DNA of 30,329 bases from a virus: positions 1 to 30,329 of the IMG/VR virus record IMGVR_UViG_3300031886_000023. The stretch is one strand, 5' to 3'. The notes under the pieces are model-generated. The model was not told the origin of the DNA. It searched no databases and saw only the letters and a program-made list of their open reading frames with translations. Below are positions 1 through 30,329 of this stretch, piece by piece. How positions within the stretch are numbered: the first letter of the stretch is position 1; the number at the start of each line of letters is the position of its first letter. Position numbers and translations under genes: made by a program.

Positions 1-93
1 ATGATCAGAGAAGCCTTCGCCCTTATTGATCAAATGATTATCAAACCAGAGAGTGAAACTAGTTACTGCTTCATGATTAAATTGAACTTTCAT
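1..93 (-). CDS. Phage structural protein, partial (N-terminus only)
   Basis: This is the first 31 codons of a minus-strand gene that runs off the left edge of the window. Its ATG overlaps the TGA of the gene at 90-761 in an ATGA arrangement, the same coupling used across this operon, which supports the start. The visible peptide begins MKVQFNHEAVTSFTLWFDNH. It has no recognisable motif. Its position downstream of connector-like genes suggests a neck or tail structural protein, but that is inference from context only. Confidence 0.6.
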   Translation of the reverse strand, partial: MKVQFNHEAVTSFTLWFDNHLINKGEGFSDH

Positions 94-761
94 GTTATGA
101 TTCCGCTCCCGGGATATTGTTTCATCCTTAATTTCCAAAGTTCCTTGCCTGCGTTTTCGACAATCTCCCTCATATATTTTTTAGGTTTAAACGAACCCGC
201 GAAATTACCTTTACCCCGTGCAGACTTAAGCTGTCCCTTTGCTTGTAGTCCGGTACCAGAAAGACTTATATCTGGCTTCCTAAACCCCGTGGGGGAATAA
301 ATATACTGCCCTAAACCAGATAACCCAGTCTCAATTCCATCCGCCCAAGATCTCCCCGGGGCCCAAGATAGATGGGTTTTATCCCATATTGAGGATAATA
401 TTTCTTTTCGATCAGGAAGATTAAACCAAACCCTTGCGGTTCTTGAAACCACCCTCACTTCGCTAATGATAAACATAGTCTGCAAGACTTCTCGAATTTC
501 ATCAGTAGGGGTGTCGCCCTGAACAAAGCCAATGAAACTAAATAAATTACCTTTATGAAGGGATCCTGATGTATTTTCCGCATTCGGACCGTCCTCAATT
601 TCCCTTGTCACCTTGTGATTGTTAAACTCCGATATCATTTTCGCTTTAATTTTTTCAAAATCCGCAATAGCACCTGACATCATCGATCTCTTAAACCTCG
701 GTTTTCGTGACATCTGCCTGCGAATACTGGCTACGTCTGCCTCTGGAACATCCTTGCTCAT
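90..761 (-). CDS. Hypothetical phage structural/connector protein
   Basis: A 223-residue soluble protein with a basic N-terminal stretch (about residues 15-27, rich in Arg and Lys) and a Gly/Ser/Lys-rich C-terminal third. No signal peptide or membrane segment is visible. It is translationally coupled on both sides: its ATG overlaps the TGA of the 758-1795 gene, and its own TGA overlaps the ATG of the partial gene at the left edge. Proteins of this size following capsid and adaptor genes are often head-tail connector or tail completion proteins. I do not recognise the family, so that role is only inferred from position. Confidence 0.6.
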   Translation of the reverse strand: MSKDVPEADVASIRRQMSRKPRFKRSMMSGAIADFEKIKAKMISEFNNHKVTREIEDGPNAENTSGSLHKGNLFSFIGFVQGDTPTDEIREVLQTMFIISEVRVVSRTARVWFNLPDRKEILSSIWDKTHLSWAPGRSWADGIETGLSGLGQYIYSPTGFRKPDISLSGTGLQAKGQLKSARGKGNFAGSFKPKKYMREIVENAGKELWKLRMKQYPGSGIIT

Positions 762-1795
762 TCTACAGCCTTTAGGAAAAACGTATAAAACTTAGGGTCA
801 AACAAACCATGAGGTCTAACCGCAGAATCAATAAAGAATCTTTTTCCGTCCAAATCAATGCGTTTCGCTCCGGATATATAATCAAAGCCTTCTTTATCTA
901 ATTTGATCCTTACCATACCTTGTGGTATCATTGCATTTAATTTGCTATCAATAGGGCTTGCCGAAAGAGGGTCTTCATTCATTGGTGAAGCATATTCTAT
1001 TCTGGCTTTTATTGTCTTATATTGAGGGGTCCGAGATATATCGTCTGCCGATTTTGGGGCGGTTTTTTGCACAAGCCTTACGTTATCCCATATAGAAGCT
1101 TTGTTATTAACCCCGGAATCATCATGGGTGATTCTTATCTTTATGTTTTTATTTATTGAGCCCGAAACGTTTTCAGTCTTGAACGAAGTGGAAAAATCAT
1201 TGAATTGATCTACGGCCAAATCTTCGGAATTGATTATTAATTCCGATAGCTTTTCGTCGTCTGAATCATGCAATGACATTACTACTTTCCCCCAGTCCAG
1301 GCCTCCCCCGGCTGAATAAAAAGAAGATTGGCCTATTGCGGCGGTCAAATGATAAGAACTATCTTTTTCAATTTGCCCTAGATCCAGGGAGGTCAGCGAC
1401 CATTCCAGATTCCCTTTCATCCTTAAATAATAAGTCCCTTCGTCAGCATTCGCGGGGTTTGTGGCCCCGGCATCTTGTCCCGCCTCAACTATTTCCGTTC
1501 TCCACAGACCTTGATTAGTAGCCGTCCAATTAGCCGGGGAACTTTTTAAATCTACCCCATCTCCTGCTTCGCCATCAGACTCAAAGGATCCGTTGGGCAC
1601 GGTTAATGAGGTGTTTTGAATGGTTGAATCGCTCCTCGCGTATTCTCCATATATTGGATTATGCTCCATGGTTGTATTGATCACAATCCTTTTAGCTTCT
1701 TTATAAACAAGGACGTCCCTAGAGAATGTATCATGAAGATCCTGGAATACATTTCCTAACTTTTCCTTGTCTGCATCTGACAGTAAATTAGCCAT
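758..1795 (-). CDS. Phage structural protein with inserted carbohydrate-binding-like domain
   Basis: A 345-residue protein, counted from the ATG at 1795; the frame stays open upstream, but MANLLSDAD is a more natural N-terminus. Residues 1-60 and 245-345 read as one structural domain. Between them, residues about 65-243 have the layout of a galactose-binding-like or CBM-like jelly roll: a VPNGSFE opening, an NW..TN..W segment, a GTYYLRM strand, a SYHLTAAIG strand and a closing IWDNVRL. This NGSFE...WDNV pattern is common in carbohydrate-binding modules of secreted bacterial proteins. An exposed sugar-binding insertion in a head, neck or tail protein is therefore likely, though the base protein's identity is unknown. 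Confidence 0.6.
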   Translation of the reverse strand: MANLLSDADKEKLGNVFQDLHDTFSRDVLVYKEAKRIVINTTMEHNPIYGEYARSDSTIQNTSLTVPNGSFESDGEAGDGVDLKSSPANWTATNQGLWRTEIVEAGQDAGATNPANADEGTYYLRMKGNLEWSLTSLDLGQIEKDSSYHLTAAIGQSSFYSAGGGLDWGKVVMSLHDSDDEKLSELIINSEDLAVDQFNDFSTSFKTENVSGSINKNIKIRITHDDSGVNNKASIWDNVRLVQKTAPKSADDISRTPQYKTIKARIEYASPMNEDPLSASPIDSKLNAMIPQGMVRIKLDKEGFDYISGAKRIDLDGKRFFIDSAVRPHGLFDPKFYTFFLKAVE

Positions 1796-1821
1796 ATCAA
1801 ATATATTACACTTTATTTTTA

Positions 1822-1840
1822 TTGTTTTGTGTGTATAATA
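1822..1840 (+). promoter_or_regulatory. Putative promoter for the plus-strand gene cluster
   Basis: The divergent space between the minus gene starting at 1795 and the plus gene starting at 1869 contains TTTTGTGTGTATAAT with a perfect -10 hexamer TATAAT at 1834-1839. No good -35 is visible, so the element would rely on the TG-rich upstream part. A similar TTTTGTGCGTATATAAT lies on the plus strand at 26531-26547. Confidence 0.45.
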
Positions 1841-1868
1841 ATAACAAGGTTTAAGGGAATTTAAGGTA

Positions 1869-2159
1869 ATGACGGATTGGCATCTTCTCAAGGAGGGACA
1901 CGAAAGGCATGTTAAAAGGCTTTTTAAGGATTTTTTGTATTTGTTGGAAGACTTACAAAAAGATCATTCGATTAATTTCGACAAGCTTAAAAAAAGCATT
2001 CCAGAGTCTTATTCGGATATAATTGATCAGGCAAATTATTTTGATGGTCAAAAAATGCAATATTTACGCAAGCGAGTATTGGACCTTGGGAATGACTCAA
2101 TACGCAACTCAGAAGAAGATTTAGAAAATTTTACTGTAATTTTTAAATTTAATCATTAA
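1869..2159 (+). CDS. Hypothetical small protein
   Basis: A 96-residue charged, mostly helical protein (MTDWHLLKEGHERHVKRLF...) with no cysteine cluster, signal peptide or membrane segment. The ATG follows TTTAAGG, a usable ribosome binding site. It is the first gene of a three-gene plus-strand cluster that faces the large minus-strand operon. No family was recognised. The next gene starts 21 bases downstream with its own AAGGA site. Confidence 0.55.
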   Translation: MTDWHLLKEGHERHVKRLFKDFLYLLEDLQKDHSINFDKLKKSIPESYSDIIDQANYFDGQKMQYLRKRVLDLGNDSIRNSEEDLENFTVIFKFNH

Positions 2160-2180
2160 TATATAGGAACAAGGATTTTT

Positions 2181-2942
2181 ATGAAAGAACTATACAGCTT
2201 TAGCATCGAAGTGGAACGCGAGGTCGAGAAGACCGACACAAAAAAACAGAAGAATAAAGACTCTGGGGAAATGGAGGAGATCTCGGTAACCAAAACGGTT
2301 AAGGAAATGGTTCCGGTCAAGATAATCATCAAGGAACCAAACAGAAGGGATGTCGAGGAAGCGGACATGGAATATAGCATTGAATTAAGTAAATGCATAA
2401 AGAAGGGCGTTCTTACTAAAGCAATGCTGGCTAAGAAGTATAGCGACACGGGGGGATTGCTATCCGAAGAAGACGCTCAGTTGTTGACAAGAAAGTATAC
2501 CCAACTCGCTGAACAACAATCCAAGTATACCCGCCTTGAAGCAAAAACAAAAAAGAATAAAAAAGAACAAGACAAAGTTGATGGATTATTGTCTGATCTT
2601 GCGGAATTAAGAAGAGAGATCGTGGATCTAGAAACTGCGTATTCTTCGGTCTTTAATCATACGGCAGATACTAAAGCTCAAAATAAAGTAATATTATGGT
2701 ATCTAGTGAATTTGTCATATCATCAAGAAAACGAAGATGATGATATTAATTCGTTTTTCGTGGGAGAAGCATTAGAAGACAAAATCGATGATTACTATAG
2801 GATAGACGAAGAGGGTCATGACTTATTTGACGTGGCAAAACATAAGCTCATGTCTTTTATTAGTTTTTGGTATTTTAGCTCTGGTGCAAGCAAGGAAGAC
2901 TTTGATAGCCTGAATAAGGACATCGAAGAAGGAAACGTTTAA
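2181..2942 (+). CDS. Hypothetical protein, possible tail-assembly-chaperone-like
   Basis: A 253-residue, highly charged protein. Residues 15-60 are rich in Lys and Glu, residues 100-155 form a predicted coiled coil (repeated KYTQLAEQQSKYTRLEAKTK-type heptads), and the C-terminal 100 residues are acidic. AAGGA lies about six bases before the ATG. It is followed in the same frame by two consecutive stops (TAA TGA) and then the next gene. A pair of charged genes with unusual junctions beside structural genes resembles tail assembly chaperone pairs, but no sequence motif confirms this. Confidence 0.6.
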   Translation: MKELYSFSIEVEREVEKTDTKKQKNKDSGEMEEISVTKTVKEMVPVKIIIKEPNRRDVEEADMEYSIELSKCIKKGVLTKAMLAKKYSDTGGLLSEEDAQLLTRKYTQLAEQQSKYTRLEAKTKKNKKEQDKVDGLLSDLAELRREIVDLETAYSSVFNHTADTKAQNKVILWYLVNLSYHQENEDDDINSFFVGEALEDKIDDYYRIDEEGHDLFDVAKHKLMSFISFWYFSSGASKEDFDSLNKDIEEGNV

Positions 2943-2945
2943 TGA

Positions 2946-3923
2946 GTGAAGAAGACCTTATATCGTAAGGTTTTTTCCGATATAGTAAGCGGTTATTCTT
3001 TGTCGGAATTCGGCGGCGATGCTATATACATACGCCACCTCAGTACTCACGATCAAGTTAATTTAGAAGATATTGAGTCTTCTTTTTATGAATCCGCAAA
3101 AGATCGAGGGTTGCCAACGGAAGAGGAAGCTCTCAAGTCGTTAAAGGCCGATCATCTATGGACGCAGGAAGATGAGGACTTTATTTCCAGACAATCTTCT
3201 TATGTCGAAAACTTAATAAAGGGAAAGTCCCATTTAATCCTTAAGTCTCAAATAGACCAACAAAATAAATTAATAGAAGAAGAGAGCGAAAAACTTAACA
3301 TAAAGACATCAGAAAAAGATAGTCTACTGGGCAATACCTGCGAAAAATATTCCAAACAAAGAGTAAACGATCACTACATTATAGAGAGTTTGTTTCTTGA
3401 TTTGGAAATGAAAAAAAAGCTATTTACGGAAAATGAATTAGATGATGTTGGATATAAGTCACTACAAGGATTGATAGAAATACATAATAAAAACTTTCAA
3501 ATGTTCTCTGAGGATAATATACAGAACTTAATTCTTCAAGATTTTTATTATCCATATATGCCGTTTTCAGAAGACAGTATGCAATTCTACGGAATTCCCG
3601 TCTGTAATCTCACGCATAATCAACTTCAGCTATTGATATACACGAGGGTGTTTAAGAATATAACGGACAGGCATGATAATATCCCGGAGCACATAAAGAA
3701 AGACCCGAAGGCCTTGCTGGATTTTGCCGCCTCGTCTGAGAAAGGAAAGGAAATGCTCCATCAAGACGATGATAAAGGAGGGGCTAGCACCATAATAGGA
3801 GCCACTAAGGAAGATTACGAATATATGGGGGTTTCCCCAAAAGGAGTTTCTCTTCATGATGCCGCCGAGAAAAAAGGCGGGAAACTTGACATGCAAGATT
3901 TAATGGACTTGGCCGGGAGTTAA
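2946..3923 (+). CDS. Hypothetical protein; start or frame at 5' end uncertain
   Basis: A 325-residue acidic protein with a coiled-coil stretch (about residues 85-125) and a Gly/Lys-rich C-terminal tail. The only in-frame start is GTG at 2946, poorly spaced from the GAAGGA site upstream. That site is better placed for the ATG at 2942, which overlaps the previous stop (TAATG) but opens a different frame that ends after eight codons (MSEEDLIS, TAA at 2966). A +1 shift there would give MSEEDLISKVFSDIVSGYSL, a more natural N-terminus. The gene ends tail-to-tail with the minus gene at 3920-4399, sharing TTAA. Function unknown. Confidence 0.6.
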   Translation: MKKTLYRKVFSDIVSGYSLSEFGGDAIYIRHLSTHDQVNLEDIESSFYESAKDRGLPTEEEALKSLKADHLWTQEDEDFISRQSSYVENLIKGKSHLILKSQIDQQNKLIEEESEKLNIKTSEKDSLLGNTCEKYSKQRVNDHYIIESLFLDLEMKKKLFTENELDDVGYKSLQGLIEIHNKNFQMFSEDNIQNLILQDFYYPYMPFSEDSMQFYGIPVCNLTHNQLQLLIYTRVFKNITDRHDNIPEHIKKDPKALLDFAASSEKGKEMLHQDDDKGGASTIIGATKEDYEYMGVSPKGVSLHDAAEKKGGKLDMQDLMDLAGS

Positions 3924-4399
3924 GCCTCTGCCGGGTTAGCTCTATACAGGTTGTATTTGTACACTAGGTCTTTAAGGCTTATTTCGGTGTCCTGAGAGAA
4001 CTGCAGGAATGTCTTTGATGCCTGGGTCTTCGTAGCGGGTGTGGCCAGCGTAGCGACCCTCTTTATGTAACTATCGCCTTCCCTCAATTCTGTCCAATCA
4101 GAAGTTACTATTTCTCCCGATCCATCTGTTTCCGTTGAAGTCGTTTGTACGCCCTGCAATATCTTCCTACTCTCTTTTTCGTAATAACTCTTTAAATATA
4201 AATGACGAAATATAGCCCGCTCCTCTAATCCCATTCCTGGATTCGCGCCACTAAAACATGAGAAAATCAAAGAATTCAATTCTCCCACATTTGCCTCTAG
4301 CCACCCAGATATCTGCGATACTGTTGTTGCCGTAGACCCTTCTCCGAAATCATATTCATAAATCCCGGTGGCTATTTCTCCTATTTCGTTCCAGCTCAA
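3920..4399 (-). CDS. Hypothetical phage structural-region protein
   Basis: A 159-residue protein starting MSWNEIGEIATGIYEYDFGEG. The start is TTG at 4399, overlapping the TGA of the upstream gene (TTGA); no closer ATG exists, so the TTG is accepted because of the coupling. The protein is soluble, with a C-terminal helical segment (SLKDLVYKYNLYRANPAEA). It lies between the capsid-region SAP-like protein and the convergent plus-strand gene, and shares its last bases with that gene's stop. Probably a small virion or assembly protein; the family is not recognised. Confidence 0.6.
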   Translation of the reverse strand: MSWNEIGEIATGIYEYDFGEGSTATTVSQISGWLEANVGELNSLIFSCFSGANPGMGLEERAIFRHLYLKSYYEKESRKILQGVQTTSTETDGSGEIVTSDWTELREGDSYIKRVATLATPATKTQASKTFLQFSQDTEISLKDLVYKYNLYRANPAEA

Positions 4400-4791
4400 G
4401 AGTCAGATTTCGATATCTCCAAGGCCTTTTTGACTGCCTCGGAATTTAAATCAAATACAGGTTTTGTGACTTGTGCTATCTTTAAGCCAGTATGAAATTT
4501 TGCCTTAAATTCCCTGCAAAGCTTATTTTTCAGAGTGGTCTTGTTCCCTGAGGGGAAAATACTAGCTCTTACCGCAAGCTCTTGCATCTGAGAAAGACTC
4601 ATTTCATCTATCTTGGCTTGGAACTCTTCGCTGTCTTCAGTTCTGAATGGATTGGACGATTGTTCACTTAGAATCTCGTCCAGTCCCTTAGCCCTAGAAG
4701 TTAAGGTATCGCAGGATTTTCCGTCTGTATATTCTAGAACCGGTTTTTCTTTTTTGGATTTCTTCGTTGAGGTTTTTTTCTTTGCAGCCAT
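4396..4791 (-). CDS. Small basic protein with SAP-like helix-extended-helix segment
   Basis: A 131-residue protein. The ATG at 4791 is preceded by a strong AGGAG about eight bases upstream, which decides it over an in-frame ATG at 4836. Residues 2-20 are an Ala/Lys/Thr-rich basic tail (AAKKKTSTKKSKKEK). Residues about 72-105 (MSLSQMQELAVRASIFPSG, then a Lys-rich helix) match the spacing of SAP-type nucleic-acid-binding motifs: helix, S/P-rich turn, G-x-K, helix. It follows the capsid gene after a terminator, so it probably has its own promoter. A DNA-binding head protein is a reasonable guess but unproven. Confidence 0.55.
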   Translation of the reverse strand: MAAKKKTSTKKSKKEKPVLEYTDGKSCDTLTSRAKGLDEILSEQSSNPFRTEDSEEFQAKIDEMSLSQMQELAVRASIFPSGNKTTLKNKLCREFKAKFHTGLKIAQVTKPVFDLNSEAVKKALEISKSDS

Positions 4792-4840
4792 ATTTATATC
4801 TCCTTTATTGAATGTGCTATTACCATAGATGTACACTTAT

Positions 4841-4846
4841 ATTATA
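4841..4846 (-). promoter_or_regulatory. Candidate -10 box for the SAP-like gene
   Basis: The minus strand reads GGATTATAATATAAG here, with a perfect TATAAT about 50 bases before the ATG at 4791 and just after the capsid terminator. No convincing -35 hexamer is present at the usual distance, so this is a weak call supported mainly by its position between a terminator and a gene with a strong ribosome binding site. Confidence 0.35.
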
Positions 4847-4861
4847 ATCCATAGAAACAAA

Positions 4862-4883
4862 AAATCCACCCTTAGGTGGATTT
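4862..4883 (-). terminator. Rho-independent terminator after the capsid gene
   Basis: A perfect 9-bp stem (AAATCCACC / GGTGGATTT) with a 4-base loop. On the minus strand it is followed by a T-rich run (TTTTTTGTTT). It lies about 40 bases after the stop of the major capsid gene at 4923, the usual place for a strong terminator that insulates the most highly expressed late gene. Confidence 0.85.
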
Positions 4884-4922
4884 CTTGATGCGTCACGCAC
4901 TAAATGCGGTAAACAAAATGAA

Positions 4923-6035
4923 TTACACTTCGATACCAAGGACAGCGCGACTATCGAGAATCATGCGACCCTCTTCCATAGCCCCGTAGTATCCGATCCT
5001 TTGTTGTCGAGTGACATATTGGTCATCTACCAAAAGGTTAAAGCTAGAACCGCTTACCGAATCAACGGCTACAGCTCTCATTAACGATTCTCTAGATTTA
5101 TCTAGACCAATAACTAGATCCTTCTTGCCGGCGGTCAAAGCCTTAAGGGAATTATAAATACCCGTATACTTTTGACCCTCACCGAGTTCATAGATCTCTT
5201 GAATGGAAATCCCGTAAAATTCAGGAATCCCACCGTTGCCGTAAATCGCTTCCCGCATCGAATCTGTGGCAGGAATGCCAGTGGCCGAAGTGTTGGAAAT
5301 GGCAGTGCCATCAGGATCCCTCGTGGCGATGGGGTTATAAGCCATCTCGCGGAGAGACTGGACAACCTCAGGAGAAACGATCAGATCCGTGATTCCACGA
5401 CTACGATTATCAGGAGTTCCGCCACTCCAGGAAGGGCTAATTCTCTTAGCTCTCGTAAGGAGGCGATTGAAGTCATGAAGAAGGAGTCGGCCATTGTCGG
5501 TAGAAAGCAAGGTTTGCTTCGTTCCATTTTCAGTAGCAGAGGTGTCTACCCCTTGATCAACTAGAGTACCTAGGATCAAGTTGGCGGAAGTTCTTTCCTG
5601 TTGAAGGAGAATTTCTTGAGCGAGTCGTGTGAAAGACTTGCTAACAACGTCAAGGCGAGACCTTGAGGCATAACGCTTATCGAAGTCAATGGCACTATCA
5701 AGACGATAGGTCGTGAACTTCATTTCGCTCTGAGTTGGAGCTACCGTGTTACTAGGAAGACCTCCTGGCACCGTCTGGGTATATACCTTGATATAATCCT
5801 CTGCGGTAATATCGTAGTACAAATCCAAGGGGATGCTTGGGCTGTCATCGGAATTGAACTCAAACGGAGAGAATAGATTACTCAAAGTGGGAGCGTTATT
5901 GATAACCTTAGCTAGCAAAGGTCCGATAAACTCCGCAAGAGCCAACTGAGCTTCGTATGCGACATTTCGATCCTTCGAGGCCATGGCTTTTACAAGCTCA
6001 ACCTGCTCTTCGGTTCTTTTAAGTGTAATTTTCAT
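4923..6035 (-). CDS. Major capsid protein
   Basis: A 370-residue protein beginning MKITLKRTEEQVELVKAMAS. Its N-terminus contains AYEAQLALAEFIGPLLAKVI and, soon after, NNAPTLSNLF and SPSIPLDLYYDI, which I recognise from a family of phage major head proteins. Length and lack of signal peptide fit an HK97-fold shell subunit. The order portal, protease/scaffold, decoration protein, then this gene, with a strong terminator immediately after, is the classic capsid arrangement. The shell assembles around the scaffold and is matured by the upstream protease. Fold assignment is from family knowledge; identity rests on sequence resemblance plus gene order. Confidence 0.8.
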   Translation of the reverse strand: MKITLKRTEEQVELVKAMASKDRNVAYEAQLALAEFIGPLLAKVINNAPTLSNLFSPFEFNSDDSPSIPLDLYYDITAEDYIKVYTQTVPGGLPSNTVAPTQSEMKFTTYRLDSAIDFDKRYASRSRLDVVSKSFTRLAQEILLQQERTSANLILGTLVDQGVDTSATENGTKQTLLSTDNGRLLLHDFNRLLTRAKRISPSWSGGTPDNRSRGITDLIVSPEVVQSLREMAYNPIATRDPDGTAISNTSATGIPATDSMREAIYGNGGIPEFYGISIQEIYELGEGQKYTGIYNSLKALTAGKKDLVIGLDKSRESLMRAVAVDSVSGSSFNLLVDDQYVTRQQRIGYYGAMEEGRMILDSRAVLGIEV

Positions 6036-6074
6036 TGCGTTTTTTACCTTTTTGTGTTTAAAGTATAATTAAAT

Positions 6075-6716
6075 TTAGAAGTTAATCTGTACGACGTAAT
6101 ATTTCTCAGACGAACCAGAAGCTCCTGCAAATTGATCCGGATAAGTTCCGGCTTTGCGTTCTCCTACAGCCAGAACCTTACCAACGCAAGGCATTTGGGT
6201 GATGGCGTTAGCGTCTTCCACAAGCAACTTAAGCTTCCCGGCAGCGGCGACTTGAAGTCTGTTCCCTGCGACTAGGGCTCCGGTCACAGCATCAGCAGAA
6301 AGAGTTACGACTCCTTTCGTCAAGACAGGAACCGTCTCTCCTGGAAGGACAGCTTGCAACTCATCAGCCTTCAAGCGGTAATAAAGAAGCTTTTCCCCGT
6401 TCTCATCATGAGAAAGCGTTTGGCGCAAAGTGATTCCCAATGCATCCTTGGAGTCATTGCCGGAAGCCTTAACCTTCAAGGGATTCTCTGGATATTTGTT
6501 TTGCCCGACTGGAGCAGAGTACTTTTTGCCCAGATAGGTATTGTCATCGAGAGAAATTACTTCATCTCCCATAACTCCCGCGTCTATCTTCACAACTACG
6601 CCTGCGGCGTTTACTCCATCCTCGGAAGGATCCACTGGAATAGTCTCGTCAAGCGAGTACAAGTTAATGACGTCGTTCTCGTCGTATTGTCTGAATGGTA
6701 GGATTCTTAGTGCCAT
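6075..6716 (-). CDS. Probable head decoration/stabilisation protein
   Basis: A 213-residue protein rich in Gly, Val, Ala and short beta strands (VVVKIDAGVMGDEVISL, GETVPVLTKGVVTLSADAV, GNRLQVAAAGKLKLLVEDAN). This resembles the beta-rich decoration and head-fibre-base proteins encoded directly beside major capsid genes. The DAVTGALVAGNRLQVAAAG stretch with a following GKVLAVGE is similar to phage capsid-stabilising proteins of the DUF2190 type, though I cannot confirm the family. It sits 39 bases upstream of the capsid gene and 29 bases after the protease/scaffold gene, in one operon. Its probable role is binding the outer shell. Confidence 0.5.
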   Translation of the reverse strand: MALRILPFRQYDENDVINLYSLDETIPVDPSEDGVNAAGVVVKIDAGVMGDEVISLDDNTYLGKKYSAPVGQNKYPENPLKVKASGNDSKDALGITLRQTLSHDENGEKLLYYRLKADELQAVLPGETVPVLTKGVVTLSADAVTGALVAGNRLQVAAAGKLKLLVEDANAITQMPCVGKVLAVGERKAGTYPDQFAGASGSSEKYYVVQINF

Positions 6717-6745
6717 TGTATTTAGTGTTAAAGTTTTTTAGTTGC

Positions 6746-8362
6746 TTAATAGTTTATTATTACATTGTCTTCCGAAAAAGCTTTTTCGAATTTATCGCGA
6801 AAGGAGTCTTCCTTTTCTGCTGTTTCTGCATTGTTGGATGAAACTTCTTCGGATGTGGCCTCTACTTGATCCAAGGCAACTTCCGTTTCTCCTTCATCAT
6901 CCTTTGCTTCTGTCTTCTCTTCTGTTTTTAAAGTAGTCGAAACTTCTTTAGCTACTTCAGCTTGGACAGCCTTTTCAAAAATTTCCTTTTGTTCCTGAAT
7001 GAACTCTTTCGCTTTATGACTAAAGATGACCTTCATTTTTTCTTGGAATGCCGAAAATGATTCTTCGGTCAAGTCAAGAGAACGAACATCCGCAACAATA
7101 ACCTTTCGGTCTTCATCGGACAATTCGTATTCTTTATCAAGTTCTTCCATTCTGCCGTTGAACAATTGTTCCGCTTTCGCTTCGGCTTGTTCGCTTTCGA
7201 GCTCTTGAACTCTTTCAGTGGAAGAGCTAAGGTCTTTCTCGATCAACTCGATTTTCTTTTCCAATTCGACTTGAGCATCAACAGCTTCTTGCTTGGCCTG
7301 TTCGGCTTCCGCCTTTTCAGATACGTATTGCTCGCTCTTGTCGCGAATCGCATCGGATACGACCTTGATGATATTGGCGACGCTTTCTTCGGAAAACTTC
7401 TCTTCAGATTTTTCCTCGATTAACGCCTTAATTTGATCTAGTAGTTCGTTGACTTCCATAACATTTTTGATTTCATCCAAATTTACATGTGTTTTCTCTG
7501 CATGGGAATTATTTTTTTTAGAAATATTTATTTTTTCCGAAAAAGCAGGCGACTCAACATGGATGATTTCCACATCCATTCGGTCCTCATTCGCCTCTAT
7601 CCCTTTTTTTTTATCTTCTCCATGCAAGAAGATTCCCTTGACGTCAGCTGCCGGGTTCGCCGTGAAGCCTATGCCCAATGGATAAACATCTCCAGTTACT
7701 AATCTATATATTTCTGTTCCGTCTTCTAGTTTGCCAGAACCATCAAATGCCCTGAGGTTAGCTTTTAATTCTTCTATATGTTTTTCGTCTTCTATGATTT
7801 CGGCTTCTTCAAGGTTTTTGCTGCCAAGGGCAATAACGTAATCACTAAAGCCTATTTCCCAACTAGCGGAAACGGATTGATATAATTCATCTTCGGGGTT
7901 TACGGATCTTTCCACTAAGGAAGCAAATTCCGAATTCACTGCTTTATATACTACAGACGCCAAGGCTATATTAAAAGGGGTTAAGTCTTCAGGGTCAATT
8001 TCGTCCCTCCTGATCAAGGAAGCTTCACCGTATTTAGAGAATCCTGCTGAAACTACATGGCCAACGACTTTTTGTTTATTGTGTTCTATATTCGTTGGTT
8101 TATTTATAAAGTAATCCAAAGCCGCTAATGCAGTTTCAGTTGTTATCCCATCATCATTCTTATTAAATCTATTAACTACAGCCGCGTTGAACGCAATTCC
8201 AAGAAGATCAATATTTCTATCAAAATCAATATCCTGAGGTATCAAGGGCTTCAATGAAGAAAGAGAAGCTTCTGATAATCCTGAACTTAGATCTTCTATA
8301 CTCTCAGATGAGGCTCGAACTTCGTCGTTAAAAGATGTTATATACTTATACGGCAATCCCAT
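6746..8362 (-). CDS. Prohead protease fused to scaffold/core protein
   Basis: A 538-residue two-part protein. Residues 1-260 resemble T4 gp21-type prohead serine proteases. His94 lies in an NIEHNKQKVVGHV segment (H followed by VVG is the family's histidine motif), and a candidate nucleophile Ser165 or Ser167 is in SVSASWEIGFSDYVIALG. Residues about 295-480 are a long, highly charged coiled coil with Ala/Glu/Lys/Gln repeats, as in scaffold or core proteins, and the C-terminus is acidic. The protein would fill the prohead, then cleave itself and the capsid. Location between portal and capsid fits. The exact catalytic serine is inferred. Confidence 0.7.
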   Translation of the reverse strand: MGLPYKYITSFNDEVRASSESIEDLSSGLSEASLSSLKPLIPQDIDFDRNIDLLGIAFNAAVVNRFNKNDDGITTETALAALDYFINKPTNIEHNKQKVVGHVVSAGFSKYGEASLIRRDEIDPEDLTPFNIALASVVYKAVNSEFASLVERSVNPEDELYQSVSASWEIGFSDYVIALGSKNLEEAEIIEDEKHIEELKANLRAFDGSGKLEDGTEIYRLVTGDVYPLGIGFTANPAADVKGIFLHGEDKKKGIEANEDRMDVEIIHVESPAFSEKINISKKNNSHAEKTHVNLDEIKNVMEVNELLDQIKALIEEKSEEKFSEESVANIIKVVSDAIRDKSEQYVSEKAEAEQAKQEAVDAQVELEKKIELIEKDLSSSTERVQELESEQAEAKAEQLFNGRMEELDKEYELSDEDRKVIVADVRSLDLTEESFSAFQEKMKVIFSHKAKEFIQEQKEIFEKAVQAEVAKEVSTTLKTEEKTEAKDDEGETEVALDQVEATSEEVSSNNAETAEKEDSFRDKFEKAFSEDNVIINY

Positions 8363-8371
8363 GGGAAAGGA

Positions 8372-10360
8372 TTACACTTCTTTTTTATTACTGTGATACA
8401 ACAATGAAGAAGGGTATAAATCGAGTTCGTGCTTTTGGGATAATTCCAAAATCTCAGAGATGGGCAACAGGGATTCTATCTTGTCGAAATTCTTTATACA
8501 ATTAGTAACTTCTCTTTTCCAGTTCTTTTTCTCTCTTGACGAAACCACTGATTTGCATAAATCCATTAACATCCCCTCCCGCTCCTTGCTCAAGGACTCG
8601 GTTTTCATTTTTTTATTCATCCTGTCTTTGGAGTGAGAGTAAAGATCTTCAACCTCATATATGATAGATTGAACTTCCTTCCTGCTGTACAACTCTTCAG
8701 CCCTAGTAGTATTGGTTTGTTTTATTTTCTTTGTCCCCGCCGGCCTCCCAGCGGATGGCTGACCTGTCGTTTCATTGCTTTCCGGAGACTCTATCATGGG
8801 AACGCCACCGATCAAGGGATTAAATAAACCCTCCTCTCTTTCCTTGACGTATTCCTTTTGGGCTTCCTTCAAGTTTTTAGAATCAGGGTATATCCCCGTC
8901 TTCATAGCCTTAATCCCTTGTTCCGGAGTAATTATGCCTATTTCAAGTAATCTTGTTACGACTCTTTGGAATTGAACCTCATCCTTAATATCTATTTCCT
9001 CAAATCTAGCCACAGGATAATCCCTGAATCCTAAATTTTGGCACACCATCTTAATCTGGTCTTGAAGGAAATTATTCAAAAAAGACAATCTGGCTTCCTT
9101 TAGCCTTTCTAAAAATATCTCGGCTTTTACTTGGGTATTCGCGAATTTATCATTGCCGACAATAACATTTTGCAATCCTTCTTTAATGTCCTCGTTGACT
9201 ATTTGATATTTCTGGGGGCCTATTATTTTGCTAATATCAGGAATCACGAACTCAGCCTTAGTGGTATAATCGGCCACCATAACTCTTCCTACGCTTTCGT
9301 TTTGAAATAAAGATCTTGCCGCAGAAAGATTCTCTGGATTTATTCCCCCCTTTTCAGGCTCTGCTCCCATAGTTATAAGAAGAATAACATTCTCGATGGT
9401 TTTACTTATCGCTTGGTCAACCTTCTTTAATTCAAGTTTCCAGTTGATGTCATCCAATACCGGGAAACCAAATGGAACGGCAAATGGCTCATAATCTTGT
9501 TTCTTATAAAAAGTGCTAGACAGTTTTGTGGAATCTAGGGTTATCTCTATCCCATTTGGAGACCATGTTCCTTTCTTGATTTTTTCTCTTGCTTCTTTTG
9601 GTAGGTTCTTAAGAATCTCTTTGTCGTGTTCCGTCTTGGGCTCTCTAAGCTCCTCAAGTTCATACTCCGACAGAATTTTCTTATATACCCCGTCCTTATA
9701 AGAGGTGCTCCTTGTCGCTATAACATCATAAGGGTTAAGGAGAATGTATCGAATAGGTATTTGCCCGGGCTTTAACCCTTCTCCTCCGTATATCTTATTT
9801 AATTTCGCAAAGTCTTTGGTTGTGAATTTGCCATCTACTCTATACAGGAAAACATTTCCGGATCTATAGTATTCACGAAAGAATTGATCCTTAAGATCCC
9901 AAAGGTTAATTTTAGCAAACCATTTTTCTACAAATTTTCTTGACTTTTCTGTCCCTCCCTCGACGTGTATGGCTGAATTAGCCAGTTCTGACATTATATC
10001 TATTGCGTTTCTAAATATAGGAACATTAGCGTAAGCTCTTTGGCACAAGTCTACGGTTTCCCTTATGTCCACCCCATTCGACTTAAAGTCATACGGGAGT
10101 ATTCCTTCTTTTATATTTGCGTATGGAGACCCTACTCCCTGACTTCTCTTGGAAGATCCTTGGTTAACTCTGGACGAACTTCTATCATAAGATGCGGTCC
10201 CCGCTGAGCTAGCTTGGGCATAAGTACTCACATAGTAATTGTCTCCAGCCAATATAGGGCCTGTGTTCTCCTGACTAATAAGGCTTTCTAAGGGAAGGTT
10301 TTTAGTTTGGAACTTTTGCCAATACTCGGACCTTTTTGTATATTTGCGTTTTTGCGGCAT
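8372..10360 (-). CDS. Portal protein
   Basis: A 662-residue protein starting MPQKRKYTKRSEYWQKF; an in-frame ATG at 10387 would add a less natural nine residues. Residues about 95-160 (GVDIRETVDLCQRAYANVPIFRNAIDIMSELANSAIHVEGG...) are typical of phage portal proteins, as is the RSGNVFLYRVDG strand pair that follows. It forms the dodecameric DNA entry ring at one capsid vertex and binds the terminase. The C-terminal 120 residues are charged and helical. It ends nine bases before the protease/scaffold ATG. No Shine-Dalgarno site is visible, only an AT-rich leader containing TATAAT three bases before the ATG. Confidence 0.8.
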   Translation of the reverse strand: MPQKRKYTKRSEYWQKFQTKNLPLESLISQENTGPILAGDNYYVSTYAQASSAGTASYDRSSSRVNQGSSKRSQGVGSPYANIKEGILPYDFKSNGVDIRETVDLCQRAYANVPIFRNAIDIMSELANSAIHVEGGTEKSRKFVEKWFAKINLWDLKDQFFREYYRSGNVFLYRVDGKFTTKDFAKLNKIYGGEGLKPGQIPIRYILLNPYDVIATRSTSYKDGVYKKILSEYELEELREPKTEHDKEILKNLPKEAREKIKKGTWSPNGIEITLDSTKLSSTFYKKQDYEPFAVPFGFPVLDDINWKLELKKVDQAISKTIENVILLITMGAEPEKGGINPENLSAARSLFQNESVGRVMVADYTTKAEFVIPDISKIIGPQKYQIVNEDIKEGLQNVIVGNDKFANTQVKAEIFLERLKEARLSFLNNFLQDQIKMVCQNLGFRDYPVARFEEIDIKDEVQFQRVVTRLLEIGIITPEQGIKAMKTGIYPDSKNLKEAQKEYVKEREEGLFNPLIGGVPMIESPESNETTGQPSAGRPAGTKKIKQTNTTRAEELYSRKEVQSIIYEVEDLYSHSKDRMNKKMKTESLSKEREGMLMDLCKSVVSSREKKNWKREVTNCIKNFDKIESLLPISEILELSQKHELDLYPSSLLYHSNKKEV

Positions 10361-10429
10361 ATTATTATAATACACACACAAATTCAAAAGTCTAACAAAA
10401 GTTAAAAGTCGACTTTGGACTTTAGGGTT

Positions 10430-10744
10430 TTATCTGTCACTAACAGACGATATCGCAGAAATGATAAAGCTCAAATTAAAGGCATCAATTCGAGGGATAT
10501 TTAAATTACTTTTCTTTTCTCCTATAACAAACCCGGATACATCTTCGCTTTCTTTTAGTAATTGAGATATGAAGTCATGCGCTCCATGGGCTTTTAACCA
10601 CTCCCAATAAAAACTTCTAGATCCTTTCTCGCATTTTAATAAAACGTCTTCGAATATAAATATCTTCCCGTAAAGAGTAACATCCCGGAAACAAGAAATC
10701 TCACTAGGAGGGGCTGAGAGGGGAGCTTCTATGATCAAGTTCAT
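10430..10744 (-). CDS. Hypothetical small protein
   Basis: A 104-residue protein starting MNLIIEAPLSAPPSEISCF, with no membrane segment or recognised motif. It starts within the possible frame-shifted extension of the upstream glycosyltransferase, so its 5' end overlaps alternative coding sequence by about 41 bases. It ends 69 bases before the portal ATG. That space holds a perfect 12-bp palindrome AAAGTCGACTTT but no terminator, so transcription probably continues into the portal gene. Function unknown. Confidence 0.45.
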   Translation of the reverse strand: MNLIIEAPLSAPPSEISCFRDVTLYGKIFIFEDVLLKCEKGSRSFYWEWLKAHGAHDFISQLLKESEDVSGFVIGEKKSNLNIPRIDAFNLSFIISAISSVSDR

Positions 10745-10807
10745 AGAAGTAAGTTACACTCTTCATCTGTCTATAATTGGGCTGTAGCCTTGGCCCTGTG
10801 TGGAAAA

Positions 10808-11635
10808 TTACCCACTTGCTGTCATTATCTCTTGGAAATTCAAATGCGGTAAATTCTCGGAGAAAAACCTTTCGGCATCCTCTATCCACTCCATGCATAA
10901 AGGGTTCGACCTAATACACATGTCCAGACTTGTGATATTAGTTGATGTCTTAATGTCTACCCCAACAGACTCGAGATCACTAAGATAGTAACCCACATGA
11001 CCCCATTTATATATTTTTGAATCTCCCTTTATTTCGTATAAAGGAGCATTTGATTCAGAACAATATGCCAGGGCAAGAGATTTAAATCTTGAAGACATAA
11101 TCCCATCTAAGCCGAAATCCGCTCCAATGTTTAGCCATATGTCGTAGTCAACCATTTCCATAACCTTGCGACCAATGCATCTGGCCATGCCTATGGTCTC
11201 GCCGGTTCGATCCTCATATATGTTTGGCTGGTAGCCCCTCCACCTTCCAAATCTTTCCGTAGGCACATCAAGTACATACATATCCTTAACGCCCATGAGT
11301 GCGTAATTCTCGTTTAACCGTTTTTTATATTCTAAGAGAAGATTGTCTGATATAAAATCATCCGATCCCAATATAATAACGGCATCAGCATCAATATCCT
11401 TCAGGGACTTAACTCCCGCATTCCATTTCTGACTAACCGGGTTATTGGGTGCTTCGACGTATTTCCATCCATTATCTTTTGAGATTTTTTCAGTAACTAA
11501 ACCCTCGGATCCTACAGCAACCAATTTTAAGTCTATTTGCCCCTCAAGCCTTTCCTTCATGTTGCTATAGTAAGAAAGAAAAATTTCCGTAAGAGCAGGC
11601 CTTTTCCACAAGGCTGTTAAAATAACCATTTTCAT
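10808..11635 (-). CDS. GT-A-like glycosyltransferase (possible 3' frameshift)
   Basis: A 275-residue protein with the start of a GT-A fold (MKMVILTALWKRPALTEIFL), a donor-binding region (PVSQKWNAGVKSLK) and a DxD-type metal/nucleotide-sugar motif in VIILGSDDFIS (residues 91-94). It is related to the second glycosyltransferase at 15998-16840, which has ILGSDDFLS and KWSDGVKYA in equivalent places. It likely transfers a sugar from a nucleotide-sugar donor in the cytoplasm. ATGA overlap joins it to the methyltransferase gene upstream. The -1 frame remains open from about 10866 to 10704 with protein-like sequence, so the true C-terminus may lie in that frame. Confidence 0.7.
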   Translation of the reverse strand: MKMVILTALWKRPALTEIFLSYYSNMKERLEGQIDLKLVAVGSEGLVTEKISKDNGWKYVEAPNNPVSQKWNAGVKSLKDIDADAVIILGSDDFISDNLLLEYKKRLNENYALMGVKDMYVLDVPTERFGRWRGYQPNIYEDRTGETIGMARCIGRKVMEMVDYDIWLNIGADFGLDGIMSSRFKSLALAYCSESNAPLYEIKGDSKIYKWGHVGYYLSDLESVGVDIKTSTNITSLDMCIRSNPLCMEWIEDAERFFSENLPHLNFQEIMTASG

Positions 11636-12231
11636 ATCTTTTTTATTTTTCCCACAATATACGAATCAATGTCCCTTACCTCTGCATTGCCCAATTGGCT
11701 AAACACTTTATACAACTCTTCCGGATCATGGTAATACCACTTCGAGTTATAATATGTTTTCGAGTCCGAGTCTTTATCAAATAAATTAGACTCATCCCAG
11801 CGGCCATAGGGTTTCTGCGTATATTGAATGTAGATTAATTCCTTTTTGCATAAGGAAAAAAGTTTTTGCATGTTTTCTTTAAAAAGAAGATTTTGAGGAG
11901 GTAGATTCAAACAAGAAATAGCCCTGCAAAAAATAATATCGAAACAGCCTCTCACTTCTAAAGCATCGCCACATATGAAATCAATATTTTTTGTTTTATA
12001 TTTTCTGCTTTTTTTGAGCGCCATTTTGATCCCTGAGTGAGATGTGTCGATACCTGTCACATTGAAGCGAGAAGATAACAAGAAGCTCCAGAATCCATCT
12101 CCGCAACCTGCGTCTAATAAAGATGCATCTTTTTCATATTTACCCTCGAAAACATTATCAAAAATCCATTCTTCAAGGTGTTCGGAATATCCAAAGCCTC
12201 CTTCTTCATAAAATTTATCGTAATTTTTCAC
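11632..12231 (-). CDS. SAM-dependent methyltransferase (class I)
   Basis: A 199-residue protein with motif I LLDAGCGDGFWS at residues 38-49, an acidic end of strand 2 in VTGIDTSHSG and a FICGDALEV motif before FDIIFCRAIS. This is the Rossmann-type order of small-molecule or sugar O-methyltransferases. Start is GTG at 12231, chosen because AAGGAG sits directly upstream at ideal spacing and because it overlaps the TGA of the sulfotransferase gene. Between a sulfotransferase and a glycosyltransferase, methylation of a sugar is the likely role. The substrate cannot be read from the sequence. Confidence 0.75.
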   Translation of the reverse strand: MKNYDKFYEEGGFGYSEHLEEWIFDNVFEGKYEKDASLLDAGCGDGFWSFLLSSRFNVTGIDTSHSGIKMALKKSRKYKTKNIDFICGDALEVRGCFDIIFCRAISCLNLPPQNLLFKENMQKLFSLCKKELIYIQYTQKPYGRWDESNLFDKDSDSKTYYNSKWYYHDPEELYKVFSQLGNAEVRDIDSYIVGKIKKI

Positions 12232-13010
12232 AATCTCCTTAATTTATTAAGCATCTTATATTTAATATAATATGAATCATCAAAAATATTACCGATGTCA
12301 TAGCGTTTTAATATCTCAATAAATTGGCCTCCCTCTTTTTTGTCTTCCAGGGAAACATTGGTTTTTATTTCGTTTGAATTTTTATCTAACGCCCCTTCAT
12401 GGAGATTATTTTCTAACTTATTTTGATCAATAGTCATACCAAAAAAAGCAAGCATTTCTTTTAATTTGCTTATATTATTAAGATCAGAAAAGTACATATC
12501 ATATGTCTTATCAAATTTAGATTTATAGTGATGAAACCGAATTTCATTTTCAAACCAATCCCATAAATTTTTCTGATACGAGGTTAAGCCCTCTGTGATT
12601 TTCAAAAAATTCTTTCGAGCCTCCATCGGTAAACGCCACACACAGTCAAGGGAGCCAGGAACAGAGTTTCGATTATTATAGCTTCTGGCGACTTGCAACG
12701 GATCACGAGTTAAGTGAATTACTCCCACCGGCAATCGCATTTCTTCTCCCAGCTCCAAAGCTTCCTCTACAAAACAGCGCAAAAATAATGGACTAGATTC
12801 AAAATATCTCCCATTTTTAATAGATTTTCTTATGGATTCCTTCTTTACTGAAAGAACTGCATTATCTTTATAGTTATTGCAGTCAATTAAAACTTTCCCG
12901 GTGCACTGAGGCTCAGGAACATGATAACCTTTTGTGTCCGAGATATGCGAAACTAATTTACTTAAATACGTAGTTCCACTTCTTCCTGTGCTAGATACAA
13001 AAATTAACAT
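12228..13010 (-). CDS. PAPS-dependent sulfotransferase
   Basis: A 260-residue protein starting MLIFVSSTGRSGTTYLSKLV. STGRSGTTYL (residues 7-16) is the 5'-phosphosulfate-binding loop, and VIHLTRDPLQVARSYNNR (from about residue 98) is the 3'-phosphate-binding segment, with Arg and Ser in the expected places. It should move sulfate from PAPS to a hydroxyl, probably on a carbohydrate given its neighbours. The ATG at 13010 is preferred over an upstream GTG at 13052, which lies inside the tmRNA-like RNA. The gene starts ten bases after the CCA end of that RNA. No Shine-Dalgarno site is seen. The DNA here is markedly AT-rich. Confidence 0.8.
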   Translation of the reverse strand: MLIFVSSTGRSGTTYLSKLVSHISDTKGYHVPEPQCTGKVLIDCNNYKDNAVLSVKKESIRKSIKNGRYFESSPLFLRCFVEEALELGEEMRLPVGVIHLTRDPLQVARSYNNRNSVPGSLDCVWRLPMEARKNFLKITEGLTSYQKNLWDWFENEIRFHHYKSKFDKTYDMYFSDLNNISKLKEMLAFFGMTIDQNKLENNLHEGALDKNSNEIKTNVSLEDKKEGGQFIEILKRYDIGNIFDDSYYIKYKMLNKLRRL

Positions 13011-13020
13011 GCCGCAAAAA

Positions 13021-13085
13021 TGGTGGAGACATGTGGAGTTGAACCACACCACGCAGCAATGCGCGTCAAATCCGTTTGTGTCCCC
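13021..13085 (-). ncRNA. Mini tmRNA-like RNA (tRNA-like domain without mRNA-like domain)
   Basis: The 65-nt minus-strand RNA folds as follows (nt from its 5' end). Acceptor stem 1-7/55-61 (GGGGACA / TGTCTCC) has a G3:U70-type wobble. A stemless D-loop region carries ACGGATTTGACG (12-22). A short hairpin lies at 20-24/31-35 (ACGCG/TGCGT). The T arm 38-54 has a TGTGG stem and a TTCAACT loop. Discriminator A62 and an encoded CCA complete it. The 5' GGGGAC, the GGATTTGAC D-loop, the G:U pair that specifies alanine charging and the TCTCCACCA 3' end are tmRNA hallmarks. The roughly 300 nt of tag and pseudoknots found in normal tmRNA is absent. It fills the gap between two sulfotransferase genes, six bases after one stop and ten before the next ATG. 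Confidence 0.8.
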
Positions 13086-13090
13086 ATTTA

Positions 13091-13837
13091 TTATTTGTTT
13101 GGCAAAAAGGTAAAACCACTATTCATTTGATTGTAACTTAAATTCATAGCATTAATTTTGTCGCCAACTTCTTTAAAATTATTAACACTATTCATCCATA
13201 TGAGACTTGTAACCTTGAGGGGTAAACTTTTTTTATTTATCTCAATTTTAGTAGACTGATTACTGTTGATGAACCTCATAATGCCAGAAACCTCTGTTTC
13301 TAGGTTATAACATAAATCTTCATAGAATACGTAATAACGCCTAGAAGGGGCTATTTTTTTATAAAAATTAAATAGTTTCTTGTTGCTCTCAAGAACGAAT
13401 TCCAAATTCTTCTCAAATTCTACCGGCGATATATAACAAGAGTTTAACTTCTCCGATTTGTTCCATGTGATAGAGCCCTTCGATATATCCTTCCTACATA
13501 AACCTACAGCATGAGACACCACGTCGTTGCGCAAACAAATAACAATTGGCACATTGCTATTTAAAAGTTTTTTCTCTAGCCCTAAGGAGACCTGATCATG
13601 AAGCTTTAATTTGGCACCAATCCACTTACAGTCCATAATGCGCTGAGTGGTCCTGCGTCTATATTTCGTATCATCATGTTTTTGCAATTTCAATAACAAC
13701 CCCTCGTCGTTGTTAAAGAAATCACACCCTAGAGATGGTTCTCTCAAGCATAATGTTCCGGGAATCTGATTAAGGGATTCGGCTAGAAAGCTACTTCCAC
13801 CCCCTCTTGTGAATAAGACTATAAAATTTCTTTTCAC
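13091..13837 (-). CDS. Sulfotransferase-like protein
   Basis: A 248-residue protein whose N-terminus IVLFTRGGGSSFLAESL matches the PAPS-binding P-loop (residues 9-18) with the Gly/Ser-rich form seen in divergent sulfotransferases. VPIVICLRNDVVSHAVGLCRKD (about residue 95 onward) matches the 3'-phosphate-binding segment, and YYVFYEDL is the following conserved strand. It starts with GTG at 13837; an upstream start is unlikely because the P-loop begins only eight residues in. It is a second, distant copy beside 12228-13010, with the tmRNA-like RNA between. The acceptor is unknown, but a polysaccharide or glycoprotein glycan is likely. Confidence 0.7.
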   Translation of the reverse strand: MKRNFIVLFTRGGGSSFLAESLNQIPGTLCLREPSLGCDFFNNDEGLLLKLQKHDDTKYRRRTTQRIMDCKWIGAKLKLHDQVSLGLEKKLLNSNVPIVICLRNDVVSHAVGLCRKDISKGSITWNKSEKLNSCYISPVEFEKNLEFVLESNKKLFNFYKKIAPSRRYYVFYEDLCYNLETEVSGIMRFINSNQSTKIEINKKSLPLKVTSLIWMNSVNNFKEVGDKINAMNLSYNQMNSGFTFLPNK

Positions 13838-13864
13838 CTTAAATTTCTGTCACAAAATAGTTTA

Positions 13865-14392
13865 TTATTTTTTTATGACAGCCCAGTAAACTCCGCTATG
13901 CTCCGCGCCTTCTCCCTTGAAATCACTTCTTTTTACAATGGATGATACATTAATATTTAAATTATGCAAGCTTGACAGATAGGAAGATATCTGGACTGTG
14001 TTTGTGATATCTATCCCCAAGGAATGCCAATGGTTTTTCGTAATCATGCAAAACATATACTTATTGGCGATATTGTAAAAATTTAGAAAGTGGTTTCTCA
14101 TAACCTTCGATTCTAATCCTGTAAATGGGTCACAACTAACCAAATCAAATTTCCTCCCTTCATCTGAAAACCGAATGGCTTCTTCGAAAGCGTCTCCGTG
14201 AATGTACTCCCACTGGGAACTATAGGTATTTTTCATTTCATTTAGTTTATCCTCAACAATATCGTTAAGAACAACATCCTTCATTTCTCGTTTGTGGGCG
14301 TATATCACATCATTCCGCCCCCCGAAAGCCGCACAAAAGAAAAAAACGGCACTTTGGCATTCGTCAAGTTCTGATTCTGGAAAAATACTCAT
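13865..14392 (-). CDS. Methyltransferase-like protein (degenerate)
   Basis: A 175-residue protein with the outline of a SAM-dependent methyltransferase: FFFCAAFGGRNDVIYAHKRE in place of motif I, a WEYIHGDAFEEA acidic segment, and FDLVSCDPFTGLESKVM resembling motif IV (DPP/DPF). The glycine-rich SAM loop is short and atypical (AAFGGRND), so activity is uncertain. The ATG at 14392 is preceded by AAGGAATTG. It lies between a GNAT-like gene and a sulfotransferase in the glycan island. The alternative is a non-catalytic Rossmann-fold protein. Confidence 0.5.
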   Translation of the reverse strand: MSIFPESELDECQSAVFFFCAAFGGRNDVIYAHKREMKDVVLNDIVEDKLNEMKNTYSSQWEYIHGDAFEEAIRFSDEGRKFDLVSCDPFTGLESKVMRNHFLNFYNIANKYMFCMITKNHWHSLGIDITNTVQISSYLSSLHNLNINVSSIVKRSDFKGEGAEHSGVYWAVIKK

Positions 14393-14409
14393 GGCAATTC
14401 CTTTGGTTT

Positions 14410-15138
14410 TTATAGTATATTTAAATAATAAGGTTTAAATAGAGTCCTTTTCTTCCACATTTTCAAACCATCCGTACCAGAGCAATGACTGCCATACATG
14501 ATATATTTTATTCCTCGAAAATCCGGAGTGTCTTTAGCTGAAACAAGATTTACTATAAACTCGTTCAATAAATACATTACGCCATTCTTTAAGTGATCAC
14601 AATGGCCCAATATTTGACCATATAAAGATATCTCTCCCATTCTTGTAAATGATATATATCCGCATAATTTGCAATCTAGTGATAGTTTACCTTGCTTATG
14701 ATTTTCCTGAGGGGAAAAAACCCCAAATAATTTATTATAATCAGTATTGGATATAAGCTCTGGAATCTCTGCCTCAACGGCAGGATAACCCCCCATTTCC
14801 TCAACGCTTTTTTGGTAACTGCTCGTCATTTTTCTCCCCTGCCTAATTTCGGAAGACAAATTGATATCCACTATATCGACAATATGATTTTGCCTTGCAA
14901 ACTCTTTGCAGTAATATTTCATTTTTTTTGCCTTGTTTGCATCTCTTACGGCATTCCCTTTATGAACTTTTCTCATCTGAGAAAGATATTCATCTATGGT
15001 CGAAGGGGTGGTCATTATCGCAGATTCTAGTTGTTGACCTTCTCTTGCCTTTCCTTCGCGACAAAAATATATGCCGTTTTTTTGAATGAAGGTTTTCGCT
15101 TGAGGGCCTTGCCCTATATTCACGTTTAAGATTTTCAC
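14410..15138 (-). CDS. GNAT-like acyltransferase, putative
   Basis: A 242-residue protein with start codon GTG at 15138. The C-terminal half (LDCKLCGYISFTRMGEISL, then GQILGHCDHLKNGVMYLLNEFIV and GIKYIMYGSHCSGTDGLKMWK) has the strand-helix pattern of GNAT-like acyltransferases, including the closing WKKRTLFKPYYL segment. The N-terminal half (MKILNVNIGQGPQAKTFIQKNG) does not match anything I know. An acetyl or aminoacyl transfer to a sugar would fit the surrounding glycosyltransferase and deacetylase genes. The family call is tentative because the acetyl-CoA loop is not clear. Confidence 0.4.
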   Translation of the reverse strand: MKILNVNIGQGPQAKTFIQKNGIYFCREGKAREGQQLESAIMTTPSTIDEYLSQMRKVHKGNAVRDANKAKKMKYYCKEFARQNHIVDIVDINLSSEIRQGRKMTSSYQKSVEEMGGYPAVEAEIPELISNTDYNKLFGVFSPQENHKQGKLSLDCKLCGYISFTRMGEISLYGQILGHCDHLKNGVMYLLNEFIVNLVSAKDTPDFRGIKYIMYGSHCSGTDGLKMWKKRTLFKPYYLNIL

Positions 15139-15146
15139 TCTAAAAT

Positions 15147-16001
15147 TTAAAGATTATTCTTCCACCAAATAGGGTGAACTAATATTTGCAAAATCTCCCC
15201 CTCTTTCATAAGCTCTGAGGATGTTTCAAGGGGATCGTTTATTGCATTAGGCAAATTTTCAAATTTGTCCGAACCGCAATAGCCCCCAGTCCAGAAGTTG
15301 CCCCCACTATCTGATAAATACCATTGTTTTTTAACAAAGTAAGATTCATACCTTAGGCCTTGAGACTCAAGGCTCATATACGGAACATTTAATGTTTTTG
15401 AATTCGGGCTTAACTCGATTGCATCTTTGTTTACCTCATCCCATATTTTATAATTTACATATTCGAGGGGATAAGGAATATTCCCCGTAGCCCCAACGAT
15501 AGATCTCATTGTTGATGATCCATGGGAAGCGCACCCAGAAATTTTTAAGCCGTTACTTCTGAAAACGGATAATATTTCCTCAGAACTTTCCTTGGGATCC
15601 TTTCCTAGGGAGAAATATTCTCCCAAAAAATCATAATGAAGCCCAACCTCGTGACCCATGCCCTGTATCTCTTGATACCATTCTATCATTTTCTTTCGAG
15701 CTTCTTCATCTATCCACCATCTCCTGGATGCATCTGCGGTAAGTGCAAAAAAAGTAGACCTAACCCCGGTTTCCTTTTCTACTCTAGCAAGATTTCGAGC
15801 AACTCCCGGATCATGATCCACATCATGCCTCATGATGATGTTCTTTTTGCCTTCTGTTTGAGTTGGATCTATATCAAATGGAAAGCCTTCTGTTTTTTTA
15901 AATGAGAAATCAGAAAATGGTCGAACATTTCCCTCTCCTGCGGCGCTCACCAGTTTTTCACAAAACTGCCTATATGTATATCCGGGATGCTTTGATGTCA
16001 T
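15147..16001 (-). CDS. Polysaccharide deacetylase-like (NodB fold) protein
   Basis: A 284-residue protein with the NodB-type metal motif IIMRHDVDHDPGVARNLARV (residues 56-75), a TFFALTADASRRW strand, and GMGHEVGLHYDFLGEY (from residue 115) supplying the paired histidines H117 and H122. This order is typical of the variant polysaccharide deacetylases in sugar-modification clusters, which remove N- or O-acetyl groups using a divalent metal. No signal peptide is present, so it would act in the cytoplasm, unlike cell-wall deacetylases. It overlaps the upstream glycosyltransferase gene by four bases. Confidence 0.7.
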   Translation of the reverse strand: MTSKHPGYTYRQFCEKLVSAAGEGNVRPFSDFSFKKTEGFPFDIDPTQTEGKKNIIMRHDVDHDPGVARNLARVEKETGVRSTFFALTADASRRWWIDEEARKKMIEWYQEIQGMGHEVGLHYDFLGEYFSLGKDPKESSEEILSVFRSNGLKISGCASHGSSTMRSIVGATGNIPYPLEYVNYKIWDEVNKDAIELSPNSKTLNVPYMSLESQGLRYESYFVKKQWYLSDSGGNFWTGGYCGSDKFENLPNAINDPLETSSELMKEGEILQILVHPIWWKNNL

Positions 16002-16840
16002 AATATTAAAAAAGAATTAGAGTTGCAATTAAAATGTTTTTTGAAATATTTTTCTTCATTTTTAATTTTTTCATATTTCATTTTATTTGATGATTTTAAA
16101 TTTTCGGAAGGATTCAATGTCAGCCAGTCACCCTTAAGCGACAAGACCGAGGTGTCATCATTTTCGATCATCTGATGGGTATTTCCACCATAAGCATAGG
16201 TATCGAAATAACCTTTTGAGTCCAAGTGATAATCAAAGATCCTTTCAAATATTTCCCAACTCAACAAATCGAGCATTCTTCTAGAATAAAATCTGCCTGC
16301 ACCCAATGGAATCGGCTGGGACGGAATTTGATTGAATTTATATAATTCATTTTTCTTATCGTAAGTCTCGTAAACATGCCAAGTTTTTGTTCCCACTGCA
16401 TCAACTCCTCCTCCTTTGACTAACTCGTTACAATACTCAAGATAGTTAAGAGACAGAAAATCATCCGACCCCAATATTGCCAGTCCTTTAAGATCGAATT
16501 TCTGAGCATACTTAACTCCATCCGACCATTTCCCTCCTAATGGGTAATTTTGAGAAAGGCATAAAAATACGTTTTCATATTTACCGAAAGCATCTTTTGC
16601 GAAATCAATATCCTCTTTATGACTCGCGACCAAAATGACGGCAGGCTTAAGGGTTTGCCGACATAACATATCCACCGTGGCCTTTAGAACATTATGCCTG
16701 GAACGAAAAGCTATTAAAACGCCGACTTCAAAATCCACAGAATGGGGGTCATTACTATAATCATAATTGCTTATCATTTCTTCGAAACGAACCCTTTCTG
16801 AAACGACGAGTTCTGGATTAGCTATCTTTTCCTGTATCAT
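15998..16840 (-). CDS. GT-A-like glycosyltransferase
   Basis: Counted from the ATG at 16840, which sits two bases after the terminase stop (TAAGAATG) and has AGGG upstream, this is a 280-residue protein. An in-frame start at 16888 would overlap the terminase and is less likely. EVGVLIAFRSRHNVLKATVDML begins the GT-A fold, PLGGKWSDGVKYAQ is the donor region, and LAILGSDDFLSLNYL carries the DxD-type motif (residues 125-128). It is a paralogue of the 10808-11635 enzyme. The two glycosyltransferases bracket the cargo island. It likely adds a sugar to a phage-specified glycan. Confidence 0.7.
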   Translation of the reverse strand: MIQEKIANPELVVSERVRFEEMISNYDYSNDPHSVDFEVGVLIAFRSRHNVLKATVDMLCRQTLKPAVILVASHKEDIDFAKDAFGKYENVFLCLSQNYPLGGKWSDGVKYAQKFDLKGLAILGSDDFLSLNYLEYCNELVKGGGVDAVGTKTWHVYETYDKKNELYKFNQIPSQPIPLGAGRFYSRRMLDLLSWEIFERIFDYHLDSKGYFDTYAYGGNTHQMIENDDTSVLSLKGDWLTLNPSENLKSSNKMKYEKIKNEEKYFKKHFNCNSNSFLIL

Positions 16841-16842
16841 TC

Positions 16843-18717
16843 TTACCCTATAAACATCGGCTGAAAAGTCGTTTGCCAATTCGTACAATCTACATTCATG
16901 TAATCATAATAAGTCTTAACCATCCAATTTCCAAGAACAATTGCAGAATATGAATCCTTCCTTGCTTTATGAGGCCCGGAGGTTCTCTTCAATACATCAG
17001 GCAAGTCAAAACTTTGATGGCCTTGTGGTGTGGTTTTAATCTGAATTAAAGCGCACTCTGTTTTAGTCAAATTCACCATGTCGTATTGATGCTCAACAAA
17101 ATCAATCATCTTTGCTGCTGCAGACTCTTTTTCGTCCTGCTCTACGAAATTTGCAAATTTAAGGTTTTTTATGGGTATCTTCTTTTTTATTTCCGCCGTA
17201 TAATAATCATCAATTGGCCTACTGCCGAATGCAATTTTCTTATGGTCGAAACTAGCTTGTAGTAATTCATTTGCCCTACGAATCCATTGGCTGGTGGGCT
17301 TTCTTAATATACAAATCTTTTTCGAGTCCAAGTCATACTCTCTTCTGGCTTTTCTTAAATCGTTTTCATACTCCTCGGGTTTATCAAAATCAGCAGTGAT
17401 AAAATCTATCTTTATGTTGGAATCCTTAAACTTCTTACTCTCATTCACAGCATTTAAAAATTGAACCCCTCCGTTATAATCCCCCACTATAGAAACAATA
17501 TTAAAATACTTTATCAAGTAGTGAAAGTAATTTATATGTTGCTTTAAGGAAGTTCCCGCCAACGCATACGAATGAACTAATGTTCCCATCTGTTTTTCGT
17601 CATGTAGTTTAAATACATGCATCGCAAAATTATCAGAGCTTTCTGATTCCGCCCAACTTGGGTCAAAAGCCAAGAGGTATTTGTCCTTGGGGTTACCCGC
17701 CACTTCCATGGAAGGCTCCATTCCGTCTTGAACCGTACATGCAGCCATTCTGGAGTTCTTGAAATACCCACTGCTGTCATCAGTAAATAAAGAACCGAAT
17801 TCTCTATCGAACTGACTTTGGGACATCGTGGATTTCGATTGTTCTATCAAGTTCGAGTCGTATAGTTTTTCGGGAGCGCAATCGTAACTAAAGTGCATAA
17901 TGCATCTCGTCGCATCGCTATTTTCTCCTTCGGTGTCTTTTCCCGTTATTAGATTATCAAATTTTTCGTATACTTTGTAGAGGTACTCAAATTTATATGA
18001 AGCCGATGACAAAGCTATTAGCTTGTTGTGAGGCCATTTATAGCGATCCTCCTCATTCATTTTGCCTTCGTTAATTAATTTGGTTTCTAGATCGTGCATC
18101 CGTTGCTGTTCCATGGGGTTCTCCACGACGGACAAGAACGGAACTATAACTTCGTTATAGATCGATTCCGGCATCAACAGGAACTCATCGATGATTATCC
18201 TATGGAAACGAAAACCACGCAGCTTGGAGCCATCGCCTAACGGCAATGCCCGTATGCGTGAGGAGCCTATTTCCATAAGCCATTCGTCGTTGCTTTTGGA
18301 TTTATGGGTTATGCATTGACCCAGCATCTTTGCCTCCGGCTTCGCGGCAATATCTTCAATCTTCTTGAAGATGAGTTTCGATTGTCTAAAGGATTTACTC
18401 AGGATACCGATCTCAACTCCTTGGTTTAATATCGCATCAAGAAATGCGAAAATTCCGGTAGTAAAGGATTTCGATAAACCCCGACTCCATATACCAAGGA
18501 AGTAATCGGTCTTCATCATTCCCTTGATGGCCATATGTTGAAATGGGAAAAGATCCACTCCGGATAACAGGCTTACCGCGAAAGTAGTGTTTTCCCTTAA
18601 GAACTTATATAACAAAATTCGGGCTTCTTCTTCGTCTACGACGCCCTCTATTTCGCTAAGCTCCTTATTGTAGTCAGGGTATTTTTGTCTAAGTTGTGAT
18701 CCTATCTCCCAAGTCAT
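16843..18717 (-). CDS. Terminase large subunit
   Basis: A 624-residue packaging motor ATPase and nuclease. A Walker A-like SRGLSKSF lies at residues 78-85, Walker B RIIIDE at 173-178, and the nuclease acidic residues lie in LLAFDPSWAES (D352), IVGDYNGG (D413) and ARKDSYSAIVLGN near the C-terminus. FPFQHMAIKGMM before Walker A is the adenine-binding region. Length is typical. It binds the portal, pumps DNA into the prohead and cuts the concatemer. Its start overlaps the ERCC4-type nuclease gene by 29 bases. Confidence 0.92.
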   Translation of the reverse strand: MTWEIGSQLRQKYPDYNKELSEIEGVVDEEEARILLYKFLRENTTFAVSLLSGVDLFPFQHMAIKGMMKTDYFLGIWSRGLSKSFTTGIFAFLDAILNQGVEIGILSKSFRQSKLIFKKIEDIAAKPEAKMLGQCITHKSKSNDEWLMEIGSSRIRALPLGDGSKLRGFRFHRIIIDEFLLMPESIYNEVIVPFLSVVENPMEQQRMHDLETKLINEGKMNEEDRYKWPHNKLIALSSASYKFEYLYKVYEKFDNLITGKDTEGENSDATRCIMHFSYDCAPEKLYDSNLIEQSKSTMSQSQFDREFGSLFTDDSSGYFKNSRMAACTVQDGMEPSMEVAGNPKDKYLLAFDPSWAESESSDNFAMHVFKLHDEKQMGTLVHSYALAGTSLKQHINYFHYLIKYFNIVSIVGDYNGGVQFLNAVNESKKFKDSNIKIDFITADFDKPEEYENDLRKARREYDLDSKKICILRKPTSQWIRRANELLQASFDHKKIAFGSRPIDDYYTAEIKKKIPIKNLKFANFVEQDEKESAAAKMIDFVEHQYDMVNLTKTECALIQIKTTPQGHQSFDLPDVLKRTSGPHKARKDSYSAIVLGNWMVKTYYDYMNVDCTNWQTTFQPMFIG

Positions 18718-19660
18718 AATCTTCCATGTCTTTGTTTAAAAAATATTGAACGTCTGATTTCTTTACTTTTTGCCCGTGTTCTAAAAGCAAAGGAGTAAGT
18801 CTATATGCTTCGCTTCTCGTTCCGGCAAATACAAATTGGCAAACATCATGATAGTCATGAGTCACAACTCGCATATTGTGATATATGAAGCCTAGCTTAT
18901 GCTTATGAGAAGAGAACTGGTTGTTTCTCCATATTCGTGATAAATCACTTTCAACCAAAATAAATAGAAATGCTCCAAATTGCCTAGCCCTATCTAGCTC
19001 CCTCTTGAATCTATCGATGTTCCCTGCGGATAAAGTTCCCTTGTAATCTTCTTCGCTTTTTCTATCGATGTATATGTAATTATAACTATCTCCACCAAGG
19101 GTATAATCACCGAAGTCCAGCTTTAACGTTTCGGAATTAATATAGGAATACGGCTTCTGTTCTCTGGTATCAACGAAGATAGGCAATCCTTTCGTGGGTT
19201 CCTGCTTGAAAAAGCCGGGGGGCGCTCCCTGCCCGTAAAGGGCCTCTTTCCCTAATTCCTTACATACATTCGCGTATGAGCCGAAAACCTCTCTGTAGGT
19301 ATCCATAGGCGGCAATTTGGATGTTTCTAGCTCAATGGAGTTGGGGACAAGCTCCAGCTTTTTGGATTTCATCCTGTTTTTAAGCAAATTAAATATGTAA
19401 CTCTTTACCTCTGCCTTCGGAGCCTTGGAGCACCACTTTATCATTTGAGGCCTGAAAGTAAAATCAGAATTAAAATACGATTCCCAGTTCTTGAAGGGCA
19501 AGGGGCTTCCCGTCAACTTATTCTTTCGCGGGTAATAAGTTAAATAATATTCCTTTTGAGTGCTTTTGTGAATTCTTGATAAATGATTGTGGAGACCACT
19601 AATCGATTTAAACTCTTTTTCACAGATTTTACATTTAAATTTTTGTCGCGAATCCACCAT
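18689..19660 (-). CDS. C2H2 zinc finger plus ERCC4-type nuclease
   Basis: A 323-residue protein. Residues 10-31 form a C2H2 finger (CKIC...HNHLSRIH, spacing C-x2-C-x12-H-x4-H). Residues about 160-250 form an ERCC4/XPF-type nuclease: FVDTREQKPY (D164), LDFGDYTLGG (G184-D185) and IYIDRKSEEDYKG, which is the family's GD...(E/D)RKxxxD signature. ERCC4 nucleases cut branched or flapped DNA. The middle region is uncharacterised. Next to the terminase, it may resolve replication or recombination branches before packaging. A free-standing (homing-like) nuclease is an alternative because of the finger-nuclease architecture. Confidence 0.78.
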   Translation of the reverse strand: MVDSRQKFKCKICEKEFKSISGLHNHLSRIHKSTQKEYYLTYYPRKNKLTGSPLPFKNWESYFNSDFTFRPQMIKWCSKAPKAEVKSYIFNLLKNRMKSKKLELVPNSIELETSKLPPMDTYREVFGSYANVCKELGKEALYGQGAPPGFFKQEPTKGLPIFVDTREQKPYSYINSETLKLDFGDYTLGGDSYNYIYIDRKSEEDYKGTLSAGNIDRFKRELDRARQFGAFLFILVESDLSRIWRNNQFSSHKHKLGFIYHNMRVVTHDYHDVCQFVFAGTRSEAYRLTPLLLEHGQKVKKSDVQYFLNKDMEDYDLGDRITT

Positions 19661-19967
19661 CTACCATTGCCCTATTGAGAGATTTGTTATTGCTGTCGAA
19701 TATCTCCCCTATTATTCTACCGTATTTTCCTATCTTCTTTGATATTAATGTAAGTTCAGGTTCATTATATAGTAAATGAGAAAGTTTATCTTTTGATATA
19801 AACCCTCTTTTCTTTTCTTCTTTATCTCTTGTCCTTGTTTCAGGAGCATCAATGTCTGCAAGCCTTATTCTCTTTTTAGTCATTATGTCAAAGCCCAAAT
19901 CAATTAATACGTCCACAGTATCTCCGTCTACAACTCTTATTACCTCCTTGATTTTGTATTCGTACAT
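19635..19967 (-). CDS. Staphylococcal-nuclease-like (SNase) protein
   Basis: A 110-residue compact SNase domain. VIRVVDGDTVDVLIDLGF supplies the calcium ligand D16, RIRLADIDAPE holds the catalytic Arg/Asp/Glu (R35, D40, E43), and GKYGRIIGEIF holds the second catalytic arginine (R84). The final NRAMVDGGFA is also typical. All key residues are present, so an active DNA/RNA nuclease is expected. There is no signal peptide, so it acts inside the cell. It overlaps the ERCC4 gene by 26 bases and starts on the upstream stop (TAATG). Host DNA or RNA degradation, or trimming during packaging, are possible roles. Confidence 0.85.
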   Translation of the reverse strand: MYEYKIKEVIRVVDGDTVDVLIDLGFDIMTKKRIRLADIDAPETRTRDKEEKKRGFISKDKLSHLLYNEPELTLISKKIGKYGRIIGEIFDSNNKSLNRAMVDGGFATKI

Positions 19968-21016
19968 TATATGACGTCTGATTTATCAATGCCCAAAACC
20001 CTGGCTTTCCAAGTGTCCATGTTTTCTATTTTGTCCGCTTCTTCTTGTATTAATAGTTTTTGCTTCTCAGCCATGTCTAACATACGCTTCCTCTCCTCTT
20101 CTTCTTGGAACGCTTGGACTAAAGACAACATAGAAGCATTAGAATCTTGCCTACTCTTCAACCTGACGGCTCTATCTCCATTAAGTTTCTTTATCAATGA
20201 TTCCTGCCGCTGTTCACATTGATGATATTCTCCGCTTTTGGCTTTTAGGATTTCTGCTAACCTTACCGTCATTTCAGTTTGGTCTTCAGCATCGTCAAAC
20301 ATGCGGTTCAATTTCTCCATGTTTCTATTGATGTTTTTTAAATTTACATAATCTATACATACATTGATATAAAGATTGATTTCATCATTTGTCAAATCAG
20401 GTTTATTCCAAGTTGCACGAATGAATTCGGATTCGAACAAAACAGCATCATCTTTCCCATACCCTGTTATGATCTGAGAAAATCTTGGGGAACGTAAGTA
20501 CTTCTCTAATTTAGTAATACAATCTATTTCCAGTCTTTTAAGATTTTCAGGATCCAAATCCGCTTGAGCTTTCTCATTCACCTTGCTGATTAATTTTGTT
20601 TTGCCGCTGGGTGGGATATACCTCACCATTTTCTCGTCATCCCTTTGGGCCTTTACGAAATCCGGAGAGTTATTCTTGAGAAATTTAGCAACAGCCCTTT
20701 GTTCTAACCCAAGGTTCTTAACTTCCCTATCGGAGAATATAATCTGAGCTATGGCAAGAGACTTCAACCCACTTTCGTATAATTCGAGAATTTCCTCTTT
20801 CTGTTCGTCGGACAACCTAACCGCAGTTTTCTTTGCGTTGTTCCTTGTCTTGTATTTGTATTTTTGTTTTACCATATATGTCGCGACAATTTTCCCCTCC
20901 TTGCTCCTCCCGTCTATCTTCTTATTCTTGTATACTGCTTGGGTAAGCAAAATCAAGTCCGGGATACTTAAGTAGTTCTTGTCTATAAATTTTTTCTGTT
21001 CTTCAGTTAATTTCAT
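19967..21016 (-). CDS. Helical protein with putative HTH, possible small terminase-like
   Basis: A 349-residue, almost entirely helical, charged protein. Residues about 65-115 (VRLSDEQKEEILELYESGLKSLAIAQIIF) look like a helix-turn-helix with a preceding helix, as in phage DNA-binding packaging proteins. Residues 250-340 form a coiled coil rich in Glu, Lys, Gln and Arg. Position directly upstream of the nucleases and terminase suggests a small-terminase role, but it is longer than most small subunits and no specific motif proves it. The start lies one base after the sigma-factor stop (TGATATG). Confidence 0.45.
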   Translation of the reverse strand: MKLTEEQKKFIDKNYLSIPDLILLTQAVYKNKKIDGRSKEGKIVATYMVKQKYKYKTRNNAKKTAVRLSDEQKEEILELYESGLKSLAIAQIIFSDREVKNLGLEQRAVAKFLKNNSPDFVKAQRDDEKMVRYIPPSGKTKLISKVNEKAQADLDPENLKRLEIDCITKLEKYLRSPRFSQIITGYGKDDAVLFESEFIRATWNKPDLTNDEINLYINVCIDYVNLKNINRNMEKLNRMFDDAEDQTEMTVRLAEILKAKSGEYHQCEQRQESLIKKLNGDRAVRLKSRQDSNASMLSLVQAFQEEEERKRMLDMAEKQKLLIQEEADKIENMDTWKARVLGIDKSDVI

Positions 21017-21017
21017 A

Positions 21018-21713
21018 TCAATAAAAGAAATCGTTTCTGTCTATTATTCTTTCCGCTTTTTGTTTGAGCATCTTCTTTAGATTTTTAATTTGCTTATACC
21101 CTGCCTTCCGCCCCTTCTCGGATGTCTTATATCCTAAAATTGCCGCGACCTCTTCCTCCGGTATGTTTTTTATAAATAACATTTCATATATATTATAATG
21201 CTTTTCGGATAAACTTTCTTTCAATAATCTATTCATCTTTATTATGGCGGCATCAATATTATCTGAATTCCTTGACTCTCCACCCATTTCCACGGGAATC
21301 TTTTCTAGAGATACTGCCATTTTTATATCATGGGCATGCCTCTTAGACATATACCATTTAGCGAACAAAGGGCATTTAACATCTTGGTATCCACTTGGAG
21401 TAAACGAACATAAATCCCCATCAATCTCAGGAGAACTAAACGGACAATTCACACACGGCTTCGCAAAGTTGTGGTAATAATTCCTCAGTATGTTTTTTAA
21501 CTGATTGGATATTATTTTATTTATCCAAGGCAATAAAGATCTCTCCTGATCCCATTGATGCCATTTTCTGAATATATGGGCTCGAATTATTTGCTCAACG
21601 TCATTAAAGTCTATCCAAGCTAAGGAGTTTAATTTCCACTTTCCTCTCCTTTTGACTATCTCGTGGTCAATTTCTTTTGATTTGTCTTCATACGTAAACT
21701 TTTTCTTGCTCAT
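21018..21713 (-). CDS. Sigma-70-like RNA polymerase sigma factor with zinc-knuckle insert
   Basis: A 231-residue protein. Residues about 35-80 (FNDVEQIIRAHIFRKWHQWD, then ERSLLPWINKIISNQLKNIL) match sigma region 2, including the -10 recognition helix. Residues about 185-215 (LSEKHYNIYEMLFIKNIPEEEVAAILGYK) match region 4 with its HTH. Between them, four cysteines (CVNCPF, then CSF and KCPLF) look like a zinc-binding insertion. Such factors redirect host polymerase to late promoters in many large phages, so it is a candidate regulator of the structural operon. It is coupled to the zinc-ribbon gene upstream by TAATG. Confidence 0.7.
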   Translation of the reverse strand: MSKKKFTYEDKSKEIDHEIVKRRGKWKLNSLAWIDFNDVEQIIRAHIFRKWHQWDQERSLLPWINKIISNQLKNILRNYYHNFAKPCVNCPFSSPEIDGDLCSFTPSGYQDVKCPLFAKWYMSKRHAHDIKMAVSLEKIPVEMGGESRNSDNIDAAIIKMNRLLKESLSEKHYNIYEMLFIKNIPEEEVAAILGYKTSEKGRKAGYKQIKNLKKMLKQKAERIIDRNDFFY

Positions 21714-22072
21714 TAACCAATTGAATGCCGGCGACCAGGCAAGCAGTCATCCATGGATGTTTTAACGGGATCTTCGCTTTGTTTGGTTTTTCCTTTCGAG
21801 ATTCTGCCCAAATCTTCCTTGGGTGTTTCGGCTAATTCCTCAAAAGTGAATTTTTTACCAAAAGAATAATCGATATCTACATCCAAGTCGCTTATTTGAG
21901 GGACGGACTCCTTTTCCTCCTCTCTTTCCTTGTCTTCATGCTTGGGAGCCTTCCTTTTGGAGGCTGAGGCATGTTTTCCATCCAGAGGAACTCCACACGC
22001 TGAACAGAACTGGGGTTTTTGTAAAGAGTATTCTATTTTTGCGCCGCATTCCGGGCAATATAAGTGAGCCAT
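21713..22072 (-). CDS. Zinc-ribbon protein
   Basis: A 119-residue protein with an N-terminal zinc ribbon (YCPECGAKIEYSLQKPQFCSACG, cysteines at 6, 9, 23 and 26 in two CxxC pairs). A long acidic and basic low-complexity region follows (residues 35-60, KHEDKEREEEKES), with no further domain. Similar short zinc ribbons accompany phage transcription genes. It starts ten bases after the membrane protein gene's stop and overlaps the sigma-factor ATG, so co-expression and a transcription-related role are plausible. No more specific function can be stated. Confidence 0.6.
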   Translation of the reverse strand: MAHLYCPECGAKIEYSLQKPQFCSACGVPLDGKHASASKRKAPKHEDKEREEEKESVPQISDLDVDIDYSFGKKFTFEELAETPKEDLGRISKGKTKQSEDPVKTSMDDCLPGRRHSIG

Positions 22073-22081
22073 GGCAACCTC

Positions 22082-22462
22082 CTATCGTTTTGATTTCTTC
22101 CAAAACAACTTAAGGTAATCTATTATTAACCCTTCGTCCTCCTGGCTTAATTCTTTTTTGTTCGAGAAAACTATCTTTAATTCTCCCATCTGATTTCCCT
22201 CTTTGTCTTTGACTGGGAACACTTTTTCGTTTTGAATTCCAGCCTGAATCTCGAATTCCTTTTTCCCCTTTCGGATGAATATTATCTTTTCAGCGTGGAG
22301 GTTCTCGATTAACGTCTCCGCTTTATTTTGTATCTCATTTTCTTCCTTCTCTTGCTTGCCTTTATTATGCTTTATTTTTAGCCATGCCAAAAGCAAAGTA
22401 GTCAAAGAACTAATGACTGCTATTATTACCTCGCTAGATCCTATTTGTGATATCTCATTCAT
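22082..22462 (-). CDS. Small membrane-anchored protein
   Basis: A 126-residue protein with one N-terminal membrane segment (about residues 9-28, SEVIIAVISSLTTLLLAWLKI) followed by a basic, then charged cytoplasmic-type domain. The C-terminal half (EFEIQAGIQNEKVFPVKDKEGNQMGELKIVFSNKK) has GAF- or PAS-like strand spacing but no diagnostic residues. Spanin- or holin-like roles are not supported by sequence. It begins a short subset of the operon after a 61-base gap at 22463-22523, where a promoter could lie. Confidence 0.5.
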   Translation of the reverse strand: MNEISQIGSSEVIIAVISSLTTLLLAWLKIKHNKGKQEKEENEIQNKAETLIENLHAEKIIFIRKGKKEFEIQAGIQNEKVFPVKDKEGNQMGELKIVFSNKKELSQEDEGLIIDYLKLFWKKSKR

Positions 22463-22523
22463 ATATAAGGATATACTATCGAAAATTTTAAAAAAATCAA
22501 TTAAATTTCTTTAAATGTACACT

Positions 22524-22706
22524 TTATTCGAGAATTATATCCTTTTTTAGAGAAATTCTTTCTTTTTGCCAAATAGACAATGAGCGGTTCTTTAATCTTA
22601 AGACAACCATCTTTTCTCCATGATGTTGCCCACCCGTCTGAGTGAACTCCTTAATGATACAGGCCTTTTGCAAACCTAAGTCAGGAGTGAGAATCTTGCA
22701 ATCCAT
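22524..22706 (-). CDS. Hypothetical small protein
   Basis: A 60-residue protein starting MDCKILTPDLGLQKACIIKE. Its ATG overlaps the TAA of the phosphatase-like gene upstream (TAATG), which is the main evidence that it is translated. The C-terminal half is basic (RLKNRSLSIWQKERISLKKD). There is no membrane segment or recognised motif. It ends 61 bases before the next gene, in an AT-rich spacer without a clear terminator. Confidence 0.5.
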   Translation of the reverse strand: MDCKILTPDLGLQKACIIKEFTQTGGQHHGEKMVVLRLKNRSLSIWQKERISLKKDIILE

Positions 22707-23071
22707 TAGTTAATCCCATTTAGAAGAGACGAAACTTTATTTTTTATTAATTTTTTTTGATTGTGCCAAGGGATTCTTTCGTTAATCTCCCAGTGGTCAA
22801 TTTTATTTTTATAATCGTCTTTTTCATTAAATAAGGGGGGAGTGTCATCCATAATGATTATTTTATACGCCCAATCTATATCATCTTTTGTCAAATTGGA
22901 GACGAACCTTGCCTGGCCCCTGCTTGCCCTTGAGGACGGCCATCTGCCTTGTCCGTGAACACTCATCATGAATCTAATGGAGAATTCAATCATTTCGTCA
23001 AATTTAGAGAGTGCGTAATTTGCCCGACGCTTTGCCGGATCTCTTGTCGCGACGAATAGAATGTTCTCCAT
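22706..23071 (-). CDS. Low-molecular-weight phosphatase-like protein lacking catalytic Cys
   Basis: A 121-residue protein with the outline of the small predicted protein-tyrosine phosphatases found in phages and bacteria: ILFVATRDPAKRRANYALSKF at the N-terminus, where these enzymes have VCxxNxxRSPTAE, then DIDWAYKIIIMDD, matching the WADxIfVM strand, and HWEINERIPW, matching the LdIPD segment. The catalytic Cys of the CX5R loop is replaced by Ala, and the loop continues as TRDPAKRRA. If the assignment is right, it is a catalytically dead or altered family member. It starts shortly after PhoH (GTGTAA then ATATATCATATG). Confidence 0.4.
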   Translation of the reverse strand: MENILFVATRDPAKRRANYALSKFDEMIEFSIRFMMSVHGQGRWPSSRASRGQARFVSNLTKDDIDWAYKIIIMDDTPPLFNEKDDYKNKIDHWEINERIPWHNQKKLIKNKVSSLLNGIN

Positions 23072-23079
23072 ATGATATA

Positions 23080-23796
23080 TTACACGTTCTTCTTGTGGTA
23101 TTTTAACCTTTTTATTATGTATTTTAAAATTTGACTTCTTTTTATATCACTCTCCGTAAAGGCAAAACAATGAATGCCTTTTGATTCGCTTTCATTATCA
23201 TTGAAGATATTGTACATCGGCATGAAACCAGATCTTGAGTTAATGTCGCTCTGCATCGGGTCTCCGCAAATAAACAATTTACTGTCCTCCCCCAACCTAG
23301 TTATCAAAGTAGTAAGCTCTTGAAACGTAAAATTCTGAGCTTCGTCTGCCACTATGATCTTATTGGTCCAACTAGCCCCCCTTAAGTAGTTTATGGGCAT
23401 CGCTTGAACCCTACCCCTTTCGAGCAACTGACGCTGAATCGTAGGGCTTGTTTTCACCGGTAACATTTCGTCAAGCTTATCCTTCAGTGGAGCCATATAG
23501 GGATTTAACTTTTCCTCCATGTCTCCCGGTAGAAAGCCTAATCCTTTTTCTGCGCTTTCAATGACGGTTCTAACGTAAAGAATGTCCAAGTCGTCATTAC
23601 CGCTCATTTCCTTGAGACCCGCATAAACAGACATGAAAGTCTTAGTACTCCCGGCAGGACCACTGATGAACATTATTTTGGTCTGTTGGTCGAAAGCTAT
23701 ATCAAGAAATTCATTCTGTTTTGCCGTGAACTTCTTGTGCTTGATATATAATTTCGGCATTGGCTCTTGGCTATCCTTGCTCTTCTGCTGAGGCAT
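23080..23796 (-). CDS. phoH: PhoH-like ATPase
   Basis: A 238-residue P-loop protein with the PhoH signature: Walker A ISGPAGSTKTF (residues 44-54), a GFLPGDMEEKLNPYMAPLKD segment typical of PhoH, Walker B IIVADEAQNFT (147-157) and sensor FICGDPMQSD. The N-terminal KLYIKHKKFTAKQNEF is the expected lead-in. PhoH-like proteins are common in large tailed phages. They are ATPases linked to RNA or phosphate-stress responses, with uncertain phage function. Its start overlaps the J-domain gene by 26 bases. Confidence 0.88.
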   Translation of the reverse strand: MPQQKSKDSQEPMPKLYIKHKKFTAKQNEFLDIAFDQQTKIMFISGPAGSTKTFMSVYAGLKEMSGNDDLDILYVRTVIESAEKGLGFLPGDMEEKLNPYMAPLKDKLDEMLPVKTSPTIQRQLLERGRVQAMPINYLRGASWTNKIIVADEAQNFTFQELTTLITRLGEDSKLFICGDPMQSDINSRSGFMPMYNIFNDNESESKGIHCFAFTESDIKRSQILKYIIKRLKYHKKNV

Positions 23797-24310
23797 TGCA
23801 AATCCTTTCTATTATTAACTGTTTTTTATTTTTACTCGAATGAAACCAAACCCAATGAGGGCTGGAAGTCATGTCTAAAACATTTTTTCTCATCTTCTCC
23901 ACCTCTTGCTCAAGAGCCTCTACGTGAGATATGGAGATGTCCTCTATGGATACATCCAATTGTTTCGCGCAATCAATGAATTTATTTAAATTCCCCTCTT
24001 GTTTCGCTTGAGACAATTCTTGAAATAATTCCTCGTTCCCGGATTCTTTGTCCGGATGACTTCTTAGGGCAGCCTGCCTATATGCACTCTTCACGACCTC
24101 GTCGTCGAAGGACATTTTACTGTCATTCTCGTCTTCAGTTTTTTTCTTTGTAAATGGAGATGCTAGGTTATTATCGTCAACGTAACCCATGACAGCTGCA
24201 TAGAATTCGCTCCATGCCATCTTTTCTATTTTTTCAATAGAATCTTTTTCTTCATTCAGCGTCTTCCACTCGTTCCTTGCTCGATAGTATTCCCTTTTTG
24301 CGTAGTCCAT
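23771..24310 (-). CDS. J-domain (DnaJ-like) co-chaperone
   Basis: A 179-residue protein from the ATG at 24310; the preceding in-frame codon is TTG. Residues about 68-105 (DDEVVKSAYRQAALRSHPDK) are a J domain with the essential HPD tripeptide, and the FQELSQAKQEGN helix follows. No G/F-rich or zinc-finger region is present, so it is a minimal type III J-protein that would recruit host DnaK. A C-terminal coiled coil (HVEALEQEVEKMRKNVLDM) may bind its client. It overlaps the lipoprotein gene by 59 bases and PhoH by 26. Role in head assembly or replication is inferred. Confidence 0.8.
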   Translation of the reverse strand: MDYAKREYYRARNEWKTLNEEKDSIEKIEKMAWSEFYAAVMGYVDDNNLASPFTKKKTEDENDSKMSFDDEVVKSAYRQAALRSHPDKESGNEELFQELSQAKQEGNLNKFIDCAKQLDVSIEDISISHVEALEQEVEKMRKNVLDMTSSPHWVWFHSSKNKKQLIIERICNASAEEQG

Positions 24311-24701
24311 CAAATTTAGCTTTTATTACAGTGAGACCATTAAACGAAGCTTCACAGATTTTCATGCTGGCCGCACTGGCCGCACTGGATATCGGCTTTA
24401 TTTTTAATACTGCCAATAAAAGACAAGTTCCACCCATGAGCCATAAGAATATTATTAGAGGTGTCTCCCCATCAATTTCCTGAATGACCGGTTTCGCAGC
24501 CACAGTTATATCTTCGGCGGCAAATTCCTCTTTACTAATTGTATTGTCATTGTTGCTGTCAACGTAATTAAAGACCTCTTCCGCACTTACTTTCGGCGGC
24601 TGGGGAAGATGCTCGTTGGGCTTGAAGTGCTTTATAATATTCATTGATCCACATCCCATGCTGAACAATAAAAATAAAAACAAAAGAATTTTAACCTTCA
24701 T
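24252..24701 (-). CDS. Lipoprotein with EF-hand and internal membrane segment
   Basis: A 149-residue protein starting MKVKILLFLFLLFSMGCGS, a lipoprotein signal with a lipobox ending in C17 (SMGC). Residues 48-59 form an EF-hand calcium loop (DSNNDNTISKEE, ligands at positions 1, 3, 5, 7, 9 and 12). Residues about 81-99 (PLIIFLWLMGGTCLLLAVL) are a second membrane segment, followed by a cytoplasmic-type tail. The ATG at 24701 is preferred over one at 24716. Such a protein could act at the cell envelope, in superinfection exclusion, lysis control or adsorption. Confidence 0.65.
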   Translation of the reverse strand: MKVKILLFLFLLFSMGCGSMNIIKHFKPNEHLPQPPKVSAEEVFNYVDSNNDNTISKEEFAAEDITVAAKPVIQEIDGETPLIIFLWLMGGTCLLLAVLKIKPISSAASAASMKICEASFNGLTVIKAKFDGLRKKGILSSKERVEDAE

Positions 24702-24706
24702 AACTG

Positions 24707-24712
24707 TATAAT
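24707..24712 (+). promoter_or_regulatory. Candidate -10 box in divergent spacer
   Basis: The short space between the minus lipoprotein ATG (24701) and the plus gene ATG (24726) contains TATAAT on the plus strand and TAATAT/TATTAT on the minus strand. If used, the plus-strand transcript would start only a few bases before its ATG, giving a nearly leaderless message. No -35 is evident. Confidence 0.35.
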
Positions 24713-24725
24713 ACATATTACACGA

Positions 24726-24944
24726 ATGAAATCAATTATTACTGCAATCTGCGAAGAATTCTCCGATCATTTTGTCGAAGAACCAAATGAAGTTGTCGTT
24801 TTTGTCAATATGAGGCATAAACAAGAAATGATCAGCCGCCTAGAATGCCTAGGATGCAAACTTATGAAGGATACTAAGAAATTCTGCTTCAATACTCTTT
24901 TATTCTCTAAACCTACGTGGAAACCGACGAAATATTTAGGCTGA
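24726..24944 (+). CDS. Hypothetical small protein
   Basis: A 72-residue protein (MKSIITAICEEFSDHFVEEP...) with an FSDHFVEEPNEVVVFVNMRH core, no signal peptide and three cysteines (C9, C41, C44). It is the first of two plus-strand genes joined by TGATG. The minus strand is also open here (24767-25006), but no start context supports it. No family recognised. It is divergent from the lipoprotein gene. Confidence 0.55.
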   Translation: MKSIITAICEEFSDHFVEEPNEVVVFVNMRHKQEMISRLECLGCKLMKDTKKFCFNTLLFSKPTWKPTKYLG

Positions 24945-25096
24945 TGGATATGTGGTATGACGGCAAATATAACCAAGTCGCCATACAAGTTCAATTCCTT
25001 TCGCATAAAGATTTTTCCCTTTTTCTATATTACCTTGGGAATTTTTATGGAATCGAAGAAATCAAAACACTTTCCAAATTCATAGATTTTCAATAA
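24944..25096 (+). CDS. Hypothetical very small protein
   Basis: A 50-residue protein, MDMWYDGKYNQVAIQVQFLS at its start, ending SKFIDFQ. Its ATG overlaps the stop of the preceding gene (TGATG), strong evidence for translational coupling. Residues 19-35 (FLSHKDFSLFLYYLGNF) are aromatic and amphipathic but not a clear membrane segment. Possibly a partner of the 24726-24944 product. Confidence 0.55.
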   Translation: MDMWYDGKYNQVAIQVQFLSHKDFSLFLYYLGNFYGIEEIKTLSKFIDFQ

Positions 25097-25335
25097 TACC
25101 CCCCTCCTTTAAGACGCTTGTTAAGCTAGTAGCCCTTCCCAGTTAGCCGCCCACACAGAAACCGTAATGAATTCGAAGGAGGGGATATTGAAGAATAGGC
25201 CCCCGGGCCTATGAGCTACGCTTATGGCAACTATGATTTTGAATAATAGGGGTGGGTGGTAACATTTGGAAGTCTGCAATTTAACTTCCAAGGCGTTTGG
25301 AAGTGAACTTGAGCGTAGGATCTGGACGCAAGAAA
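25097..25335. other. Non-coding spacer with inverted repeats
   Basis: This convergent spacer has no convincing gene. It contains three inverted repeats: CCCCTCCTT (25101-25109) against AAGGAGGGG (25176-25184); a compact 8-bp hairpin ATAGGCCC/GGGCCTAT (25195-25212) with a 2-base loop; and TTGGAAGT/ACTTCCAA near 25266-25292, after which TTTGGAAGT recurs once more. The first two could form a plus-strand RNA structure terminating the 24726-25096 cluster, although no T run follows. Confidence 0.4.
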
Positions 25336-25362
25336 GCCGGGGGGGTCACTACTCCCCCCGGC
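25336..25362 (-). terminator. Strong GC terminator for the gene at 25383
   Basis: A 9-bp all-GC stem (GCCGGGGGG / CCCCCCGGC) with a 9-base loop. On the minus strand it is followed by TTTCTT. It begins 21 bases after the stop of the 25383-26009 gene. Three tandem copies of the 7-base unit GGCTCCC (25360-25380) form its upstream side. Confidence 0.75.
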
Positions 25363-25382
25363 TCCCGGCTCCCGGCTCCTTT

Positions 25383-26009
25383 CTACAAGTCCAACTTTTT
25401 CAAGATTTGCCAAACTTCCCCGGCGGTGACGAATTCAACAATTCCGGCAAGAGAGTAGGTTCTGACATATATCTCCTCTTTCAATGCCTCTTGATTTTTC
25501 GGCTTGTAGCTTGGACGCAAGCAAGGCGTGACTTCTTCCGGGTCTATGTCCATCCCGGTTGAGGTCTCGAAGTACCTCAAAGGTGACAAGCGGTCTCCCA
25601 TTCGGCAACGCAAGTAATGAGTTAGCTTGCCCTTGTTCGCTCCGCTCTTTGGAGTACATTCAACCACGCTTGAAACCTTCCCGGTTTCCGGATTGATTAG
25701 TCGCTCCCCGAAGGGAGGGGGAGCAATGTCGAAGTTGGGAAGGTCTGCCCGGCTCCTTCCTGGGTTCTCTTTTAGCCAAGCTCTTTCCAAGCTACTTCCA
25801 TGATACATTGACGCCCCCCAAAGGATTTGCCCATGATAACGTTTAGTCACGTCTCCGGTCTTGAACTGCCCCCCGGCTTTCATTGCCGGGCACGTGTTCG
25901 CCGTCATAGTGGCGAACCCGGTGCCCCGGAAGAACAAGAGTTCATTCTTGAACTCGGCGTGACTAAGTGCCCGGATTCCTCCGGGCGTAGTGTTGATTGT
26001 AAGCGACAT
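25383..26009 (-). CDS. Conserved phage hypothetical protein
   Basis: A 208-residue protein. KRYHGQILWGASMYHGSSLERAW near residue 56 and the C-terminal pattern LRYFETSTGMDIDPEEVTPC, then QEALKEEIYVRTYSLAGIVEF and TAGEVWQI, resemble a phage family of unknown function. Those proteins share a (Y/W)xxxVN/SLxR motif and an ending of the type KQGLKKEV..RxYxLxxIxxI..GGE. No catalytic motif is visible. It is six bases downstream of the 26015-26413 gene and followed by a strong terminator. Confidence 0.6.
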   Translation of the reverse strand: MSLTINTTPGGIRALSHAEFKNELLFFRGTGFATMTANTCPAMKAGGQFKTGDVTKRYHGQILWGASMYHGSSLERAWLKENPGRSRADLPNFDIAPPPFGERLINPETGKVSSVVECTPKSGANKGKLTHYLRCRMGDRLSPLRYFETSTGMDIDPEEVTPCLRPSYKPKNQEALKEEIYVRTYSLAGIVEFVTAGEVWQILKKLDL

Positions 26010-26014
26010 TGTAA

Positions 26015-26413
26015 TTATCCTTGGTTGAAGTTTTTTGAGTCAAACGAAAATTGTTCTAGTTCCTCATCTAGTGAGGTTCCGGCGTTGGGGTCGGTGTAAG
26101 TCTCTACCTCGTCCCATTTGACTGGGGCAAGTCGATCATATCGTCCAACCTCTATGTCGTGCATAAACTTGTCGTGCATATCGTCTTTAGCGTCTTGCTG
26201 TTTTTTCTCCCATTCTTCCTCCGACATTTCAAGCAATTCCTTCGTGTCATCGGCGGGAGGCTCATTGTTAAGGTCGAAGATTTTTTGCTCCACCTTTTGA
26301 ATGATGTTCTTCAGTCTAAGGACTCTGTTCGGACTGTGTCCGTTGCCTATGTTTGCTTGACTATGCGCCAACGCTAAGAGAAGGGAGGCGAGAAGTTTTT
26401 GGTACTTGTTCAT
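26015..26413 (-). CDS. Hypothetical protein with hydrophobic N-terminus
   Basis: A 132-residue protein. Residues 3-21 (KYQKLLASLLLALAHSQAN) look like a signal peptide or amphipathic membrane helix, followed by a charged, acidic helical domain (DDTKELLEMSEEEWEKKQQD). The upstream leader is about 80-110 bases and contains a GTGCC/GGCAC hairpin (26454-26469) and a 19-bp element shared with 29880-29898. Export is possible. Function unknown. Confidence 0.55.
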   Translation of the reverse strand: MNKYQKLLASLLLALAHSQANIGNGHSPNRVLRLKNIIQKVEQKIFDLNNEPPADDTKELLEMSEEEWEKKQQDAKDDMHDKFMHDIEVGRYDRLAPVKWDEVETYTDPNAGTSLDEELEQFSFDSKNFNQG

Positions 26414-26495
26414 GGTTTGTCTTTTTTTTGTTTAGGTGATGAATTTTAACTAGTGCCACCTTCGGCACATAAACAAGAACGCACACTTTTCGAGG

Positions 26496-26514
26496 TAACG
26501 CAAATCGAATCGCA
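26496..26514 (-). promoter_or_regulatory. 19-bp conserved upstream element, copy 1
   Basis: TAACGCAAATCGAATCGCA (plus-strand reading) is present here and again at 29880-29898 with no mismatch, each followed by a run of eight or nine T. Both copies lie upstream of a minus-strand gene start (26413 and 29852). A shorter match, AACGCAAAT, lies at 28928-28936 in a good promoter. It may be a promoter or operator. The precise role is not determined. Confidence 0.6.
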
Positions 26515-26530
26515 TTTTTTTTTCGTGGGC

Positions 26531-26547
26531 TTTTGTGCGTATATAAT
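26531..26547 (+). promoter_or_regulatory. Candidate plus-strand promoter before the repeat array
   Basis: TTTTGTGCGTATATAAT ends in a perfect -10 TATAAT at 26542-26547 and resembles the promoter-like TTTTGTGTGTATAAT at 1825-1839. It points into the GC-rich repeats at 26562, and no coding sequence follows before the terminator at 26821, so it would make a non-coding RNA. No clear -35 is visible. Confidence 0.4.
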
Positions 26548-26561
26548 AGATGCGCGCACAA

Positions 26562-26722
26562 GATCCGGGTGGACGGCTCCGGTCAGATCCGGTCAACTTG
26601 CACGAGATCTCGTGCAGATCCGGGTGGATCCGGGTGGACGGCTCCGGTCAGATCCGGTCAACTTGCACGAGATCTCGTGCAGATCCGGGTGGATCCGGGT
26701 GGACGGCTCCGGTCAGATCCGG
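26562..26722. repeat. 65-bp tandem repeat, about 2.5 copies, with 18-bp palindrome
   Basis: Exact 65-bp units start at 26562 and 26627, with a partial third at 26692. Each full unit contains the perfect palindrome TGCACGAGATCTCGTGCA (26599-26616 and 26664-26681) and several GATCCGG words. A 65-bp period is not a multiple of three, and the open frames across it are only repeat artefacts. Related units occur at 28115-28206. Roles as iterons, protein-binding array or structured RNA are possible. Confidence 0.9.
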
Positions 26723-26820
26723 CGCCGGTTCCTCTCGTTCTCCTTCTTCTATTTTATTGCATCTATTTTCTTTTCTATTTTATCGAGTCTATTTTCTTTT
26801 CTATTTGTATTTGAACGCAA

Positions 26821-26852
26821 AAAAGACGCCCCCACTTTCGGAGGCGTCTTTT
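26821..26852. terminator. Bidirectional Rho-independent terminator
   Basis: A perfect 10-bp stem AAAAGACGCC / GGCGTCTTTT with a 12-base loop. T-rich tails exist on both strands: minus-strand TTTTTTGCG, directly after the micropeptide gene at 26870-26920, and plus-strand TTTTGGTTTTCT, which would end a transcript from the 26531-26547 promoter. Confidence 0.85.
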
Positions 26853-26869
26853 GGTTTTCTCTTCTGTTC

Positions 26870-26920
26870 TTATAGTATTACCGCAAGGTAAACTATTCCG
26901 GCTATTAGTATTACTTCCAT
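26870..26920 (-). CDS. 16-residue membrane micropeptide (copy 1)
   Basis: The peptide MEVILIAGIVYLAVIL is entirely hydrophobic after Glu2 and could span a membrane once. Its ATG starts one base after the TGA of the DUF932 gene (TGATATGG), and the terminator begins 17 bases after its stop. A near copy, MELIIIAGIIYLAFSL, at 30167-30217 has the same placement and shares 11 of 16 residues. Conservation of peptide, gene position and terminator in two separate operons supports translation. The function is unknown. Confidence 0.6.
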   Translation of the reverse strand: MEVILIAGIVYLAVIL

Positions 26921-26921
26921 A

Positions 26922-27935
26922 TCAAACTTGAGACAAGGCGATTGAGTGCAAAACCTTTTCGCCATTCTCGCGGGTCTTTGTCCATTCATCATCTTGCGTT
27001 ATGATGTTGAGCAACTCGTTTTTGCGTTCCGCTCCGGTGCCGAATTCGCTTGAAACGAATTGTTTGCCTTGGTCGAACTTATCCGTGCCGGCGTATCCGC
27101 TTGATTCGTGGGAGTAGTAATCCGTCCCGGCGTGGTATACGTCCAACCGATTAGAACCAAAGTTTCCCTTCCCATGTTGGAAAAGTTCGCAAAGTCTATC
27201 TGTGGTATTCAGAATGCGAGTTGCTCCGGTTTGCGTCTTTGCTTCCCTGCCTTGGGAGATGAATCCGGCAAAGACCTTGCGCGCATCTTCCGGCGCTATG
27301 TCTTTCGATTCCGCTTCCTGCATCGCAAGGTCGAACTCTTGTGCGACTCCAAAGTGCGCGTCAATAGCTTCCTCGATGCGTAGCTCGTCAGCGTTCTTGG
27401 TGTGCTTCATCTTGAACAGTTTGTTTCCGTTCAAGCTCATCGTGAACGTGTTGGCGCAAACGATCTTGGTAGCCACATTGACCACGTAGACGGCGAACTT
27501 GCTCCCATGCCCCCACTGAATGTTTAGATAGGGTTGCGTTTCATTGCCTTTCCCATCCGTGAAACTGTCGGCAAGTTTAATCGAAACAAAGCAAAGTTCC
27601 CGATCTCTCACGCTTCCGGCGCTGACGATCTCGTGCCTTGTTCCGGTCAATGCTCTTGCGATAGCCTCCCAAATGTCCTTGTTCGTAAGCAGTTTGTAGT
27701 CCATGCCTACGGGTAAGCCAATTGGTAACTCATCGTCAAGGCTGACGATTTGCTTTGCCTCTACCGGCACTGAATCGCCAAGCTCATTCTCAAACTGCAG
27801 TTGCCTGCATACTTGGGGATAAAGAAAACTATCCGCAATTGTGAGCGTGTCGATTGCCTCGACTACTCGCGTTAATCCGTGCCATGCTTGGGCAAGCCCA
27901 AACTGCGTGTCTCGTTCTCCGATCATGTGCGCCAT
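26922..27935 (-). CDS. DUF932 (phage/plasmid-like) protein
   Basis: A 337-residue protein typical of the DUF932/phage-plasmid-like family: an N-terminal MIGERDTQFGLAQAWHGLTRVV region, QPYLNIQWGHGSKFAVYVVN with KIVCANTFTMSLNG (the family's cysteine-asparagine segment), and a C-terminal NRLDVYHAGTDYYSHESSGY resembling its WNAxNAxTxYxxH motif. These proteins are common on phages and plasmids, and their function is unknown (a DNA-binding or anti-host role has been suggested). AAAGGTT precedes its ATG. It is transcribed with the downstream micropeptide. Confidence 0.82.
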   Translation of the reverse strand: MAHMIGERDTQFGLAQAWHGLTRVVEAIDTLTIADSFLYPQVCRQLQFENELGDSVPVEAKQIVSLDDELPIGLPVGMDYKLLTNKDIWEAIARALTGTRHEIVSAGSVRDRELCFVSIKLADSFTDGKGNETQPYLNIQWGHGSKFAVYVVNVATKIVCANTFTMSLNGNKLFKMKHTKNADELRIEEAIDAHFGVAQEFDLAMQEAESKDIAPEDARKVFAGFISQGREAKTQTGATRILNTTDRLCELFQHGKGNFGSNRLDVYHAGTDYYSHESSGYAGTDKFDQGKQFVSSEFGTGAERKNELLNIITQDDEWTKTRENGEKVLHSIALSQV

Positions 27936-28114
27936 AATTATATAACCTTTGTTTGTTTGTTGTTAGTGCTTCCTCCGGTGAGGCAGGAAACGAAAAGAAT
28001 TAAAATAAACATCGCAACAATATAGAATAGGAAAGAAACGAAGTCAAATTTTATGGGCAGTTTGCTATAAATCTAATTAACTGCATTAGTCGAACTACTA
28101 GCCTGGACCGGGTG
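27936..28114. other. Non-coding leader region of the DUF932 gene
   Basis: No gene is seen. It contains the AAAGGTT ribosome binding site, AAC/TTG-rich sequence near 27950, an imperfect hairpin around 27970-27992 (TTCCT/AGGAA), and a plus-strand pair GTCAAA (28043) and TATAAA (28066) with a 17-bp spacer that could drive a transcript into the repeats at 28115. Confidence 0.35.
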
Positions 28115-28206
28115 GATCCGGGAGCCGGGTCGGGTGGATCCGGTCAACTTGCGTGAGATCTCGTGCAGATCCGGGAGCCGGGTCGGGTGGATCCGGTCAG
28201 ATCCGG
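28115..28206. repeat. GC-rich composite repeat, variant of the 26562 array
   Basis: A 53-bp unit starts at 28115 and again, shortened, at 28168. It carries GATCCGGGAGCCGGGTCGGG, a GATCCGGTCAACTTGC segment shared with the 26562 array, and an imperfect version of its palindrome (GCGTGAGATCTCGTGC). As in the first array it ends with GGTCAGATCCGG. The GGAGCCGGG word also occurs in the terminator region at 25360-25380. Confidence 0.85.
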
Positions 28207-28227
28207 CAGGATCTGAAAACGAAAAGG

Positions 28228-28247
28228 TCCGGCTCTTTCGAGCCGGA
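28228..28247 (-). terminator. Terminator after the 29-residue membrane peptide
   Basis: An 8-bp stem TCCGGCTC / GAGCCGGA with a TTTC loop. The minus strand continues CCTTTTCGTTTTC, giving a U-rich tail, while the plus strand has none. It lies 65 bases after the stop at 28313. Confidence 0.65.
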
Positions 28248-28312
28248 TCCCTCCCATGACAACAACAAATTTATTTATTAAGATATTTTATTTTCTATTC
28301 TATTTTTCTTTT

Positions 28313-28402
28313 CTATAAGAATCTATAAACTAGTTCTATTAAGATCCAACAAGAGGAGATCCCCAGAAATATTATTAAGAGTTCTATTTTTTCGGATCTC
28401 AT
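28313..28402 (-). CDS. 29-residue single-pass membrane peptide
   Basis: The peptide starts MRSEKIELLIIFLGISSCWI and ends LVYRFL: a short charged start, then one membrane-spanning stretch. Its ATG overlaps the TGA of the upstream gene (ATGA), so translational coupling is likely. Like the 16-residue peptides, it is the last gene before a terminator in a small minus-strand operon, although the sequences are not obviously homologous. Confidence 0.6.
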   Translation of the reverse strand: MRSEKIELLIIFLGISSCWILIELVYRFL

Positions 28403-28620
28403 TTGAAATTGTAAACTTTCTGATTATCTACTATTTCCTTGTGTTGATCCTGCGAGATAAACAGATCGTCATTGAAGCAATAATAGCAATTCGTTTTTTC
28501 GATGCAGTTCCATACGTAGATGTACCACTTGCCGGATACTATCCCCGGAACCTCATTCCCACCGCAACCGATTTGGTAAGGGTGTTGCCACCCTGATTTC
28601 CAGTCGTAAGGGCAATCCAT
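28399..28620 (-). CDS. Hypothetical small Cys-rich protein
   Basis: A 73-residue protein with five cysteines. C39, C45 and C48 in CIEKTNCYYC, with C3 and C19, could bind zinc. It is also rich in Trp and Tyr. Its ATG overlaps the previous stop (TAATG) and its stop overlaps the membrane-peptide ATG, so all three genes form one coupled unit. No family recognised. Confidence 0.55.
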   Translation of the reverse strand: MDCPYDWKSGWQHPYQIGCGGNEVPGIVSGKWYIYVWNCIEKTNCYYCFNDDLFISQDQHKEIVDNQKVYNFK

Positions 28621-28865
28621 TAGTTGCCCCTCCCTAGGTCGTAGAGATCTACTCCAAGCGGACTTAGTTGGGCGTATGTCTCTGCATACGTTCCTGGATC
28701 CGGATTGTGATCTGAATAAGTCTCAATCAATTTGGAATCTAGGCAATGTTGGAAAAGTTTGCCGTTCTCCGTGTTCATGTTCTGGTAGTCGTTCACCCAG
28801 ATCCGGCACTCTTCCGTGTCGTAGATCATTCCGAGGAACTTGAGAATTTGAATTAATTTTATCAT
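28620..28865 (-). CDS. Possible winged-helix protein
   Basis: An 81-residue protein from the ATG at 28865; an in-frame start at 28934 would lie inside the promoter and is rejected. Its sequence (MIKLIQILKFLGMIYDTEEC, then GKLFQHCLDSKLIETYSD and YAQLSPLGVDLYDL) has the helix and beta-wing spacing of small winged-helix regulators, but key residues do not settle it. Its leader is CAACAAACAACAACATG, lacking a Shine-Dalgarno site. Promoter hexamers lie upstream. Confidence 0.5.
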   Translation of the reverse strand: MIKLIQILKFLGMIYDTEECRIWVNDYQNMNTENGKLFQHCLDSKLIETYSDHNPDPGTYAETYAQLSPLGVDLYDLGRGN

Positions 28866-28905
28866 GTTGTTGTTTGTTGTTTGTTGGATCTCTGTAACTT
28901 CAAAC

Positions 28906-28934
28906 ACTATAGTCCGGTTCCGGAGAGAACGCAA
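28906..28934 (-). promoter_or_regulatory. Promoter for the 28313-28865 operon
   Basis: The minus strand carries TTGCGT (28934-28929), a 17-bp spacer, and TATAGT (28911-28906), a good sigma-70-type promoter. Transcription would start near 28899, leaving a leader of about 34 bases made of CAA/CAAC repeats before the ATG at 28865. The -35 lies within AACGCAAAT, a short version of the 19-bp shared element. Confidence 0.6.
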
Positions 28935-28954
28935 ATTTTATTTCGTTTTTCTTT

Positions 28955-29119
28955 TTAGGAGTACTTTCCTAATTGAATTAGTTTCAAATGTTCAATAGCC
29001 TTGTACCGGTCAAGGAACCACATCGTTCCGCCGTACCTGGTTGGCTTAGTCAATCGCCATCCGGTTCCGGATCTCGTTATATGTTTGTTCTCAAACTCTC
29101 GTTGTTCGCTAGGCGTCAT
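28955..29119 (-). CDS. Hypothetical small protein
   Basis: A 54-residue protein, MTPSEQREFENKHITRSGTG at its N-terminus, ending AIEHLKLIQLGKYS. AAGGAATTGAAAT precedes the ATG, identical to the leader of the next gene upstream (29483). The protein is basic in the middle with Trp and Tyr. No family is recognised. The plus-strand frames across it have no start support. Confidence 0.6.
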   Translation of the reverse strand: MTPSEQREFENKHITRSGTGWRLTKPTRYGGTMWFLDRYKAIEHLKLIQLGKYS

Positions 29120-29165
29120 TATTTCAATTCCTTTTTTATTTATTGCAAAAGGTTTTTTTTCTTTT

Positions 29166-29483
29166 CTATTTCGCCGGAAAGAATCTTCCCCTTCTTTCTG
29201 ATCTTATAATTGAATCTATTTCTTCATCAATGTCGGTTTCCTCATTTGGGTCAAGGTAATCTCCATCAATAGGAGCCGGAGCAAAATAGTCGTAAGAGAA
29301 TTTCCTTGCCGGCTTGGGTTCCGGCGGTGTCCAATTGTCGCAAGCGATCTTCGCCTTGGCAACTGCCTCTTCCGCTTCTTCAAGCAACGCTCTCAACTTG
29401 GGCAAGGGTGGCAATCCGTCATCCATTGCCTGAAGGTCATTAAGTCGAGCTTCCGCTCTTGCGAGTAATACTGATGGTATCAT
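29166..29483 (-). CDS. Hypothetical coiled-coil protein
   Basis: A 105-residue protein. Residues about 5-48 form a helix with heptads (LLARAEARLNDLQAMD and ALLEEAEEAVAKAKIAC), and the C-terminal half is acidic with DPNEETDIDEEIDS. It has the same 16-base leader, AAAAAGGAATTGAAAT, as the gene at 28955-29119. It starts 15 bases after the 29499 gene's stop. No function assigned. Confidence 0.55.
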   Translation of the reverse strand: MIPSVLLARAEARLNDLQAMDDGLPPLPKLRALLEEAEEAVAKAKIACDNWTPPEPKPARKFSYDYFAPAPIDGDYLDPNEETDIDEEIDSIIRSERRGRFFPAK

Positions 29484-29498
29484 AATTTCAATTCCTTT

Positions 29499-29852
29499 TT
29501 AGTAGTAGTCGTATCCCTCTGGACATTCTTCGGTATGAGAAAGCCTTTCGGCTTCATCTTCTGCTTCCGTTGACATTTCCGGATGATCTATCTTTTCCCC
29601 AACAAGGTCAAGAACCTTTTCCGATGCTGAAATAAGCAATTCGGGATTGATGAAAGAGATTGCCGGAGCAATGCTTTTCTCATGCGCTCTCATTGCTTCC
29701 GCATTTGAGAGAATCTCTTTACTGTTTCTTACCACTTCCGGCAAGATGACATTAGCAAAGTTTGAATTAACTTTTGCTCTGGCGTTTCCAATTAAGATAA
29801 AGCCCCCGGGGATGAAGTCTTGTATCTCGGCGAGTTGTTGTTTACTGGTCAT
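29499..29852 (-). CDS. Hypothetical protein
   Basis: A 117-residue soluble protein (MTSKQQLAEIQDFIPGGFIL...) with an acidic C-terminal tail rich in Glu and ending EECPEGYDYY. It is the first gene of a small operon. TATATT, about 25 bases upstream beside the shared 19-bp element, may be its -10, giving a short leader. No family or motif recognised. Confidence 0.55.
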   Translation of the reverse strand: MTSKQQLAEIQDFIPGGFILIGNARAKVNSNFANVILPEVVRNSKEILSNAEAMRAHEKSIAPAISFINPELLISASEKVLDLVGEKIDHPEMSTEAEDEAERLSHTEECPEGYDYY

Positions 29853-29879
29853 GAAAACAACATGGCACGGTTTTCAATA

Positions 29880-29898
29880 TAACGCAAATCGAATCGCA
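29880..29898 (-). promoter_or_regulatory. 19-bp conserved upstream element, copy 2
   Basis: Identical to 26496-26514, again beside a T run and upstream of a minus-strand gene. On the minus strand it leads directly into TATATT, which could be a -10. Together the copies suggest co-regulation of the 26413 and 29852 operons. Confidence 0.6.
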
Positions 29899-29950
29899 CT
29901 TTTTTTTCATTTTTTTTTCAATCCCTTTTGTTTACTGGGATTCCCGATAC

Positions 29951-30039
29951 GTTGCCCGCCTGGGTTGCTCATGTGCGTAGGCATAGGTACTCATGTGCGT
30001 AGGCATAGGTGCCGGTGGGCGTGGGTGCCGGTGGGCAAC
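29951..30039 (+). repeat. Tandem repeats enclosed by a 10-bp inverted repeat
   Basis: Two 22-bp copies of CTCATGTGCGTAGGCATAGGT plus one base (29968-29989 and 29990-30011) are followed by a 16-bp unit beginning CCGGTGGGC (30012 and 30028). GTTGCCCGCC (29951-29960) pairs with GGTGGGCAAC (30030-30039) to enclose them. The single mismatch is G:U on the plus strand and A:C on the minus, so plus-strand RNA would fold better. Confidence 0.75.
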
Positions 30040-30115
30040 TCTTTATTTTATTTAGAATCTATTATTTCACAAACTATTATTTCTAATCTATTTCTTTCCT
30101 ATTTGGGCAAAAGAA

Positions 30116-30145
30116 AACCCTTCCGGTTTTATTGCCGGAAAGGTT
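30116..30145 (-). terminator. Rho-independent terminator after micropeptide copy 2
   Basis: AACCTTTCCGG pairs with CCGGAAGGGTT on the minus strand through an 11-bp stem with one U:G pair, followed by TTTTCTTTT. On the plus strand the same position is a C:A mismatch. Both this asymmetry and the T tail indicate minus-strand use. Confidence 0.75.
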
Positions 30146-30166
30146 ATTTCTTTTCTATTTCTTTTT

Positions 30167-30217
30167 TTATAGGGAAAAAGCCAAATAGATTATTCCCGCA
30201 ATTATTATTAGTTCCAT
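30167..30217 (-). CDS. 16-residue membrane micropeptide (copy 2)
   Basis: The peptide MELIIIAGIIYLAFSL is a near copy of the one at 26870-26920 (11 of 16 residues identical and the rest mostly conservative). Its ATG overlaps the TAA of the partial gene at the right edge (TAATG). A terminator begins 22 bases after its stop. The stop and downstream AT-rich sequence also resemble copy 1, so the whole gene-terminator end may be a duplicated module. Confidence 0.6.
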   Translation of the reverse strand: MELIIIAGIIYLAFSL

Positions 30218-30329
30218 TAAGATAGAATCAGATTAGAATTTTGTTCCATCCTTTCAAGCAATCCTTCCGAATCCTTCAAGCCTAACAAGCGATTTTCTGA
30301 AAACAATTTTCCATCAATCATTCGCCTTG
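30217..30329 (-). CDS. Unidentified protein, partial (C-terminus)
   Basis: An open minus-strand frame from the right edge to TAA at 30217. It encodes a charged peptide beginning MIDGKLFSENRLLGLKDSEG (ATG at 30321 may or may not be the real start) and ends NLILS. It is coupled to the micropeptide gene by TAATG. Too little is visible to assign a family. Confidence 0.5.
   Translation of the reverse strand, partial: RRMIDGKLFSENRLLGLKDSEGLLERMEQNSNLILS

Follow-up and report, generated by a model that had tools for sequence, protein, structure and literature searches.

The Mycobacterium phage DS6A encodes a tmRNA that is entered as 'TLD only' (tRNA-like domain only) by Hudson, Lau & Williams (2014, PMC4131195), and this seems to be the one phage example of such an RNA described before. 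A passage of the same paper describes strong inhibition of tmRNA by a molecule similar to the DS6A form, whether or not that molecule was chargeable, 'perhaps acting by titrating SmpB'. According to a passage of Nawrocki, Petrov & Williams (2025, PMC11915505), too, the DS6A form acts in E. coli as an inhibitor of the endogenous tmRNA. The tmRNA database presented in that paper comprises 97,179 sequences, of which 79 are entries from phages and 9 are one-piece forms lacking a coding region; DS6A is given there as the phage example without a coding region. The main search behind the database combined ARAGORN with BLAST, because covariance-model matches are mostly tRNAs (PMC11915505). Coding regions have also been lost from the CDS-less plastid tmRNAs of Mallomonadaceae, which at about 65 bp have the same size as the RNA described here (PMC11915505), and from tagless mitochondrial tmRNAs, which are usually permuted; both are organellar and do not occur in a phage context. 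Complete phage tmRNAs, such as those of Streptomyces phage Riptide and Mycobacterium phage Phabba, are phage-borne ssrA homologues that are often located in tRNA arrays and, in contrast to the short forms, keep the tag frame.

The locus analyzed here is found in an IMG/VR virus record of 30,329 bases (IMGVR_UViG_3300031886_000023), hereafter the window, in which a terminase large subunit gene and a PhoH gene are present. The RNA is encoded on the minus strand from 13085 to 13021 and has the sequence GGGGACACAAACGGATTTGACGCGCATTGCTGCGTGGTGTGGTTCAACTCCACATGTCTCCACCA, in which RNA position p corresponds to window coordinate 13086-p. Its parts and its neighbors are as follows.

12228..13010, minus strand: sulfotransferase gene, downstream neighbor, likely start ATG 13010 (Sulfotransfer_1, E 1.1e-6)
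13021..13085, minus strand: TLD-only mini-tmRNA, 65 nt (end-to-end match to RF00023; leave-out model R2; conserved in the related contig L076)
13021..13024, minus strand: discriminator A73 and encoded CCA
13025..13031, minus strand: 3' strand of the acceptor stem, TGTCTCC, with U70 at 13027; pairs with GGGGACA
13032..13048, minus strand: T arm, TGTGG-TTCAACT-CCACA, with a 5-bp stem (T loop of the class, TTCRAYT)
13050..13065, minus strand: P2 hairpin, CGCGCA-TTGC-TGCGTG, 6 bp, standing in for the mRNA-like domain and pseudoknots
13065..13073, minus strand: tmRNA D-loop motif GGATTTGAC (motif family G[TA]TT[CT]GAC)
13079..13085, minus strand: 5' strand of the acceptor stem, GGGGACA, with G3 at 13083; 7/7 pairs with 13025..13031
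13091..13837, minus strand: weak sulfotransferase-like gene, upstream neighbor (Sulfotransfer_1, E 0.0021, below cut-off)

The RNA starts 5 nt past the stop of the upstream gene and ends 10 nt ahead of ATG 13010. An earlier sequence-only reading placed it in the gap between two sulfotransferase genes, and it does lie there, although the upstream match is weak and the fill is not exact as had been claimed: the RNA occupies 65 of 80 nt if the downstream gene starts at ATG 13010, which is probable. No promoter or terminator was found beside it.

With canonical one-piece tmRNA (ssrA, RF00023), the window RNA shares the G3·U70 acceptor stem, the stemless D loop GGNTTCGAC, the T arm, A73, and the start of P2. 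In contrast to canonical tmRNA, it has no tag frame or pseudoknots, its P2 is closed by a short hairpin, and it is 65 nt long rather than about 350, which is too small for a tag reading frame with a resume codon and stop. The D region consists of GGATTTGAC without a D stem, and both the D stem and the anticodon arm of a canonical tRNA are absent. The sequence, coordinates, and every element named in the sequence-only reading, which described a mini tmRNA with both tRNA-like ends and no mRNA-like domain, were thus recovered, as were the determinants that it assigned to alanine charging and SmpB-type binding.

Scoring with Rfam covariance models, which that reading proposed as a check, gave a divided result. 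The tmRNA model RF00023 (positions 1-374) aligns 13021-13085 end to end with its middle deleted, but the score of 29 bits is below the cut-off of 47 bits, and tRNA-length sequences elsewhere reach 26-37 bits, equal to or above the window RNA. The RF00023 score alone is therefore non-discriminating, and reliance on it was dropped. For this reason a model, R2, was built from 14 other short forms, with the window RNA and its relative in L076 left out. R2 scores the window RNA, over its full length, at 41.0 bits and L076 at 34.7 bits. In 21 control loci, including several rich in tRNAs, the best tRNA or full tmRNA scored 33.1 bits, so that the margin of L076 is small. At the window RNA, ARAGORN and Rfam at gathering thresholds reported nothing.

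The minimum-energy fold of the single window sequence is a different structure (-24.7 kcal/mol, versus -22.3 for the tmRNA fold). Minimum-energy folding was consequently discarded as proof, and the tmRNA fold rests on homology and covariation. A loose detector found exactly one match in the real window, the mini-tmRNA, and one match in 9.1 Mb of dinucleotide-resampled windows; this rate, together with the covariation of the class described below, rules out a chance structure. The assignment of the window RNA as the tRNA-like domain of tmRNA without its mRNA-like domain is well supported by these sequence comparisons, by which it is a new member of the kind described from one phage. The statement of the sequence-only reading that no described phage tmRNA lacks the whole mRNA-like domain does not hold, given the DS6A entry (PMC4131195). 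Both RNAs are phage-encoded and have little beyond the tRNA-like domain, with both tRNA-like ends and no tag frame in the window RNA. The difference is that DS6A, compared here by its description, is treated as a single phage case in the literature found, whereas the RNAs reported here form a broad class.

Two pattern scans of viral contigs followed by a structural filter yielded at least 106 distinct sequences. Search criteria were the D motif, a starting GG, and a large part of the T arm; G3·U70 and A73 were not required. Class members come in a short form of 63-72 nt and a long one of 78-89 nt. In the latter, a P2 of about 7 bp is followed by an A-rich internal loop and a small hairpin cap (for example, CCG-CAYG-CGG), after which come GGAC and the T arm. 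The GGAC preceding the T arm is a feature of canonical tmRNA that most long forms keep, and the window RNA, which has no GGA(C) spacer there, is atypical within the class.

In an alignment of 102 members, paired cells make up 94.3%, a share that drops to 39-52% in slid controls. The covariation score is 0.682, versus 0.136 after shuffling (0/500 shuffles). Because this alignment was fitted to the structure and the search fixed the elements named above, fair evidence of covariation comes from the P2 and inner acceptor columns. All seven P2 pairs have two-sided changes in this alignment (helix 2 of A4, 7/7 pairs), and acceptor pairs 4-7 vary among four or five pair types across the 106 members. 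By comparison with these variable pairs, G1-C72, G2-C71, G3·U70, and A73 are present in 106/106. A D motif of the family G[TA]TT[CT]GAC occurs in 105/106, although the search itself demanded such a motif. The invariance of G3·U70 and A73 implies, at the level of sequence, that charging is under selection. CCA is encoded in 32/106 members, and CCA-adding hosts would have to finish the others; directly after A73, about 90% of members have a C. The class was also checked for a hidden tag frame, a possibility that was rejected because an Ala-started frame with a stop occurs in 21/106 members, versus 52 expected by shuffling.

The RNA is conserved beyond its flanks, with the same or nearly the same RNA in unrelated surroundings: the L174 and L282 RNAs are 100% identical with flanks of 49-64% identity, and those of L184 and L224 are 99% identical with flanks of 56-71%. 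Of 28 records tested with RF00023, 23 score above its cut-off. ARAGORN almost never reports class members. No SmpB gene was found in 28 phage records.

Cultured carriers include the Streptomyces phages LuckySocke, GiJojo (a BLAST match only, 97.5% identity), Alone3 (with an altered D motif), pSt2308, and BRock, and, outside this group, Stenotrophomonas virus Jojan60 and Pontimonas phage phiPsal1. The records of LuckySocke, Alone3, pSt2308, BRock, and phiPsal1 have no feature annotated at the mini-tmRNA site, and those of GiJojo and Jojan60 have hypothetical proteins there and no RNA. The class is nearly restricted to phages, with hardly any members in bacterial genomes: one pattern has at least 120 matches in viral contigs versus 22 in the genomes of 84,980 species, and only four of these 22 are minis. 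The assemblies containing those four also hold a full-length tmRNA. Settings differ among class members, which occur in tRNA arrays or beside a major capsid gene; because 76 of the 106 loci have no tRNA on the available stretch, the mini-tmRNA is not merely a passenger of tRNA arrays. The breadth of the class, its restriction to phages, and its conserved charging signal appear to be new, with no report of them in the literature searched.

Several further loci resemble the class. The Streptomyces phages Riptide (L292, 676-752) and Tomas (L279, 976-1053) each have a mini with a changed D motif (GGTTAGATA and GGTGTGATA) and with the C-G pair that opens P2 replaced by A-T, and both genomes encode a complete tmRNA as well as the mini. 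A mini-tmRNA with the D motif GGCTTCGAC is located on a 27-kb plasmid of Pseudonocardia broussonetiae (L316, 5001-5081), which bears a tyrosine integrase and is perhaps a phage-plasmid. Another is found near tRNA genes and phage-like genes on a 472 kb contig of Cellulosimicrobium cellulans (L310, 568-646), possibly a large phage or prophage. In Microbacterium phage Skylord (L286, 1938-2029), a 90-nt mini-like RNA with a G3·U70 acceptor, a T arm, and a diverged D region sits just upstream of tRNA-Asn. Matches in Synechococcus genomes were rejected as acceptor pieces of permuted host tmRNA. Those in Pseudomonas SM1, Stenotrophomonas Marzo, and Mycobacterium Phabba were set aside too, since they appeared to belong to longer or full tmRNAs.

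The closest relative of the window RNA is located at 14856-14920 of contig L076. This contig matches much of the window at about 95% identity but lacks the sulfotransferase genes that lie on either side of the window RNA. Of the 65 positions, 11 are substituted between the two RNAs; 6 of these substitutions fall in stems, yet every one of the 18 pairs remains intact, an outcome with a probability of about 0.01 under random substitution. Compensatory changes convert A7-U66 in the window RNA to G7-C66 in L076, and A26-U31 to U·G; P2 retains 6/6 pairs through one- and two-sided changes. The expectation that related phages would carry copies with compensatory changes is therefore borne out, both in L076 and in the alignment of the class. 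The L076 RNA has GGC in place of GAC, and together with the missing GGA(C) spacer this could mean that the lineage is partly degenerate.

Two members of this sublineage were found, the window RNA and that of L076, and a pattern search with the 5' end matched only the L076 contig. A similarity search of the window region among cultured phages gave no relative of the RNA, an exact 22-mer search gave nothing, and no relatives were found with the sulfotransferase as bait. No mini-tmRNA was found in the terminase relatives L077-L155, so the RNA is an accessory element in this lineage. The genes at window positions 10810-16843, a sulfotransferase and a methyltransferase among them, make up an accessory region; most of it is replaced in L077 and L078, which are near-identical relatives, and part of it in L076.

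Judged from its sequence determinants, the TLD-only tmRNA is fairly likely to act as an alanine-chargeable decoy that competes for SmpB, EF-Tu, and stalled ribosomes. This is the best supported of the functions that the sequence-only reading suggested, and the DS6A form is a precedent for it in a passage of PMC11915505. Host tRNA-processing enzymes would probably cut the RNA out of the phage operon transcript, host AlaRS would charge it with alanine by way of G3·U70, and host SmpB and EF-Tu would bind it through the determinants present. The SmpB used is presumably that of the host, because the 28 phage records have none. The mini-tmRNA would then compete with the full tmRNA of the host at SmpB and stalled ribosomes, dampening trans-translation during infection; a full-length tmRNA is available to compete with in the four mini-bearing host assemblies, since each holds one. 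The inhibition experiment with the DS6A form was reportedly that of Mao et al. in 2009.

Simple titration of SmpB fits the invariant charging signal poorly. An inhibitor that works charged or uncharged, as a passage of PMC4131195 describes, leaves the invariance of G3·U70 unexplained by titration alone. Since no member has lost the alanine identity pair, the charged RNA probably goes into stalled ribosomes, which it would block or release untagged, in addition to soaking up SmpB. More tentatively, phages of very different bacteria may share TLD-only tmRNAs that require alanine charging and that act on stalled ribosomes, countering or diverting host rescue rather than serving as passive SmpB sponges. 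No later work on the inhibition of trans-translation by phages came up in a literature search.

A tagless form of rescue is a less probable explanation of the same charging signal. The alanyl mini-tmRNA, with SmpB and EF-Tu, would enter a stalled ribosome and take the nascent chain, release would occur by another route, and truncated phage proteins would escape proteolysis. The complete conservation of G3·U70 and A73 implies selection for charging, whereas titration of SmpB alone should work without it (PMC4131195), and tagless mitochondrial tmRNAs are thought still to be useful on incomplete mRNAs (PMC11915505). However, the sole tested form, that of DS6A, inhibits tmRNA in E. coli in the account given in a passage of PMC11915505, and another factor would be needed for release without a stop codon.

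It is improbable that the RNA is merely an RNase P or RNase Z processing signal that splits the transcript between the two sulfotransferase genes. Its tight intergenic position, where neither a promoter nor a terminator was found next to it, is consistent with such a role, as is the fact that tRNA-like structures get processed. Nonetheless, a cleavage signal needs neither G3·U70 nor the tmRNA D motif nor a covarying P2, the L076 RNA separates different genes, and other class members lie in tRNA arrays or beside a major capsid gene.

Still less probable is an origin from a host ssrA gene, whether as an attachment site or as a relic, through integration or through loss of the mRNA-like domain. 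The ssrA gene is a common integration site, and Gordonia phage Yeezy and Mycobacterium phage Shandong1 carry the 3' end of a tmRNA beside an integrase; however, neither locus gave a complete mini with a 5' end in the detector scan. None of the scanned window ORFs was recognized as an integrase, class members possess both ends together with a covarying P2 that is foreign to host sequence, and the RNA is better conserved than its flanks. The covariation, the invariant G3·U70, and the D motif thus weigh against both the processing signal and the relic that the sequence-only reading had offered as alternatives. An ordinary tRNA that degenerated by losing its anticodon arm is the least probable of all, for although tRNA-length sequences score 26-37 bits with RF00023, the window RNA has the tmRNA motif and no D stem, ARAGORN and the Rfam tRNA model are silent on it, and R2 ranks it above all control tRNAs.

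What appeared to be an oddity belongs to a common class of phage RNAs, which has at least 106 distinct members and is hardly ever reported by ARAGORN. Cultured phages carrying the mini-tmRNA gene exist and are open to laboratory work, and two questions become testable: whether phages routinely manipulate trans-translation, and why alanine charging is conserved if the known inhibition can do without it. The presence of more than 100 versions in phage DNA suggests that many phages interfere with the bacterial rescue of stalled ribosomes.
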